Part shown: positions 1-64,000 of the stretch, in pieces
How the letters are laid out: every line of letters begins with the position of its first letter
Position numbering within the stretch: the first letter of the stretch is position 1
From: Chryseobacterium gleum
Lineage (GTDB): Bacteria; Bacteroidota; Bacteroidia; UBA10329
NCBI GenBank assembly: GCA_945903645.1
Contig: CAMDOM010000002.1
Span: 1 to 64,000, forward strand
Direction of reading: 5' to 3'
DNA length: 64,000 bases
Made by a program: the position numbers and the translations under genes
The notes under the pieces: generated by a model
What the model was told of the DNA's origin: nothing
Databases searched by the model: none
What the model saw: only the letters and a program-made list of their open reading frames with translations

Positions 1-665
1 AGTCCGACATAAAGACTATTATTGTTTCGATAGGTGAATTCGAGAAACACGGGCGCAGCGGCAGCTGGCAGCGTATAAGCCAAGTCTGATGAGCATTCCA
101 TAAAATTACTTCCCGTTGGAATGGACATTTTCATCGAATTGCCCGCAAAGGCATCAGGGCCAGAAATGCGCTGCACACTTCCCTCACTATTGGAAGTGTT
201 TGAAATGCCGAAGCCCACGTTTTCAAAATCTTCCATCCATTTAAACGTAACCCAATCTTCGTAAGTAATTGCTGGATTTATCACCACTTGGCTATCGGGA
301 AATAACGTCACCGTTCCAGAATACTTGCGCATAAATGGATTTACAGAACGTTGCCCAACCAGGCCACTTACACGAGCACCGGGCTCTATGCGCAAATTTG
401 TTGGCCCAGCGGACAGTATTGGAATTGTGGCGGGCAACTCATAGGTTCCAATAAACTGTTCGTCTACATATACCCATGCATCTGTCAAACTATGCACAGA
501 ATCACCTTGGCCTTCAATGGTTGTAAACAAAAATTCGTCAATGTGAATAAAGGCAGGAATCTGCTCTTCGGGATTGATAAGTTCACATGATGGCAGGGTA
601 ATAACAAGCGATGCACTGGCTAATGCAAAAGCAAATAATCTAGGAGAAAGGATGCGAAATTTCAA
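1..665 (-). CDS. Secreted lipoprotein, partial (C-terminus beyond window)
   Basis: The minus strand stays open from 665 to the window edge (221 codons). I place the start at a TTG (reads TTG AAA TTT CGC) because no ATG lies nearby; this is uncertain. The first 26 residues form a signal peptide ending in a lipobox, LPSC, with the lipidated cysteine at residue 27, so the protein is probably anchored to a membrane facing the periplasm or outside. The rest is beta-rich, with a WMEDFENVG stretch reminiscent of jelly-roll carbohydrate or adhesion modules in secreted Bacteroidota proteins, but I do not recognise a family. It lies 38 bases downstream of the Gfo/Idh gene on the same strand and may be co-transcribed with it. 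Confidence 0.75.
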   Translation of the reverse strand, partial: MKFRILSPRLFAFALASASLVITLPSCELINPEEQIPAFIHIDEFLFTTIEGQGDSVHSLTDAWVYVDEQFIGTYELPATIPILSAGPTNLRIEPGARVSGLVGQRSVNPFMRKYSGTVTLFPDSQVVINPAITYEDWVTFKWMEDFENVGFGISNTSNSEGSVQRISGPDAFAGNSMKMSIPTGSNFMECSSDLAYTLPAAAAPVFLEFTYRNNNSLYVG

Positions 666-703
666 AATACACCGCGTTTTGAGGGGCAACGAAGATAGCC
701 CTA

Positions 704-1702
704 TCAGGCGTTTGTAGTGATGGCATCTGTGCTCATCTGCAGTTTCTCCACAATTTGATAGGCAACCTTCAGAGCAGCCGCGCCATCCAGCAGTGTCACA
801 GCAGTTTGTCCACCATTATTTATGGTATCGCGAAAGGCTTTAAGTTCTTCCTGAATGGCATTTGTCTCACCTATTTTGGGCAATTCAAATCGGATTCTAC
901 GCTTCTTTTTGTCCGCCAATTCTATAAACATATCCATTGGCGATGATGCACTATCGCAATCATCTAACCGAACAATTTCAGATTTCTTCTTCAAAAAATC
1001 TACAGCGATGTAGGCATCACGCTGAAATATGCGTGTCTTCCGCATGTTTTTGAGCGATATACGGCTGGCTGTAATGTTGGCAACGCATCCATTCGCAAAT
1101 TCGATGCGAGCGTTGGCAATATCGGGCGTATCGCTCACAACAGCTACGCCACTTGCGCTAATTCGTTTTATGTTCGAATTCACCAAACTCAAGATAATGT
1201 CAATATCGTGAATCATCAAATCCAGCACCACTGGCACGTCCGTACCGCGTGGATTAAACTGCGCCAATCTGTGGCATTCAATAAACATGGGTTGGGTACA
1301 ATAGGTCTTTGCTGCTATAAACGCGGGATTAAACCGTTCAACATGACCTACTTGAACCTTCACATTTGCCTCATCAGCCAAGCGAATAAGCGCCTCGGCT
1401 TCTTCTACGGTGTTGGTCACTGGCTTCTCGATAAACACATGTTTTGAGTTGCGAATGGCCAATGCAGCGCAATCATAGTGCGATAGTGTTGGCGTTACTA
1501 CATCTACAACATCCGAGGCGGCAATCAACTCTTCAATACTTTTAAAAGCAGGCATTCCAAACAGTTTTTCCGCCTCCAAGCATTTGTTCGAATCAGGATC
1601 AAAAAAGCCTACCAATTCAAATCCTTCGGTCTCTTGCAACAGCTTCAAATGTATTTTCCCTAAATGCCCAGCACCCAACACTCCTATTTTCAAATTGCCC
1701 AT
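704..1702 (-). CDS. Gfo/Idh/MocA family NAD(P)-dependent oxidoreductase
   Basis: A 332-residue cytoplasmic dehydrogenase. The N-terminus holds the Rossmann dinucleotide loop (G10, G12, G15 in IGVLGAGHLG) and the family signature EKP at residues 92-94, where the lysine is the usual catalytic residue; HDID at 165-168 fits the conserved His/Asp region of the substrate domain. The reading frame can be extended upstream to 1825, but that would overlap the divergent pcm gene and add 41 unrelated residues; the ATG at 1702 begins directly before the Rossmann strand. The family oxidises sugars, inositols or reduces biliverdin-like substrates; the sequence does not say which. Divergent from pcm, with probable shared promoter space between them. 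Confidence 0.85.
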   Translation of the reverse strand: MGNLKIGVLGAGHLGKIHLKLLQETEGFELVGFFDPDSNKCLEAEKLFGMPAFKSIEELIAASDVVDVVTPTLSHYDCAALAIRNSKHVFIEKPVTNTVEEAEALIRLADEANVKVQVGHVERFNPAFIAAKTYCTQPMFIECHRLAQFNPRGTDVPVVLDLMIHDIDIILSLVNSNIKRISASGVAVVSDTPDIANARIEFANGCVANITASRISLKNMRKTRIFQRDAYIAVDFLKKKSEIVRLDDCDSASSPMDMFIELADKKKRRIRFELPKIGETNAIQEELKAFRDTINNGGQTAVTLLDGAAALKVAYQIVEKLQMSTDAITTNA

Positions 1703-1811
1703 TATTGTGTTGATGTTTTGTTCCTTTGACCTTCGCCAAAGTATTACTTTCGGCCACCTCGAATATGGATGTCGTACGTGTGTTTTGAACATCCGATATT
1801 GAATAAGATTT

Positions 1812-2456
1812 ATGCTAAAAGACACTCCAAAACATCAAGGAAACAGGCGGAAATTGGTCGATTTTCTGCGAGAAAAAGGAGTGAAAGACGAAGCAGTGCT
1901 GCAAGCAATGGGTCGAGTGCCTCGTCATTTATTTCTAAATAGCGCTTTCGAATCGCATGCCTATGACGACCGCCCATTTAGCATAGGCGCTGGACAAACT
2001 ATTTCTCAACCATTCACAGTTGCTGTGCAATCGGAATTGTTGCAGGTAAAAAAAGGAATGAAAGTGTTGGAAATAGGCACGGGTTCGGGCTATCAAGCTT
2101 CCGTGCTGCATGAAATTGGTGTGAAAGTTTATTCCGTAGAACGCATCAAAGAGCTCTACGACCGAACACGAGCGCTCTTGAAAGAATTAGGTTATCCGGT
2201 GAAAACCTTTTTTGGCGATGGAAATTTGGGCGTACCGTCATTTGAGCCATACGACCGCATCATCATTACCGCTGGTGCTCCCATAGTGCCAGAAGGTTTG
2301 CTAAGCCAACTAAAAGAAGGTGGAATTATGGTTATTCCGCTAACTGTTGGCGATTCGGAGGTGATGAAAACCATCTCCAAAAAAGCAGACGGTACGCTAG
2401 AAATTAAAGAGCATGGCACCTTTCGGTTTGTCCCCCTTTTGGAGGACAAGAGCTAA
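1812..2456 (+). CDS. pcm: Protein-L-isoaspartate O-methyltransferase
   Basis: A 214-residue SAM-dependent methyltransferase that repairs isoaspartyl residues in aged proteins by carboxyl methylation. Visible features: the family-specific GAGQTISQP stretch at residues 59-67, SAM-binding motif I LEIGTGSGYQ at 86-95, and the motif around ITAGAP further on. Length matches the family. The ATG at 1812 is the first in frame and lies 109 bases from the divergent Gfo/Idh start. The stop is only 5 bases from the convergent gatB stop, so the two transcripts must meet with almost no spacer and no visible terminator hairpin. Confidence 0.93.
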   Translation: MLKDTPKHQGNRRKLVDFLREKGVKDEAVLQAMGRVPRHLFLNSAFESHAYDDRPFSIGAGQTISQPFTVAVQSELLQVKKGMKVLEIGTGSGYQASVLHEIGVKVYSVERIKELYDRTRALLKELGYPVKTFFGDGNLGVPSFEPYDRIIITAGAPIVPEGLLSQLKEGGIMVIPLTVGDSEVMKTISKKADGTLEIKEHGTFRFVPLLEDKS

Positions 2457-2461
2457 CCTTT

Positions 2462-3904
2462 CTAGGCTTCCAGTTTCTTCACCACAAGTGCATTTGCAAC
2501 TTTTGGATCGGCCTTTCCTTTCGATAGTTTCATCACTTCGCCCATAAATAGGCCAATAAGTCCAGCTTTTCCGGCTTTGTATTCTGCTACTTTCTCTGGA
2601 TACTTTGCCAAGGCTGCATCCACCCAACTTTCTAACTCATCTGCATCGCTGCTTTGAATCAAGTCGAGACGCGAAGCAATGCTCATGGGCGATTCTGTGG
2701 GATTAGCACACAACTCAGGAAACAACTTCTGCGAAGCAATGGAATGACTCACTTTGCCATCGTCTATCAACGCTATCAACTGGGCAATACTTTCGGGCGA
2801 AACCGGAAATTGCTCCATATGCAAGGCGTTCTCATTCAGGTACGATTTTATATCACCTGTCACCCAGTTGGATGCGGCTTTGAAGTTGCTCGTGTGGGTA
2901 ATAAGCCGATTGAAGTAGAGTGCAACAGGCTTGGCATCGGTCAGTACATAGGCATCATACTCTGACAGATGACACTGATCCACAAACTTGCGAAACAACG
3001 CATGGGGCAACTCTGGCATAGCTGCTTTAATACGCTCAATCCAATCCTGTTCAATAATGATAGGCGGCAAATCGGGCTCGGGGAAATAGCGGTAATCGTT
3101 GGCCATTTCCTTACTGCGCATTACAAACGTAGTTCCAGTGTTTGCATCAAAACTGCGGGTATCTTGACTTACAGGTATTCCAGCTTCTGTATCCGCTATT
3201 TGGCGTTCAATTTCATAGGCAATTGCCCGTTGCACGTTGCGAATGGAGTTCATGTTCTTTACCTCCACGCGTCTTCCAAACTTCTCGCTTCCACGCAATC
3301 GAATGGAGATATTGGCATCGCAACGCATGCTTCCTTCTTCCATATTGCCATCACATATATCGAGATAGCGCACCAATTTTCGCACTTCTGTAATGTAAGC
3401 ATACGCCTCTTCTGGTGTACGAATCTCAGGCTCAGAAACCATTTCCAGCAGTGCCACTCCTGCCCTGTTCAAATCGACCAGGGTATCATAAGGATCTTGG
3501 TCGTGCATGCTTTTTCCCGCGTCCTCTTCCATGTGAATACGGGTAAGTCCAATATGCTTTTCCTTGCCATCCACTTTAATAGTAATCTTGCCTCCCGTGC
3601 AAATTGGCGTGGTATCTTGGGTTATTTGATAGCCTTTTGGCAAATCGGCATAGAAATAATTCTTCCGGGCATATTGATTTTCTCTTCGAATGGTGCACCC
3701 ACAGGCCAATCCAAGTCGAATGGCATAATCCAACACTTTGGCATTGATGCGCGGCAAAGTACCAGGATGTCCCAAAGTAATGGCGCTTACATGCGTGTTT
3801 GGCATTCCGCCATACTCGGCAGTGTCATCACTGTAGGCCTTACTGTTGGTAAGAAGTTGCATGTGCACCTCCAAACCAATCACTGCTTCATATTTATCTG
3901 TCAT
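2462..3904 (-). CDS. gatB: Aspartyl/glutamyl-tRNA(Asn/Gln) amidotransferase subunit B
   Basis: A 480-residue subunit of the GatCAB complex, which converts misacylated Glu-tRNA(Gln) and Asp-tRNA(Asn) to the amidated forms in the cytoplasm. The N-terminus carries the GatB signature IGLEVHMQL (residues 9-17), followed by LGHPGTLP and a central RCDANISIR stretch typical of the family; the C-terminal part is the YqeY-like tRNA-binding tail, ending in KLSKGKADPKVAN. Full length. It lies 50 bases downstream of tpx on the same strand, so it can be read from the tpx promoter. gatA and gatC are not in this window. Confidence 0.96.
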   Translation of the reverse strand: MTDKYEAVIGLEVHMQLLTNSKAYSDDTAEYGGMPNTHVSAITLGHPGTLPRINAKVLDYAIRLGLACGCTIRRENQYARKNYFYADLPKGYQITQDTTPICTGGKITIKVDGKEKHIGLTRIHMEEDAGKSMHDQDPYDTLVDLNRAGVALLEMVSEPEIRTPEEAYAYITEVRKLVRYLDICDGNMEEGSMRCDANISIRLRGSEKFGRRVEVKNMNSIRNVQRAIAYEIERQIADTEAGIPVSQDTRSFDANTGTTFVMRSKEMANDYRYFPEPDLPPIIIEQDWIERIKAAMPELPHALFRKFVDQCHLSEYDAYVLTDAKPVALYFNRLITHTSNFKAASNWVTGDIKSYLNENALHMEQFPVSPESIAQLIALIDDGKVSHSIASQKLFPELCANPTESPMSIASRLDLIQSSDADELESWVDAALAKYPEKVAEYKAGKAGLIGLFMGEVMKLSKGKADPKVANALVVKKLEA

Positions 3905-3954
3905 AGTGATTTAGTGGTTTAGCGAAGCCAGCCTCTTCAATTATTGAATCAATC

Positions 3955-4473
3955 TTAACCTAGTTTTTTCAAGGCATTAAGTGCCTTATCGTATTCTGGC
4001 TCGTAGGTGATATCCGCCACAAGCTCACTGTATTGAATGCGATTCTCTTTATCTAACACAAACACAGCACGAGCAAGCAATCCTTTCAATGGACCGTTTA
4101 CCATTTCCAAGTTATACTCCTTCCCAAAATCGCCATAACGAAAATCGGATGCTGGTTTCACGTTTTCAATGCCTTCTGCTCCACAAAAGCGTTTCATGGC
4201 AAAGGGCAAATCTTTGCTCACTACCAAGCAAACCACATTAGTCATTGTGGCCAATTTTTCGTTGAATTTTTTGGTTTCTAAGGCACAAATCCCCGTGTCC
4301 AAACTTGGCAACGCCAAAATCACTTTATTCAAACCCTCAAAATCATAGAGCGATTTCTCGGTTAAATCCTGCATCACAAAGGTGAAATCTGGGGCAATTT
4401 CTTTCAATTCTGGAATGTAGCCACTCAATAACACTTGGCTACCCTTCAATTTCACTGTTTCCTTTCCTGACAT
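3955..4473 (-). CDS. tpx: Thiol peroxidase (atypical 2-Cys peroxiredoxin)
   Basis: A 172-residue peroxiredoxin that reduces hydrogen and alkyl hydroperoxides using thioredoxin. The peroxidatic cysteine is C63 in the SLDTGIC motif and the resolving cysteine is C97 in FCGAEG, the spacing expected for Tpx. I chose the ATG at 4473 (MSGKETVKLKG); a longer frame to 4548 adds 25 residues that do not resemble the family and would run over the promoter. A strong promoter match (TTG, 19 bases, TACTTTTG) ends 23 bases upstream of this start, which supports the choice. Confidence 0.94.
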   Translation of the reverse strand: MSGKETVKLKGSQVLLSGYIPELKEIAPDFTFVMQDLTEKSLYDFEGLNKVILALPSLDTGICALETKKFNEKLATMTNVVCLVVSKDLPFAMKRFCGAEGIENVKPASDFRYGDFGKEYNLEMVNGPLKGLLARAVFVLDKENRIQYSELVADITYEPEYDKALNALKKLG

Positions 4474-4496
4474 TGTTCGATTTTTATTTTGGCGGG

Positions 4497-4526
4497 CAAA
4501 AGTAGGAGATTGACTGCATACCGCAA
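4497..4526 (-). promoter_or_regulatory. Promoter of tpx (Bacteroidota type)
   Basis: On the minus strand TTG (4526-4524) is followed after 19 bases by TACTTTTG (4504-4497), a full match to the TTG/TAnnTTTG consensus used by the primary sigma factor of Bacteroidota. It ends 23 bases before the tpx ATG. Confidence 0.7.
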
Positions 4527-4639
4527 GCAATCGGAAAGGACAATGCAATGAGATTCTCCTTCATAATTATTGACAAATATGAGTCCCGAGAGCGTTAATT
4601 ACTCTTTTAAATAGATAAATATCGAACAAAAACTTCCCG

Positions 4640-4647
4640 TACGTTTG
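4640..4647 (+). promoter_or_regulatory. -7 promoter element before the symporter gene
   Basis: TACGTTTG fits the TAnnTTTG element exactly, but no clear upstream TTG lies 17-23 bases before it. Only five bases separate it from the ATG at 4653, so a transcript starting here would be leaderless or nearly so. Confidence 0.45.
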
Positions 4648-4652
4648 GGGGA

Positions 4653-6125
4653 ATGACACCTGCACTCATTCTCTCAGTTATAGGGATTTATTTCGTTCTG
4701 CTATTCGTTATTGGTTATTACTCTTCCAAGGGGTCGAACAACGAATCGTTCTTCATAGGCAACCGAAACTCATCGTGGTATGTGGTGGCATTTGGCATGG
4801 TGGGAGGATCCATAAGCGGGGTAACTTTCATTTCAGTGCCAGGCATGGTGGCCACCAGCAGTTTCAGCTATATGCAGATGGTACTGGGCTTTATGGTGGG
4901 CTATGCGGTAATCGCATTGGTGCTGATGCCGCTCTATTTCAGGCTCAACCTCACGTCCATATATGGCTATCTGGAGCAGCGCTTCGGCACGATGAGTTAC
5001 CGAACCGGAGCATCATTCTTCCTCTTGTCGCGCACAATCGGGTCGGCTTTCAGGCTCTATTTGGTTGCCAATGTGCTTCAACTGACCGTGTTCGATGCTT
5101 TGGGTGTTCCGTTCGTAGTGACGGTGGTGGGCACAATCCTATTCATCTGGAGCTACACCTACAAAGGAGGCGTGAAGACCATTGTGTGGACAGATACCTT
5201 CCAGACCTTCTTCATGCTCACTGCTGTGTTCCTCACCGTTGGGCTCATCGGCAAGGAAATGGGCTGGGGCGTGGAAGAGCTGATAGCGCAGGTACGGGTC
5301 AGCGACCATTCACGTATCTTCTTCTTCGATGACCCCGACAGCAAGGATTATTTCTGGAAACAGTTCCTTGGCGGTGCCTTCATGGCCGTGGCCATGACCG
5401 GGCTGGATCAGGACATGATGCAGAAGAACCTGTCGTGCCGCAGCCTGCGCGATGCCCAGATTAATGTGTTCACCTTTAGCACAGTGCTGGTGTTCGTCAA
5501 TCTGGCATTCCTTGCCCTCGGGGCGTTGCTCTATATCTATGCTGCGCAAAAGGGGATCGAGCTGCCTGCCAAGTCTGACGACCTCTATCCGATGCTGGCC
5601 ACAGGTGGGCACCTACCGATAATTGTGGGTATCATCTTCATCCTTGGGCTGATTGCGGCAGCCTTGGCTAGTGTGGATTCTGCGCTTGCGGCACTCACCA
5701 CCTCGGTGTGTGTGGACCTGCTGGACATCAACAAAAGGCCAGAGAACACCCAACAGCGGTTGCGCAAGCAGATGCACGTGCTGGTGTCGGTGGTGATGGT
5801 GGCGGTCATTCTCATCTTCCGCGCTATGAATGATGATAGCGTGGTCCGTCAGGTGTTCACCGTGGCGAGCTACACCTATGGCCCACTGCTTGGCCTATAT
5901 GCATTTGGCATGATGACCAAACTATCCGTTCGCGACAATTGGGTGCCCGTTATTTGCATCCTTTCCCCCATTATTTGCTACTTCATAAATATCAATTCTG
6001 TTGCGCTATTTGGCGGCTACAAATTTGGTTTCGAACTCCTTATATTGAATGGTGCAATCACCTTCTTTGGACTTTGGTTGCTTAGTTTGGGGAAAGGGAT
6101 TAAAACTGTGCAACGAGATGTTTAG
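4653..6125 (+). CDS. Sodium:solute symporter (SSS family)
   Basis: A 490-residue inner-membrane transporter of the sodium/solute symporter family, with about thirteen hydrophobic segments spread along its length. The N-terminal NESFFIGNRNSSW and GGSISGVTFISVPG stretches are the usual TM1-TM2 signature of the family, and LASVDSALAALTTS corresponds to the conserved sodium-site helix TM8. Substrate cannot be read from sequence; relatives carry sugars, amino acids, sialic acid or iodide. The gene stands alone between tpx (divergent) and accA. Its body is clearly GC-richer than its surroundings (hand count 37 of 60 at 5401-5460), but the last 200 bases return to local composition (24 of 60 at 6001-6060). 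Confidence 0.92.
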   Translation: MTPALILSVIGIYFVLLFVIGYYSSKGSNNESFFIGNRNSSWYVVAFGMVGGSISGVTFISVPGMVATSSFSYMQMVLGFMVGYAVIALVLMPLYFRLNLTSIYGYLEQRFGTMSYRTGASFFLLSRTIGSAFRLYLVANVLQLTVFDALGVPFVVTVVGTILFIWSYTYKGGVKTIVWTDTFQTFFMLTAVFLTVGLIGKEMGWGVEELIAQVRVSDHSRIFFFDDPDSKDYFWKQFLGGAFMAVAMTGLDQDMMQKNLSCRSLRDAQINVFTFSTVLVFVNLAFLALGALLYIYAAQKGIELPAKSDDLYPMLATGGHLPIIVGIIFILGLIAAALASVDSALAALTTSVCVDLLDINKRPENTQQRLRKQMHVLVSVVMVAVILIFRAMNDDSVVRQVFTVASYTYGPLLGLYAFGMMTKLSVRDNWVPVICILSPIICYFININSVALFGGYKFGFELLILNGAITFFGLWLLSLGKGIKTVQRDV

Positions 6126-6241
6126 TCAATTGAATATTGATTCAATAGATTAATACTGATTTCAATTTTGGTAAATCCATTGAGAATAGACTTTTCAAGA
6201 AGGCTTATTTGTCCTAGATATTCGCTAGATTAATTCGTCTG

Positions 6242-6270
6242 TTGCTGCCCAGCTATTCCGTTTATCTTCG
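6242..6270 (+). promoter_or_regulatory. Probable promoter of accA
   Basis: TTG at 6242-6244, an 18-base spacer, then TATCTTCG at 6263-6270, one mismatch from TAnnTTTG. The ATG of accA follows 20 bases later. Confidence 0.5.
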
Positions 6271-6290
6271 CAGTCCCAAAACCTGGCCCC

Positions 6291-7247
6291 ATGATCTTTC
6301 TAGATTTTGAGAACGACATTAAAGAACTGGTTGAACAGTTGGATAAAACACGTGCCATTCAAGAGAAAGGCAAAGTGGATGTTAGCAAAACAATTGCAGA
6401 GCTTGAAGAAAGTATCATAAAGGCCCGAGAACGCATCTATGCCGAGCTTACGCCATGGCAACGTGTTCAGGTATCGCGCCATCCCGACCGTCCCTATGCT
6501 TTAGCACACATTAATGCGTTAAGCAACAACACCTTTATCGAACTGCATGGCGACCGCACGGTGAAAGACGATAAAGCCATGGTAGGCGGATTTGGTAGTA
6601 TTGATGGCCGAACCGTAATGTTTATTGGCTTACAGAAAGGAATTAATGCCAAAATGCGGGTTTACCGGAGTTTTGGAATGGCCAATCCCGAAGGCTATCG
6701 AAAAGCACTTCGCTTGATGCGTCTTGCCGAAAAGTTCAACAAACCCATCATCACCTTTATTGATACGCCCGGAGCATATCCTGGAATTGAAGCAGAAGAA
6801 CGTGGTCAAGGAGAAGCTATTGCTCGCAATCTTATCGAAATGATGCAACTCAAAGTGCCCGTAATCTGCGTGGTTATTGGCGAAGGTGCTTCTGGAGGCG
6901 CTTTGGGCATTGGCATTGGCGACAAAGTTTTCATGCTCGAAAATGCTTGGTATTCAGTTATCTCTCCAGAAAGCTGTAGCACCATTTTGTGGCGCACTCG
7001 CGACCAAAAGGAACAAGCTGCTACTGCGCTTAAACTCACTGCGCAAGACATGCTTCAAAACGGACTTATTGACGGAATAATACCCGAACCTATCGGTGGC
7101 GCCCACAACGACCTCGAGAACACATTCCTCTTCGTACGTAAAGAGATTAAAAAACACCTCACTCGTCTCAGCAAAATGGATGTAGATGAGCGCATTGCCA
7201 AGCGAATTGAAAAATTCAGCGGTATGGGAAGTTTTGTTGAAGAATAG
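6291..7247 (+). CDS. accA: Acetyl-CoA carboxylase carboxyltransferase subunit alpha
   Basis: A 318-residue cytoplasmic subunit that, with AccD, transfers the carboxyl group from biotin to acetyl-CoA to make malonyl-CoA, the first committed step of fatty acid synthesis. Family marks are the N-terminal LDFEND and coiled start, RPYALAHI, the [14 protein letters not shown] region, the oxyanion-hole glycines in [12 protein letters not shown], and the ISPESC stretch. Length and start agree with the family. Transcribed alone from its own promoter; accD is not in the window. Confidence 0.96.
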
Positions 7248-7354
7248 TGGTTTTCCCATTTCCATTTATTACAGAATTCCCATTTTCTAAAGCATCTTAA
7301 AAGTTCAACATCAAGCCTCGTTTAATATCAATTAGACTAGAGCAAATCGCTATG

Positions 7355-7384
7355 TTGCATCACACCTTCTTTTGAATACCTTTG
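7355..7384 (+). promoter_or_regulatory. Promoter of the DEAD-box helicase gene
   Basis: TTG (7355-7357), a 19-base spacer and TACCTTTG (7377-7384) match the Bacteroidota consensus fully. Transcription from here would leave about 130 bases of untranslated leader before the ATG at 7525. The leader contains the inverted repeat ATGGGAA-TTT-TTCCCAT at about 7402-7418. Confidence 0.7.
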
Positions 7385-7524
7385 CGCCACACAAAAAAGG
7401 GATGGGAATTTTTCCCATTGACTGCGGAAACTACTCATTATCAGGTGTTTTATTATCGGTTTCCTTTCGAACAATGATTGCCAAGTAGGCATCCTCTCGT
7501 CCCCATCACACTTTATTCATACTT

Positions 7525-9486
7525 ATGCCCACATTTAAAGAATTAGGTCTTCGCCACGAATTGGTTCAAGCCCTTGACAAACTTGGTTTCACAACCCCTA
7601 CTCCTATTCAGGAACGCTCCATACCTCAGGTACTTGGAGGTAAAGAAGATTTAATTGCTCTTGCGCAAACAGGCACAGGAAAAACTGCTGCGTTCAGCCT
7701 TCCTGTACTTCATCAATTGGACACCGATTCAAAGAAGGTGCAGTGCATTGTGCTTTGCCCTACTCGCGAATTGTGCCTTCAAATTGCAAAAGACATGGAG
7801 TCGTTTTCTGTGTTTATGCCTTTAAGAACAGTTGCTGTTTATGGAGGCGCAAGCATGGATACGCAAATTCGTGGTCTGCGCAATGGCGCTCAAATTGTGA
7901 TTGGCACGCCTGGCCGTACAGTCGATTTGATTAATCGCGGAGCCCTAAAACTCCAAGATGTTGATTTCTTGGTGCTTGATGAAGCAGACGAAATGCTCAC
8001 CATGGGATTCAAGGATGATTTGGATTTGATTTTGAATCAAACGCCAAAAGAGAAGCAAACCTTACTCTTCTCAGCTACTATGCCACCCGAGATTCGTGCT
8101 ATTTCTCAGAAATACATGAACAATCCTGTTGAGGTTAAAATCAAATCAGACAGCACAGGAGCGGCAAATATTGAGCACGTGTATTACATGGTGAATGCCA
8201 AAGACAAATACGAAGTGCTAAAGCGTGTTGCCGATTTGAATCCTGATGTTTATGCCATTGTTTTTTGCCGAACCAGAGTAGAAACCCAGCAAATTGCCAA
8301 TAAGCTTATGGCTGATGGTTACAACGCTGATGCTTTGCATGGCGATTTATCTCAAGCCCAACGCGACACGATTATGGGTCGCTTTCGCACACGTCATCTT
8401 CAAATGTTGGTGGCTACCGATGTTGCTGCTCGTGGATTGGACGTAACCGATTTAACGCACGTGGTTAACTACAGCCTTCCAGACGAGGCCGAAGTGTACA
8501 TTCATCGCAGCGGAAGAACTGGCAGAGCGGGCAAAAAAGGCATTTCAATCGCCATCATTCACAGCCGCGAGGTCAACAAGTTGAAGCTTATCGAGCGAAA
8601 ACTTGGCAAATCGTTCACACAGCAGCCTGTGCCAAGTGGACAAGAAATTTGCGAAAAGCAGCTTTTCTCTATCGTTGACCGCATTAGCAATGTTGAGGTA
8701 GACGAAAAACAAATTGCCAAGTTTATGCCGAGCGTTTACACGCAGTTGGCTGATTTGAGCCGTGAAGATATTATTCAGAAACTTGTTACGCACGAGTTTA
8801 GCACGTTTCTAAACTATTACAAGAAAGCTCCGGATTTGAACAAAGGTCAAACGGATAGCAAGCGCGAACGCGTTGATAGAAGCGATATAGATCCGCGAAG
8901 CCGCGAACGAGCAGAACGTGGAAGCATGCGTGGAAGTGGTGCACCGCTCACTAAATTCCGCATAAATGTTGGAAGAAGAGACAATATAAATCCTGCTACA
9001 TTAATTGGATTCATTAATGACCACTTGAATCGAAGAGATGCTGAAATTGGAAAAATTGAAGTGCTAAACACCTTTAGTTTCTTCGAAATCGAATCTACTT
9101 GTGCCAACGATTTAAAAACTGCGATGCGCAGTTCCGACCGCGGTGGCCGTGCAATTATGTTGGAAGAAGCATCTAATGCAGACTTTGGAGATCGCAATAA
9201 AGAACGTGCTCCGTTCGTGAAGCGCGATGATAACCGCAGCGAAGGCAAAGAGCGTTATGCTCCAAATAAGCGGGAAGATGGTCGAGGTGATGCACCCACA
9301 AATCGTTTTTCCGCAGCTGCAAGTCGCCCAAGCGCTGGTGGTGATGGTTCTGGAGCACCAAAACGCAATGCAGAGAAATTTCAATCGCGTTTCGAAGCAA
9401 AGAAATCGCCATCTGCCGGCAAAGACACTAGAGGTGCCAAGCCGTTCGATTCGAAATTTAAAGGAAAGCCAAAAAGAAAGGATTGA
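7525..9486 (+). CDS. deaD: DEAD-box ATP-dependent RNA helicase, DeaD/CsdA type
   Basis: A 653-residue RNA helicase, longer than minimal DEAD-box proteins. Visible motifs: Q motif TPTPIQERSIP, Walker A AQTGTGKT (47-54), DEAD box (about 151-154), SAT, and the HRSGRTGRAGKKG motif VI. Around residues 478-550 is a DbpA-type RNA-binding domain (RINVGRRDNINP, IGKIEVLNTFSFFEIES), followed by a basic, low-complexity tail rich in R, K, D, G and S. This layout is that of DeaD/CsdA, which unwinds structured RNA during ribosome assembly and cold adaptation. It has its own promoter and an unusually long leader, as do cold-shock helicase genes in other bacteria; cold control here is an inference. Confidence 0.93.
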   Translation: MPTFKELGLRHELVQALDKLGFTTPTPIQERSIPQVLGGKEDLIALAQTGTGKTAAFSLPVLHQLDTDSKKVQCIVLCPTRELCLQIAKDMESFSVFMPLRTVAVYGGASMDTQIRGLRNGAQIVIGTPGRTVDLINRGALKLQDVDFLVLDEADEMLTMGFKDDLDLILNQTPKEKQTLLFSATMPPEIRAISQKYMNNPVEVKIKSDSTGAANIEHVYYMVNAKDKYEVLKRVADLNPDVYAIVFCRTRVETQQIANKLMADGYNADALHGDLSQAQRDTIMGRFRTRHLQMLVATDVAARGLDVTDLTHVVNYSLPDEAEVYIHRSGRTGRAGKKGISIAIIHSREVNKLKLIERKLGKSFTQQPVPSGQEICEKQLFSIVDRISNVEVDEKQIAKFMPSVYTQLADLSREDIIQKLVTHEFSTFLNYYKKAPDLNKGQTDSKRERVDRSDIDPRSRERAERGSMRGSGAPLTKFRINVGRRDNINPATLIGFINDHLNRRDAEIGKIEVLNTFSFFEIESTCANDLKTAMRSSDRGGRAIMLEEASNADFGDRNKERAPFVKRDDNRSEGKERYAPNKREDGRGDAPTNRFSAAASRPSAGGDGSGAPKRNAEKFQSRFEAKKSPSAGKDTRGAKPFDSKFKGKPKRKD

Positions 9487-9520
9487 AATTCTGTTGTTTC
9501 GTTCTTTTAGCAGACCAATT

Positions 9521-9538
9521 TCTTGGTAGAAACCAAGA
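9521..9538 (+). terminator. Possible hairpin after the helicase gene
   Basis: TCTTGGT and ACCAAGA form a 7-base stem with a 4-base loop, 34 bases after the helicase stop. There is no run of T after it, so it is a weak candidate for an intrinsic terminator. Confidence 0.3.
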
Positions 9539-9617
9539 TTCGTTGTGATTGGAGGAAAAACAGACCATTCATTATTAACGCAATCTCATTGTACTTTTCG
9601 CACAAAACGGTAATAAG

Positions 9618-10373
9618 ATGGATGAAATTCCAACCGTTCGGGTAAATAAATATCTCACAGAAGCTGGCTTTTGTTCGCGCAGGACAGCAGACAAACTGAT
9701 AGACGAAGGTCGCGTTACCATCAATGGTGTCGTTCCATCATTGGGAACCAAAGTGGCGGTGGGAGACGAAGTTTGCGTTGATGGAAATGTGGTTTCTCCT
9801 CCGATAGAAAAACCGATTTATATCGCATTTAATAAGCCTGTGGGAATTGTATGCACAACCGACACCAAGGTTGAAAAGGACAATATCATAGACTTCATCA
9901 ACCATCCGAAGCGAATATTCCCCATTGGAAGGCTAGACAAACCCAGTGAAGGCCTGATTTTACTTACCAATGATGGCGATATAATTAATCGCATTTTGCG
10001 GGCACGCAACAACCACGAAAAGGAATATCTGGTTAAAGTAAACAAGCCAATTACCCGCGATTTTATTGCGCAAATGGGAAATGGAGTTCCTATATTAGAT
10101 ACGGTAACGCGAAAGTGTTTGGTAGAACAAACAGAACGCTTTGAATTCAAGATTATTCTAACCCAAGGCTTGAATCGTCAGATTAGAAGGATGTGCGAAT
10201 ACCTAGGTTATGAGGTGGTGCGCCTAAAACGGGTTCGCATAATGAATATCCACTTGGACTTGGCCGTTGGAAAATGGCGAAACCTAACAGAACAGGAACT
10301 GGGAGAAATTACCCGACTGCTTGCGAATTCATCCAAAACATCAAGCGAAACAGACGATTCAATTCCGTCATAA
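9618..10373 (+). CDS. rluF: 23S rRNA pseudouridine synthase RluF-like
   Basis: A 251-residue enzyme that converts a uridine in 23S rRNA to pseudouridine (U2604 in E. coli RluF). An S4 RNA-binding domain occupies about residues 6-55 (VRVNKYLTEAGFCSRRTADKL). The catalytic aspartate is D107 in PIGRLDKPSEG. Specific resemblance to RluF rather than RluB comes from RARNNHEKEYLV, VPILDTVTRKC and GLNRQIRRMCEYLGYEV. Length fits. It follows the helicase after 131 bases, which groups two ribosome-assembly genes on one strand. Confidence 0.9.
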   Translation: MDEIPTVRVNKYLTEAGFCSRRTADKLIDEGRVTINGVVPSLGTKVAVGDEVCVDGNVVSPPIEKPIYIAFNKPVGIVCTTDTKVEKDNIIDFINHPKRIFPIGRLDKPSEGLILLTNDGDIINRILRARNNHEKEYLVKVNKPITRDFIAQMGNGVPILDTVTRKCLVEQTERFEFKIILTQGLNRQIRRMCEYLGYEVVRLKRVRIMNIHLDLAVGKWRNLTEQELGEITRLLANSSKTSSETDDSIPS

Positions 10374-10398
10374 TCGCCTTCTTGCTTTTTCGGAAATA

Positions 10399-10426
10399 CG
10401 AAAGGCGCGACTAACAGCGCCTTTCG
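10399..10426. terminator. Bidirectional hairpin between rluF and the 109-residue gene
   Basis: CGAAAGGCGC (10399-10408) and GCGCCTTTCG (10417-10426) form a perfect 10-base stem with an 8-base loop, lying between two convergent stops. No T run flanks it strongly on either strand, so termination may need help, but position and stem strength fit a shared terminator. Confidence 0.6.
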
Positions 10427-10453
10427 ATTCACCAACCACCAGAAGTGGGACAA

Positions 10454-10783
10454 TTATTCTTCTTCGCGTTCAAACTCAACGGTAAGATCAAGAATTTCAC
10501 CCTCTTGAATTTCGATTACCTCTTCAACAGAGGCAAATCCTGGGTATGTAAATCGCACTACGTAAACACCTTCAGTAATGCCTTCCATCTTAAAGTAGCC
10601 CGATGGTGAAGTGACATAAGCTCGGCCAGTGCCAACCAATTCTACCACAACGCCAAACAAACCTTTCCGAAAATAACCATCTATTGTTTTACCCTTAAAA
10701 ACACCTCTGTTAGTTGTGCTAACCCCGTGAATTGGGATAAGGATTGGGCAATCTTTGCTTGGGGATTCAGCTAATCTTCTCAT
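10454..10783 (-). CDS. Small protein with one carboxypeptidase-regulatory-like domain
   Basis: A 109-residue protein without signal peptide or membrane segment. Residues about 28-100 fit a CarboxypepD_reg-like/CNA-B immunoglobulin fold: GKTIDGYFRKGLFGVVVELVG, then YVTSPSGYFKMEGITEGVYVV and a final beta strand. Such domains usually sit at the N-terminus of exported TonB receptors or adhesins; here one stands alone and appears cytoplasmic unless exported in another way. The C-terminus is acidic (EFEREEE). Converges with rluF; divergent from the CotH gene. Function unknown. Confidence 0.75.
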   Translation of the reverse strand: MRRLAESPSKDCPILIPIHGVSTTNRGVFKGKTIDGYFRKGLFGVVVELVGTGRAYVTSPSGYFKMEGITEGVYVVRFTYPGFASVEEVIEIQEGEILDLTVEFEREEE

Positions 10784-10982
10784 GATTTCTTTTTCTTAAG
10801 GTTAATTGGAAGTGTTACGAAACAAGTCCATAACGCTAAAACATTTCAATTATTGTGCCGAACCAAAAAAATATTCTTGTACCCAAAATTTTCCCGAAAG
10901 TCAATTAAAATTTCCTTTCTCAACCCAAAAAAGGAATAAGTTCAACACTATTCGTTCGTAAATTAGTCGGCTCAAAAAATCT

Positions 10983-13900
10983 ATGCTACTATCACTTTTA
11001 GGAATGAAAAACCTTCGGTTTTTACTACCAATAGCACTCCTCTTCTGCGCAAGAACTGCTTCCTTCTCTCAAGTTTTCATCAATGAAGGATCCAACAAAA
11101 ACTATTCAAGTATATCGGACGAGAATGGAGACTTCCCAGATTGGATTGAGGTATACAATGCGGGAGGCACTGCAATTCAGCTCTTGGATTACGCATTAAG
11201 TGACGACCCTACCAATCCTACCAAATGGACTTTCCCAAACATTGAGCTACAACCTGGAGAGTTTAAGGTCATTTTTTGCAGTGGAAAAGATCGCAAGCCA
11301 GTTACTGGATTTGTAAACGTGTTAAACGAGCTTAATTACAATCCTGTTGTGGGATGGAATAATCATACGTTCACAACGCCTTTTTACTGGGACGGAAGTT
11401 CATCATTACTTTTAAATACCTGCTCCTATAGTTCAACAGGATACACCTCTAATTCCGTTTTTAATCAAAGTGCTACGTCCTATTATTCAACCATTTTTGC
11501 CTTTATAGATGGTGCTCCAAGTATTTGCGCTGCTGAATATGGAACTCGCGCGTTGCAACGACCCAACATAAAGCTGAACGATGTAACAATTGGCTCTGGT
11601 ATACAGCAAAATTCAGCAACAGACTATCCAGCGCCTTATGGAAACTGGTATTGGGCAGCAAAAAACCAAATGTTAATTCCAGCAGCAGAGCTGATTTCGG
11701 CTGGATTAACAGCCGGTGACATTTCTAGTTTCGCCTTTGATGTGGCATCAACTGACCCCAATACATTTTACGATTACATCGATTGTTCGATGAAGTTGGT
11801 TTCGTACGATGAGGTTACTTCCACTTTTGAAACCGTTGATACCAGCTTAAGCTTACACACGAATTTCAAAATCTCTAGTGATGGCGAAACCATTTACCTC
11901 TATTCTCCTTCGCAGCAATTATTGAGCTCTTTGGTTGTCAATTGCGGCCAAATTGATAATAGCGTTGGGCTCTCTCCAGACGCATCTTCGAATGTTGTGA
12001 TATTTGCCAATGGCACTCCAGATAGCACAAACAACGCCTCTCCAACATATTCCTCGTATTTATCACCACCAACAATTTCAGTTCCTTCTGGGCTCTACAA
12101 TAGCAGCATCTCGGTAAGTATTTCAAATCCAAACGGACCAGAAACCTCTTTAAGATATACGTTGAATGGTGATGATCCGAATCTAACTTCTACTCTCTAC
12201 AACGGAGCTCCAATTCCAGTTTTTTATTCTGGCGTATTAAAGGTAAAAGCGTTTTCCTCGAATGAATTGCCAAGTGAAACCGCTGTAGCAACCTATTTAT
12301 TTGGAATAAATCACGTCACTCCAATTCTATCTGTGGTAACAGATCAAGAGAACTTGTACGGTCCCGATGGCATTTTCGACAATTGGCAGTTTGATTGGGA
12401 AAAAGCGGCTTACGTAGAGTACTTCGATACCGCCCAACAACTCATTTTCTCACAACAAGCAGGAATTCAAATAGATGGAGGATATGGAGGTAGTCGTTTC
12501 CATCCGCAACATTCCTTTAGGGTAGAACTTGACGACCCCGTTTTGGGAGCTGGACCAATTACTTATCCCGTAATTCCAAACCGGGCGGAACGAACCAAAT
12601 TCAGTAAAATGTATTTGCGCAACGGAAGCAACTATTATCTAACCCTTCCTCACAAAGATGCAGCCCACGTGGAGGGAATGGCTGCAGAAACAAACAACTA
12701 TTACTCCGCTTGGCGACCAGTAACCGTATACATAAACGGAGCCTACTTTGGCTTGTATGAGCTTAGAGAAAAAATTGATGCAGAATATTTTGAAGAATTG
12801 GAAAATGCAGATTCAGATTCCATAGACATCCTTTCTCAGAGTGTTTGGAACGGAAGTGTGCTTCGAGCAGTGGAGGGTTCCGTGGATGACTTTTATGAAG
12901 ATTATGAAGCTTTTAATAGTTTGGACCCTGCTGATTCTAATTTTTGGAATGACGCGGATCAATACTTTGATATGACCTACTACAATGACTATATCATTGC
13001 AGAAACATGGGCAGGAAATATAGATTGGCCAGGAAACAACATCAAGATTTATCGTTCAAATACGAGCAATTTCCGATGGAGGTACTGTCTAATTGATTTG
13101 GAAGGCTCCATGAACCCTTTGGGCTTTTCTTCCGCATATGACGATCACATTGCTTATGTCTTAGGTGCTGACCCAAACAATCCTTATATAAATGTCTTTT
13201 TGAAAGGAATTCAAAATCCACGTTTCAGAAACTACTTTATCAATAGACATGCGGATTTAATGAACACATCCTATCAGTTTTCGAGGCTCTCGTCAATCGA
13301 AAATTCTATGTTCAATCAAACCGTAATTGAAATGCCAAAGCAATACGCACGCTGGGGCGACCCGAATAACATCAGTGGTCAAATGAACTCCTTTGTAGAA
13401 AATCATGACATATTTTTATCTGAGTTATCGGTAAGAACGGAACAAGTAAGAAACCATATTCAAAATAACTTTTCACTTGCCGCTCAGGTGGATGTGACCT
13501 TAGATGTATTTCCAGCGGGCGCTGGTAGGATAAAAATCAGCACAATAATACCAACTGAATTGCCTTGGACAGGGGTGTATTTTAACGGCAATCCTGTACA
13601 ATTAACTGCTATTCCTAATATTGGATATGAATTCGCCTATTGGGATGAGAATAATGTGCTAAGCGCTATAAACACTAACATTTCGATTAATCAAAACATC
13701 ACCTCGAGCACGCTTTATTTAGCAGTTTTCACGCCTTCCATAGAATTTGGAAACATTGCAATCACAGAAGTAAACTATAACTCGGATAGCACCAGGAATT
13801 CTGGCAATTGGATTGAATTTCATAACTATGGAAATGCTCAATTGGATGTTTCTGGATGGAGATTTACAGATAGCACTTTAAACAATAACTACATCTTCCC

Positions 13901-14990
13901 TTCAGGAAGTATAATGGAATCGGGGGATTATATCATTGTAGCGGAAGACATTACTTTATTTCAGTCTCAGTTTCCTTTGGTGCAAGCCTATGGCCCAACT
14001 GGGTTTGGTTTTAGTAATTCAAGTGAAGCCCTAACCTTATTTGACAATAACAATTTTCCAGTAATCAGCATGCATTATATGGATTCGCTTCCTTGGCCGA
14101 TAGCGGCAGATGGCTATGGAAAAACGTTGGAAATTATTGACCCTACATCAAATCCTGCTTTGGCTTCAAGTTGGTTTCCTGGTTGTATTGGTGGATCACC
14201 TGGAGGACCGTTTGTGCCATGCAACGAGGCCATCATTTTCAGCGAGATTAATTACAATTCGTCTGCCGATGCTGATACCGGAGATTGGGTGGAACTTCTC
14301 AATACTTCCAACACATCTGTAGATATTTCTGAATGGAAGTTTCGTGATGATGATGATACCCACAACTTCAACTTCCCGCCCAATACTATACTTCCGGGTT
14401 TAGGAAGAATAGTGATTGCTAAAGACCCCAGTCTTTTCCAAAGTCGCTTCCCATTAGTAGCTAACTATGTTGGGCCTTTTGACTTTGGTTTGAGCAGTTC
14501 AGGCGAAGCAATTCGAATATTCGATTCTTCTGGGAAATTATATAACTCAATGGTTTACGATGAAGCTATTTCCTGGCCTCAAGGTGCCAATGGAAACGGA
14601 TTTACGTTAGAATTGATTGATTCGGATGGCAACCTATGCGATGCATCCAATTGGGAAGATGGTTGCCCAGAAGGATCTCCAGGAACTGAATTTGTAACTC
14701 CCTGTTCAATTAACAGTGTTAACGATGCGGATTTTGGAACAGATGGAGCTGTCATTTTTCCCAATCCATCTTCGGGAGTATTCCAAATACAAGCGCCAAA
14801 TTCATACAATCAAAAATCCAAATTCATGGCCGAAGTCTATAATTATTTAGGCGAAAAAATATATTCCACCACCTTTTCATCTTTGAGCAATAGAATGACG
14901 CTTGATTTAACCGGATCGCCAAAAGGAGTTTATGTAATCCGAATTTGGATTGACAATCAATTTCAGGATAAAATCGTGGTACTCTCCTAG
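10983..14990 (+). CDS. Secreted CotH-like/lamin-tail-domain protein with T9SS sorting signal
   Basis: A 1335-residue surface or secreted protein. Domains in order: signal peptide (start at residue 1, or at M8, ATG 11004, which has an AGGA just upstream), first lamin-tail domain (about 30-150), an unassigned stretch, a chitobiase/hexosaminidase C-terminal-like beta domain (about 362-442, LRYTLNGDDPN), a CotH protein-kinase-like region (about 445-830) with the family mark YINGAYFGLYELREK, two further lamin-tail domains (about 921-1040 and 1083-1190), and a type IX sorting domain from about 1257 (FPNPSSGVFQ to KIVVLS). CotH proteins of spore formers phosphorylate coat proteins; the bacterial secreted versions are of unknown function. 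Single-gene unit ended by a strong terminator. Confidence 0.9.
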   Translation: MLLSLLGMKNLRFLLPIALLFCARTASFSQVFINEGSNKNYSSISDENGDFPDWIEVYNAGGTAIQLLDYALSDDPTNPTKWTFPNIELQPGEFKVIFCSGKDRKPVTGFVNVLNELNYNPVVGWNNHTFTTPFYWDGSSSLLLNTCSYSSTGYTSNSVFNQSATSYYSTIFAFIDGAPSICAAEYGTRALQRPNIKLNDVTIGSGIQQNSATDYPAPYGNWYWAAKNQMLIPAAELISAGLTAGDISSFAFDVASTDPNTFYDYIDCSMKLVSYDEVTSTFETVDTSLSLHTNFKISSDGETIYLYSPSQQLLSSLVVNCGQIDNSVGLSPDASSNVVIFANGTPDSTNNASPTYSSYLSPPTISVPSGLYNSSISVSISNPNGPETSLRYTLNGDDPNLTSTLYNGAPIPVFYSGVLKVKAFSSNELPSETAVATYLFGINHVTPILSVVTDQENLYGPDGIFDNWQFDWEKAAYVEYFDTAQQLIFSQQAGIQIDGGYGGSRFHPQHSFRVELDDPVLGAGPITYPVIPNRAERTKFSKMYLRNGSNYYLTLPHKDAAHVEGMAAETNNYYSAWRPVTVYINGAYFGLYELREKIDAEYFEELENADSDSIDILSQSVWNGSVLRAVEGSVDDFYEDYEAFNSLDPADSNFWNDADQYFDMTYYNDYIIAETWAGNIDWPGNNIKIYRSNTSNFRWRYCLIDLEGSMNPLGFSSAYDDHIAYVLGADPNNPYINVFLKGIQNPRFRNYFINRHADLMNTSYQFSRLSSIENSMFNQTVIEMPKQYARWGDPNNISGQMNSFVENHDIFLSELSVRTEQVRNHIQNNFSLAAQVDVTLDVFPAGAGRIKISTIIPTELPWTGVYFNGNPVQLTAIPNIGYEFAYWDENNVLSAINTNISINQNITSSTLYLAVFTPSIEFGNIAITEVNYNSDSTRNSGNWIEFHNYGNAQLDVSGWRFTDSTLNNNYIFPSGSIMESGDYIIVAEDITLFQSQFPLVQAYGPTGFGFSNSSEALTLFDNNNFPVISMHYMDSLPWPIAADGYGKTLEIIDPTSNPALASSWFPGCIGGSPGGPFVPCNEAIIFSEINYNSSADADTGDWVELLNTSNTSVDISEWKFRDDDDTHNFNFPPNTILPGLGRIVIAKDPSLFQSRFPLVANYVGPFDFGLSSSGEAIRIFDSSGKLYNSMVYDEAISWPQGANGNGFTLELIDSDGNLCDASNWEDGCPEGSPGTEFVTPCSINSVNDADFGTDGAVIFPNPSSGVFQIQAPNSYNQKSKFMAEVYNYLGEKIYSTTFSSLSNRMTLDLTGSPKGVYVIRIWIDNQFQDKIVVLS

Positions 14991-15014
14991 AAGAACTCCA
15001 ATGTTTCAAACATC

Positions 15015-15052
15015 AAAAAGCCTGTTATTCTTAGGATAACTGGCTTTTTTTT
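15015..15052. terminator. Bidirectional terminator between CotH gene and cysteine desulfurase
   Basis: AAAAAGCC-T-GTTAT pairs with ATAAC-T-GGCTTTTT, one mismatch in the stem, and is followed by eight T on the plus strand and preceded by five A (five T on the minus strand). It lies between two convergent stops. Confidence 0.85.
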
Positions 15053-15072
15053 ATCTCAATATCTAGATATTC

Positions 15073-16206
15073 TTATTTTGAAAAGAACAACTCCTGCAAC
15101 TTGGAAATTACCACGTCTATTTCAGCGAAAGTGTTATACTTCCCGATGGAGAATCGTACTGCGGGCCGGGTAGAATTACCATTTATAGCAGCCAAAACGT
15201 GAGAACCCACACTGCTACCCGAACTGCAAGCACTTCCTCCAGAAGCACTAATACCCATAATATCTAAGTTAAAAAGCAGCATTTCTGAAATGGGCGAATC
15301 TGGAAAATTCACATTGAGCACGGTATAAAGCGAATTACCTTCTGCATCACCATTAAAACGCACATCTGGAATAATCTGCCGCAGCTTTTCAATCATATAT
15401 ATCTTCAAAGCAGCAATATGTTCATGGTGTTCAGCCATCCCGGCATTGGCTATTTCCATTGCTTTGGCAAGACCAACGATTCCATAAATATTCTCGGTGC
15501 CACCTCGCATATTGCGCTCTTGAGCACCCCCAAATAGCAATGGCTGAATCCGCACATTTGAATTCACATACAAAAAACCAACACCCTTTGGGCCATGAAA
15601 CTTATGAGCCGAACACGTGATAAAATCAATATCAAGCTCTTGAAGATTTATTGGATAGTGCGCCATAGTTTGCACCGTATCCGAATGAAAATAAGCTGCA
15701 TAAGCCCTACAATGCCTGGAAATTTCTTTCAAATCACAAAGGTTTCCAATCTCATTATTAGCGTGCATTAACGAAACCAACGTTGGCCCTTGTAAGCGCA
15801 ACAATTCCTCCAAATGGTTCATGTCCACATGTCCATTGGGAGTTAACCTGACGTAGCTCACGCATACTTTTTCCTCCTTTTCCAACGCATGAACCGTATG
15901 CAAAACTGCATGGTGTTCAATTGCAGAGGTGATAATATGTTTCACGCCCAAATCTCGAACCGAACACATGATGGCCATATTATCCGCCTCAGTACCGCCT
16001 GAAGTGAACAAGATTTCCGTAGGAGAAGCTTTAATAAATCCAGACACTTTTCTACGTGCTTTCTCAATTGCAGCTCTTGCTTCGCGACCATAACTATGTG
16101 TGGAAGAAGGATTGCCATAGGTTTCCTTCATCAATTCTGACATCGCTTCTATTACCTCATTATCCATTTGAGTAGTAGCCGCATTGTCGAGGTAAATCCG
16201 ATTCAT
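15073..16206 (-). CDS. Cysteine desulfurase (NifS/IscS family)
   Basis: A 377-residue PLP enzyme that removes sulfur from cysteine as an enzyme-bound persulfide for iron-sulfur clusters, thiolated tRNA or other products. Seen: YLDNAATT at the start, TSGGTEADN (68-76), the PLP lysine K202 in SAHKFHGPKG, RGGTEN at 234-239, and the catalytic cysteine C327 in SGGSACSSGS. The flexible active-site loop and SACSSG form place it in the group I (NifS/IscS) branch. Fourteen bases downstream of glmM, so very probably one operon. No iscU or other cluster-assembly gene is adjacent. Confidence 0.93.
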   Translation of the reverse strand: MNRIYLDNAATTQMDNEVIEAMSELMKETYGNPSSTHSYGREARAAIEKARRKVSGFIKASPTEILFTSGGTEADNMAIMCSVRDLGVKHIITSAIEHHAVLHTVHALEKEEKVCVSYVRLTPNGHVDMNHLEELLRLQGPTLVSLMHANNEIGNLCDLKEISRHCRAYAAYFHSDTVQTMAHYPINLQELDIDFITCSAHKFHGPKGVGFLYVNSNVRIQPLLFGGAQERNMRGGTENIYGIVGLAKAMEIANAGMAEHHEHIAALKIYMIEKLRQIIPDVRFNGDAEGNSLYTVLNVNFPDSPISEMLLFNLDIMGISASGGSACSSGSSVGSHVLAAINGNSTRPAVRFSIGKYNTFAEIDVVISKLQELFFSK

Positions 16207-16220
16207 AGTTTGGGTCCTAT

Positions 16221-17630
16221 TTAATTTGGGAATTTGGATTCAAGGCGCATCAATTCTTTGATATCGGCAATAATCTTGTTCGCCAAATTTGTGGCCGTGC
16301 TTTCGTTCTCACTTTCAGAATAAATACGAATAATGGGCTCTGTGTTTGACCTACGGAGATGAACCCATTCTTTATCAAACTCAATTTTCACACCATCAAC
16401 AGTATTGATTGGTTGCTTTTGGTACTTGTTTTTCACACCCTCTAATATGGTATCCACATCAGTTTCTGGCGTTAGCTCCACTTTATTTTTACTAATAAAG
16501 TAGTTGGGATAGCTTGCCCGAAGTTGACTTGCTGAAAGTCCCTTCTTGGACATGTGCGTTAAAAACAATGCGATTCCTACCAATGCATCTCGACCGTAAT
16601 GCAATTCGGGATAAATAATGCCGCCATTCCCTTCTCCACCAATAATTGCATTGGTAGATTTCATCATTTCCACAACATTCACCTCGCCTACAGCGCTGGT
16701 ATTGTAGGTTCCTCCTGCTTTTTCGGTCACATCGCGTAATGCTCGTGTAGAGGAAAGGTTAGACACGGTATTGCCAACTTGCTGCGATAAAACATAGTCC
16801 GCAACAGCCACAAGCGTATACTCTTCACCAAACATTTCACCATTTTCACAAACCATCGCCAACCGGTCCACATCAGGATCAACTACAAAACCAATATCGC
16901 CTCCCACTTTTTTAATGGTTCCTGATATTTCTGTTAAATGCTCAGGCAACGGTTCTGGATTGTGCGGAAAAAATCCATTTGGTTCGCAAAACAGTTCGGT
17001 GATTTTGGCTACGCCCAATGCTTTAAGCAATTTAGGAAGTACAATTCCACCCGTAGAATTCACACAATCAATCACCACATGATAGTTCATCTTTCGAATG
17101 GCGCTAACATCCACCAGTTTCATATCCAAAACCATAGCGATATGCCGCTCCATGTAGTCATCTATCTGAGTAACGGTGCCTAGCTGCTCCACAGCCGCAA
17201 ACTGAAACGACTCTTCTTCTGCGATACGCAACACCTCTTCGCCTTCAACCCCAGAAATAAATTCGCCTTTCTCATTCAGCAATTTCAAAGCATTCCATTG
17301 CTTCGGATTATGACTTGCGGTTAGAATGATACCACCCTGAGCTTTCTCTGCAGCAACGGCAACTTCTACGGTTGGCGTGGTAGATAAACCCAAATCAATT
17401 ACATCTATACCAGAGCCTATAAGGGTTCCAACCACCAGATGATTCACCATAGCCCCCGAAATACGGGCATCGCGACCAACCACCACTTTGGGGCGAGCCA
17501 CACCAGAACGTGCCTTTATAAGTTCTGCATAAGCTGCGGTAAACTTAACCGTATCTAAAGGGCTAAGCCCCTCTCCTACCCTTCCACCAATTGTTCCCCG
17601 AATACCAGAAATCGATTTAATTAACGCCAT
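16221..17630 (-). CDS. glmM: Phosphoglucosamine mutase
   Basis: A 469-residue cytoplasmic enzyme of the phosphohexomutase family that makes glucosamine-1-phosphate for peptidoglycan and lipopolysaccharide. Seen: the phosphoserine S106 in TASHNP, the metal loop DPDVDRLAM, the sugar-binding loop GEGNGGIIYP, and the phosphate-binding RRSNTEPIIRIY near the C-terminus. The N-terminal SISGIRGTIGG also fits. GlmM and phosphomannomutase are close; the loop sequence and length match Bacteroidota GlmM. First gene of a two-gene unit with cysteine desulfurase. Confidence 0.88.
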   Translation of the reverse strand: MALIKSISGIRGTIGGRVGEGLSPLDTVKFTAAYAELIKARSGVARPKVVVGRDARISGAMVNHLVVGTLIGSGIDVIDLGLSTTPTVEVAVAAEKAQGGIILTASHNPKQWNALKLLNEKGEFISGVEGEEVLRIAEEESFQFAAVEQLGTVTQIDDYMERHIAMVLDMKLVDVSAIRKMNYHVVIDCVNSTGGIVLPKLLKALGVAKITELFCEPNGFFPHNPEPLPEHLTEISGTIKKVGGDIGFVVDPDVDRLAMVCENGEMFGEEYTLVAVADYVLSQQVGNTVSNLSSTRALRDVTEKAGGTYNTSAVGEVNVVEMMKSTNAIIGGEGNGGIIYPELHYGRDALVGIALFLTHMSKKGLSASQLRASYPNYFISKNKVELTPETDVDTILEGVKNKYQKQPINTVDGVKIEFDKEWVHLRRSNTEPIIRIYSESENESTATNLANKIIADIKELMRLESKFPN

Positions 17631-17653
17631 GTTATAAATTTCGTATTGTCCGT

Positions 17654-17684
17654 CAAAAGTACCACCTCAGAATTAACAGCAAAA
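17654..17684 (-). promoter_or_regulatory. Promoter of glmM and cysteine desulfurase
   Basis: On the minus strand TTTTG (17684-17680), an 18-base spacer and TACTTTTG (17661-17654) match the Bacteroidota consensus completely, 23 bases before the glmM ATG. Confidence 0.7.
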
Positions 17685-17807
17685 CCCGTCCTTTGCAGTA
17701 TCAAAAGAAGTTGGTTTCATTTTTTGAACACAACTTGTTGATAATAACGAAGAGCTGATGCATTGGGGTTATTTGAATTTGAGTAGCCTTATCCAAAGTT
17801 TTTGGAC

Positions 17808-19214
17808 ATGAACACTGACCCAGAATCTGACAACGAATTCGAGCGCAACACTGAAAGTTTGGAGCGTTTTGAAAATATGCTGGCCAATGATGACCAGTAC
17901 TATTTTGACGTGGATGACCTTGAAGAGCTTGTGGAGCACTACATGCTTGTTTTCGACTTAGACAAAGCATGGAAAGTGCTGGAACTCGCATCGCAGCAAC
18001 ATCCTCACAACAGAGACTTTGAACTAAAACGGGCTGATATACTTGCTCTGAAGGGAGATGACGAAAATGCCTTAAAATCCATTGCTCTATTGGAGTCCAT
18101 AGATCCAACCAATGTGGAGATGCTTATTATGAAAGGCAGCATTCACAGCAAATTGGGCAAACACGAAGAAGCCATTCAGATTTACCAATCGGCCTTAGAG
18201 TTTGTGGAAGATACTAGCGAGCTCTACTTGCTTATCAGCTACGAATATGACACCATAGGAAACCGTCCAGAAGCCCTTTCGCAACTCAAAACTGCACTGC
18301 GCGAAAATCCAGAACAACAAGGGCTCATTTTCGAAATTAGTTTCTTGTACGACCTTATGGACACCCCTGAATTGGCTATTGAATACCTGAATAAACATCT
18401 GGATGAGTATCCCTATTCAAGTGGTGGATGGTTTAATCTCGCTACCTTTTATCGCAAGCTAAACGACCATCCCAGAGCCATTTGGGCATTGGAACTTTGT
18501 GTGGCTATTGATGATGAAGACGGCATGGTGCTTCAAGAATTGGGCGACTGCTACTTGGAGGCCGAAAACTGGGATAGAGCTCAGGTTCAATTTGAAGCGT
18601 TGCTCGAATTGGATGACGACCATCCAGATGCAATTGTTGGTCTGGCCGAATGCGCAGAAGGTCGCAAGGAGTTTGACCAAGCATTTGAATTGTATAAAAA
18701 AGCCACCGATCTTGATACCGAATGTGCCGAGGCTTGGTATGGAATGGCTGTGGTTAGGGAAAAGCAAGAACGCTATCATGAATGCCTTCCATATGTGAAC
18801 AGGGCGTTGGAAATAGATCCGATGGATGCTGAATTCTGGTTTTTCCTAGGTGATTTGCAAGAGCAGTTTTGTGAGTTTGAAAAAGCCGCAGAAGCATTTG
18901 AAAAAGCGCTAGAAACCGCACCAGACGAACCCCGATTTTGGCTTGCCAAGGCCCAATTGTATTTCCATCATTTAGATAGAGAAACTGGCATTGAAAGCTT
19001 GATGGAGGCTATAAAAATTACGCCCGATGACGCAGAATTACACTACCGAATTGCTGCGTTTCTAATGATTGCGGGTCAAGGTGGAGACGCGATGCATTAT
19101 TTGCAAAATGGCCTTGAAATTGATTTTGAGAAACATATCACGCTCTTTGATGAGTATCCAGAAGCCATACACAATCCACGTGTTATGGACTTGATTGGAA
19201 TTTACGGTCAATGA
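17808..19214 (+). CDS. Tetratricopeptide repeat protein
   Basis: A 468-residue acidic protein made almost wholly of TPR helices, with repeats such as AEAWYGMAVVREKQERYHE and AEFWFFLGDLQEQFCEFEK. There is no signal peptide or membrane segment, so it is probably a cytoplasmic scaffold. I start it at the ATG at 17808; an in-frame TTG six bases earlier is possible. The stop overlaps the start of the phosphosulfolactate synthase-rhodanese gene in an ATGA, which implies translational coupling and perhaps a shared task. Confidence 0.85.
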   Translation: MNTDPESDNEFERNTESLERFENMLANDDQYYFDVDDLEELVEHYMLVFDLDKAWKVLELASQQHPHNRDFELKRADILALKGDDENALKSIALLESIDPTNVEMLIMKGSIHSKLGKHEEAIQIYQSALEFVEDTSELYLLISYEYDTIGNRPEALSQLKTALRENPEQQGLIFEISFLYDLMDTPELAIEYLNKHLDEYPYSSGGWFNLATFYRKLNDHPRAIWALELCVAIDDEDGMVLQELGDCYLEAENWDRAQVQFEALLELDDDHPDAIVGLAECAEGRKEFDQAFELYKKATDLDTECAEAWYGMAVVREKQERYHECLPYVNRALEIDPMDAEFWFFLGDLQEQFCEFEKAAEAFEKALETAPDEPRFWLAKAQLYFHHLDRETGIESLMEAIKITPDDAELHYRIAAFLMIAGQGGDAMHYLQNGLEIDFEKHITLFDEYPEAIHNPRVMDLIGIYGQ

Positions 19215-20335
19215 TGAATTTCGAATTACCATTTTTACCAACACGGCCCCAAAAGCCTCGGCAGTCGGGCATTACAATGGTAATGGACAAAGGCTTAAGC
19301 CTGCGCCAAGCTGAGGATTTAATTGAATCGAGCGGACATCTTACCGATTTGGTAAAGCTTGGATTCGGAACCTCGTTTGTGGGTCGAAACATTCTGGAGA
19401 AAGTAAAACTATATCGTAGTGCTGGCTTGGATGTGTACTTGGGCGGAACCCTATTTGAAGCCTTCATTATTAGAGGAAAACTGGTTGATTACAAGCGCAT
19501 GGTGAATAGCCTCGGCATTGGCATGATTGAGGTGTCGGATGGGTCTATTTCGCTGCACCACAGCAAAAAGTGTGAGCTTATACAAAACCTTTCTAGAGAA
19601 TACACCGTGCTAAGTGAGGTAGGCTCCAAAGAATCGGGCATCATTATTCATCCCGGAAAATGGAAGAAAATGATGTTGGCGGAATTGGATGCTGGTTCAT
19701 GGAAAGTGATTGCCGAAGCACGTGAAAGCGGCACAGTGGGTATTTACCGACCCAATGGTTCGGCTCACGTTTCGCTTATCAATAAAATACTTGGCGTGGT
19801 GCCAGCCGACAAAGTAATTTGGGAAGCACCGCAAAAGGAACAGCAGGTGTGGTTTATCAACCTGCTAGGCGCCAACGTTAATTTGGGAAACATTGCGCCT
19901 GCCGAAGTTATTCCACTCGAAACCTTACGTGTAGGCCTGCGTGGCGATACGTTTTTCAATCATTTGCCTGAAACCATTGATGCAAATAAGGCAGTTCACT
20001 TAACTAAAGACACAACAATGAAAGAGATTTCGGTTAAAGAATTGAAGGCAAAAATGGATGCCAAAGAAACATTTCAACTGATAGATATTCGCGAAGATTG
20101 GGAAATTGAAGTGTGTACCATTGGCGGATTGCACATCCCTATGGGTGAGATATTAACCCGAGTGGATGAAATTCGCACAGACATCCCCGTAATTCTACAA
20201 TGTAGAAGCGGTGGTCGCTCTGCCAACGTGGTAAATGCCTTGGAATCACGGTTTGCCTTGAAAAATCTTTACAATCTGAAAGGTGGAATCTTGGCTTGGG
20301 CCGACCAAATTGATTCTTCTGTCGAGAAATATTGA
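19211..20335 (+). CDS. Phosphosulfolactate synthase-like protein fused to rhodanese domain
   Basis: A 374-residue two-domain protein. Residues 1-255 are a ComA/HSA32-type phosphosulfolactate synthase, which in methanogens adds sulfite to phosphoenolpyruvate; family marks are QKPRQSGITMVMDKG, KLGFGTSF, LSEVGSK, IWEAPQKEQQVWFI, NVNLGNIAP and LETLRVGLRGDT. Residues about 270-374 are a rhodanese domain with active-site loop CRSGGRS, cysteine C331, and IDIREDWE earlier. An internal Met at 270 sits exactly at the domain boundary. The synthase domain alone is widespread in Bacteroidota; I know of no characterised fusion like this. It is coupled by ATGA overlap to the TPR gene. Substrate and product are inferred from family. 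Confidence 0.85.
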   Translation: MMNFELPFLPTRPQKPRQSGITMVMDKGLSLRQAEDLIESSGHLTDLVKLGFGTSFVGRNILEKVKLYRSAGLDVYLGGTLFEAFIIRGKLVDYKRMVNSLGIGMIEVSDGSISLHHSKKCELIQNLSREYTVLSEVGSKESGIIIHPGKWKKMMLAELDAGSWKVIAEARESGTVGIYRPNGSAHVSLINKILGVVPADKVIWEAPQKEQQVWFINLLGANVNLGNIAPAEVIPLETLRVGLRGDTFFNHLPETIDANKAVHLTKDTTMKEISVKELKAKMDAKETFQLIDIREDWEIEVCTIGGLHIPMGEILTRVDEIRTDIPVILQCRSGGRSANVVNALESRFALKNLYNLKGGILAWADQIDSSVEKY

Positions 20336-20436
20336 GCGCCCTGTCCCACAAAGTGGTGAACATCGGAAGCAACAAATAACTCAAATTCACATCTGAAACG
20401 CGATGAATCGCTTCTCTACCAAATAATTAACAAAAC

Positions 20437-21072
20437 ATGATTGAATTATTTCAGCACATTCTTGACCTCGATTTTCCGTGGCTTTTTAAAACATATGACA
20501 CCTATATCTACGCTATTCTTTTTCTAGTAATATTTATCGAAACTGGGTTGGTAATAATGCCTTTTTTACCTGGCGATTCGCTATTGTTTACTGCAGGATT
20601 GTTTGCGCATTCGGGCTATTTGAACATGGCTGCATTAACCATGCTGCTGTTTGTAGCGGCCGTGTTGGGCGACAATACCAACTACTTTATTGGGAAGTAC
20701 ATTGGGCTGCGCATATTGAAATTGAAGTTGGGTGGTCGTGTGTTGGTAAAGCAAGAACACTTAGACACTACCCACGCTTTTTATGAGAAGTATGGCCCCA
20801 AAACCATAATCATGGCCCGCTTCGTGCCCATCGTTCGCACCTTCGCTCCGTTTGTAGCTGGCATTGCAGAAATGACGCCAATGAAGTTTTTCACCTACAA
20901 TGTGGTGGGTGGTGCAGTGTGGGTATTTGGCCTTACCACAGCGGGCTATTTCTTAGGAGAATTCGACATCATCAAAAACAATATCGGAAAGGTGGCATTA
21001 GGTATCGTTGGCATATCGGTGTTGCCAATGGTGTTCGAATTTGTGAAATACCAGATGCAAAAGAAGGCGTGA
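20437..21072 (+). CDS. DedA/VTT family membrane protein
   Basis: A 211-residue inner-membrane protein of the DedA (SNARE-associated, VTT) family. Hydrophobic segments alternate with the family marks FLPGDSLLFTAG and ARFVPIVRTFAPFVAG, the latter with the conserved arginines. DedA members act in membrane homeostasis and in recycling of undecaprenyl phosphate or phospholipids. The stop overlaps the GTG start of aroE by four bases (GTGA). Confidence 0.9.
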   Translation: MIELFQHILDLDFPWLFKTYDTYIYAILFLVIFIETGLVIMPFLPGDSLLFTAGLFAHSGYLNMAALTMLLFVAAVLGDNTNYFIGKYIGLRILKLKLGGRVLVKQEHLDTTHAFYEKYGPKTIIMARFVPIVRTFAPFVAGIAEMTPMKFFTYNVVGGAVWVFGLTTAGYFLGEFDIIKNNIGKVALGIVGISVLPMVFEFVKYQMQKKA

Positions 21073-21809
21073 GAACCTTTGGCTTAGTTGGACATGGGCT
21101 TTCGCACTCATTTTCAAAAGGATACTTCGAGGCCAAGTTTAAAACACTTGGCATCTCTGCCACTTATCGCAATATTGATGTAACCTCTGCTGGTGCTGCA
21201 ATTGAAGAACTGCAAAATGACACCTCTTTGGTTGGGGTTAATGTGACTATACCATTCAAAACGGCTATCATCCCTTTTTTGGATGCGATAGATGCCAAAG
21301 CCAAATCGATACAAGCAGTAAATACCATTAAAGTGGAGCGCACAGGAAGCGCTATTCGCCTCATTGGCTACAATACGGATGTGATAGGATTTAAAGGAAG
21401 CATTGGCCCGTTGCTTCAACCGCATCATACCGCTGCACTTATTTTGGGTACAGGAGGTGCGGCCAAGGCTGCTTGTCATGTACTTTCAGATTTGGGATTG
21501 AATTGCCTCACAGTTTCGCGCGAAAAGGATAAAGGCGACCTGACCTATGCCCAATTGACACCTTTGTTGGTAGCGCAGCATACCGTTATTGCAAACTGCA
21601 CCCCTGTGGGCATGTTTCCCCATATAGATAACATGCCCCAACTGGCCTATGGAGCCATTGGCGCAAAGCATTTACTGTTTGATATGGTATACAACCCAAT
21701 GGAGACGCTATTTTTGAAAGTTGGACTTGAACACGGTGCCACAGTGTGCAATGGCCTCGAAATGTTGCACCTGCAAGCCGAGGCAAGTTGGGAAATTTGG
21801 AATCATTAG
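21069..21809 (+). CDS. aroE: Shikimate dehydrogenase
   Basis: A 246-residue cytoplasmic NADP-dependent enzyme reducing 3-dehydroshikimate to shikimate in aromatic amino acid synthesis. Seen: LSHSFSKGYF (substrate-binding SxS), NVTIPFK with catalytic K64, YNTD with D104, and the nucleotide loop LGTGGAAKA at 126-134. The frame is open much further upstream, but that part lies inside the DedA gene and is unrelated; the GTG at 21069 overlapping the DedA stop puts the first strand (VRTFGLVGHGLSHS) in the right place. A GTG start with a four-base overlap indicates translational coupling. Confidence 0.92.
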   Translation: MRTFGLVGHGLSHSFSKGYFEAKFKTLGISATYRNIDVTSAGAAIEELQNDTSLVGVNVTIPFKTAIIPFLDAIDAKAKSIQAVNTIKVERTGSAIRLIGYNTDVIGFKGSIGPLLQPHHTAALILGTGGAAKAACHVLSDLGLNCLTVSREKDKGDLTYAQLTPLLVAQHTVIANCTPVGMFPHIDNMPQLAYGAIGAKHLLFDMVYNPMETLFLKVGLEHGATVCNGLEMLHLQAEASWEIWNH

Positions 21810-21846
21810 CACTAAAACGTATCAAAACGAACCGAAACACATTAAA

Positions 21847-22665
21847 ATGCAATTTAACGGAACCGAACATTATATAGCCTCAAACGAACTGCAAGTGGCA
21901 GTGAATGCAGCTATCCATTTGCAAAAACCGCTACTTATAAAAGGCGAACCTGGCACAGGAAAGACCTTGCTTGCACATGAAGTAGCCAAAGCTTTGGGGA
22001 AAAAGCTCATTACTTGGCACATAAAATCGACCACAAAGGCACAACAGGGATTGTATGATTATGATGCTGTGTCGAGGCTGCGCGATAGCCAATTAGGTAG
22101 CGAAAAGGTACATGATATTGCCAATTATATTGTAAAAGGCAAGCTATGGGAAGCCTTTGATGCAGACGAAACCGTGATTCTACTTATTGATGAAATAGAC
22201 AAGGCGGACATTGAGTTTCCGAACGACTTGCTGCTGGAATTGGACAAGATGGAATTTTTCTGCTATGAACTGAACCGCACCATTGTGGCAAAACACCGCC
22301 CCATCATCATCATCACATCCAACAACGAGAAGGAACTGCCCGATGCTTTCTTGCGCAGATGTTTATTTCACTTTATTCGTTTTCCAGATGAGGCGCAGAT
22401 GAAGCAAATTGTTGATGTGCACCACCCTGGATTGAAGCAAGAATTGCTTGACCGCGCTTTTGGGCATTTTTACCGCTTACGCAAAGTAAACGGCATTAAA
22501 AAGAAACCGAGCACAAGCGAACTTATTGATTGGATTACGCTACTTCTTCGTGACGACTTGCTGAAAAACGAGGAAGATGGCGCGGCCTCAAAACTACCTC
22601 CACACTTGGGTAGCCTAATAAAAAACGAGCAGGATTTAATGCTACTAGAGCGATTTTTGAAGTAG
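21847..22665 (+). CDS. MoxR-type AAA+ ATPase
   Basis: A 272-residue AAA+ ATPase. Walker A is GEPGTGKT (33-40), Walker B ILLIDEID (111-118), and a sensor-1 stretch IITSNNEKELPDAFLRR follows. Short MoxR-like proteins of this kind serve as chaperones for metal-cofactor insertion, usually beside a von Willebrand factor A gene; no such partner is next to it here. I chose the ATG at 21847 because the longer frame from 21721 overlaps aroE. The C-terminal ten codons are echoed 0.9 kb downstream beyond the sulfotransferase gene. Confidence 0.87.
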   Translation: MQFNGTEHYIASNELQVAVNAAIHLQKPLLIKGEPGTGKTLLAHEVAKALGKKLITWHIKSTTKAQQGLYDYDAVSRLRDSQLGSEKVHDIANYIVKGKLWEAFDADETVILLIDEIDKADIEFPNDLLLELDKMEFFCYELNRTIVAKHRPIIIITSNNEKELPDAFLRRCLFHFIRFPDEAQMKQIVDVHHPGLKQELLDRAFGHFYRLRKVNGIKKKPSTSELIDWITLLLRDDLLKNEEDGAASKLPPHLGSLIKNEQDLMLLERFLK

Positions 22666-22690
22666 AGATAAGCCTGCAATTCGCGGACAG

Positions 22691-23455
22691 ATGGCCATGT
22701 TATACAATCGTATTGCCATTGGTTTGGCGCGAAGAATAAAACGGTTTTACACCTCATTCTTCGGTTATCGCGATTACCGAAAATTCGTGATTATAAGTCG
22801 TTCCCGCACAGGTTCTACCTTGTTGATGTCGCTGCTTGATAGCCATCCCAACATAGAATGTGTAGGAGAGATTTTTAAGAACACACAAGGCATTGCCCCT
22901 TTTACGGTTTGGGTTCGATATTTTGGAAAACGACTAAAGCGCATAAAGGCTGTTGGATTTCGGATGTTTTATTACCATCCCGAAAATGGTGACCAAAAAG
23001 TTTGGGAATTACTGAAGGCAGATTCTTCGATTGTTATTGTTCACCTTACGCGGCAGCATTTGTTGCGCATGTTATTATCACAGCGAATTGGCGTAAAAAC
23101 GAACAGGTGGAAGCAACGGGAAAATGAAAAAACACCCTTAGCCTTAAGGGATAAACAAATTTACCTGTCTGTATTGGAATGCGAAGCTTTCTTTTTAGAC
23201 ACGACAAGATTTGAACGCGAAACCCGCCAATCTTTTGTTAACCACACTGTAATAGAACTAGTGTATGAAGACTTGGTGGCCAACAAATCTCGTGCTCTTC
23301 TTCCCGTATTTGAAGGATTTAAGGTGCCCACAGTGACTACCACAACAGACTTGATTAAACAAAACAAAGAGTTTTTGTCAGAGCTGTGTGTAAATTATTT
23401 GGAGCTAAAATCGTATTTCATCAATTCGGAATGGGCACATTTATTTGACGAATAA
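22691..23455 (+). CDS. Sulfotransferase family protein
   Basis: A 254-residue protein with the 5'-phosphosulfate-binding loop of PAPS sulfotransferases, SRSRTGSTLL at about 36-45, followed by SHPNIECVGEIF, as in Stf0-like and lipid or glycan sulfotransferases. The later segment IVHLTRQHLLRMLLS matches the 3'-phosphate-binding region. It likely transfers sulfate to a lipid or sugar hydroxyl; the acceptor is unknown. It starts 25 bases after the ATPase gene and lies between that gene and a decayed duplicate of the ATPase gene's end, which suggests that it arrived by insertion. Confidence 0.8.
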   Translation: MAMLYNRIAIGLARRIKRFYTSFFGYRDYRKFVIISRSRTGSTLLMSLLDSHPNIECVGEIFKNTQGIAPFTVWVRYFGKRLKRIKAVGFRMFYYHPENGDQKVWELLKADSSIVIVHLTRQHLLRMLLSQRIGVKTNRWKQRENEKTPLALRDKQIYLSVLECEAFFLDTTRFERETRQSFVNHTVIELVYEDLVANKSRALLPVFEGFKVPTVTTTTDLIKQNKEFLSELCVNYLELKSYFINSEWAHLFDE

Positions 23456-23528
23456 AAGAAAACTCCATGTTGTGCTTGGCTGTAGGAAAGGGCTAATGTT
23501 AGCAAACTAGTGCCTTACTAAAAAAAAC

Positions 23529-23578
23529 TGATGAAAAACGAGCAGGATTTGATGCTGTAATAACGCTTTTCTAAAGTA
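23529..23578 (+). pseudogene. Decayed second copy of the MoxR-type ATPase gene's 3' end
   Basis: The stretch reads LMKNEQDLML then a stop, against LIKNEQDLMLLERFLK-stop at the true gene end (22613-22665). Seventeen bases (22621-22637 and 23534-23550) are identical and two of the surrounding differences are synonymous (TTA/TTG, CTA/CTG). Further bases up to about 23578 still align with small indels. Nothing upstream of the copy resembles the rest of the ATPase gene. Confidence 0.65.
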
Positions 23579-23684
23579 AGCTCCCATGCATGAGCGCACA
23601 GGAATGATTTGGCTATTTTTAGTCTCCCCTAGAACAAACAACACAGTTTTGGCGCTGGTGGTTTGGTGAGAGCACACAACTGCG

Positions 23685-25058
23685 TCACTTCACCTCGAAA
23701 CGAAGACCCATCAGACACACATCATCCGTCTGCTCCTTATTATTACGCCATTGATTAAAAATATCCGATATCATCTGGCGCTGCTCCTCGGCAGGGCGTA
23801 AATGAATGCTTTTTAGCAATTCGCGAAGCCTCACAAGTCCGAATTTCCTGTCCTCTGCACCACCGAATTGGTCGGTGATGCCATCGGAGAACAAATAGAC
23901 CATGTCGCTGCGCGTCAGCTGCACCTCGCACTGAGAAAATCCACCGGAGGGCATATCGCCTGTTCCTATACTGGAGCGATCACCTTTGAACTCCAGTAGA
24001 CTGCCATCGGCCTTTACGACAAGCAAAGGACGTTTTGCAAGTGAGAAGTCGAGCCTGCCACTCGGGCGGTCCAGACGGCAGAGCGCTATGTCCATTCCTT
24101 CACGGGATACTTCAGCAGTTGAAACTGCAAAGACTTTTCTCAAATAGTCATCGGCATCATTCAGCACAGCTGCAGGGCCATTGGTACCCATCCGCTCAAA
24201 CCCACGGTTGAGAGCGGTATATGCCAGTAGGCTGACGAATGCCCCAGGAACACCATGGCCTGTGCAGTCGGCCACGGAGAACCAAAGCGCATCCCCGTCC
24301 TCATGAACCCAGAAAAAATCACCAGAAACGATTCCGCAGGGCTCGAAGAACACATAGCCACCGCCCAATCGCGCTCTAAGCTCATCTCCGCCCGGCAATA
24401 TGTGACGCTGAATACCACCGGCATAGCGTATGCTGGACTGAGTGTCATTATAAGCTTCATCGAGAGCCTTGTTCTTCAGTTCAAGATCCGTCCCAAGATT
24501 CCGGATGCGATCCAGGTAGTGCATGATTCTGCGATGGTTGCGTATCTTGGTGCTCGTGACCAGATAAGCCAATACCTGGGCTATAACAAAATTCTGCAAC
24601 AGCTCCATCCTGTCGGTGGCCATGTCGGGAATCAACATCACCAGAGCCCCAAAAGTCAGCACCATTAGCGCATAATATACTTTGATATAGCGCAGGTCCT
24701 CTACCAGTATACCCACTCCCCACACCGTGCTAAAAAGGGCAAGCACATACTGAAACCGGAAACCGTTCACGTAGTTCATACCCAACACATGAGCTGTGAA
24801 GAGTAGCGCCAAAACTTTAAAAAGGTTCTCTGCATTACGGCCTCCCCAGGCCGTCAGTGTCATAACGGGAATGACAAGAAGCACCACGAGACTAACGTAC
24901 CAGCGAAATTCGATGCCGTCATTAAGCGTGACATCATTCATGTGCGAAGTAATGCCCGACACAGAATAGACCCCGGCAGTGAAGAGTAACACCCACACAT
25001 AAAGCCGGTGCTTACGCAGCAAGTTGCTATCCTCTGATTCCCTATCTTGAAATTCCAA
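23685..25058 (-). CDS. Membrane-anchored SpoIIE/PP2C-type serine phosphatase
   Basis: A 457-residue protein. The first about 160 residues hold six or so hydrophobic segments without a known sensor domain; a charged linker (about 165-205) follows, then a SpoIIE-type PP2C domain with VSGDFFWV, ADCTGHGVPGAFVS, FSDGITDQ and EQTDDVCLMG, the metal-binding aspartates in place. Such phosphatases commonly act on anti-anti-sigma factors or other phosphoserine signals. No partner gene is adjacent. The start is a TTG; no ATG precedes it before an in-frame TAA. Composition is strikingly GC-rich (40 of 60 at 24241-24300) compared with its neighbours and drops just outside the start. Confidence 0.85.
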   Translation of the reverse strand: MEFQDRESEDSNLLRKHRLYVWVLLFTAGVYSVSGITSHMNDVTLNDGIEFRWYVSLVVLLVIPVMTLTAWGGRNAENLFKVLALLFTAHVLGMNYVNGFRFQYVLALFSTVWGVGILVEDLRYIKVYYALMVLTFGALVMLIPDMATDRMELLQNFVIAQVLAYLVTSTKIRNHRRIMHYLDRIRNLGTDLELKNKALDEAYNDTQSSIRYAGGIQRHILPGGDELRARLGGGYVFFEPCGIVSGDFFWVHEDGDALWFSVADCTGHGVPGAFVSLLAYTALNRGFERMGTNGPAAVLNDADDYLRKVFAVSTAEVSREGMDIALCRLDRPSGRLDFSLAKRPLLVVKADGSLLEFKGDRSSIGTGDMPSGGFSQCEVQLTRSDMVYLFSDGITDQFGGAEDRKFGLVRLRELLKSIHLRPAEEQRQMISDIFNQWRNNKEQTDDVCLMGLRFEVK

Positions 25059-25373
25059 TTCCGTGTATTTGAACGGTGAAAATAATCCCCATACTTCAAA
25101 GTAAAAAAATTATTTGACAGTATAAAAAAGGAGAACATACAGATTATTAGGGTTATGTACTGAATAATAAAACCCATCTCGCATCGGCAACCACCACCAC
25201 CATCCAATGATTCGGTAGAAGAATTTTATGATGGAACAATAACGCCCACCCGCGTACACTCGGACTTGCAAGGCTCATCCACTTATCCAGGTTTGGAGAG
25301 GCAGACCAAGGCGATTTTAATGGAATGAACGTTTACAGATGTTTCAAAACCCACAAACGTAACTATTGAACCG

Positions 25374-25681
25374 GAGTTCGGGTTAAGCCATGAAATCATG
25401 TTTGAGTTTCTATTTGAAAAACAAACAGTTACATACTAGTTGGATGTTGTTTCTTCATTAAAAACATCTGATTGCCACAAAAACACAGATTTTCACAGAC
25501 ATATAGACACAGATTTTACTGCGTTCCGCAATGAGCTCCCGTTGGTCGGTTCAGTAAAAAATTCTGTGTGATTCTGTGTTTATTACGTTCCGCAATGAGC
25601 TGCCTCCAGTCGGTTCGGTGGCCATAAACATGTATATCAATATGTTGAATGGTTGTTGTCGTGTTCGCTTATCCCGAACTC
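25374..25681. repeat. Inverted-repeat-bounded element of about 308 bases
   Basis: GAGTTCGGGTTAAG (25374-25387) is inverted as CTTATCCCGAACTC (25668-25681), 13 of 14 matching, with weaker pairing on both sides. The interior holds two further repeat families and no gene. Confidence 0.5.
25494..25620. repeat. Nested hairpin with duplicated 34-base core
   Basis: Two cores begin with the same 16 bases, CGTTCCGCAATGAGCT, at 25522 and 25586 (64 bases apart), and share a CGGTTC-GT end. The first core is flanked by ACACAGATTTTACTG and its inverse CAGTAAAAAATTCTGTGT, so it sits as the loop of a long hairpin; a second ACACAGA/TCTGTGT pair lies outside. This resembles a small dispersed palindromic element rather than a CRISPR. 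Confidence 0.65.
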
Positions 25682-25787
25682 AGGTAAATAAAAACATCCG
25701 TCCGAGCGAACATATCGGAAAATCACCCTGTAGTCTAACTAAATAGTAATTTTTGTTCCTATCTTCCTTTCAAATTAAACCATCACC

Positions 25788-26756
25788 TTAATTACTAGCC
25801 GTTTTACCCAACGCCCTAAGCAACCGCTGTTTAAACGCGGGTTTGGTGTAATGGCAATAGTCTACTGTTTTAGCATGGGCTTCACGATTCACCAGCAGAT
25901 AGGCTTTGGTAGGGCCTTTTATAGTATGTTGGGTATCGTTTTCGGCTACGGCTACATAAGCAGGGATATTGGGTTCTACATCAAACTCGTTGGGGTAAAA
26001 CAGTACACCATACGTGGAGCAATCGAAGGGAATGAAGCCTTTGGTAGTGCCTATAAATGTGCGCCAAAAACCTTCCCAGCGTTTCATGTTGCGGTAAAGC
26101 CAGCGGTCGCCAGGGTTGTTGCTTTGCTTGAGAAAACCATATTCGGCTTTGGTAATAAACAGGCTATCCGAACAGTCGTAGCCCGCTAGAGTAATGGGGA
26201 TATCCATTGCTACAAGCAGACGGCCTGCAGTAGAATCCAAATCGAAATTGTAGTCGCTAAATCGGGCTTTGCCACTGGGGCTAAACACCATTCCGGGTCT
26301 TCTTCCGGCACAAAAACTGAGCGCCAGCACATTCTTCTGCAAATCGGGGCGTAGTTGCAGCGCTGTAGTCACATTGGTGGCAGGCCCAAGGGCAAGAATA
26401 ATTATGGGACCTTGCTCTAACGCTGTAATTATAGCTTGAGTGGCAGCGGTAGACTCACCAAGTTGCTTGTAAGATTTAGCGCCTTTAAACACAGGAATTG
26501 TGCGCCCATTGCCATACCATTTCACCAATTTGAGTACTGCAGTTTGAGCATAGTCCACATCTTGTACTAGGCTAATTCCTTGGATATCAAGCCCAGTATC
26601 ACGCAGCATCATCAGCAGCGTGATGGCGTCATCCATATCGCCCTTCAACTTGCCCGAAGCAATATCGGTATCGACCCAAACCCGAGCTTGCTGCGCAAAC
26701 ACAGGCGAGGAACACCTGAAAAACAACGCTGCGATAAAGCAAATTAGCAGTTTCAT
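25788..26756 (-). CDS. Exported nucleoside hydrolase-like protein
   Basis: A 322-residue protein with an N-terminal signal peptide (cleavage probably after VFA, residue 21). The mature part begins with the calcium-binding start of the inosine/uridine-preferring nucleoside hydrolase fold: VDTD at 28-31 and GDMDDA at 39-44, a small change from the usual DTDxGxDDA spacing. FDLDSTAG matches the later conserved region. The family splits the N-glycosidic bond of ribonucleosides. A secreted position implies scavenging outside the cytoplasm. One base separates it from the upstream kinase gene, so the two are one operon. Confidence 0.85.
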   Translation of the reverse strand: MKLLICFIAALFFRCSSPVFAQQARVWVDTDIASGKLKGDMDDAITLLMMLRDTGLDIQGISLVQDVDYAQTAVLKLVKWYGNGRTIPVFKGAKSYKQLGESTAATQAIITALEQGPIIILALGPATNVTTALQLRPDLQKNVLALSFCAGRRPGMVFSPSGKARFSDYNFDLDSTAGRLLVAMDIPITLAGYDCSDSLFITKAEYGFLKQSNNPGDRWLYRNMKRWEGFWRTFIGTTKGFIPFDCSTYGVLFYPNEFDVEPNIPAYVAVAENDTQHTIKGPTKAYLLVNREAHAKTVDYCHYTKPAFKQRLLRALGKTASN

Positions 26757-26757
26757 T

Positions 26758-27765
26758 TCACCCTTCTACTACCAACGAGCGTGCTTCTTCTAGCAAATCG
26801 AGGCGCTCCTGCAAGGTGAGTTCCAAAGGCAATTGGGCAACTCCAATAAGCCTGCGAATAATTTCGATTCCTGCAAACTTGGTAAACAAAGACCCATCAA
26901 ATTCCTTGTCGAAATGATAGTAGATAAACAAGTCTCTGATGAGCGAATCTGGCTGTTGGGCCATTTTTAGGTGCGCCACCGCCACGCCCAGCTCAAACTC
27001 TGGCCGACCAAAAAAACAAAACTCCGGGTCGATAATGCGAAATCCACTGGTAGTTTTGAGCCAACTACCGGGATAATAATCGCCATGAATTAGGGTGGTA
27101 CCGTTTGCATCGAGATAGATGCTTCCCAACTCGAGCGCCACTTCTTTGAGGCGATCATCTTGTCGATATTTTGCTGTGGCGTCTTGCAAACCAGCGCAAT
27201 AGGCATCCAAATCAATCCCATTATGTTCTTGAAGAGGCAGTTTGAAAATGTGCTCGTGGTTGAGCTTGCGCATTTCAATGTTCGAAATGCGTTCGGTAAT
27301 GGTTTTTTCGTTGAACAGAAAGTGCAATTCTGAAAGCACCTTCGCAATGCTGAGGATATCTTTTCTTGAAACAACCAATCCTTTTTTGTAGAGAAACGAA
27401 AAATCGCTGCTGGCACCTAAATCTTCCAGTGCAAGCAAATAATTGCTCTTGTCCATCCAAAGTACTTCTGGGGTGTAGGATTGAAAAAGGGTGTTTTGCC
27501 GAACAATGCGATAAAACTCAGCTTCCCATAGAATACGGTCTACAGGAGCCACTATTTGCGGATAGCGCTCCACATAGGGCCGCGACTGTTTAAGAATAAT
27601 ACTTCCAGTTTGAGTGGTCACCCGAAGGGTGCAATTCATGTTGCCTTCGCCAGCACTGGCCAACTCAACGATAGAATTATCTCTATCCAAATGCCCTTTT
27701 CCCCATAGAAAGAGCTGTAGCGCATGGCTATCGTTCTTATCAAGAAGGAAAACGTTGGAAGCCAT
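26758..27765 (-). CDS. Aminoglycoside/methylthioribose-kinase-like phosphotransferase
   Basis: A 335-residue protein with the APH/choline-kinase fold. Seen: nucleotide loop GEGNMNCTLRV (39-49), ATP lysine K59 in IILKQ, the catalytic HGDYYPG (227-233, Asp at 229), and the metal-binding IDPEF (245-249). GEGNMN, KQSRPYVERYP and DPEFCFFGRPEFELG resemble 5-methylthioribose kinase MtnK, so I favour a sugar kinase over drug resistance. A TACTTTCG element at 27793-27786 may start its transcript. Coupled to the nucleoside hydrolase gene, which suggests phosphorylation of a pentose released from nucleosides. Confidence 0.72.
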   Translation of the reverse strand: MASNVFLLDKNDSHALQLFLWGKGHLDRDNSIVELASAGEGNMNCTLRVTTQTGSIILKQSRPYVERYPQIVAPVDRILWEAEFYRIVRQNTLFQSYTPEVLWMDKSNYLLALEDLGASSDFSFLYKKGLVVSRKDILSIAKVLSELHFLFNEKTITERISNIEMRKLNHEHIFKLPLQEHNGIDLDAYCAGLQDATAKYRQDDRLKEVALELGSIYLDANGTTLIHGDYYPGSWLKTTSGFRIIDPEFCFFGRPEFELGVAVAHLKMAQQPDSLIRDLFIYYHFDKEFDGSLFTKFAGIEIIRRLIGVAQLPLELTLQERLDLLEEARSLVVEG

Positions 27766-27878
27766 GTTTTAAAAAGTAACCGTGGCGAAAGTAGCCAGTT
27801 TGCCAAGTAGAATTGGCGCAATAGGCTACAAAGTGCCGCATTTGCACTCGCTTGATAAACAACCGTTTCGCCAGACTA

Positions 27879-28331
27879 CTAAAAACTCAGGGTGGTGCCC
27901 ATTTTCTTTGGAACGAGTTTGCCCGTATCTAACAACTGAAGCAGTTGTAGAATGGCATTTTCGTAATCCCTTGCCAATTCATTTCGCGAAAGATGAAGCA
28001 CGCCATCGCTCAGCTTTAGGTGTGCTTGCTGTGCATCGAAAAGTAGTAAATTGCCAGGAATTAAGCTATGCGACATGTGGCTGCGCAGTTGGCTATACAA
28101 GTCTACTTTAGCATTTGCTTCACTATATGTTTTAGGAAATAGCACCCGCAGGGCAATGTTGAATCTACTACGCCCTAGGTCTTTGGCTTTGAATGGTTTA
28201 CTATCAAGCAAAGCGCCACACACTTCGATGCCATGCGCCACTGCTGCAAGTGTGTGCATACGCACCCCACTTTGGTGCATCACGCGAACCTCGTCTAGCA
28301 ATACCGCTTGGATGAACGGTCGTAATTCCAC
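27879..28331 (-). CDS. Conserved hypothetical protein
   Basis: A 150-residue protein of mixed helix and strand pattern with no signal peptide, membrane segment or recognised motif. It begins 3 bases after the stop of the coiled-coil lipoprotein gene on the same strand, so the pair is almost certainly co-transcribed. I do not recognise a family. Codon use looks like that of its neighbours and the frame is clean, which supports a real gene. Confidence 0.65.
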   Translation of the reverse strand: MELRPFIQAVLLDEVRVMHQSGVRMHTLAAVAHGIEVCGALLDSKPFKAKDLGRSRFNIALRVLFPKTYSEANAKVDLYSQLRSHMSHSLIPGNLLLFDAQQAHLKLSDGVLHLSRNELARDYENAILQLLQLLDTGKLVPKKMGTTLSF

Positions 28332-28334
28332 AGA

Positions 28335-29204
28335 TTATGGAACTACGATAACCAACACTTTGGAATTTCTCCAAAATGCATCTGGGTCGGAAACTACCAG
28401 TTTATCGGCAGTTTTTTCGCCAACAATTTCGTAGCTATGCTTTGGATGAGAAGAAACGATTTCGGCTTTTTTAGCTCCAATGGCAAACTCACGCGTTTCC
28501 TTTATGTTGATTTTGATTAAATCTTCATAAGTAACGTTACCAGAAACTTTTTTCACACCGCCCATTCCGAGAAACGCGCCTTCGCGGTCAATTATTTTGC
28601 GTTCCATCAAGTCTTTCTTGGTTCCTTTTACCCAATAAGCAGTCATTAGCTCGCCCTCTTTTGTAGTAATAACGCGGTCTTTTTCTTGTATCACCTCTTC
28701 TTTGCGTTCGCCTTCTACTGCCAATTGGTCAATGTCGGCCACTAGCTCATCAATGTAGATGTCGGCCTGAGCCAATTTATCGCGAAGCACTGCGATTTCC
28801 GCATCTTTATCGGCCAAGTCCTGTTTCAGCTTTGCAATTAGTTTATTGAGTTTTTCTGAACCAATGCTGCTGTTTTTCAACTTGCGTTCAAGCTCGGCAA
28901 TTTGCTCTTTATTGCTGCGCATTTTCTCGTAGATGGAGCGCATATCGCCCAAAATATCTTCTTCGGCTGTAGCGTTGGTGCCTGTTTCGCCAACTGTTTT
29001 GGCGGTCACAATACCTTCAAGGGCTTTGATGCTATCTAGATTGCCCTGAATGTTGGTTAGCGATGTGATGAAACCATCAATATCTGCGTCTTTTTGCTCA
29101 GAAAGCTGTTTGAGGCGTTCTACTTCAGATTGAAGTTCTTTATCTGGTTCGGCACAGCTAAAAATTGAAACTGATACTAAAATTGCTAAAGCTAATCTCT
29201 TCAT
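28335..29204 (-). CDS. Coiled-coil lipoprotein
   Basis: A 289-residue lipoprotein: signal peptide with lipobox IFSC, lipidated cysteine C17. Residues about 22-190 are predicted coiled coil by eye, with heptad-like runs of E, K, L and I (LQSEVERLKQLSEQKDADI, LNKLIAKLKQDLADKDAEI). The C-terminal 90 residues are beta-rich (FLGMGGVKKVSGNVTYEDL, HSYEIVGEKTADKLVVSDP) and may be a small globular head. This layout recurs in Bacteroidota cell-envelope proteins without known function. A good promoter lies just upstream; the 150-residue gene follows. Confidence 0.85.
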   Translation of the reverse strand: MKRLALAILVSVSIFSCAEPDKELQSEVERLKQLSEQKDADIDGFITSLTNIQGNLDSIKALEGIVTAKTVGETGTNATAEEDILGDMRSIYEKMRSNKEQIAELERKLKNSSIGSEKLNKLIAKLKQDLADKDAEIAVLRDKLAQADIYIDELVADIDQLAVEGERKEEVIQEKDRVITTKEGELMTAYWVKGTKKDLMERKIIDREGAFLGMGGVKKVSGNVTYEDLIKINIKETREFAIGAKKAEIVSSHPKHSYEIVGEKTADKLVVSDPDAFWRNSKVLVIVVP

Positions 29205-29223
29205 GATTATTGATTTAAGCCGC

Positions 29224-29255
29224 CAAAGGTAGCTGATTTGGGTGCGTTAAAGCAA
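29224..29255 (-). promoter_or_regulatory. Promoter of the coiled-coil lipoprotein gene
   Basis: On the minus strand TTG (29255-29253), a 21-base spacer and TACCTTTG (29231-29224) match the Bacteroidota consensus, 19 bases before the ATG. Confidence 0.68.
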
Positions 29256-29341
29256 TTAAGATTTAGATGCGGTGAAAGGACACCAGATAAACTATTGTTG
29301 CAAGACACGCAGTATTGCTAGTTCTTTCCGAAATTGCCGGC

Positions 29342-30040
29342 ATGGAATACAAACAGTTGTCAGGAATTCGGTCTTGGGCAGAAGATGATCGTCCGCGGGA
29401 AAAACTTCTATTAAAAGGACGTTCCGTGCTTAGCGATGCAGAGTTGATTGCCATACTTATTGCCTCAGGAAACAACGAAGAAAGCGCTGTGGCACTGTCG
29501 AAACGCATTTTAGCATCCATTAACAACGATTTGAATGCATTGGGAAAAATGAATGTGAAGGACTTAACTACGTTCAAAGGAATTGGCGAGGCGAAGGCAA
29601 TTTCCATTATTGCCGCAATGGAATTGGGCAGAAGACGCAAAGAGAGTGAACCACAGAAAAAGGCCAAAATAACTTCGAGTAGAATGGCTTTTGAAGTGTT
29701 GTATCCCTTCGTTAGCGACTTGCAACATGAGGAATTTTGGGTTGTTTTTGTGGATAGAGGCAATCGAATTTTAGGGGTAGAAAACGTGAGCAAAGGCGGA
29801 GTAGACGGCACTTTGGCCGATGCGCGTCTTATTTTTCGGCCTGCATTGCAGCACTTGGCATCGGGCGTAATTTTATGTCATAATCACCCATCGGGCAATG
29901 TAAATCCAAGTCAGGATGATATTGACCTTACTCGAAAATTGAGAATTGCAGGAAAAAGTTTGGAAATACCCGTGCTCGACCACATTATTATTGGCAATGC
30001 GGATTTCTACAGTTTTGCAGATAACGGGATGCTTATATGA
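29342..30040 (+). CDS. radC: RadC family protein (JAB/MPN domain)
   Basis: A 232-residue protein: helix-hairpin-helix-like N-terminal UPF0758 part (WAEDDRPREKLLLKG, LGKMNVKDLTTFKGIGEAKA) and a C-terminal JAB1/MPN metal-binding domain with HNHPSG and SQDD. RadC proteins are usual in chromosomes and mobile elements; the old link to DNA repair is not well supported. I use the ATG at 29342 (MEYKQLSGIRSW); nine residues upstream do not match the family. The stop overlaps the next gene in ATGA. Confidence 0.9.
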   Translation: MEYKQLSGIRSWAEDDRPREKLLLKGRSVLSDAELIAILIASGNNEESAVALSKRILASINNDLNALGKMNVKDLTTFKGIGEAKAISIIAAMELGRRRKESEPQKKAKITSSRMAFEVLYPFVSDLQHEEFWVVFVDRGNRILGVENVSKGGVDGTLADARLIFRPALQHLASGVILCHNHPSGNVNPSQDDIDLTRKLRIAGKSLEIPVLDHIIIGNADFYSFADNGMLI

Positions 30041-31365
30041 GTTCCAACATCCTTGTATTTGCAGGAAACATAACGCCTCGGGTGCGTTACATTTTCACAT
30101 TACTACTGGAAGATCGACTTGGTTTAAAAACCAGTTTCACCGATAATAGTGCGCAGTTCGAAGAGCAGATAGGAGTGAAATTGAGTTATGCGAAGGATGC
30201 CATTTCGGACGAACTGCATTTCGATTGCCACCCGCTATTGTTTGAAACATGCATTCGTTCTGTAGAAACTACTGTCACAAAAGCCAATGGAATTATTCAG
30301 TTGTTTGAAATCTCTGAGCAACGTGGCACATTGCGTTTCGACCCATTTGCTGCGGCTTTCTTTATGCTAACGCGGTATGAGGAATATCTTCCTTCCAAAA
30401 CAGATGAATTTGGTCGGTTTGACGCCACCGAGAGTATGGCTTTCCGCAATGGATTTCTAGGCGAGCCGGTGGTGGATCAATGGACGCATCTTATTAAAGA
30501 TATCCTTAAAACGCGATTTCCTGAACTTGAATTCAAGAAATCGGAATACTCGTTTACATCAACTATTGATGTGGATAATGCGTTCGCCTACAGTAATAAG
30601 GGCATTTGGCGCAGCTTTGGTGGTATAGGAAAAAGCATAATTGCACGAAATTGGAATGATATTACCGCAAGAATTAGAGCCCTAATTGGCGTGATTCCCG
30701 ACCCCTACGACACATATGCGTATCTGCAGCAAGCGCACCAAAATGCAAGCGCAACTGTCATTTACTTCTTTCTGCTCGGCAACCGTGGTACTTATGACAA
30801 GAATGTGGCACACACCAATGTTGCATTACGTAAGTTAATTCAACTTTTAGGGAAGAGCGCGCAAGTTGGCATACATCCAAGCTTTCAATCCAATCACGAT
30901 ACTGCTTTGATTGCTGTAGAAAAATTACGTTTAGAAGAAATTGTAAGTGGACCAATCACTAGAAGCCGACAGCATTTCATAATGCTTTCTTTGCCAAGCA
31001 CTTACCGAAATTTGGTTAAATGCGGGATTAAAGAAGACTACTCAATGGGCTATGCCACACATCTAGGATTTCGGGCAAGTACAGCCATTCCATATTTGCA
31101 TTATGATTTGACCAGCGAGGAATGCACGGCTTTACGCATTTTCCCCTTTACCTATATGGACGGAACGTTTAAACACTATTTGAAGCAAACTCCCCAAGAA
31201 TCCATGCTAGAAATAGACCAGTTGGTGGAGCGTGTTCGTAAAGTTGACGGGCATTTCATCACTATTTGGCACAATGAAACCGTTAGAAATACAGGCGAAT
31301 GGCGCGATTGGAGGCAGGTGTTTGAACATACGCTTAAAGTTGCTAATGCGACAACAAAGCACTGA
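30037..31365 (+). CDS. Polysaccharide deacetylase family protein with DUF7033-like N-terminus
   Basis: A 442-residue cytoplasmic-looking protein. The first about 130 residues resemble the N-terminal domain found before deacetylase modules in Bacteroidota (RFDPFAAAFFMLTRYEEYLP, with the RFDATES stretch). The remainder has the NodB-like layout: TSTIDVDNAF for the catalytic/metal aspartate pair, IGIHPS-like VGIHPSFQS for the zinc histidine, and a final ITIWHNET. It probably removes acetyl groups from a cell-envelope glycan or belongs to polysaccharide biosynthesis. Translationally coupled to radC through ATGA overlap. Confidence 0.8.
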   Translation: MSSNILVFAGNITPRVRYIFTLLLEDRLGLKTSFTDNSAQFEEQIGVKLSYAKDAISDELHFDCHPLLFETCIRSVETTVTKANGIIQLFEISEQRGTLRFDPFAAAFFMLTRYEEYLPSKTDEFGRFDATESMAFRNGFLGEPVVDQWTHLIKDILKTRFPELEFKKSEYSFTSTIDVDNAFAYSNKGIWRSFGGIGKSIIARNWNDITARIRALIGVIPDPYDTYAYLQQAHQNASATVIYFFLLGNRGTYDKNVAHTNVALRKLIQLLGKSAQVGIHPSFQSNHDTALIAVEKLRLEEIVSGPITRSRQHFIMLSLPSTYRNLVKCGIKEDYSMGYATHLGFRASTAIPYLHYDLTSEECTALRIFPFTYMDGTFKHYLKQTPQESMLEIDQLVERVRKVDGHFITIWHNETVRNTGEWRDWRQVFEHTLKVANATTKH

Positions 31366-31421
31366 CCTGAACGATTTAACTTTACCGCTGCCGAAACCAA
31401 TTCAATCAACCCTACATTTTT

Positions 31422-32078
31422 ATGGAAAAGACCCACATACTTGCCGGAAAGGGCTCACTAATAGACCGATTTATTGCTGAGTTGCGCGATGTGAATGTTC
31501 AGAAGGACCGAATGCGTTTTAGACGAAACCTAGAGCGCATTGGCGAAATTATCGGCTACGAATTGAGCAAGAAATTGACATGGCAAGATGATTTGGTAAC
31601 CACGCCATTGGGCGATGCCAATGTGTTAAAACTAGATAGTCAGCCTATTTTAGCTACCATACTAAGAGCAGGACTTCCGTTGCATCAAGGCTTGCTCAAC
31701 TATTTTGACGCAGCAGACAATGCATTTATCTCTGCCTATCGTATGAACCACAGGGACAATGGCACTTTTGATGTGCGGGTAGAATACCTCTCAAGTCCAT
31801 TGGTGGAAGGACGTGTGGTTATACTTTCAGATCCTATGTTGGCCACTGGCTTGTCTATGGTTTTGGCTTACAAAGCGTTGCTTCGAAAAGGAACGCCCAA
31901 GCATTTGCATATCGTAACAGCCATTGCAAGCACGCAAGGATTGGAATATCTAAAATCAAATCTTCCAAGCAATTGCACAATTTGGATAGCCGCATTGGAT
32001 GAAGAATTAACAGCTCATAGCTACATTGTTCCAGGACTGGGCGATGCAGGAGACTTGGCCTATGGCACCAAGGAATAA
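31422..32078 (+). CDS. upp: Uracil phosphoribosyltransferase
   Basis: A 218-residue cytoplasmic salvage enzyme forming UMP from uracil and PRPP. Seen: FRRNLERIGEIIGYEL, ATILRAGLPLHQG, the PRPP-binding loop ILSDPMLATGLSM, and a C-terminal PGLGDAGDLAYG that matches the uracil-specific tail of Upp. Slightly longer than E. coli Upp, as usual in this phylum. It starts 56 bases after the deacetylase gene. Confidence 0.93.
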   Translation: MEKTHILAGKGSLIDRFIAELRDVNVQKDRMRFRRNLERIGEIIGYELSKKLTWQDDLVTTPLGDANVLKLDSQPILATILRAGLPLHQGLLNYFDAADNAFISAYRMNHRDNGTFDVRVEYLSSPLVEGRVVILSDPMLATGLSMVLAYKALLRKGTPKHLHIVTAIASTQGLEYLKSNLPSNCTIWIAALDEELTAHSYIVPGLGDAGDLAYGTKE

Positions 32079-32124
32079 TGCATAAATTGATGGGGAGAAG
32101 AGAAGGAATTACAGCTTTCTGCTG

Positions 32125-32571
32125 ATGGAGAAGGCGCTACAAGTTTTGTTAGTGTTAATTCTGAGCGGCACCAAATTTCTAACTGCACCTATTACTGCGC
32201 TAAATATTGGATTTAGTTTTCTTCAAACCCTTATTATAACTACCGTTGGTGGAATTTTAGGTGTTCTTTTTTTTTACCACTTAAGCGGATTTCTAGTGTA
32301 TGTGATGGTAAAAATTAGGCCTAAAACTTCGTTTGAAAAAACGAAAAGCAAGAAGCGAGTTTTCACTTGGAAAAACAAATTAATTATTCGAGTAAAGCGC
32401 GATTTTGGCCTTGTTGGTTTAGCTGGCCTTACTCCTATTTTCTTATCTATTCCCCTTGGAACCTTTCTAGCCGCTCGTTTCTTCGAGAACAAAAAGAAGG
32501 TATTGCTGTACCTCTTTGCATCGGTTTTGGTGTGGTCGGTCATTATTTCGTCCGTTGTTCTCGTTTTCTAA
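32125..32571 (+). CDS. Small integral membrane protein
   Basis: A 148-residue protein with an N-terminal hydrophobic hairpin (about 1-65), a basic central loop rich in lysine (RPKTSFEKTKSKKRVF), and a second hairpin (about 95-148) containing the proline-rich turn LAGLTPIFLSIPLGTFLAAR. The layout resembles small-multidrug-export-like membrane families, but the match is only by pattern and transport is not shown. Nine bases separate it from the HAD gene on the same strand. Confidence 0.7.
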   Translation: MEKALQVLLVLILSGTKFLTAPITALNIGFSFLQTLIITTVGGILGVLFFYHLSGFLVYVMVKIRPKTSFEKTKSKKRVFTWKNKLIIRVKRDFGLVGLAGLTPIFLSIPLGTFLAARFFENKKKVLLYLFASVLVWSVIISSVVLVF

Positions 32572-32580
32572 TCTAACAGA

Positions 32581-33273
32581 ATGCTGCGTTTTATCGAACA
32601 TATATTTTTCGACCTAGACCGCACGCTTTGGGATTTTGACGGAAATTCAAACGAAACGCTGTCAGAACTCTTCAACGAATTGCAAATTGGCGCACGTACA
32701 GGTGCCACAGCAGAAGAATTCATTCAAGTTTACTTACCCATAAACGAGCGGTATTGGGAAGATTACAGACTTGAAAAACTAACACAAACTCAGCTTCGAT
32801 CTGGACGATTTAGTGATGCATTTGCCCATTTTGGCCTTGTTAATAATGAGCTTTCGCAAGCCATGGGAGACGCTTACGTGGCTAGAAGTCCGCATAAAAC
32901 AGCTTTAATTGATGGCGCGTTGGATTTGCTAAATCATCTTAACTCACGCTACCATTTGCACATCATCACCAATGGATTCGAAGAAGTGCAGCACATTAAA
33001 ATGCATGCTTCGGGTATAACCCCATTTTTCAAGGAAATCATTACATCTGAACGTGCAGGAGTGAAAAAGCCAAATCCTGAAATTTTCAATTTTGCCGAGA
33101 ATTTAACAAACGCTAAACCAGAGCAATGCCTAATGATTGGTGATCATTTTGAAGCCGATATTGAAGGCGCATCTAATGTGGATTGGAAATCAATTTACTT
33201 CGAACCGCTGGGTAACAAGGATGGAAACCACATCCATGTTAAATCACTTCGAGAAATAATTACCTTGCTTTAG
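32581..33273 (+). CDS. yjjG: HAD-superfamily nucleotidase, YjjG family
   Basis: A 230-residue HAD hydrolase. Motif I is FFDLDRTLWDF with D11 and D13, motif II is IITNGF, motif III the lysine in VKKPNPEIF and motif IV GDHFEADIEGA. The LDRTLWDF form is typical of YjjG-type pyrimidine 5'-nucleotidases that remove noncanonical nucleoside monophosphates. Cytoplasmic. The stop overlaps the convergent thioesterase stop by four bases (TTAG read on both strands), so there is no terminator between the two. Confidence 0.88.
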   Translation: MLRFIEHIFFDLDRTLWDFDGNSNETLSELFNELQIGARTGATAEEFIQVYLPINERYWEDYRLEKLTQTQLRSGRFSDAFAHFGLVNNELSQAMGDAYVARSPHKTALIDGALDLLNHLNSRYHLHIITNGFEEVQHIKMHASGITPFFKEIITSERAGVKKPNPEIFNFAENLTNAKPEQCLMIGDHFEADIEGASNVDWKSIYFEPLGNKDGNHIHVKSLREIITLL

Positions 33274-33683
33274 GGATTCGAGATAAATGGCCTCAAAGCA
33301 TCCACAAAAAAAGTGGGCGCACGCATGGGGCGCATAGTTTGGCTATCCACAAATACCAATTGCGTCATTCCAGTATTAAGCAGTTCCCCATTGCTATCCT
33401 GAATTTCATAATGAAAATCAACTCGTGCGCGCGGCAAAGCATGAATTCGAGTGATTACAGTTAGCTCTTGATCGTAGTATGCTGGTTTGCGAAAATTAGA
33501 CTCCATTTTCACCACAGGCATCATTATTCCTTGGGCCTCCATTTCTGCGTAGCTCAATCCAAAAGCCCGAATAGCTTCTACCCTTCCAATCTCATAATAC
33601 TGCGCATAGTTGCCGTGATAGACATAGCCCATGCGATCTACTTCAGAATAGCGAACCCTCAATTTTGTTCGATGCTCAAACAT
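33270..33683 (-). CDS. Hotdog-fold acyl-CoA thioesterase (YbgC/FadM type)
   Basis: A 137-residue 4-hydroxybenzoyl-CoA-thioesterase-like protein. The active-site region is VRYSEVDRMGYVYHGNY with the catalytic aspartate D16, followed by the hot-dog helix (YYEIGRVEAIRAFGLSYAEME). The closest named groups are YbgC and FadM; they hydrolyse short or medium acyl-CoA. Full length for the family. Convergent and overlapping with the HAD gene. Confidence 0.87.
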   Translation of the reverse strand: MFEHRTKLRVRYSEVDRMGYVYHGNYAQYYEIGRVEAIRAFGLSYAEMEAQGIMMPVVKMESNFRKPAYYDQELTVITRIHALPRARVDFHYEIQDSNGELLNTGMTQLVFVDSQTMRPMRAPTFFVDALRPFISNP

Positions 33684-33762
33684 CCTTTTTGTTAGCTTAA
33701 ATAGTGATCAAACCTACGAACGACTTGCGCAATTCAAACGGCTATCTTATTAACTTGCGACC

Positions 33763-34491
33763 ATGATTCGTTGGCTACCCTTTGTCCTTTGTCTGTTTGC
33801 TGCTTGTACCGAAAGCAGCGTGAAATACGCCTACATATCGATGGATACCACCATAGTGGCTGATTCGGCTATGGAAGTTGAAGTTGCACCATATCGTGAT
33901 AGCTTAACGTTGCTAATGAGCAAAGTGCTTGTGCAATCAACCGAGCCAATCCTTAGAGGAAAACCAGATAGTCCGCTGGGTAGTTTGATTGCAGATGTCG
34001 TTTTGGAGGAAGCAAAAAAAGCCCTACCAGCTGGTGCTAATAAACCAGAATTTTGCCTGCTTAATATAGGTGGACTTCGGGTTGATTTGCCCAAGGGAGA
34101 TGTGGATGTGAATCGCATTTTCGAATTGATGCCGTTCGAGAATAGCATTAGTTTGGTGAAGCTTTCTTCTGAAGGAATGAAAAACATGCTCAACCATTTA
34201 ATTCAGGTTGGCGGACAACCCACATCAGGCATTGAACTATTTATAAAAGATAGTGCCGTTCAGAAGATTACTATTAACGGTAAACCGTTGGAAAATCGAA
34301 GTTATTGGGTGGCTACTTCAGACTACTTGGCCGATGGAGGCGACAAGATGGAATTCTTTGAGAAACAGGAGGAACGCGTAAACCTCGACCTCAAAATTCG
34401 AGATGCCATAATTCGAAATTTTGAGAGTCGGGGGCAAAAAGGAGATGCCATCGCTCCCATAATAACCAAACGCATTACCGTAACGCCATGA
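33763..34491 (+). CDS. 5'-nucleotidase C-terminal-domain lipoprotein
   Basis: A 242-residue lipoprotein: signal peptide with lipobox LFAAC, lipidated cysteine C15. The mature part is the substrate-binding C-terminal domain of UshA-type 5'-nucleotidases: SPLGSLIADVVLEEA, NIGGLRVDLPKGDV, IFELMPFENS, and the end WVATSDYLADGGD that carries the aromatic and aspartate substrate contacts. It lacks the metal-binding half, which is encoded by the next gene with an ATGA overlap. TTG, 23 bases and TAACTTGC lie just before the ATG and may be the promoter. Confidence 0.88.
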   Translation: MIRWLPFVLCLFAACTESSVKYAYISMDTTIVADSAMEVEVAPYRDSLTLLMSKVLVQSTEPILRGKPDSPLGSLIADVVLEEAKKALPAGANKPEFCLLNIGGLRVDLPKGDVDVNRIFELMPFENSISLVKLSSEGMKNMLNHLIQVGGQPTSGIELFIKDSAVQKITINGKPLENRSYWVATSDYLADGGDKMEFFEKQEERVNLDLKIRDAIIRNFESRGQKGDAIAPIITKRITVTP

Positions 34492-35414
34492 ACCGCAGAA
34501 ATTTCATTCGAAATACGGCCATTGCAGGCACCTCTATTGCCGCAATTGGGGCTGGTGGGGCATGGTGGCTGAAAGAGCATGGTACGGCCAAGATAACCAT
34601 ACTGCACACCAATGATGTGCATAGTCGCATTGATCCATTTCCTGCAACTGATCCCAAATATGCCAACATGGGTGGATTTGCGCGTAGAGCTTCCATGATT
34701 AAAAAAATTCGGAAAGAAGAGCAGAACGTCCTTCTATTTGATAGTGGAGATATTTTTCAAGGTACGCCATACTTCAATTATTATGGAGGCGAATTGGAGT
34801 TTAAGTTGATGAGTGAAATGGGCTATGATGCCGCAACGTTGGGTAATCACGATTTTGATAATGGCGTGGAAGGATTAGTGTGCCAATTGCCTCACGCTGC
34901 ATTTCCATTTGTTTCTTCCAATTATGATGTGACCAATTCGGCATTGGAAGGTCGTTTGAAACCGTATCAAATTTTTGAACAAGATGGGATTCGAATTGGT
35001 GTTTTTGGAATTGGAATTGAACTCGATGGACTTGTAAATCCCAATTTAACTACCAATATCACATATCAAGACCCTATTAGTCAAGCGAATGAAACTTCTC
35101 GTCTACTAAAACAGGATTTGAAGTGCGATATTATCATCTGTTTATCTCACTTAGGTTATCAATACTCCACTTCAAAAGTTTCTGATATTGTGTTAGCCGA
35201 GAGTAGTCATTTTGTTGATTTCATACTGGGTGGTCACACACATACATTTCTTGATTTACCTGACATCAAATATAACCTTGAAAACAAGCCTGTTATGATA
35301 TGTCAGACAGGTTGGGCAGGAATCAATTTAGGCCGTATTGACCTGTATATTGACCGTATTTCAAAGACTTTTCGTCCCGCGTATATTGCACTAAAAGTTC
35401 TAGAAAATCAATAG
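34488..35414 (+). CDS. Metallophosphatase half of a split 5'-nucleotidase, Tat-exported
   Basis: A 308-residue protein with a twin-arginine signal (RRNFIR at 3-8, then an alanine/glycine-rich hydrophobic stretch to about residue 26). The mature part is the calcineurin-like N-terminal domain of 5'-nucleotidases with the metal motifs ILHTNDVHSR (D43, H45), DSGDIFQG, LGNHDFDNG and GGHTHT. It has no C-terminal substrate domain; that is the preceding gene. The two likely form one nucleotidase or sugar-diphosphate hydrolase acting outside the cytoplasm. Confidence 0.9.
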   Translation: MNRRNFIRNTAIAGTSIAAIGAGGAWWLKEHGTAKITILHTNDVHSRIDPFPATDPKYANMGGFARRASMIKKIRKEEQNVLLFDSGDIFQGTPYFNYYGGELEFKLMSEMGYDAATLGNHDFDNGVEGLVCQLPHAAFPFVSSNYDVTNSALEGRLKPYQIFEQDGIRIGVFGIGIELDGLVNPNLTTNITYQDPISQANETSRLLKQDLKCDIIICLSHLGYQYSTSKVSDIVLAESSHFVDFILGGHTHTFLDLPDIKYNLENKPVMICQTGWAGINLGRIDLYIDRISKTFRPAYIALKVLENQ

Positions 35415-35546
35415 CCAAACGATTTTTTTTTACCCTTTTTTAGTTCAATTTTTGCCCTGCTGAAAGAGGATATATTCTTCACCGGCACGACCCCTGTTAA
35501 GACCAAATCTTAACGCATTAGTAACAAGTTAATTACATACATAACA

Positions 35547-36977
35547 ATGAAGAAAGACTGCAAAGAAGTTTGGGAAAGTTGCCTGTCGGTGATTAAGGAT
35601 AACGTTCCTTATCAAAGTTTCCGCACATGGTTCGAACCAATTGTTGCAGTTAAACTGGAAGATAGTGTCCTGACTATTCAGGTACCCAGCCAATTCTTCT
35701 ACGAATGGTTGGAAGAGCACTACATCAATCTTCTAAAAAAGACCATTAAAAAGGAAATAGGCAATGAAGGTAGGTTGGAGTACCAAATTATTATGGAAAA
35801 CTCTCACAGCCACGCAAAACCCTATTCAGTGCGTATGCCCACAAGTTCGGCAACCACACGAAATCAACCGGTGACGATGCCTTTGGATTTGAATCGCTCA
35901 GATGCTATTCGGAATCCATTCATAATTCCTGGATTAAAAAAATTGAAGGTCGAGTCGCAACTCAACGCTACATGGAACTTCGATAACTTTATAGAAGGTG
36001 ATTGCAACCGATTGGCTCGCTCTGCTGGGTATGCAGTAGCAAATAAACCTGGTGGCACTGCATTCAATCCATTGCTATTGTATGGAGCTGCTGGTGTGGG
36101 AAAAACACATTTGGCTCACGCAATCGGAATTGAAATCAAGGAAAAACAGCCGAGCAAGACTGTACTTTATGTGGCCTCAGAGCGTTTTACCCTTCAATTT
36201 ATTGATGCTGTAAAAAACAACTCGACCAACGATTTTGTGCATTTCTATCAGATGATAGATGTGCTCATTATGGATGACGTTCAGTTTTTGGCGGGTAAGG
36301 AAAAAACTCAAGATGTGTTCTTCCATATCTTCAATCATTTGCACCAAAGTGGTAAGCAACTGGTGCTTACCAGCGACAAAGCGCCTGTTGAAATGCAAGG
36401 GATGGAGCAACGTTTGCTTTCCAGATTTAAATGGGGTTTGGCAGCCGATCTTTCTGTGCCAGAATTGGAAACGCGTATCGCCATACTTCGCAAAAAGAGC
36501 TATTTGGATGGTGTTGAACTGCCCGAAGATGTGATTGAATATCTTGCGTATAGCATTAGCACCAATGTGCGCGAACTTGAAGGAGCTTTAATCTCCTTGT
36601 TGGCACAGGCATCTATGAACAAGAAATCCATCAACTTGGACTTGGCCAAGCAGATGATTGACAAGTTTGTTAAGAACACAGCACGCGAAATTTCAATAGA
36701 CTACATCCAAAAAGTAGTAAGTGACTATTTCGATATGCCTATTGAGCTATTGAAATCGAAAACACGTAAGCGCGAAGTAGTTCAAGCACGTCAAATTGCC
36801 ATGTATTACGCTAAAAATCACACGAAAGCATCGTTGGCATCTATTGGCGCTCATTGCGGTGGAAAAGACCACGCCACCGTATTGCATGCCTATCGTACGG
36901 TGAATAACCTTATCGAAACTGACAAACAGTTTAGAGGCTACATCTCCGATTTGGACAAAAAGATTCGGCATCATTGA
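35547..36977 (+). CDS. dnaA: Chromosomal replication initiator protein DnaA
   Basis: A 476-residue initiator. Domain I is at 1-90 (CKEVWESCLSVIKD), a linker follows, then the AAA+ domain with Walker A GAAGVGKTH (180-188), Walker B LIMDDVQFL and a sensor region, and the C-terminal DNA-binding domain with the DnaA signature KDHATVLHAYRTV. Length and motifs are complete. The 132-base region upstream has no TTATCCACA boxes, nor were clusters of them seen elsewhere in the window, so the origin is probably not here. The next gene starts within its stop codon. Confidence 0.97.
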   Translation: MKKDCKEVWESCLSVIKDNVPYQSFRTWFEPIVAVKLEDSVLTIQVPSQFFYEWLEEHYINLLKKTIKKEIGNEGRLEYQIIMENSHSHAKPYSVRMPTSSATTRNQPVTMPLDLNRSDAIRNPFIIPGLKKLKVESQLNATWNFDNFIEGDCNRLARSAGYAVANKPGGTAFNPLLLYGAAGVGKTHLAHAIGIEIKEKQPSKTVLYVASERFTLQFIDAVKNNSTNDFVHFYQMIDVLIMDDVQFLAGKEKTQDVFFHIFNHLHQSGKQLVLTSDKAPVEMQGMEQRLLSRFKWGLAADLSVPELETRIAILRKKSYLDGVELPEDVIEYLAYSISTNVRELEGALISLLAQASMNKKSINLDLAKQMIDKFVKNTAREISIDYIQKVVSDYFDMPIELLKSKTRKREVVQARQIAMYYAKNHTKASLASIGAHCGGKDHATVLHAYRTVNNLIETDKQFRGYISDLDKKIRHH

Positions 36978-37438
36978 GCCAGAAGATTCCTAGAATCCTC
37001 ATGGTGTGCTTAGGCAATATTTGCCGCAGCCCTATGGCAGAAGGAATTCTTAAACACAAGGCTCAAAAGCTTGGAATTAAAGTAGTTGTTGATAGTGCTG
37101 GCACTTCTGACAATCATGAAGGAGAAGGCCCGCATTTTCGTGCAATAGCAGAGATGCAATTGCATGGCATTGATATTTCCTATCAACGTTCGAGACCATT
37201 TACCGTGAAAGATTTTGATTTGTTCGACCACATTTTAGTGATGGACAAATCGAATAGAGTTGATGTGCTGAACTTGGCTAGAAATGAGAACGACCGCCAG
37301 AAAGTGGAACTTATTCTCAACTATTGCGAGCCACAACAAAATCGTTCCGTTCCAGACCCGTACTATGACCACACGTATAGCCGTGTGTTTGATTTGGTAA
37401 ACAAGGCCTGCGATGAATTTCTTTTAACGCTGAACTAG
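36974..37438 (+). CDS. Low-molecular-weight protein-tyrosine phosphatase
   Basis: A 154-residue cytoplasmic phosphatase. The catalytic loop is VCLGNICRSP, with nucleophile C12 and R18 in the CX5R motif; the general acid is in PDPYYD near the C-terminus. The start must be a TTG at 36974, because the next ATG lies within the catalytic loop; it overlaps the dnaA stop as TTGA, so translation is probably coupled. Two bases separate its stop from the methylase gene. Confidence 0.9.
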   Translation: MSQKIPRILMVCLGNICRSPMAEGILKHKAQKLGIKVVVDSAGTSDNHEGEGPHFRAIAEMQLHGIDISYQRSRPFTVKDFDLFDHILVMDKSNRVDVLNLARNENDRQKVELILNYCEPQQNRSVPDPYYDHTYSRVFDLVNKACDEFLLTLN

Positions 37439-37440
37439 AA

Positions 37441-38142
37441 ATGGGAACGCTATTTCTTATTCCCGTTGATTTGGGCGAAGCCAACAATGCACTGCTCTTC
37501 CCATCCTTCAATTTGGAACTGTTGGACAAGCTGAATCACATTGTGGTCGAAAACGAAAAATCGGCCCGAAGATTTATTCGCTCTGTGGGCAACAAGCGCA
37601 ACTTCGAACATCTGAACCTCATTCTTCTTGATAAGCATACCAAACGCGACCAGCTATCAGAGGCTGTGCAGCTATTGTTAGCAGGCACAGATGTTGGGCT
37701 TATGTCCGAAGCTGGATGTCCGGGTGTAGCCGATCCAGGGCAAATATTAGTTGCAGAAGCGCATCGCTATAATATCAAGGTGAAACCATTGATAGGCCCA
37801 TCTTCCATTCTGCTTGCCATGATGGCTTCGGGATTGAATGGACAGCATTTTTGCTTTAATGGTTATCTTCCTATAGATAAAACTGAACGCGCCAAAGCGC
37901 TGCGCAACTTGGATGCTTCCGTGCAGAAAACGAAACAGACCCACGTTTTTATTGAAACGCCTTATCGCAACCAAGCCATGCTGGGTGAGATACTGCGGAC
38001 ATGCTCCCCTTCTACCCTACTATGCATTGCTGTAGATGTAACGCAAAGCACCGAAAGCATTCATACGCTTCGTGTGGACGAATGGAAGGCCGTGAAGATT
38101 GACCTTCAAAAAAGACCATGTATCTTTCTTCTTGGTCAGTGA
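37441..38142 (+). CDS. RsmI-like SAM-dependent methyltransferase
   Basis: A 233-residue tetrapyrrole-methylase-fold protein of the RsmI group, which 2'-O-methylates C1402 of 16S rRNA. Seen: MSEAGCPGVADPG (SAM/active-site loop), PLIGPSSILLAMMASG, FCFNGYLP and TQSTESIHT. The first strand (LFLIPVDLGE) differs from canonical RsmI, which reads PIGNLGD, so it may be a paralog with another rRNA target. Third gene of the dnaA unit; the stop overlaps the convergent desaturase stop by seven bases. Confidence 0.8.
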   Translation: MGTLFLIPVDLGEANNALLFPSFNLELLDKLNHIVVENEKSARRFIRSVGNKRNFEHLNLILLDKHTKRDQLSEAVQLLLAGTDVGLMSEAGCPGVADPGQILVAEAHRYNIKVKPLIGPSSILLAMMASGLNGQHFCFNGYLPIDKTERAKALRNLDASVQKTKQTHVFIETPYRNQAMLGEILRTCSPSTLLCIAVDVTQSTESIHTLRVDEWKAVKIDLQKRPCIFLLGQ

Positions 38143-39379
38143 TTGGCTAATTGGGGCCGAATTCTTCTAACGTACAAATCCACTAGCATCCATCCTGAAA
38201 AAAGGACTGAGATTGCTATTGAAAACGGAAAGCTATAGGTGAACCAGTCTTGAAAGTACGTGTAATAACACATATTGTAGATAACTACGAACATAATGAA
38301 CCGCGCTATCTCCACAACATAGAACCACGGTTTGTTTTCCAATATGGCGCCAACAGAAAGGGTGCTCAAACAGATAAGGAAGAAGAAGGCAAGCTGATAA
38401 AAGAGAGAGAGATTTTCGAGCTGGCTCATGTATGCCACCAAGAAATAGGTGAGCAAAAAGAACTGCAAAATCACGTAAATCATTAAATGTTTGGGGGTTA
38501 ATGTGCGAAATTTCGGTTCGACACCACTAGTTTCAACCTCACTTTTCACCTGACCTAACAGCCTTCCCAAATACTCAGGGCCTTTAAAAATAAGGGTCAC
38601 TTTGTCTTTGAAGGAGTGCAAGCGCTTGCTTCCTTCCCACATCTCCACATAAAAATGAACGTTTGCCCAAACAGGATTCCAGCTTTTTAAAGGAGTAGTG
38701 ATTCCATAGGTAGGTTCCACTTCTTCTTTCATAAAGGTGCCATGCAAGCGATCCCAAAGGATGAATGTAGCCGCATAGTTTTTATCCAAATAATGTGGAT
38801 TGGTGGCATGATGAACGCGATGATGGCTTGGTGAATTGAAGATGTATTCGAACCAACCCATGTTGCGAATCAATTTGGTATGTATCCAATATTGATAAAT
38901 AGTAACCAAACCGGCCGCGCCTGCAAAAGTCATGGTATCGAAGCCAAGAAATGGAATGGGCAAAAACAACGGGAATGCCAAGAAATTGTGGAACCAACTT
39001 TGGCGAAGGGCAACGGTTAAATTGTATTCCTCACTCTGATGATGCACAATGTGCGCACCCCAAAACACATTCCATTCATGTCCCCAACGATGTGCCCAAT
39101 AATAAATGTAGTCGAAAAGAAGGATGCACAGAATGAAGTTGTACCACGTGAATTCCAAATGCCAAAACGCGAAATTTTTGGACAGATAATCATAGCCCAT
39201 AGCAATCCCGCCTTGGTGAGCGAGCCTATGGCTTGGCTTCCAATACCAAGATTTAGGTTAGTGATGCTGTCGGCAAAGTCGAAATCCTTACCACGATGCT
39301 TGATATAATTGTGCAACCATTCTCCAATTACGGTGAAAAGAAAAAATGGAATGGCTAGTAGAATGTAGTTTGGATTCAT
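38136..39379 (-). CDS. Sterol desaturase/fatty acid hydroxylase family, apparent frameshift
   Basis: A membrane di-iron oxygenase with the histidine clusters HRWGHEW, HIVHHQSEEYN and HHRVHH. The main frame (38136-39200) gives about 354 residues starting at MGYDYLSKNFAFWH. A clean N-terminal piece in another frame (39379 to about 39196) encodes the missing membrane segment, MNPNYILLAIPFFLFTVIGE to KAGLLWAM. The frames join at GGG, 39196-39198; one more G would give LLWGYDYLSK. Either a one-base deletion in the genome, an assembly error, or programmed slippage. If the gene starts at 39200 it lacks the first helices. The C-terminal part has three more hydrophobic segments. Substrate unknown. Confidence 0.78.
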
Positions 39380-39536
39380 GGTATAAAGAAGGACTAGTTG
39401 CTTAGGACGAATTTAGCGTAAATACATTTTTGCAGGAGAAGCCTTAAGTGGATTTACTTCAGGTTTCAACTTTGTCAAACGAATCGAAACAGGTCAAAAA
39501 TAATCTACATGCAACCTCCCACGTGAAATGGCGATG

Positions 39537-39544
39537 TACTTTTG
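39537..39544 (+). promoter_or_regulatory. -7 promoter element before the secreted esterase gene
   Basis: TACTTTTG fits TAnnTTTG exactly, 29 bases before the ATG at 39574. The upstream TTG is not evident at the usual distance. Confidence 0.4.
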
Positions 39545-39573
39545 TTTTTGAACAAACCCAATAGATACCAATT

Positions 39574-40713
39574 ATGAGTTTTAGAAATTTACTTACCGCT
39601 TGCATTATGATTGTTGCAGTTACTGCCGCAAACGCCCAAAACACAATTGATGCTGAATTGACTCATGATGGCCTTGTGCGTACCTATCGCTTATACATTC
39701 CTGCAGCCTATAATGCCGCTACGCCAGTTCCGTTAGTTCTTAATCTGCACGGCTATACCTCCAATAACTTGGAACAGGAGTTTTACGGGGATTTCCGTGC
39801 TATTGCAGATACTGCGAATTTCATTATCGTTCATCCAAACGGGACAGAAGATGCGAATGGCGACCAATTCTGGAGTTCGTTTGGTGTTAGTTCCATTGAT
39901 GATGTTGGGTTTCTTTCGGCTCTTATTGATAAAATTCAGACCGAATACTCCATTGACCGCAACTGCATTTATAGCACAGGAATGAGCAATGGCGGGTTTA
40001 TGAGTTATGAACTCGCTTGCCAGTTGAGTTACCGTATTGCGGCTATTGCTTCGGTTACTGGCAGTATGGTTCAATCGCGATTTGATAATTGCAATGCCAC
40101 TCATCCCACTCCAGTAATACAAATTCATGGTACAGCCGACCCAACAGTGCCGTACTTGGGCTTGCCTGCACAAACCTTTATGCCCATTGAAACATTGGTA
40201 GATGAATGGGTAGCATTTAACAATTGTGATCCCAACCCTGTGGTGACCCAAGTGCCCAACACCAGCTTAACCGATGGTTGCACGGCCGAATTGCAGGTGT
40301 TTGAAAATGGTGATGATGGCACCACGGTAGAATTTTACAAGGTTGTTGGAGGATTGCACACTTGGCCGGGCTCCGTATTTCAAGTAGTGGGCACCAACCA
40401 AGACTTCAGCGCTTCGCAAGCAATTTGGAGGTTTTTCAGAAAGTATAAGTTGGACATGTTTACCGGAATTTCAGAAACGACACAAGAGAAAACATTTACC
40501 GTTTATCCTAACCCATCAACAGGTATAATTGTATTGCAATTTGATAATGCCTCGAACCGCACTATAACCGCAAACAACGCTTTGGGGCAAGAAGTGATAT
40601 CTCTAAAATGCACAAATGCAACCGCTCAAATGGAGCTATCGCAACCAGGTATTTATTCCATTTCGGTGATGGAAAACAACTTGCGTTCTACCAAAAAAGT
40701 AGTAGTGTATTAG
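39574..40713 (+). CDS. Secreted PHB-depolymerase/feruloyl-esterase-like protein with T9SS signal
   Basis: A 379-residue alpha/beta hydrolase. Signal peptide to ANA (21); then the LpqC/PHB-depolymerase fold with LVLNLHGYTSN for the oxyanion hole, nucleophile S138 in GMSNGG, acid D189 in HGTADPTVPY and histidine H262 in GGLHTWPG. From about residue 300 a type IX sorting domain follows (FTVYPNPSTGI to KKVVVY). It should be exported across the outer membrane and act on polyester, feruloylated glycan or similar ester. Alone in its unit. Confidence 0.9.
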   Translation: MSFRNLLTACIMIVAVTAANAQNTIDAELTHDGLVRTYRLYIPAAYNAATPVPLVLNLHGYTSNNLEQEFYGDFRAIADTANFIIVHPNGTEDANGDQFWSSFGVSSIDDVGFLSALIDKIQTEYSIDRNCIYSTGMSNGGFMSYELACQLSYRIAAIASVTGSMVQSRFDNCNATHPTPVIQIHGTADPTVPYLGLPAQTFMPIETLVDEWVAFNNCDPNPVVTQVPNTSLTDGCTAELQVFENGDDGTTVEFYKVVGGLHTWPGSVFQVVGTNQDFSASQAIWRFFRKYKLDMFTGISETTQEKTFTVYPNPSTGIIVLQFDNASNRTITANNALGQEVISLKCTNATAQMELSQPGIYSISVMENNLRSTKKVVVY

Positions 40714-40728
40714 TAGGCAGCTGTCAAC

Positions 40729-42057
40729 TTATTTCTTCTTGGCTCCTCGCGTCAAAGGCTTTTTGAACTTAAGCTTGATGGTGCGCTTATACGACCCACC
40801 CAGATTTACCTTGCTGTTTTTAGCGCTTTTTTCATGAAACGCACCTTGCGAGGTTTTCAACACATCGGTTTGGGTATAGCGAATACCGGGGATGTAAGGT
40901 TTCTCGTCCTCAATAAGTACTTCGCTCATGGGTACGCCATTGGGAATTGCAAGCATTGGAATTTGGCGCTGCATTAAGGCTTGCACTTGAATTAGGGCTT
41001 CCTCTTCTTTATCGGTAGCGAATACGATGGCTACCCCGTCTTTGTCCGCGCGACCTGTTCTGCCAATACGATGAATAAAATCGGCAGCTTCTTGTGGAAT
41101 ATCAAAACAAACCACGTGGCTCACATCGGTAATATCCAACCCACGAGCCACTAAATCGGTGGCAATAAGAATTCTACTTTGGCCGGAAGCAAAGGCCCGT
41201 AGCGAACCGAAACGATAGTTTTGCGATTTGTTGGAATGGATGATGCCCACCGCATTTGGAAAAAGCTCGTCCATGCTATCAAATAGTAAATCGGCTTGGC
41301 GCTTGCTATCAGCAAACACAAGCACCTTGGTCATGGTGGCGTCTTCGTTCAGCAGATGTTCGAGTAGGTTTATTTTGGAGTTGAAGTTGGGCAAACGGTA
41401 AAGGCGTTGCTCAATTTTATCGAGAGGAGTGCCCATTGGAGCAGCTTCAATTTTGGCAGGATTGTCGAAACTTTGGGCAATGAGATCTTCAACTTCAGGC
41501 GTTATGGTGGCTGAGAACAGAAGGTTTTGTCGTCTTTCTGGAAGTATATCAAAAATGTTGGTGAGTTGGGTTTTGAAGCCCAAATCCATCATTTCGTCCA
41601 CTTCGTCAATCACCAATTTTTGAATCGCTTTGAGGCGCAGAAAGCCTCCCACTGCCAAATCGAGCATACGACCCGGAGTGGCTACCAGAATGTCGAGACC
41701 ATCGGTTACAATTACTTTTTGGGTATTCATATTGGTACCGCCATATACCCCACCAACGCGCACATCCATATATTTGGTAAGCTTCCCTAGTTCGCCCACC
41801 ACTTGCACTACCAATTCGCGGGTGGGAACAAGAATCAATACACGTGGGTCGTTTTTCTTACTAAATTCCAATTGGCGCAAAATAGGAAGCAAGTAAGCAA
41901 TGGTTTTGCCCGTGCCTGTTTGGGCAATGCCTACCACGTTTCGGCCTGCCATAACCACGGGAAACGCCCTGTGCTGAATGGTGGTGGGATGCTGCAAGCC
42001 CATATCGGTAAGGGCATTGAACAGCGGAGTGTTAATATTGAGGTCGGAGAAGGTCAA
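40729..42057 (-). CDS. DEAD-box RNA helicase, RhlE-like, with DEVD in motif II
   Basis: A 442-residue RNA helicase, shorter than the one at 7.5 kb and without an RNA-binding tail domain. Seen: Q motif HPTTIQHRAFP, Walker A AQTGTGKT (45-52), PTRELVVQV, motif II DEVD (151-154) instead of DEAD, SAT in LFSATIT, and HRIGRTGRADKDG. The C-terminus is a basic tail (KRTIKLKFKKPLTRGAKKK). DEVD keeps both acidic residues, so ATPase activity is probably intact. Converges with the secreted esterase gene 15 bases away. Confidence 0.92.
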   Translation of the reverse strand: MTFSDLNINTPLFNALTDMGLQHPTTIQHRAFPVVMAGRNVVGIAQTGTGKTIAYLLPILRQLEFSKKNDPRVLILVPTRELVVQVVGELGKLTKYMDVRVGGVYGGTNMNTQKVIVTDGLDILVATPGRMLDLAVGGFLRLKAIQKLVIDEVDEMMDLGFKTQLTNIFDILPERRQNLLFSATITPEVEDLIAQSFDNPAKIEAAPMGTPLDKIEQRLYRLPNFNSKINLLEHLLNEDATMTKVLVFADSKRQADLLFDSMDELFPNAVGIIHSNKSQNYRFGSLRAFASGQSRILIATDLVARGLDITDVSHVVCFDIPQEAADFIHRIGRTGRADKDGVAIVFATDKEEEALIQVQALMQRQIPMLAIPNGVPMSEVLIEDEKPYIPGIRYTQTDVLKTSQGAFHEKSAKNSKVNLGGSYKRTIKLKFKKPLTRGAKKK

Positions 42058-42439
42058 CAGAGCGAAGGAATTAGGAATGAAGCATTATCGCGCAGCGCAG
42101 CAATAGAAACTAAATGAATTACAACCAAAGAGCGACACAGGTAGAAAAATTTGCGGTTGCAAAGGTGGGCAGGAAAGGGGAAAGAAGCTATAGGACGAAA
42201 ATGGAGCGGTTGGTAGTTGATTTTTTTGTCTTTTCTGCACCGACAGAATTTATGAGCTGTGAAGATTCATTGGGGAATCATCTTAACGCATCACTGTAGG
42301 TTTTTGCTGGGGCTAATTGCTTTTTTCCAATTGTATCTCCTGACATTGGTCGACTGTGACCAAGTCATTTTTTAGCAATAGACACAACCCCACATTTTGC
42401 GTTCCTTAGCACGCACATCCACCAAGTATCCCATACCAC
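42058..42439. other. 382-base gene-free region
   Basis: Upstream of two divergent genes. A 61-codon frame at 42114-42299 shows no homology pattern and looks like chance. The one structure of note is TTGGTC-GACTGT-GACCAA at 42346-42363, a 6-base-arm inverted repeat that could be an operator for the oxidoreductase gene. Confidence 0.45.
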
Positions 42440-44065
42440 ATGAGTGTTGGAATTTCATTCAAGCGATTAGAAAAGAAAACCGGCTATGATGCCATTGTGA
42501 TAGGCTCGGGGCTGGGCGGACTGGCTTACGCTGCAATCATGGCCAAGATGGGCAAGAAGGTGCTGGTGCTGGAAAAGCACTATGTAGCGGGCGGTTTCAC
42601 CCACGTGTTCAAGCGCAAGGATTATGAGTGGGATGTGGGCATTCACTATGTGGGCGAGATGCACCGCGAGTTCACATTTATGCGCTATCTCTTCGATCAT
42701 ATCACCGATTGCGAACTAAAATGGGAGGAGATGGACGAGGTGTATGACCGCGTGGTGATCGGGGAGAATGTCTATGATTTCAAGAAGGGCTACGAGAATT
42801 TTGTAGGGATGCTTTATGCGCGGTTCCCGGGTGAAGAGCAGGCCATAGACCGCTATGTTGAGCTAGTGCGTAGGAGCTCTGGACTAGGCAAGAATTTCTT
42901 TAAGGAAAGGATATTGCCTCCGTTTCTGAGCAAAATTGCTGGGCCGTTTATGACCAAGAAATACCTGGAGTTGAGCGACCGCACTACTAAGGATGTGCTA
43001 GACGAACTGACCGACAATGTAGAGCTGAAGGCTGTGCTTTCGGCACAGTATGGCGACTACGGCTTGCCGCCTGGCGAGGGAAGTTTTGCTATACAAGCAG
43101 TGGTAAACAAGCACTACTGGAACGGGGGCAGCTTCCCCGTTGGCGGCTGCGAACGCATTGCAGAGACCATTGCACCAGTGATAGAGAAGACTGGAGGGCA
43201 AATCGCTGTTCGGGCTGGAGTGGAAGAGATATTGGTGAAGGATGGCAAGGCTTATGGCGTGCAGATGGAGGACGGTTCGACACTCGAAGCACCCGTCATT
43301 GTTAGTAACGCAGGCTATCTAAACACCATGGCGCGGCTCTTATCTCCACAGGTGCAAAAGCAGATTGGGTTTAAACTGGAGGATGCTCCCAAACCGAGCG
43401 TTTCGCATGTGTGCCTCTACATCGGGCTGAAGGGCGACCTGCGCGAAATGGGCATAGCCAGCACCAACTATTGGGTGTATGCCCACAACGACCACGACCG
43501 AAGTGTGAAGGAGTATCTGGCCGACCCATCGAAGCCATTCCCCATCACCTACATCTCGTTCCCGTCCATGAAAGACCCCGAGTGGCCGCAGCGCTATCCG
43601 GGCAAGAGCACCATAGAGATGATAACACTCGCGCCCTACGAGTGGTTCTCCAAATGGGAGGACACCCGCTGGCACCACCGTGGTGAGGACTATGAGGCAT
43701 TCAAGGAGCAGTATGCGCAACGCTTGCTAGGCGAACTCTACCGCCAGTTCCCGCAATTGGAAGGCAAGATTGACTATTACGAGCTATCTACTCCTCTCAC
43801 CACGGCTCATTTCGTTAACTACAGGGATGGAGAGATATACGGACTAGACCACAGCCCTGCACGGTTCCGCAATCCAAATCTTCGGCCGCGCACGCCCATC
43901 AAAAACCTTTACCTGACTGGGCAAGATATTGTGACGTGCGGTATTGGCGGTGCGCTGATGAGCGGATTGCTGACCGCAGCAGCTGTTAGCGGTAAAATTT
44001 TTATTACCGAGAACATTGTGAAGGAGGTGGATAAGAAGCGGGCGGAGAAGTTGATAAACACATAA
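42440..44065 (+). CDS. FAD-dependent oxidoreductase, retinol-saturase/phytoene-desaturase-like
   Basis: A 541-residue flavoprotein. The dinucleotide motif is VIGSGLGGLAY (G22-G27 region) with E45 (VLEKH) closing the FAD-ribose site, then AGGFTHVFKRKDYEWDVGIHY, which is characteristic of the retinol saturase/carotenoid-isomerase branch rather than classic phytoene desaturase. The C-terminal FAD stretch is NLYLTGQDIVTCGIGGAL. It reduces or isomerises a polyene or unsaturated lipid; the substrate is not given by sequence. GC-rich (37 of 60 at 43561-43620) against local background. Ten bases before the AraC regulator gene. Confidence 0.85.
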   Translation: MSVGISFKRLEKKTGYDAIVIGSGLGGLAYAAIMAKMGKKVLVLEKHYVAGGFTHVFKRKDYEWDVGIHYVGEMHREFTFMRYLFDHITDCELKWEEMDEVYDRVVIGENVYDFKKGYENFVGMLYARFPGEEQAIDRYVELVRRSSGLGKNFFKERILPPFLSKIAGPFMTKKYLELSDRTTKDVLDELTDNVELKAVLSAQYGDYGLPPGEGSFAIQAVVNKHYWNGGSFPVGGCERIAETIAPVIEKTGGQIAVRAGVEEILVKDGKAYGVQMEDGSTLEAPVIVSNAGYLNTMARLLSPQVQKQIGFKLEDAPKPSVSHVCLYIGLKGDLREMGIASTNYWVYAHNDHDRSVKEYLADPSKPFPITYISFPSMKDPEWPQRYPGKSTIEMITLAPYEWFSKWEDTRWHHRGEDYEAFKEQYAQRLLGELYRQFPQLEGKIDYYELSTPLTTAHFVNYRDGEIYGLDHSPARFRNPNLRPRTPIKNLYLTGQDIVTCGIGGALMSGLLTAAAVSGKIFITENIVKEVDKKRAEKLINT

Positions 44066-44074
44066 TAAAGGCAA

Positions 44075-45097
44075 GTGAACACAGGTACTTTATCTCATCG
44101 TTTTGTGATTGCTGCAATGTACAGACAAAGCTTTGACACGGTAGCAAGTTTTGGGCACGACAAGGCAGCGATGTATCGCGAAGCAGGCTTCAACTTAGAC
44201 GATTATCCACCCGAATACCGACTAAATCCTGAAAAGTATAGCGATATATTTTGGCGCGACCTCACCAAACGCATTCCAGAACATGAAATCGCTTTTCGTA
44301 TCATGGAGCGATTCAATATGGGCGTGTTTGGTGTAGCTGGCTACGTGATTGTAAACTCACCCAATTTCATTACAGCGTTTGAGAATTTTGAGCGTTATAC
44401 CCATCTGCACACAGATCAATATCATCTTCATGTGCAGCAAGATCCCCAATATGTGCGGCTTTACTTCGACCGTATGGCAGCCCCAATGTATGCTGACAAA
44501 TTCAACATTCCTATGTATGTGTTGGGATTTACCATGAATATTCTGAAACTGATGCCGGGTAAGGTGCTGCCCCTAGAAGTGCATTATGAGTTTGATGCAC
44601 CAGAATTTATGGATGAATATGATGCGCTATTTGGAACAACTACCCGTATCTTTTTCAACGCGCAACGGAATATGATGGTGTATGATGGTAAGCTTGCCAA
44701 TGTGCCCCTGCTGAATGCCAACGAACAGCTGTATGCCATGTTCGACCGTATGGCCACCGAAAGTTTGCAGCAGGTGAAAGGCGAAGGTGCCACTACCTTA
44801 TTGGTGAAAAAAGAACTCAGCAGGCGAATCAAAGGCCAATTGCCTACTATTGAACAACTGGCTTCAGACCTCAATATGAGTGTGCGTAGCCTCCAAACAC
44901 GGTTGCAAGCCGAGCATGTCAGTTTTCGTAATCTCACCAACGAGGTACGCAGAGATATGGCTATCGCCCACCTGCGCACAGGCGCACTAAACATTGGCGA
45001 AATCGCCTTTCTACTGGGGTTTAATGAAATCAGCTCCTTCTCCTCGGCATTCCGCAAATGGACAGGCAGTGCGCCATCGGCCTACCTAGTCGTCTAA
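44075..45097 (+). CDS. AraC-family transcriptional regulator
   Basis: A 340-residue regulator. The N-terminal 220 residues fit the arabinose-binding-like/OruR sensor domain (HVQQDPQYVRLYFDRMA, YVLGFTMNILKLM). The C-terminus (about 240-335) holds two helix-turn-helix units, IEQLASDLNMSVRSLQTRL and IGEIAFLLGFNEISSFSSAFRKW with the usual SAFRKW-G end. The start is GTG at 44075, with AAAGG six bases upstream; an ATG at codon 15 is an alternative. Co-directional with the oxidoreductase and likely its regulator or part of the same response. Confidence 0.86.
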   Translation: MNTGTLSHRFVIAAMYRQSFDTVASFGHDKAAMYREAGFNLDDYPPEYRLNPEKYSDIFWRDLTKRIPEHEIAFRIMERFNMGVFGVAGYVIVNSPNFITAFENFERYTHLHTDQYHLHVQQDPQYVRLYFDRMAAPMYADKFNIPMYVLGFTMNILKLMPGKVLPLEVHYEFDAPEFMDEYDALFGTTTRIFFNAQRNMMVYDGKLANVPLLNANEQLYAMFDRMATESLQQVKGEGATTLLVKKELSRRIKGQLPTIEQLASDLNMSVRSLQTRLQAEHVSFRNLTNEVRRDMAIAHLRTGALNIGEIAFLLGFNEISSFSSAFRKWTGSAPSAYLVV

Positions 45098-45113
45098 TTC
45101 CATTTTTTTTCGC

Positions 45114-45127
45114 TGCGCAATTGCGCA
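45114..45127. promoter_or_regulatory. 14-base perfect palindrome
   Basis: TGCGCAATTGCGCA reads the same on both strands and follows eight T. It lies 16 bases after the AraC gene stop and about 90 bases before a dehydrogenase remnant. A binding site for a dimeric regulator or part of a terminator. Confidence 0.45.
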
Positions 45128-45205
45128 AACCTTCTGCGTCTTTCCACAAACGAATTGGATTGCGGAGGAAGAACCTTTGTAGCCGTCAAACAAATATCGA
45201 CAGCT

Positions 45206-45313
45206 ATAAATAGGAATTTTACAGCAAAATATGGCCCTTGGGCAGTAGTCACTGGGGCGTCATCGGGCATTGGGCTTGCATGGGGTAGAATGACACGCCA
45301 TCAAACATCCTAA
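45206..45313 (+). pseudogene. N-terminal remnant of a short-chain dehydrogenase
   Basis: The frame reads NFTAKYGPWAVVTGASSGIGLAW, the standard start of an SDR enzyme with its TGxxxGIG cofactor motif, then loses similarity and stops at 45311-45313 after about 35 codons. No ATG begins it. A -7-like AACCTTTG lies just upstream at about 45172-45179. Confidence 0.75.
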
Positions 45314-45357
45314 CCTTTCTTTTTCTCCACTAAAACCCTTTCAAAAATCCATTTACC

Positions 45358-47724
45358 ATGAAAAACATCCTCATCTCATCGCTAGTGCTGCTATCCACAA
45401 CCATGGCCATTGCCCAATCGACACAAACCGTGCGGGGCATTATAACCGACCAAACAACCGAACAACCGCTCATTGGGGCCAATGTCATTCTGCTGAATAG
45501 CAATCCCATTATAGGAGCATCTACAGATATTGACGGGAAATTTGAACTTAGCGGTGTGCCCGTTGGTCGCCAAAGTTTTGCGGTGCAATACATCGGCTAT
45601 CGGGCTGCTGGAGCTTCGGAAGTGATGGTGACGGCTGGCAAGCAGGTCATCCTCAACTTCGCTTTGGAAGAGAACATCACGGAGGTGGCCGAAGTGGTAG
45701 TGCGGGCAGAGGAGGAGAAGGACCGCCCGTTGAACACCTATAGCACCGTCAGCTCCCGCACCTTCAGCATGGAGGAGGTGAACCGTTTCAGCGGTGGGCG
45801 CAATGATGTGGGCCGACTGGTGAGCAATTTTGCCGGAGTGGCCACCAGCAACGACTCGCGCAACGATATCGTAGTGCGAGGCAATTCGCCATCAGGTGTG
45901 CTGTGGCGTTTGGAAGGTGTTCCCATTCCCAATCCGAACCATTTCGCCACGTTGGGCACTTCAGGTGGGCCAGTGAGCGCGCTTAATACCAACCTATTGA
46001 AGACCTCTGACTTCATGACAGGGGCCTTTGCGGCAGAGTATGGCAATGCCAACGCCAGTGTGTTCGACCTCGGTTTTCGCACCGGAAATGCACAGGAGCA
46101 TGAATTTCTTGCGCAGCTCAACGTTTTCAGTGGATTTGAGCTAATGGCCGAAGGACCATTGAACAAGAGCAAAGGCGGCAGTTATGTGGTTAGCGGTCGC
46201 TATTCGTTTGCAGGCATCGGAGCGGCTATTGGAATTCCTATCGGTACAGCTGCCGCACCTAACTACACCGACATCAGCTTCAACATAGACCTACCTGCCA
46301 ACGAAAAATTTGGAAAGTTGAACATCTTCGGCATTGGGGCCTACTCGTTTATCGATTTCATTGGCAGCGAGCTTACGGAGGAAGACCTCTTTGCCGACCC
46401 GAACAGCGACCGATATCCCCGTAGCGCATTTGGAGTACTCGGGGCTAAGCACACCAAGTATTTGAACGAAAACAGTTATGTGCGCACCACGCTGAGCACC
46501 ACTTTGGAATACAGTAGTTTCAACCAATATGACATACCCGCAAATGAAGCGCGAAAGCATGTAACCGATCAGAAAAGCTATACATCAGGAATACGCATCA
46601 ATTCGTATTACAACCGAAAATTCAATGCAAAACTCTCGTTACGCAGCGGGCTTACTGCCGAGGTGTTTTATCTTAATAGCACATTGGACGACCGCAGTTC
46701 GTCACCCGATTGGATACAGGTGAGAGACTATGACGGGGCATTGGCCATGTTGCAACCATTCGCGCAACTTCAGCAGAAATTCAATGAGAAACTGACCCTG
46801 AATGTGGGGCTGCATGGGTCGTATCTCACCACCAACAATTCGTGGGCATTGGAACCTAGGGCATCGCTGGCCTATCGTTTCTTGCCTGCCCACTCCCTCA
46901 CGTTGGCCTACGGCTGGCACTCGCAAATGCAGCCTTTGCCCGTGTATCTCTATAAAGCACCGCTGGGCGATGGTACGTATGACGATTCGAATGCCGACCT
47001 CGACTTCACCCGTTCGCACCACATTGTGCTGGCATATGATGTGAAATTTGCCCGCAACTGGCGCATCAAATTCGAACCTTATGTGCAGTTCATTACCGGA
47101 GCACCCGTGGAGCGTGCAGCATCTAGTTTTAGCATGTTGAATGCTGGTGCCGACTTCGTTTTTCCCGACAAAGGACTTTTGGAAAACACAGGCCAAGGCC
47201 GAAATATGGGGGTAGAGCTCACCGTGGAGCGGTTCTTTGGCAAAGGATTTTATGGGCTGGTCACTGGCAGTCTCTTCGATTCGCAATACAAGGGCAGCGA
47301 TGAGGTGTGGCGCAGCACCGCTTTCAACAATCGCTATGTGGTGAATGTGTTGGCTGGAAAAGAATTCAAAGTGGGCAAAGACAAGCGAAATGCCCTTACT
47401 GCCGATATAAAATTTACCACCAGCGGTGGCCGGTGGTACACGCCTATCGACACAGAGGCCAGCATTGCGCAAGGCCGCGAGGTGCTGCAAGAGGATAAGG
47501 CTTTTAGCGAACAATATACAGGCTACTTGCGCCTTGATGTGAAATTCGGTTTCCGCCTCAACAGCCGCAAAAAGCGCATCAGCAATAGTTTCTACATCGA
47601 TTTTCAGAACGTTACCTTCCAGAAAAACATCTTCGAAAGCCGCTACAATACACGCACGCAGCGGGTTGATAATGTGTATCAAAACGGGTTCTTTCCCGAT
47701 GTGATGTATCGCATTACGTTCTGA
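45358..47724 (+). CDS. TonB-dependent outer-membrane receptor
   Basis: A 788-residue receptor: signal peptide to about residue 20 (MAIAQ), a carboxypeptidase-regulatory-like domain (about 23-105, RGIITDQTTEQPLIGANVILL), a plug (about 120-240, with NDIVVRGNSPSGVLWRLEGVPIPNPNHF) and a 22-strand-type barrel ending in VMYRITF with the terminal aromatic. It is short for a SusC protein and there is no susD partner, so it is more like a siderophore or vitamin receptor of the small TBDT class. Composition is GC-rich like the oxidoreductase. A lipoprotein gene follows. Confidence 0.9.
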   Translation: MKNILISSLVLLSTTMAIAQSTQTVRGIITDQTTEQPLIGANVILLNSNPIIGASTDIDGKFELSGVPVGRQSFAVQYIGYRAAGASEVMVTAGKQVILNFALEENITEVAEVVVRAEEEKDRPLNTYSTVSSRTFSMEEVNRFSGGRNDVGRLVSNFAGVATSNDSRNDIVVRGNSPSGVLWRLEGVPIPNPNHFATLGTSGGPVSALNTNLLKTSDFMTGAFAAEYGNANASVFDLGFRTGNAQEHEFLAQLNVFSGFELMAEGPLNKSKGGSYVVSGRYSFAGIGAAIGIPIGTAAAPNYTDISFNIDLPANEKFGKLNIFGIGAYSFIDFIGSELTEEDLFADPNSDRYPRSAFGVLGAKHTKYLNENSYVRTTLSTTLEYSSFNQYDIPANEARKHVTDQKSYTSGIRINSYYNRKFNAKLSLRSGLTAEVFYLNSTLDDRSSSPDWIQVRDYDGALAMLQPFAQLQQKFNEKLTLNVGLHGSYLTTNNSWALEPRASLAYRFLPAHSLTLAYGWHSQMQPLPVYLYKAPLGDGTYDDSNADLDFTRSHHIVLAYDVKFARNWRIKFEPYVQFITGAPVERAASSFSMLNAGADFVFPDKGLLENTGQGRNMGVELTVERFFGKGFYGLVTGSLFDSQYKGSDEVWRSTAFNNRYVVNVLAGKEFKVGKDKRNALTADIKFTTSGGRWYTPIDTEASIAQGREVLQEDKAFSEQYTGYLRLDVKFGFRLNSRKKRISNSFYIDFQNVTFQKNIFESRYNTRTQRVDNVYQNGFFPDVMYRITF

Positions 47725-47731
47725 TGAAAGG

Positions 47732-47783
47732 ATTGAATTGAATGTTTAAGGTTAATGCGCACCTTCGTAGCATTCAATTCAAT
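47732..47783. repeat. 13-base perfect inverted repeat
   Basis: ATTGAATTGAATG (47732-47744) and CATTCAATTCAAT (47771-47783) are exact inverses with a 26-base loop, beginning 8 bases after the TonB gene stop. The loop contains CACCTTCG, one or two mismatches from a -7 element for the next gene. Confidence 0.7.
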
Positions 47784-47791
47784 AACGTATC

Positions 47792-48316
47792 ATGAAAAAA
47801 TTCATTCTTCCCCTATCTATTCTTTTCCTAGCGGCCTGCGGCCCAAAAGAAGAAACCAACACTTCCGCATCTGCCGAAGGCTACACCAAAGAGATTGACT
47901 ACGCGGTAGACGCTAGTGGCATTTTTCACCCCGACCTAGCGGACGAAGATTTTACCGACATGCAGGCGCTGATGACCCAAATGATAGCCGATGTGCTTAG
48001 TGGCAAACTGCAAGCCTTCGACCCTATGGACTTCTCCAAATCACTTACCATCGAAGAGGTGAAAAGCAAACTCGTTACCACAGATTCGGTCTACATCCCC
48101 GGGCCCGATTCTACAGAAATGGTACTCACCGTTATTCAAACCGACCACTCCAAAGAGTTCTACTCCATCAAGTTTCGCGAACAATGGAAATATGCCCCCG
48201 ATGGTGCTATAATAGACCGCAAAGTGCTGGCCGTAGCGCCTCGCAGCCCCGTGTATAGCACCGATGGCGACATCCTAGGCCACTCTTCGCTCTTTTGGAT
48301 TAAGGTGAAAAAGTAA
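47792..48316 (+). CDS. Lipoprotein of unknown function
   Basis: A 174-residue lipoprotein: signal peptide ending FLAAC, lipidated cysteine C16, then a serine/threonine/alanine linker. The rest is mixed, acidic and conserved-looking (FTDMQALMTQMIADVLSGK, IKFREQWKYAPDGAIIDRKV) but I do not recognise a family. The last part resembles the C-terminal section of gliding-motility-associated or DUF-type Bacteroidota lipoproteins. It begins only 9 bases beyond a 13-base inverted repeat and may share the transcript of the TonB gene. Confidence 0.75.
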   Translation: MKKFILPLSILFLAACGPKEETNTSASAEGYTKEIDYAVDASGIFHPDLADEDFTDMQALMTQMIADVLSGKLQAFDPMDFSKSLTIEEVKSKLVTTDSVYIPGPDSTEMVLTVIQTDHSKEFYSIKFREQWKYAPDGAIIDRKVLAVAPRSPVYSTDGDILGHSSLFWIKVKK

Positions 48317-48420
48317 AGTAAGGTTCTAGGTTTTAGGTGCTGGGTACTAGATTTTAGTTGCCAAGGCAACAGAGGTGGGTGGGGTGCGAATAGCGTAACG
48401 GACACCCAAGCAGCACCTCC

Positions 48421-49317
48421 ATGATAGAAGACGAAATAGTTTCCATTTGGCAGCAGAAGCTGTTCACCTTTGGCACCAACGTAGTAACGGTGCAATGGCT
48501 GGTGATATTTGCGACATCGCTTGTGGCGCTGTTCTTCGTGGCCGCTTTGGTAAAATGGGTGTTGGTCAAACGTGTATTCGTGCGCTACAAGCTCAATATG
48601 GGCGTGGCCTATTCTACCGCCACCATCATCAAATACATCGTTATTATCATTGGCTTGGGGGTCATATTGCAAACCAGTGGCCTCGATATGCGCGCCTTCG
48701 GCATCCTCTTTGGCGCCCTAGGCATTGGTATTGGTTTTGGCCTCCAAGGCATTAGCAACAACTTTATTAGTGGCATCATTATCCTGTTCGAGCGGCCTGT
48801 GAAAGTGGGCGACCGCGTAGAAGTAGAAGGCATTGCCGGCACCATACAGCGCATTTCGGCACGCGCCACCACCATCATTACCAACGATGATATTGCCATC
48901 ATAGTGCCCAACTCAGAGATCATCAACAAAAACGTGATCAACTGGAGCCTCAAAGATTCGCAAGTGCGCTTCAATTTTCTAGTGCGTGTAGACTATAACG
49001 AAGACCCCGAACGCGTGCGCCTACTGCTGCTAGATGTGGCCCACCACTGCGATGGCGTGGTGCAAGATCCCCCGCCCGATGTGCTGCTGGACGAGTTTGG
49101 CGACATAGCCCTGGTGTTTAACCTCCGCGTGTGGAGCACCGAATACTGCTACCGCCCCCGCATGCTCAAAAGCATGTTGTATTTCGACATTCTAAAACGC
49201 TTTAAAGAAGAAAACATCAAAATTCCGCTCGCCCCCGTGGCCATGCCCCTACCCGCCTCTCCGCCCCTGCCCAACCCAACTGCAGCCCTTGGCGCTCCTC
49301 TCGGAGAAGTGAATTAG
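48421..49317 (+). CDS. MscS-family mechanosensitive ion channel
   Basis: A 298-residue inner-membrane protein. Three hydrophobic segments (about 22-42, 62-82, 88-118) are followed by the pore-lining helix [19 protein letters not shown] and the beta domain signature NFISGIIILFERPVKVGDRVEVEG, then the alpha/beta C-terminal domain. A proline/alanine-rich end (LAPVAMPLPASPPLPN) replaces the usual short tail. It releases ions during osmotic downshock. GTTGCC-AA-GGCAAC, a small inverted repeat at 48357-48370, lies in its upstream region. Confidence 0.9.
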   Translation: MIEDEIVSIWQQKLFTFGTNVVTVQWLVIFATSLVALFFVAALVKWVLVKRVFVRYKLNMGVAYSTATIIKYIVIIIGLGVILQTSGLDMRAFGILFGALGIGIGFGLQGISNNFISGIIILFERPVKVGDRVEVEGIAGTIQRISARATTIITNDDIAIIVPNSEIINKNVINWSLKDSQVRFNFLVRVDYNEDPERVRLLLLDVAHHCDGVVQDPPPDVLLDEFGDIALVFNLRVWSTEYCYRPRMLKSMLYFDILKRFKEENIKIPLAPVAMPLPASPPLPNPTAALGAPLGEVN

Positions 49318-49418
49318 GCACTTGGGCAAAAACCATTTCCTCTCGTGGTTTACGCAAGAGGAAATTGGGCAAGAAATTAGACGGATTTGCGGGGAGTGAC
49401 GGGGAAGTAGATTTTCCC

Positions 49419-51476
49419 CTAAAGCGTGTAAGCACCTTGCTCAGCCACATCCCATAGCATACTACCTGCGGGTAAATGGCGCTTCAATTCTTGTTTGGTG
49501 CGGTAACCGAGGGAGGAGGAAATAACCACAGTTTTTGGAAGCGCTGCAGCTAAGGTTGGAATAGTATTCCAATTTAGGCTATGAATCACTGCTATGTCTA
49601 TAGAATCTGGGACAGCGATTTTTCCGTCTGACGGGACTTTCCCTAGTATCACAAGATTTTTTCCATTCCATCTAAACGGTCGGTTCAGCAAGCTATCGTT
49701 TAGCGAAATAGGTATTTCTTTGTTTACACCACGGGCCCACCAATGATGTTTAACGTGAAATAGCAAGGACTGCTCATCCGTCAAAACTGCATCTCCAGCT
49801 ACAAAATGGACTGAAGTTCCTTCGTTCAAAGCAATGGCGGTTTGCTTTCGAATATTATAAACAGTCAAGAATTGTTGATTACGTTGCTCCTGAAATTCTA
49901 AGGTTTGAGTGAAGAGTAGCAAGGCAGTGAAACCCAGCATTGGGAGTACCATTCTCACTTCTCGCTTTATACACATCCACGCTATACTGCCAACCAATGC
50001 ATAAATCAAAAAGGTTTCTGCAATTGAAATATCGACTCCCTCAGCTACAGCGTATGGCATTTTGTCTACAAACTCCACAAGCCAATTCATAATCTTGATA
50101 GCCCATGACATAATGAACCCAACAAAGGCCAAAAATGGCGTCCAAATCTGAGCAAAGAAGAGCCCCAATCCAAGAAAAAGAACAACTGTCGCACATGGAA
50201 TTACAAATAGGTTCGAGACAAAAAATAGATTAGGAAACTGATGAAAATAGAGCAATCCAAGCGGAAAAGTGGTAAGCTGGGCTGCTATAGAAACGCAGGT
50301 TATCTTCCAAATTTGATCCAGTAACCAACTGTTAGGAATGTACAATCTATACAACCATGGCTGAATGGCAACAATGCCAAAAACCGCTATATACGATAGT
50401 TGAAACCCAACCTGCATTACAATTAGTGGGTCATAAAGAATCAGACCAAAGGCAGAGGAAACGAGCGTATTGTATATACTTGCCTTTCGTTGCATTGCTT
50501 TGGCACCAGCAACAAAAGAGAACATTGCTACAGCTCGGCAAACTGAAGGAGAAAGACCCGTGAGAATAGCATAACCAATCATGAGTATAACATTGGTTCC
50601 AGCCCTAATTTGTTGTCCACTAGGAAACACGGTAAGAAAACCCAAAGCCCAATTAAAAGCCACATACATTATGCCTACATGCAGACCAGACACCGAAAGC
50701 ACGTGGGTGGCTCCAGCCCCTGCATACGCCTCTACTAGAGTTTTATCTAAATCGGCTTTGTAACCTAACACTAATACCGAAGCTACTGCAAGCTCATTGC
50801 CAATTAGCCCAGATTTACTAAACACATCTAAAAGTGTCGTTCTAAAATCCACAAACATTTGGCGCCATGACCATCCTTTTCGTGTTAGAACTTTCCAATA
50901 TCCTTGGCGCACAAATGCTTGGTGATAAATGCGATGAAACCGCATATAGCGTTGATAATTAAACTCATTGGGATTGCCTGTTGGCGTTACTTTGGTAAGA
51001 GAAGTCCGAACCAGAAGTTCATCCCCAAACTCCAGTTTGGGCATGGCGGTATCCTTATCTAATAAGTAGAGCAAAACCCGCCCAAATGATTCCCCATTTG
51101 TATCTGCGGCATCCATTTCAATCTTAATGGATTTTGGTTTTACTTCTGGCTCACCAACAACGGTCATCACATATGTGGCCGTATCTGAAGCGTTATGAAC
51201 GAAATGGTTTGGATAAATATGCTCGGAAACAGAAAACAACAACAAACCTCCACCGCAGAATGCACTAATAAAAAATAGCACACTAAAAACGTGAGCATGT
51301 CTTGATGTGATACCCAATAGAATTATCAGTAACACGAAAGCTGACCACACCAAAAATGCAGGGAGCAACGCATCCATAGAAATGGTTACGGACTCTAAAG
51401 CAAAGGCACTGATTACAACCCCGCCTACAAACGGAAAAACCACTCGGAGTGATGGAAATGAACGAATCAGCTGCAT
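49419..51476 (-). CDS. comEC: ComEC/Rec2-type DNA uptake channel protein
   Basis: A 685-residue membrane protein. The N-terminus (about 10-100) has three membrane segments, then a DUF4131-like OB part, the competence domain with VLSVSGLHVGIMY and many hydrophobic segments (LMIGYAILTGLSPSVCRAVAMF). The C-terminal 180 residues are soluble and lack the HxHxDH metallo-beta-lactamase motif seen in many ComEC proteins; this short form is common in Bacteroidota. It carries one DNA strand across the inner membrane in natural transformation. Not linked to other competence genes here. Confidence 0.88.
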   Translation of the reverse strand: MQLIRSFPSLRVVFPFVGGVVISAFALESVTISMDALLPAFLVWSAFVLLIILLGITSRHAHVFSVLFFISAFCGGGLLLFSVSEHIYPNHFVHNASDTATYVMTVVGEPEVKPKSIKIEMDAADTNGESFGRVLLYLLDKDTAMPKLEFGDELLVRTSLTKVTPTGNPNEFNYQRYMRFHRIYHQAFVRQGYWKVLTRKGWSWRQMFVDFRTTLLDVFSKSGLIGNELAVASVLVLGYKADLDKTLVEAYAGAGATHVLSVSGLHVGIMYVAFNWALGFLTVFPSGQQIRAGTNVILMIGYAILTGLSPSVCRAVAMFSFVAGAKAMQRKASIYNTLVSSAFGLILYDPLIVMQVGFQLSYIAVFGIVAIQPWLYRLYIPNSWLLDQIWKITCVSIAAQLTTFPLGLLYFHQFPNLFFVSNLFVIPCATVVLFLGLGLFFAQIWTPFLAFVGFIMSWAIKIMNWLVEFVDKMPYAVAEGVDISIAETFLIYALVGSIAWMCIKREVRMVLPMLGFTALLLFTQTLEFQEQRNQQFLTVYNIRKQTAIALNEGTSVHFVAGDAVLTDEQSLLFHVKHHWWARGVNKEIPISLNDSLLNRPFRWNGKNLVILGKVPSDGKIAVPDSIDIAVIHSLNWNTIPTLAAALPKTVVISSSLGYRTKQELKRHLPAGSMLWDVAEQGAYTL

Positions 51477-51670
51477 CCTATCGAAATTGAAACATGGCTT
51501 ATTTCATTAAACCAAATAACAAAAAATCTAGTTTCCTTTAACATTGAAAATAAATACGCCAGTTTTAGATGTAGAATCTCAATATTTTAGTACTATCTAG
51601 TACATCCGTTGAAAGACACCAAAAAATAAAACTCTATACGGAAATCTTATTTTAATATTCGTTGAAATAA

Positions 51671-53503
51671 ATGCCAATCCCTTACTTTACTCCCATGAAT
51701 CGAATGCGAAACATAGGGGGAGTGCTGGCAGTGGTGCTAGTGGTGGCTGTGGCGGTGTGGGGCGTTAAGCTGCTGTGGCTGCGACCGTTTAATATCGATC
51801 ATTTTTTTGAGCGGGCCTACATTTCCTTCCTGTGGAACGACCCCGAAAACCTTACCAGCACTGGGGTTTTGGATTCTTATTTCATCACTGGGCATCAGCA
51901 GTTGCTTTCGTTTCAGTCGCCATCGCGCAGCCAAGAACTGGCCGAACTGGGTCGCAGAAACCTGCGTCTGCTGCAGGGCTACGACCGCGCCTCGCTAGCA
52001 GTGGGGCAGCAGGTTTCGTACGACATACTTGAATGGTTTTTACAAATGAGCGTGGCTGGCGAACCCTTTTTCTATCACGATTATCCAATTACCCACCTAT
52101 CGGGAGCCCATTTAGAACTGCCCCAGTTTATGCAGTATTCCCATCCTATGACATCGCGCAAAGATGCCGCAAACTACAACTTGCGCCTAGGCCAAGTGGG
52201 GGAAAAGTTTGGTCATGTGGTAGATGCCCTCGCCTATCGCAAAAACAAAGGCATTGTAGCTCCCATCTTTATCCTTCAAAAAGCCATTGTCCAATGCGAT
52301 GCCTTTGTGAGCACTGCGCCCGAAGAAAATGTGCTCTATACCTCCTTTGCCAAGCGCCTTGCCACTATAGCCGAATTAGAACCCGCCATACAAGCGCAGC
52401 TGCTAGCTGATTGCAAGTCCCATATTATTGAAGATGTATATCCTGCCTACAAGCGCCTATCGGGCTATTTGCTGCAATTGGAGCAAGAGTCTATGGCCAT
52501 TGCGGGCACCTGGCATTTGCCCAATGGCGATGCGTATTACAGGTTTTGCTTGCTTCAAAACACCACCCTATCGCTCGACCCTGATGAGTTGTATGCCCTC
52601 GGAAAGCTGGAAATAGCGCGCATTGAGGGCGAAATGCGCATTGTGGCAAACCTAATGGGCTATGCCTCTGATGCCGACATGGGCAATTTGCTGCGGCAAC
52701 TTTCGGAGCAAAAGCAGGCACGATTCACCACCGATTCGTTGGGGCGGAAAGCCTGCCTCCAGTATTTTAAAAAAAACATAGCAAACATTACCCCAAAATT
52801 GTCAGACCATTTTACCCATTTGCCCAAAGCGCCTTTAGAGATTCAAGGAGTGCCAGAAGACCGAGCAAATGCCTCGATGCTGGCGTTCTATCTGCCACCA
52901 AAAGGAAACCTGTTGGGGCCAGGCCGCCTGTTTGTAAATGCCCGCAAAGCCGACCAAATGACCCGCTATTCGGCCACCACCTATGCCTACCACGAAGGCC
53001 TACCCGGCCATCATTTGCAAAAAGCGGTGCAACTAGAAATGGAAGATGTGCCCCAGTTTCGGAAGTTTCTACCCTTCGAAGCCTTCACCGAAGGCTGGGC
53101 CATGTATGCCGAAGAATTGGGCCACGAAATTTCTGATACCGAAAATCCGCTTGACCGCCTGGCCGTGTTGCAATCAGACATATTTCGCACCGCAAGTATG
53201 ATAACCGATGTGGGCATTCACCACAAAAAATGGCAGCGAGACCAAGCCATTCGCTTCATGCAGGAGCACGCAGGGTTAAGCCCAGAAGAAGCCGAATTGG
53301 AAGTAGACCGCTATATTATTTGGCCCGGACAAGGGTGTGCCTACAAAATTGGGAAAATGAAATTCTTAGCGTTGCGCGATAGAGTGAGAGCCGCTAAAGG
53401 AAAAAACTACGACCCGAAAGTGTTTCACGACTTGCTGATTGGTCAGGGCGCAATGCCTCTAGAAGTACTTGAGAACAGGGTAAACAGCTTCCTGAAAAAA
53501 TAA
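51671..53503 (+). CDS. DUF885 metallopeptidase-like protein
   Basis: A 610-residue protein with one N-terminal membrane segment (about 12-35), so it is likely anchored with its main domain outside the cytoplasm. DUF885 proteins are M32-like metallopeptidases; the zinc site is HEGLPGHH at 441-448, a variant of HExxH, and EAFTEGWAMYAEELGHE follows. The start at 51671 (MPIPYF) or at codon 9 (MNRMRN) are both possible. Converges with the MarR gene 3 bases away. Confidence 0.85.
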   Translation: MPIPYFTPMNRMRNIGGVLAVVLVVAVAVWGVKLLWLRPFNIDHFFERAYISFLWNDPENLTSTGVLDSYFITGHQQLLSFQSPSRSQELAELGRRNLRLLQGYDRASLAVGQQVSYDILEWFLQMSVAGEPFFYHDYPITHLSGAHLELPQFMQYSHPMTSRKDAANYNLRLGQVGEKFGHVVDALAYRKNKGIVAPIFILQKAIVQCDAFVSTAPEENVLYTSFAKRLATIAELEPAIQAQLLADCKSHIIEDVYPAYKRLSGYLLQLEQESMAIAGTWHLPNGDAYYRFCLLQNTTLSLDPDELYALGKLEIARIEGEMRIVANLMGYASDADMGNLLRQLSEQKQARFTTDSLGRKACLQYFKKNIANITPKLSDHFTHLPKAPLEIQGVPEDRANASMLAFYLPPKGNLLGPGRLFVNARKADQMTRYSATTYAYHEGLPGHHLQKAVQLEMEDVPQFRKFLPFEAFTEGWAMYAEELGHEISDTENPLDRLAVLQSDIFRTASMITDVGIHHKKWQRDQAIRFMQEHAGLSPEEAELEVDRYIIWPGQGCAYKIGKMKFLALRDRVRAAKGKNYDPKVFHDLLIGQGAMPLEVLENRVNSFLKK

Positions 53504-53506
53504 CCG

Positions 53507-53953
53507 TTACCCACGCATTTTGTCTAGTAGAGCATTCAGCTGTGCCAATTCGGCATCGCTAAGATTGACGGTTATCTCGTCCATATCATGATGGTCCATT
53601 GTGGCAAGCAGGGCTGATCCTTTATCGGAAATGCGTACCTCCACAAGTCTGCGATCTTTTGCGCTTTGCACCCGCACTACCAATTCTTTCTTACACAGTC
53701 GGTCCACAATGCGCGAAGCATCCGACATTTTATCAATCATACGGTTGCGTATGCACGAGGTGCTTAGCGGGTCGGGCAAACTTCCGCGCAATATTCGCAG
53801 CACATTAAATTGTTGGTGAGTTAAATCATAGGGTTTCATCAGCTCCCTAAATTTTTCCGTAACCCAAGCATGGGTAAACAATACGTTTACAACCGCCTTT
53901 TGTTTCTGGTTACGAAAGCCTTTATGCTGCTGAATCTCGTCCTCTAATTTCAT
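53507..53953 (-). CDS. MarR-family transcriptional regulator
   Basis: A 148-residue winged-helix regulator: DLTHQQFNVLRILRG (helix 2-3), MSDASRIVDRLCKKELVVR (recognition helix and wing), AKDRRLVEVRISDKG (wing). Length and layout fit MarR. These proteins bind 16- to 20-base palindromes and respond to small ligands. It lies downstream of the pirin gene on the same strand, and the pirin gene carries such a palindrome at its promoter. Its own -7 element TAATTTTG lies 23 bases before its start. Confidence 0.9.
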   Translation of the reverse strand: MKLEDEIQQHKGFRNQKQKAVVNVLFTHAWVTEKFRELMKPYDLTHQQFNVLRILRGSLPDPLSTSCIRNRMIDKMSDASRIVDRLCKKELVVRVQSAKDRRLVEVRISDKGSALLATMDHHDMDEITVNLSDAELAQLNALLDKMRG

Positions 53954-53975
53954 TTTTTCTCTTTCAATATTATGC

Positions 53976-53983
53976 CAAAATTA
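53976..53983 (-). promoter_or_regulatory. -7 promoter element of the marR gene
   Basis: TAATTTTG on the minus strand, an exact fit to TAnnTTTG, 22 bases before the ATG. No clear TTG lies at the usual distance upstream. Confidence 0.45.
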
Positions 53984-54014
53984 GCAACTCAACGCAACTG
54001 GAAGCAGGATAGCT

Positions 54015-54758
54015 TCAACGCGCACCCACCATTTCGTAATAGCTCTTATAAGCGAGCTGAGCCTGATTTTCAATAATAAAGACATCCGCATTTTTTGTCT
54101 CAATGGAGTAATCCACGCCATCCGAAACACGGTAAAAATCACCTTTCTCCAAGATTCTACCGTCTATATTCACTGTGCCATCAAGTATAAAACACGAGTG
54201 AATTTTACCCTGTCCCAAGCGCACCGAATGGAGGTCATTAGCGTATTTGCTGCGCGAAATGGCTACAGGTTTAGCATCCATGCTAATGCTATCAGAATAG
54301 TTGGTCACTTCATTTCCCCCAACGTTTTCTACTGGGAAAGTAGCTGCGGTATAGTCGTCATAAGTGGCGGGTTGGCTTAAGGTGCGCTCCAATCCTGGGT
54401 CAAACCAAATTTGAAAAATGGAACCACCTGCCCCAACTTTCTCGGCATGCGAAATCCCTTTTCCCGCACGAATTATTTGCACATCGCCCGCTTTCAGTTT
54501 CTTCCAACCTTTCAGTTGGCTGTCATAATGTTCAATCTCGCCAGTCAGTACAAACGACATGATTTCAAATCCCTGATGCGGATGTTCACCAATCATGCTG
54601 TCTTCAGTTGCCCAAGCATGAGCCCAGTAAAATAGATTTCCATAAGGCCGAAGCTTTCCCCTATCCTGAGGAAAACCTATGGGTTTGCGTTCTTGAATTC
54701 TACCACCATCAAATTGACCTTTGGCTTGTTCGTCTTTTGTAAGAATCAGTGTTTCCAT
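54015..54758 (-). CDS. Pirin family protein
   Basis: A 247-residue cupin-fold protein. The N-terminal half has the iron-site pattern HPHQGFEIMSFVLTGEIEHYD-like, with histidines at HPH and EHY, then GKGISHAEKV. The C-terminal half is a second, degenerate cupin. Pirins are iron-binding and some are quercetin dioxygenases; others act as redox-sensitive cofactors. I use the ATG at 54758; ten residues upstream do not fit the family. Its promoter has a MarR-like operator. Confidence 0.9.
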   Translation of the reverse strand: METLILTKDEQAKGQFDGGRIQERKPIGFPQDRGKLRPYGNLFYWAHAWATEDSMIGEHPHQGFEIMSFVLTGEIEHYDSQLKGWKKLKAGDVQIIRAGKGISHAEKVGAGGSIFQIWFDPGLERTLSQPATYDDYTAATFPVENVGGNEVTNYSDSISMDAKPVAISRSKYANDLHSVRLGQGKIHSCFILDGTVNIDGRILEKGDFYRVSDGVDYSIETKNADVFIIENQAQLAYKSYYEMVGAR

Positions 54759-54765
54759 GCGACTG

Positions 54766-54790
54766 CAAATATACCAATGTTTGAACATTG
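54766..54790 (-). promoter_or_regulatory. Promoter with MarR-type palindromic operator at the pirin gene
   Basis: TATATTTG (54773-54766, minus strand) fits TAnnTTTG and ends 7 bases from the pirin ATG. Directly upstream lies CAATGTT-TG-AACATTG (54775-54790), a perfect inverted repeat with 7-base arms, the size of MarR sites and placed between the -7 and -33 regions. Confidence 0.65.
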
Positions 54791-54882
54791 AAATAATGCA
54801 ACGCTAATAGGTATATGGACGGGTAGGTCTTTTGTGGATGATGAGAACCTATTTGGGGTGGTGGGGTTGGAAATTTATTATT

Positions 54883-54972
54883 TCAAAATTTAAGTCCAGC
54901 TCCAATTTCACCCCATGGAACCTGCCAATAAGAACCGCCCACAAGGTCATACTTAAACATGTAAAGAGCCAT
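54883..54972 (-). pseudogene. C-terminal remnant of an outer-membrane beta-barrel gene
   Basis: A 29-codon frame encodes MALYMFKYDLVGGSYWQVPWG and ends in GLKF, a typical terminal barrel strand with final phenylalanine. It is preceded in frame by a stop and follows another broken barrel gene, so it is probably a remnant. Confidence 0.45.
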
Positions 54973-54984
54973 ACATCAAATTAA

Positions 54985-55415
54985 CTAACGTTTCTTGATG
55001 TTGTAACGGTAGCCTAGTCCAATTGCGTTTTTAGCGTCAAACGTTAGGGAGTGCGATTGTCCGTTTCTTTTTCTTTCCAATTGTTCTGCTATTGAATTTG
55101 CGAAAGGAGTAACATCAATGCCCCAAGCGATAGAAACATTGACGTCCAGTTGATGCTTTATCCCGTAGGTAAAACCTAAGAGGTTCAGGCCTACAACCAT
55201 GTCAACGCCACTAATACTCGGTTGAATTTTTCGATACGAAAGCTCAATTCCGCTATACAACGCGATTTTATTCTTCTGATAAATCTGTCTTTCCTAACCA
55301 ATGTTGTAGAACCCGCCTGTTCCGCCTATTTCGATAAAAACATTGTTCTTGTAATGCTTCGTTGAATCACTTGAAAGGTCTGTCTGGGCTTGACAGATTA
55401 GTGATGAAAACGCAA
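54985..55415 (-). pseudogene. Broken outer-membrane beta-barrel protein gene
   Basis: The minus strand from about 55390 encodes SSLICQAQTDLSS, then FIEIGGTGGFYNIG, a TAG stop at 55296-55294, then in the same frame ERQIYQKNKIALYSGIELSYR and on to GLGYRYNIKKR and the true stop at 54985. This is the look of a small barrel protein with one nonsense codon; the part before 55390 also seems frameshifted in the signal peptide. The 91 residues after TTG 55260 could be read alone but would make no complete barrel. Confidence 0.65.
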
Positions 55416-55462
55416 GCTATAAAACTTACTGAAATGTCCTCATTTCAAATCTACCTCCAAGG

Positions 55463-56464
55463 CTATTTAATCAAGGGAATAACTACCAAAAAAGGGTCAA
55501 ACACTTGAGAAACGTACAGGCTATCGCCAACAATGAGGCCAGTAGAAGAAGCACTAAACACATGGCCATTATCCAAAAATAGGGTATCTAGCTTCCGTGT
55601 TTTCATATCCACGCTGTGCACCATAGACGGAGACTTATTCTCCGATTTCTTCACATGCCCCAAAAATTTCAAAAAATCCAAATGTGCGGCTGTTATCACT
55701 TTTCCATTACTAAAGGTGATGTTGTCTGCACCTTTTATGGCCGGCAAGTCCACGCGGTTGGTCAAACCACTTGGTTCAATCGTGTAGGAATGGATGGTTT
55801 TCTCCTGAGTTCCTGTAACGTAAAGCCTATTGTCCAATACCCCTACTCCATTTGCATAGGCCAACTTATCGCCCACTTGTTTCCATGTTGTTCCGTCAAA
55901 ATGCATGATGTAGCTGCGTTTCAGTGCCCATAGTTTCTCCCAATTGCTTCCTTTCTTGCCGCTATCGTTGCTCACATATAGTCCACCGCGATGGTCGGTA
56001 CACACGTCATTGGGCGATGTCACCAAAGGATTATACAACGCATTCACAAATTGAAGCGAATTCTCTTGCAGCTGAAACACCAAAACTCCATGCAAATCGC
56101 GCTTGCTATCGTGGTTCACGGCATACAAAAACGTATTGTTTCCTATCTGCGCCATATCAATGCCATGCGGCCTCAATTGCAGGCTATCGGGCAATCCCTC
56201 AATGGTCAACCGAATCTGCTTACCTGTAGAAATGGTGTAGGCGTAGAATCCATTTCTCGAGGAATCTTCGAGTCGCCTTTCGGTGGATGAAATAACAATT
56301 CGGGGATAACCCAAGCTAGTATCTAGCGCAATATCCTCTGGACCAGGCCCAGTGGCAATTACACGATACGGTTTACTAAAGGTGCCATAGTTTTTGCATG
56401 CAGAAATTGACATGCCAACTAGCGCAAGAATCAGAAATTTAGAGCAATTCAAAAAGTTTCGCAA
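55463..56464 (-). CDS. Paraoxonase/arylesterase-like lipoprotein
   Basis: A 333-residue lipoprotein: signal peptide with lipobox ISAC, cysteine C23. The mature part is a six-bladed propeller with the layout of serum paraoxonase: GPED (E43, D44), PHGI (H100), VNHD (H118), SPND (N152, D153), YANG (N205) and GADN (D247, N248). In PON1 the corresponding residues bind calcium and form the His dyad, so this is probably a lactonase or arylesterase. It overlaps the end of elbB by 26 bases on the same strand; the shared bases are read in different frames. Confidence 0.82.
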   Translation of the reverse strand: MRNFLNCSKFLILALVGMSISACKNYGTFSKPYRVIATGPGPEDIALDTSLGYPRIVISSTERRLEDSSRNGFYAYTISTGKQIRLTIEGLPDSLQLRPHGIDMAQIGNNTFLYAVNHDSKRDLHGVLVFQLQENSLQFVNALYNPLVTSPNDVCTDHRGGLYVSNDSGKKGSNWEKLWALKRSYIMHFDGTTWKQVGDKLAYANGVGVLDNRLYVTGTQEKTIHSYTIEPSGLTNRVDLPAIKGADNITFSNGKVITAAHLDFLKFLGHVKKSENKSPSMVHSVDMKTRKLDTLFLDNGHVFSASSTGLIVGDSLYVSQVFDPFLVVIPLIK

Positions 56465-57125
56465 TGGCTTGATTTACGTTCGTGTGAACTTCAGAAATAG
56501 ATGCTTCCATCATATAGCATGGAGCGCTTATTATTCGATTTTCTATATCAACGGCAAGTTCTCGAATAGAACGCATCTCCGATACCGCACCCATTTTTTC
56601 CAATCCACCGCCAATGGCAGCAATGTCGTAAGGAGAAGCTTCGGTGGTGTTTCCTACCGAAAGATGCGGATGAATTCCACTTCCTTCCAACGCTTTCGCA
56701 ATCACTGTGGGCCCCATACACAAACCAACCAATGGTTTTTTGGCAGCGGTCATTTCAAGAATAATGCGTTTAACTTCTTCCTGTATTGTTCCATCAGGCC
56801 CATCAAATGCCCACGAAGTCAAATTTTTGGCAGCCCCAAACCCACCGGGAATAACCAATGCATCCAAATCAGCCTCCGTTATAGCTGCAAGGTTTTGAAT
56901 GTCACCACGAGCAATACGCGCAGCTTCTACCAACACATTTCTATTTTCGCTTATCTCCGCACCACTAATGTGATCTACCACATGATGCTGCTGCACATCG
57001 GGTGCCACACAAATGGCCTTGCCCCCATTTTGGTCAATCGCCAAAAGCGTAAATACTGATTCTTGTATTTCAGAACCATCATACACACCGCAACCTGACA
57101 ATAATACTCCTATTCTCTTTTTCAT
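56439..57125 (-). CDS. elbB: ElbB-type glutamine-amidotransferase-like glyoxalase
   Basis: A 228-residue protein of the DJ-1/ThiJ-like superfamily, ElbB branch. Seen: VLLSGCGVYDGSEIQES at the start, DALVIPGGFGAAKNL, the nucleophile-elbow cysteine C136 in LVGLCMGPT, and APCYMMEASI near the end. ElbB was linked to isoprenoid synthesis, but the reaction is glyoxalase-like. The ATG at 57125 (MKKRIGV) is preferred to one at 57146. The downstream lipoprotein gene overlaps its end, so the two are co-transcribed. Confidence 0.92.
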   Translation of the reverse strand: MKKRIGVLLSGCGVYDGSEIQESVFTLLAIDQNGGKAICVAPDVQQHHVVDHISGAEISENRNVLVEAARIARGDIQNLAAITEADLDALVIPGGFGAAKNLTSWAFDGPDGTIQEEVKRIILEMTAAKKPLVGLCMGPTVIAKALEGSGIHPHLSVGNTTEASPYDIAAIGGGLEKMGAVSEMRSIRELAVDIENRIISAPCYMMEASISEVHTNVNQAIAKLFELL

Positions 57126-57204
57126 AACTAAACAGTTAAAACGCACTTTTTACTTTCAAACTAAAGCGAAACCAAAGATGTAAACGAACCGATTCATTTG
57201 CCAC

Positions 57205-57242
57205 AAAAAAAAACTGCTCACCGAAATATCGGAGAGCAGTTT
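57205..57242 (-). terminator. Strong terminator after the small lipoprotein gene
   Basis: On the minus strand AAACTGCTC pairs with GAGCAGTTT, with an inner CCGA/TCGG pair, and is followed by a run of nine T. It ends the tiny-lipoprotein transcript. Confidence 0.85.
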
Positions 57243-57291
57243 CTAATTGCTTTTTAAGTTATTGAATCTAGCATTTCTGCTAGAAGTCAAA

Positions 57292-57471
57292 TTACTCAGC
57301 TACTACAGCAGTTGTGTCAACAGCAACTTCTTCAACAACTGGAGCTTCTTCAACAACTGGAGCAGCTTCTTCCACTACTGGAGCTTCTTCAGCAGCTGGC
57401 TCAGTTCCGCATGAAGCGAAGAACAATGTTGAACATACAGTAGCAACTAGGAAAAGGTTAAATTTTTTCAT
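57292..57471 (-). CDS. Tiny lipoprotein with repeated APVVEE units
   Basis: A 59-residue protein: signal peptide with lipobox FASC, cysteine C21, then an acidic tail made of three APVVEE units and ending VDTTAVVAE. The DNA shows the same repeat (GAAGAAGCTCCAGTTGTT-like units). It has its own -7 element (TACATTTG) and a strong terminator, as small abundant envelope proteins do. Function unknown; it may act as a surface spacer or be recognised by an outer-membrane export system. Too short for many gene finders. The opposite strand also has a frame of threonines and serines but no credible gene. Confidence 0.8.
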   Translation of the reverse strand: MKKFNLFLVATVCSTLFFASCGTEPAAEEAPVVEEAAPVVEEAPVVEEVAVDTTAVVAE

Positions 57472-57860
57472 TTTGTTTGGTTGGTTTGTTTGGGTTTAGA
57501 TTCGGGTACAAATGTATATATCGAAAGTGTTCAAAACTCATTTCTAAAATATGTTAAAAAATTTTATTTAAACTGATTTTCAATTAGTTACACATCTTAT
57601 CAAGATATTAACAGACCTCGTTTCGCAAAAAGACCACTATTATCAAATTTGAACACTGTCGAAATGACCAAACTTTAGAATATATAAATCAAGCCAACCC
57701 AAGCTAAGAAGCAAACATTAGTCAAGTTAATTACCCATTTGTTCAACTTTAAAAAAACTACTCCCATACTATCAATCAGGTTAGTTTAAATCAATGGTGA
57801 AATTGCCAATCAATCAATTGGTTCTTAAATCCCTTATTTTGGGCATCCAAACCAAATCGC
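57472..57860. other. 389-base AT-rich intergenic region
   Basis: Between divergent genes, very AT-rich. Holds the minus-strand promoter element of the tiny lipoprotein (57509-57516) and presumably the M1 peptidase promoter. No credible gene seen. Confidence 0.5.
57509..57516 (-). promoter_or_regulatory. -7 promoter element of the tiny lipoprotein gene
   Basis: TACATTTG on the minus strand fits TAnnTTTG exactly, 37 bases before the ATG. A TTTTG lies 15 bases upstream, slightly too close for consensus. Confidence 0.5.
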
Positions 57861-60824
57861 GTGAAATTCATTTCCCTACTCACAATTCTTGCAATTCCAC
57901 TTGTGAGTTTAGGGCAAAACTATTTTCAGCAGCGTGCGGATCATGATATTCAGGTATCTCTAGATGATGAGCGACATGAACTGCAAGCGTTTCAAACAAT
58001 TACCTACACCAACAATTCGCCTGACACGCTCTTGGAACTTTGGTTTCATCTGTGGCCTAATGCCTACCAACGCGGCACAGCACTCAATCATCAAATGCGT
58101 GAATCTGGAGATGTTTCCCTGTTTTATTCCAAAGCAGAAGATCGTGGTCTTATAGATAGTCTTGACTTTAGAGTGAATGGTGTCCCTATCAAAACGCGAC
58201 CACATTCCAAGCATACGGACATCCTGCTAGTGCAATTATCCGCTCCATTGCCACCGCAATCAATTATCCAGATAACTACGCCATTTCGGGTGGATATTCC
58301 CAAGGGCATCTTTTCGAGATTGGGGCATCTTGGGCAAGCATATCAAATCACCCAATGGTTTCCGAAGCCCGCGGTATACGACCACAAAGGCTGGCACGCT
58401 ATGCCCTACTTGGGTCAAGGCGAGTTTTATTCCGAATTTGGAACCTATGACGTGCATCTCACCGTGCCTAAAAACTATGTGGTTGGCGCCACTGGCGACC
58501 TAATAAATGGCGAAGCAGAAATTGCATGGCTCTCAGAGAAAGCCAAGAAAACCGCTGCAATAGAAACATTCGACTATAGCGACCTCGATTTCCCTAAATC
58601 GGATAACGAAACTAAGGCCCTGCACTTTCACCAAGAAAACGTGCATGATTTTGCATGGTTTGCCGACAAACGCTACCATGTATTAAAGGGTGAAGTGGAA
58701 TTGCCCATTTCAAAACGCAAGGTCACTACGTGGGCGATGTTCACCAACAACGAAGCCGATTTATGGAAAAACTCCATTGAGTATCTTAATGATGCCACGC
58801 TGTTTTATTCTCAAAAAGTGGGAGAATACCCTTACAACCATGTAACGGCAGTAGATGGAGTGCTATCTGAAGGCGGAGGAATGGAATATCCCAACATTAC
58901 GATAATTGGAGAATCGGGCAGCGCCAAAGAACTTGAAACCACCATTATGCACGAGGTGGGGCACAATTGGTTCTATGGAATGCTAGCTAGTAATGAACGC
59001 ACCCATCCGTGGATGGACGAGGGCATGAACAGCTTTATTGAAGCCCGCTACATGCGCAACAAATATCCCAATTTAAAACTGCGCGATTCATTTTTGCGCG
59101 GAAAATTGGTGCATGCAGCCTTGCGTATTCTTGGCATTTACGACCTTGAACACCAAGAAGTGAATCGCTTGACCTATCGTTTCTCTGCCCGCGAAAATTC
59201 AGACCAACCCATGGAACTTCCTTCAACGGAATTCTCAACCATGAACTATGGAACCATCGTTTATCAAAAATCGGCAGCGGTGCTTGGCTACTTGCAAGCC
59301 TATTTGGGTGAGGCGAAAATGGATTCTATCATGCACCGTTATTTCCGCACATGGCGCTACAAACATCCCTATCCAGAAGATTTTAGACAGGTGGCAATGG
59401 CAGTGGCAAACGATTCGCTTTCGTGGTTTTTTGATGGGCTTGTTGGGTCAAATGCCAAATTAAACTACGCGATAACCAATGCTCACCTTCTTGATGATTC
59501 TATTAAAGTGAAGGTGCGCAATGCTGGGCAAATAGTGGCACCATTCCCTATTTCGGTAATGAAAAACGATAGCGTTCAACATGTTTCATGGTTTGATGGC
59601 CTTTCCAAAAAAGGATGGGTAACGGTGCCTTGCGATAGTTGCGATGCTGTTTTGCTCGATGCCAATTATTCCATTCCAGACCTCAACCCGAAGAATAATA
59701 TACTGCCATTACCGGGGCATGGCCGCGATTATCGCCCATTAAAAGCACATTTTCTGGGTTTTGTAGAAACGGACGAACAAAGCCATATAGCTTTTGCTCC
59801 TATTCTTGGTGGCAATGTGAATGATGGAGTTATGCTGGGCGCGGCCATCTACAACGACCTTTTGCCCAAAAATCGGTTTAGTTATACGCTAATGCCCATG
59901 TATGCATTTGGAAGCAAAGGTTTGACGGGTATGGCCGATTTGCATTACACCGTATATCACCAAAAAGGTCCTTCCGTGCGCTTTCGCCTTCAAGGGCAGC
60001 GGTTTACAATTGACCAAACCAAATCTCAATACGGATTACCTGGCAATATTATTCGACCTGAGGTATTGCTCACTTTCGGGTCAAAGAACTTGCGGAAGAA
60101 CATTTCGCATGCAATAAGAGCCCGAGCCAATATTTTCTTTGAGGAAAACTCATCAAAGTCTGAACCTGTTATACCTCAATTGACGTATGTGTTTAAGCAT
60201 GCGCTTGCTCCGCATTCAACCAAAGTAACTTTAGATGTGCAATGGGTAGCACAGACTCCAAAATTTAACATCGAGGCCATCTACAATTTTGCATACAAAC
60301 GTAGCAGAGGCTTGCGCATTCGATATTTCCTTGGAGTGATGCCCATTCCATCTTCAATTACCTACAATTTTCGAATGAACAGCCATCGCGGCTATCAAGA
60401 CTATTTGCACGAAGGCGCCTTCTTAGGCCGTCACGAAACCAAAGGCTTCTTTTCGCAGCAAATGATTGAGGCCGATGGCGGGTTCAAAACCTACATGAAC
60501 ATTGGCGCATCTAATAATTGGCTTACCGCGCTAAACATAAGTTCCACCCTTTACCGAAAAATTCCTATTGAACTTTTTCTGAGTATCGGTGCATCAGCCA
60601 ACACCGGCAGTGCTTTTCCTGGTTCCGAAACATTTTTGGTGGAATTTGGTGCAAGCGTCAACGTAATTCCAAACGTGCTAGCCGTGCATTTCCCATTTCT
60701 ATTTTCTACAGATGTAAAAAACAATGTGGAGCTGAATACCAAAAACTATTGGGAGCGCATCCGATTCACATTTAACATCAACGAAATAAAGCCGCGTCAA
60801 CGAATAAAAGAGATGTTTAGGTAG
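57861..60824 (+). CDS. M1-family metallopeptidase with C-terminal barrel-like domain
   Basis: A 987-residue exported protein with signal peptide to about residue 19. Residues 20-630 are an M1 aminopeptidase: N-terminal saddle, GGMEYP substrate loop, zinc site HEVGH (364-368) with the third ligand E387 in WMDEG. The remaining about 340 residues are not the usual M1 helical tail but alternate like beta-barrel strands (FAPILGGNVNDGVMLGAAIYN, RFSYTLMPMYAFGSKG, VEFGASVNVIPNVLAVHFPF), suggesting an outer-membrane anchor of surface-antigen type. Start is GTG at 57861. Convergent with the penicillin acylase gene. Confidence 0.87.
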   Translation: MKFISLLTILAIPLVSLGQNYFQQRADHDIQVSLDDERHELQAFQTITYTNNSPDTLLELWFHLWPNAYQRGTALNHQMRESGDVSLFYSKAEDRGLIDSLDFRVNGVPIKTRPHSKHTDILLVQLSAPLPPQSIIQITTPFRVDIPKGIFSRLGHLGQAYQITQWFPKPAVYDHKGWHAMPYLGQGEFYSEFGTYDVHLTVPKNYVVGATGDLINGEAEIAWLSEKAKKTAAIETFDYSDLDFPKSDNETKALHFHQENVHDFAWFADKRYHVLKGEVELPISKRKVTTWAMFTNNEADLWKNSIEYLNDATLFYSQKVGEYPYNHVTAVDGVLSEGGGMEYPNITIIGESGSAKELETTIMHEVGHNWFYGMLASNERTHPWMDEGMNSFIEARYMRNKYPNLKLRDSFLRGKLVHAALRILGIYDLEHQEVNRLTYRFSARENSDQPMELPSTEFSTMNYGTIVYQKSAAVLGYLQAYLGEAKMDSIMHRYFRTWRYKHPYPEDFRQVAMAVANDSLSWFFDGLVGSNAKLNYAITNAHLLDDSIKVKVRNAGQIVAPFPISVMKNDSVQHVSWFDGLSKKGWVTVPCDSCDAVLLDANYSIPDLNPKNNILPLPGHGRDYRPLKAHFLGFVETDEQSHIAFAPILGGNVNDGVMLGAAIYNDLLPKNRFSYTLMPMYAFGSKGLTGMADLHYTVYHQKGPSVRFRLQGQRFTIDQTKSQYGLPGNIIRPEVLLTFGSKNLRKNISHAIRARANIFFEENSSKSEPVIPQLTYVFKHALAPHSTKVTLDVQWVAQTPKFNIEAIYNFAYKRSRGLRIRYFLGVMPIPSSITYNFRMNSHRGYQDYLHEGAFLGRHETKGFFSQQMIEADGGFKTYMNIGASNNWLTALNISSTLYRKIPIELFLSIGASANTGSAFPGSETFLVEFGASVNVIPNVLAVHFPFLFSTDVKNNVELNTKNYWERIRFTFNINEIKPRQRIKEMFR

Positions 60825-60852
60825 AGATAGTAAATTACTCCAACCACAAACT

Positions 60853-62943
60853 CTATTCCCCAGGATGATAAATCCTCTCCGCGTGCTTTTCAATTTCAGC
60901 GCGGTCAAATGTCATGGGTTTGTATTGCTCTTTGGTAAATAGCTCCATTTGATCGGTGTAGTGCTTGCTCCCTGAATGTGAAGATGCCCCAAATGCATTT
61001 ATACTTTCGATGGATGGCCCATCTTTAGAGAACCTCACCTTTTGGATGTAACCATCGCCATTCACAATTCGAAATAGTCCCTTTTTCTTATCGTAAAGTT
61101 TTGCATCAGCAGCGCGAGGAACCTCTCTTAGTCCATGAGCTGGAAAGCTGACCTCACCCTTTTGATGACGTTGCACCTCGCCCAGCGCCACATCTAGGGT
61201 TCCATGCGTTTTGAGTAAAAACTTCTTGGCTTTTCGTATGGCATCGACAGCTTCGAGCTCATTAATTTTTTGCTTTCGAATCATTAATAAACCAAATGGT
61301 ACATCAGCAGCCAATCTCAAATTATCATGAACAATCATTGCTAAAGCAGCATCTTCATTATCTGCATCGCCCCTCTTACTCCAATGTTTTAGCTTAGCAA
61401 TAGCATCCGATATGTCGGGATATATAGTTGCATCCAAATTATACAAAGCAGCAAATCTATCTGCATAACTACCACTTGGATGATAAGAAGTGTTGTATTT
61501 GTAACTTTCCACTTGAGCTTCAGAAAACTTACCTTCATGTTCCTTAAATAAAGAACCAAACACCTCTCCCCTATTATATTCAAACGTTTGAATTCCTGGG
61601 AAATCAGTTTGGATAGCACAGCTATCTCCAGTGCAATGCAATGGCGTATTGTTGGCATTGTAGATATATCCACAATCAGGGTTTTCTGTATGTGGCATTT
61701 TATCAAATGGGATAATTCCTTCCCATTTATATGCCGATGTATTTGCGGTTATGGGCAATGTCCAATCTAAATTTGGATTGCGATTTGGTATTTTCCCTGC
61801 CGAATGGAGCAAAATATTTCCTTGCTTGTCGCCATACACCACATTGAACAATGGGAGCGCCTGCATTTTAAGAGCAGTTTTAAATGACTCCAAATCGGTC
61901 GCTTTGTTCATTCTATACCACTGCTCTGCTGCGCGAATATCCGTGTAGCTAGGAAACCGGAACGCATAACTGCCATACTTCTTGGCTTTGTAAACTGGGC
62001 CATAGGTAGAAATCTGAACTTTTTTGCTGACTGGAATACGCATACCTGCAATTTTCACTTTCATCTTGGCTTTCTTCACATAGAAATCATGCCATTGCCC
62101 ATCGTATTTGTATTGGTTTTTGTTTTTTGGGTTGATTTCCAGTTTGTAGGCATCTCCAAACACATGATAATTTACGGTGTGCGCCCAACCCAAATGACGA
62201 TTTGTTCCTACAAAAATGGTCATGCCTCCAGGAAACAATCCTCCAATTATATCCCATCCTTCTTGGCTTGCCACATGCGCTTCATACCAAGCGACACGGC
62301 CTTCAAGCGGTTGATGCGAATTAATGCTGAGATAACCCATGCCATCTGTCATCCGAGATGGCGCCACGGAAATAGCATTGCTTCCAACAGTATTCACAGA
62401 AAAAAATTCATGCAGTCTATTCTCATTAACCGCCTTGAGCGTAAGACCCACACCAGCCATAAGTGATGTATTGAGCACATAACCTTTCACCAAATCTTGA
62501 GCGGTGAATGGCAATGAATTCTTTCGAAGCACTTCCTTGGGGTGTGCCGTTGCATAGGCATTCAATCCCTGCGTGTAAGCTTCCAATACCTTTCTGTAAT
62601 CGGGAGATAGGTCAAGTTCGTATCGAGCATCTACCAACGAATCAATACTTAACAACTGTAACCCAAAGTCAAACAAAACGCCCTCTTTCCCCAACACTTC
62701 GCCCAACATTCGTTTCCCAGTAAGAATATTATGTTGAATATGTTCGAAATCATCTTCAGAATGCGCCCAAGCTAATCCATATGCCGCATCAGCATCTGTA
62801 ATTCCATAGATGTGAGGCACGCCAAATGTGTCGCGAATAATGGTAACATCTTGAGGATTGATTTGACCGCTACAGTTATTGTATACCATTAATATCCAAA
62901 GACTAATGGCAATAACTACTCGGGCGAACTGAATAGAATACAT
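60853..62943 (-). CDS. Penicillin acylase family (S45) hydrolase
   Basis: A 696-residue N-terminal nucleophile hydrolase with a signal peptide (about 1-26). The alpha-chain start has VTIIRDTFGVPHIYG, typical of S45. The self-cleavage point is G187-S188 in TVGSNAISVAP, where the serine becomes the nucleophile of the beta chain. IFVGTNRHLGWAHT and HSAGKIPNRN also fit. Relatives cleave acyl-homoserine lactones (PvdQ) or beta-lactams; the substrate here is open. TTG, 16 bases and TACCTTTC on the minus strand (62987-62961) may be the promoter. Confidence 0.9.
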   Translation of the reverse strand: MYSIQFARVVIAISLWILMVYNNCSGQINPQDVTIIRDTFGVPHIYGITDADAAYGLAWAHSEDDFEHIQHNILTGKRMLGEVLGKEGVLFDFGLQLLSIDSLVDARYELDLSPDYRKVLEAYTQGLNAYATAHPKEVLRKNSLPFTAQDLVKGYVLNTSLMAGVGLTLKAVNENRLHEFFSVNTVGSNAISVAPSRMTDGMGYLSINSHQPLEGRVAWYEAHVASQEGWDIIGGLFPGGMTIFVGTNRHLGWAHTVNYHVFGDAYKLEINPKNKNQYKYDGQWHDFYVKKAKMKVKIAGMRIPVSKKVQISTYGPVYKAKKYGSYAFRFPSYTDIRAAEQWYRMNKATDLESFKTALKMQALPLFNVVYGDKQGNILLHSAGKIPNRNPNLDWTLPITANTSAYKWEGIIPFDKMPHTENPDCGYIYNANNTPLHCTGDSCAIQTDFPGIQTFEYNRGEVFGSLFKEHEGKFSEAQVESYKYNTSYHPSGSYADRFAALYNLDATIYPDISDAIAKLKHWSKRGDADNEDAALAMIVHDNLRLAADVPFGLLMIRKQKINELEAVDAIRKAKKFLLKTHGTLDVALGEVQRHQKGEVSFPAHGLREVPRAADAKLYDKKKGLFRIVNGDGYIQKVRFSKDGPSIESINAFGASSHSGSKHYTDQMELFTKEQYKPMTFDRAEIEKHAERIYHPGE

Positions 62944-63158
62944 GAAAGTAAAGATTTGGCGAAAGGTAAAAGTTATGGAGATACCAACGCATCCCCTCAG
63001 AACCTTAAAAATAAACGATAGCGGATAGCACGTGATGTTCTTTATAAATTTTAAATAACATAGTAAGTTTCTGTTTTTTTTGTTCTAAAGGAGAAATACT
63101 TCCGCAGCTCAACAACTTTTGTATCCATTTTTATGTTTATCTGTTAAACAAATTTAAA

Positions 63159-63845
63159 ATGAAACCCACATCACTGACAAAACTTTTTTCCGGATTATTT
63201 CTAGTATTATCCTTTACCAGCTGTACTATATTTAATGAGATTTCGATAAATGATGCGGATTACCAGCCGTATGATGCTATTATCGTCCCTGGATTTCCAT
63301 TTAACGATAAAGAAGGAAAGATGAACACTTTTCAACGTATGCGTCTTTTCTGGGCACTTCATCTTTACGAAACTGGAGAGACCCAGTATATAATAGTTTC
63401 AGGAAACGCAGTTCATTCTCCCTATGTGGAGGCTGAGATATTCGCCATTTTCTTAACTGAATTGGGCGTGAATCCAAAACACATTATCATTGAAAATCGG
63501 TCAGAACATAGCACTGAGAATGTATTTTATTCTTTAGAGTTGGCAAAAAATTTAGACTTAAAAAGCGTGGCGGTTGCTACTGACCCCATGCAAACGAAAA
63601 TGATAGCCTACCTGATGCGAAATATGGATGTTAAAGTAGATTATCTTCCCAGCGATTTGAAAATGATTTCCACCAAATACCAAACTAAGTTTGACCACAC
63701 CATAGACGGTTCACCCGCTTTTGTTAGCAACTTTGTGTCACTGAAAGAACGTGAAAGCAGAAAACTAAGGATGCAGGGAACGCGAGGTGAGCGCTACCTT
63801 AAAAGTCTAGAAGAAGAACGAACAACTCAAGCCTATTCAAACTAA
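63159..63845 (+). CDS. YdcF/SanA-like DUF218 lipoprotein
   Basis: A 228-residue lipoprotein: signal peptide with lipobox FTSC, cysteine C22. The mature part is the DUF218 fold: YDAIIVPGFPFND, YETGETQYIIVSG, IIIENRSEHSTENVFYS and VAVATDPMQTKM. Such proteins are linked with peptidoglycan or exopolysaccharide upkeep and SAM binding in YdcF. It is the first of two same-strand lipoprotein genes at the window end. Confidence 0.85.
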   Translation: MKPTSLTKLFSGLFLVLSFTSCTIFNEISINDADYQPYDAIIVPGFPFNDKEGKMNTFQRMRLFWALHLYETGETQYIIVSGNAVHSPYVEAEIFAIFLTELGVNPKHIIIENRSEHSTENVFYSLELAKNLDLKSVAVATDPMQTKMIAYLMRNMDVKVDYLPSDLKMISTKYQTKFDHTIDGSPAFVSNFVSLKERESRKLRMQGTRGERYLKSLEEERTTQAYSN

Positions 63846-63904
63846 CTTTGCTTTTGATTACCGCTCAATCTTGCTTTCGGAGATTTAAAAAAGATTAATC
63901 CATT

Positions 63905-64000
63905 ATGATTCAGTTGTTTTATTGGCATCTTTTCGCAATAATCTCAATTTCTATCGCTTCGTGTGGAAATACCGAAAAAGCGTTTGATGAGTCCAGGAAT
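63905..64000 (+). CDS. Lipoprotein, N-terminal part only (runs off the window)
   Basis: The frame starts at ATG 63905 and is open to the window edge (32 codons). It encodes a signal peptide with lipobox ISIASC, cysteine C20, followed by GNTEKAFDESRN. Family cannot be given from this much. It begins 59 bases after the YdcF-like gene. Confidence 0.65.
   Translation, partial: MIQLFYWHLFAIISISIASCGNTEKAFDESRN

Follow-up and report, generated by a model that had tools for sequence, protein, structure and literature searches.

Phosphosulfolactate synthase (ComA) joins sulfite to phosphoenolpyruvate (PEP) to form (R)-phosphosulfolactate, which ComB then dephosphorylates (PMC5695019). Among solved structures, the protein analyzed here matches in its first part the phosphosulfolactate synthases of B. 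subtilis (1u83) and M. jannaschii (1qwg; EC 4.4.1.19), and in its second part small rhodaneses. Rhodaneses occur as single domains and as the C-terminal part of MoeZ/MOCS3, and the persulfide dioxygenase-rhodanese BpPRF (5ve3-5ve5) provides a described case in which, likewise, a rhodanese is joined to a sulfite-handling enzyme. Our literature search found no paper naming phosphosulfolactate synthase together with a rhodanese, and searches on the bacterial phosphosulfolactate pathway gave methanogen or incidental papers. The fusion described below is a new combination of already known parts.

Domain architecture of the fused protein

The window, by which we mean the whole stretch of 64,000 nucleotides that was analyzed, encodes a ComA domain and a rhodanese domain in one reading frame. 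Its parts are as follows.

19211..20335, + strand: ComA-rhodanese fusion gene, 374 aa, a single uninterrupted ORF, with a fused orthologue in L031/L157
19241..19948, + strand: ComA domain, residues 11-246 (Pfam PF02679; alignment of 97 Bacteroidia ComA plus 1qwg and 1u83)
19628-19630, + strand: codon of K140, aligned to M. jannaschii K137 in the same 97-ComA alignment
19958..20017, + strand: interdomain linker of 20 aa, NHLPETIDANKAVHLTKDTT, with low pLDDT, standing where unfused relatives have a stop/start overlap
20018..20020, + strand: internal ATG (M270), corresponding to the initiation codon of the stand-alone rhodanese gene of relatives and a possible internal start
20018..20332, + strand: rhodanese domain, residues 270-374 (Pfam PF00581), with catalytic Cys331 at 20201-20203 in the loop CRSGGRS

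An earlier note on this DNA had described the two domains and an intact CRSGGRS loop, a description borne out by the ORF, by Cys331 and by the Pfam matches, which cover residues 11-246 for PF02679 (E 7.7e-85, profile positions 2-243 of 243) and residues 274-365 for PF00581 (E 1.6e-10). In an AlphaFold2 model built from 46 aligned sequences (mean pLDDT 86.9, pTM 0.65), both domains are confident, block means fall to 49-68 over residues 231-270, and residues 259-267 lie below 50. The pTM value is as expected for two predicted domains joined by a flexible link. A Foldseek search with this model placed the two ComA structures 1qwg and 1u83 on top, and the C-terminal part retrieved small rhodaneses.

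The window protein shares with M. jannaschii ComA the fold (TM-score 0.88 by target length), the Pfam family and a set of conserved residues, that at the K137 position among them, but adds a C-terminal rhodanese. The best sequence match among solved structures is the bacterial B. subtilis enzyme (residues 4-249, E 4.2e-48), which lacks a rhodanese and also some residues, K27 and D110 for example, that the archaeal enzymes and those of Bacteroidia have in common. The rhodanese part carries its active-site Cys in a six-residue loop and resembles in this Cys loop the single-domain rhodaneses and MoeZ/MOCS3, and its strongest NCBIfam matches are MoeB/MoeZ C-termini (E 1e-16, well below the family cut-offs); its partner is ComA, whereas that of MoeZ/MOCS3 is an adenylyltransferase. 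In BpPRF the partner is a dioxygenase rather than a TIM-barrel synthase, and the two fusions have unrelated origins.

Origin of the fusion

The methionine at the domain joint had been read as a hint that two once separate genes merged, and relatives of the same genus confirm this reading. In the five unfused genomes in which the full comA was read (G001, G002, G003, G005 and G006), comA and the rhodanese gene are separate neighbors, as they also are in G008, where the contig begins within comA. In G001, G002, G003 and G008, an ATGA overlap joins the end of comA to the beginning of the rhodanese gene, and in the remaining two of the six genomes a short or longer spacer separates the genes. The old rhodanese ATG is still in frame within the fused genes as M270, a column that holds M in 54 of 58 aligned sequences, and it may still yield free rhodanese.

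A fused orthologue, 78% identical and with an identical junction, was found in a second species of the genus, G004, whose genome seems to be identical with that of L031 (Flavobacteriales MAG Tobar13m-G24). This second, separate genome rules out an assembly artefact, and with it the concern that the stop had been lost only in this assembly. With mismatches per codon position used in place of dS, the two fused genes differ at 0.16/0.10/0.58 in the ComA part and at 0.27/0.12/0.60 in the rhodanese part, a concentration by codon position which argues that both domains are constrained as protein, in the manner of purifying selection. We regard the fusion of this genus as evolutionarily young, within an old gene pair.

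Distribution among Bacteroidia

A ComA homologue was detected in 324 of the 396 Bacteroidia genomes sampled. Further fusions, for which the earlier note had proposed a search, were sought among long open frames and were found in family f4 (four genomes, all four read) and in one genome of family f45; the other long ComA frames were N-terminal open-frame extensions. One more f4 genome, G123, is a candidate, with an open frame as long as those of the fused f4 genomes. The linkers measure 25 aa in f4, 37 aa in f45 and 20 aa in this genus, without evident mutual similarity.

In the phylogeny built from 97 ComA proteins, every genome with a comA-adjacent or fused rhodanese falls into one clade (support 98/100), and the adjacency of the two genes is, by this comparison, old and widespread. 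Several lineages within the clade have no rhodanese beside comA; therefore, the rhodanese is not essential to ComA. The fused label requires three changes on this tree (bootstrap 3-3), in which the two fused proteins of this genus group with their unfused relatives (support 100/96). However, a topology forcing all fusions into one clade was not rejected (p-AU 0.277), so the ComA tree could not be taken as proof of independent fusions, and the rhodanese tree had too few columns to settle their number. The fusions in three families probably represent two or three separate events, with a single origin also compatible (p-AU 0.28).

One sampled locus (L032), on a contig titled Chryseobacterium gleum, carries comA and, downstream of it, the first part of an unfused rhodanese gene. 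Characterized C. gleum makes cysteate by the phosphoserine route, so the species label of this locus may be wrong.

The comA operon and its neighbors

The locus has a conserved order, namely TPR, comA, the rhodanese where present, DUF368 or DedA, and aroE; in several families, glmM and a cysteine desulfurase gene lie divergently on the other flank. In the window, the neighbors are as follows.

17802..19214, + strand: TPR-repeat protein, in ATGA overlap with the comA start; of 95 loci with enough upstream sequence, 86 have such a gene before comA
20437..21072, + strand: DedA-family membrane protein, in the slot held by DUF368 in several relatives
20919..21809, + strand: aroE (shikimate dehydrogenase), match beginning at residue 52
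16221..17630, - strand: glmM-type phosphoglucosamine mutase, a divergent neighbor conserved in several families
15073..16206, - strand: NifS/IscS-type cysteine desulfurase, a divergent neighbor conserved beside glmM in several families
22691-23455: sulfotransferase-like gene

Because the aroE match begins at residue 52, the true start of this gene is probably near 21070. DUF368 and DedA proteins have both been reported as undecaprenyl-phosphate translocases (PMC9876793), and the two were never detected together in one locus. Loci with a rhodanese comprise 26 with DedA, 20 with DUF368 and 13 with neither; loci without one comprise 3, 7 and 26, respectively. Even within the genus, the window and G008 carry DedA and other members carry DUF368, including the closest fused relative of the window (slot compared with L112/L157), so that one transporter has naturally been exchanged for another, unrelated one.

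The cysteine desulfurase and the sulfotransferase-like gene lie where the earlier note had located them. The latter was set aside as a functional neighbor, since it is missing from the related loci sampled. A MadB-like AAA ATPase gene (21721-22665) adjoins aroE; it also has counterparts by the operon in L158 and L159 (G002 and G006, respectively), and a weak one in L157 (G004). Elsewhere in the window, 10983-14990 encodes a 1335-aa protein with a type IX secretion sorting domain at its C-terminus.

This arrangement bears on whether the tether has any function. The fusion might be a by-product of overlapping neighbors, in which a minor shift of frame erased the stop of comA while each domain kept its own job. 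One small indel would have been enough given the ATGA overlap of the unfused relatives; moreover, the domains are connected by a short, variable linker with predicted disorder, the internal ATG is kept, and the operon includes genes with no clear link to the pathway (the flippase and aroE). Nevertheless, two species of the genus have kept the fusion at 78% identity, as have all four f4 genomes that were read; three families have fusions; and the adjacency of comA and the rhodanese gene is itself old and widespread. We therefore regard a functionless tether as rather unlikely and favor a fusion whose two parts cooperate.

Reaction of the ComA domain and co-occurrence with ComB

At 51 positions, the residue of M. 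jannaschii ComA recurs in no fewer than 93 of the 96-97 Bacteroidia proteins in the comparison. K140 is present in 97 of 97 Bacteroidia ComA proteins and corresponds to M. jannaschii K137, which we take to be a catalytic residue of that enzyme. The domain scored 252.7 bits against the NCBIfam archaeal equivalog TIGR03849, missing the cut-off of 280, and is therefore not filed as an archaeal equivalog.

A ComB gene was found in the genome of the window (G000:C4:99160-99798, E 2.2e-72, above the Pfam cut-off); its matches to the NCBIfam phosphosulfolactate phosphatase models are all below their cut-offs. Here comB (L160:8107-8823) sits after gcvT, unlinked to comA. Across the class, ComB was detected in 64 of 65 ComA-positive genomes and in 14 of 71 ComA-negative genomes (Fisher p 1.9e-23), a p-value that kinship makes overstated even though the ComA-positive genomes were taken mostly one per family. 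Within the sample, entire families that have no ComA, for example f11, f32, f53 and f62, are also devoid of ComB.

The conserved residues and the co-occurrence with ComB back the assignment of a phosphosulfolactate synthase made in the earlier note. We infer phosphosulfolactate synthesis as the reaction of the ComA domain; the conserved active sites together with ComB make sulfolactate synthesis its likely function, one that probably extends across most Bacteroidia.

Fate of the product

No ComC-type (Ldh_2) dehydrogenase was detected in the genome of the window, in contrast to the M. jannaschii system, and coenzyme M synthesis is not expected in this organism. Of 27 genomes tested in the rhodanese clade, 25 likewise yielded no such dehydrogenase, but it was found in 10 of 13 ComA-positive genomes lacking a rhodanese (carriers include G085, G021, G042 and G017) and in 4 of 40 ComA-negative genomes. 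This pattern may reflect a different fate of sulfolactate or mere shared ancestry; here, sulfolactate may be the end product, or another dehydrogenase may act on it.

The earlier note had envisaged a path to sulfonolipids, which found no support. The ComC-type enzyme was not found, and in characterized sulfonolipid producers the start point is phosphoserine, according to the passages of PMC11211663 on cysteate synthase, sulfite and phosphoserine; neither those passages nor a second sulfonolipid paper, PMC9304779, describe a sulfolactate or sulfopyruvate route.

The absence of ComC-type Ldh_2 from this genome and most of the clade would also fit a ComA-like domain that performs a different reaction in Bacteroidia, as may plant HSA32-type relatives, with the rhodanese serving that reaction. 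The score under the archaeal ComA cut-off points the same way, and the operon context (aroE and the C55-P flippase) gives no pointer to a sulfonate. However, the residues around the active site are identical to those of M. jannaschii ComA, and ComB co-occurs strongly, so we consider a different reaction improbable and retain sulfolactate synthesis.

The rhodanese domain and a possible supply of sulfite

C331, D292, R294 and G334 are invariant in 59 of 59 paired or fused rhodaneses, as is E295, and the rhodanese domain is therefore probably active. The earlier note had proposed that it feeds sulfite to the synthase. In the two fused species of the genus (G000 and G004), neither a sulfite reductase nor a cysteine dioxygenase was found, and no match to APS/PAPS reductase passed E 1e-30. 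Each has a single weak, CysD-sized match to the PAPS-reductase family, in open frames of 304 and 307 aa, respectively. The first of these (G000:C7:36451-36960) belongs to the genome of the window, where activated sulfate may serve sulfotransferases such as that at 22691-23455. Among unfused members of the genus, G002, G005 and G006 have both APS/PAPS reductase and sulfite reductase, G008 has APS/PAPS reductase with sulfite reductase not found, and neither was found in G001 and G003 (70% and 83% complete), a comparison that involves incomplete assemblies (95%) and close relatives, which are non-independent samples.

Across 77 ComA-positive genomes, the reductase occurs in 22 of 46 with a paired rhodanese and in 12 of 31 without (p 0.49), and the f4 and f45 fusions retain it. 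The pairing thus does not follow reductase loss, and the rhodanese found no support as a general substitute for sulfate reduction. Cysteine dioxygenase was likewise dismissed as the sulfite source, being present in 12 of 77 genomes only and not in that of the window. Therefore, the proposal of sulfite feeding fits the enzyme complement of this lineage, but not a class-wide rule. It is plausible here, since no route from sulfate to sulfite was detected and release of sulfite would therefore matter most in this lineage; both channelling and the direction in which the rhodanese works are hypothetical.

The same direction could be reversed for detoxification, with the rhodanese using a persulfide donor, such as the product of the neighboring cysteine desulfurase, to turn excess sulfite into thiosulfate, and ComA acting as a second sink. 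The fused species of the genus, in which no sulfite reductase was found, would face sulfite without that sink; a cysteine desulfurase gene adjoins the operon in several families; and BpPRF (5ve3 being among the sequence matches) sets a precedent for joining a rhodanese to a sulfite enzyme. However, the co-occurrence with ComB favors synthesis of a product over simple disposal, and a sulfite-generating enzyme was not found nearby. We regard detoxification as quite unlikely compared with a supply of sulfite for synthesis.

Discussion

Overall, the fusion, its ancestry, the conserved active sites of both domains, purifying selection and the co-occurrence with ComB are evident from sequence comparison, and we provide a putative mechanism, to which we assign a probability of roughly 40%, for a bifunctional enzyme made from merged overlapping operon genes. 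Two neighboring genes whose translation overlaps, both part of a conserved Bacteroidia operon (TPR, comA, rhodanese, C55-P flippase, aroE), would have merged. The ComA domain would condense sulfite with phosphoenolpyruvate to (R)-phosphosulfolactate, and the separately encoded ComB would strip the phosphate to give sulfolactate. Most likely, the rhodanese would take sulfane sulfur from thiosulfate, forming a persulfide on Cys331, and free sulfite for the tethered synthase. The fusion suggests that the two parts cooperate in making sulfolactate.

We also considered a broader view, in which most Bacteroidia run a ComA and ComB sulfolactate pathway apart from coenzyme M, and one large clade gained a thiosulfate-to-sulfite rhodanese that was fused to ComA more than once. 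We hold this extension to be tentative and somewhat unlikely as a whole.

The repeated fusion of two sulfur enzymes suggests joint action, and the fusion offers a single purifiable protein for testing thiosulfate as a supply of sulfite for a carbon-sulfur bond. Beyond this genus, ComA and ComB co-occur almost perfectly, which predicts that a large share of Bacteroidia would make the C3 sulfonate sulfolactate.
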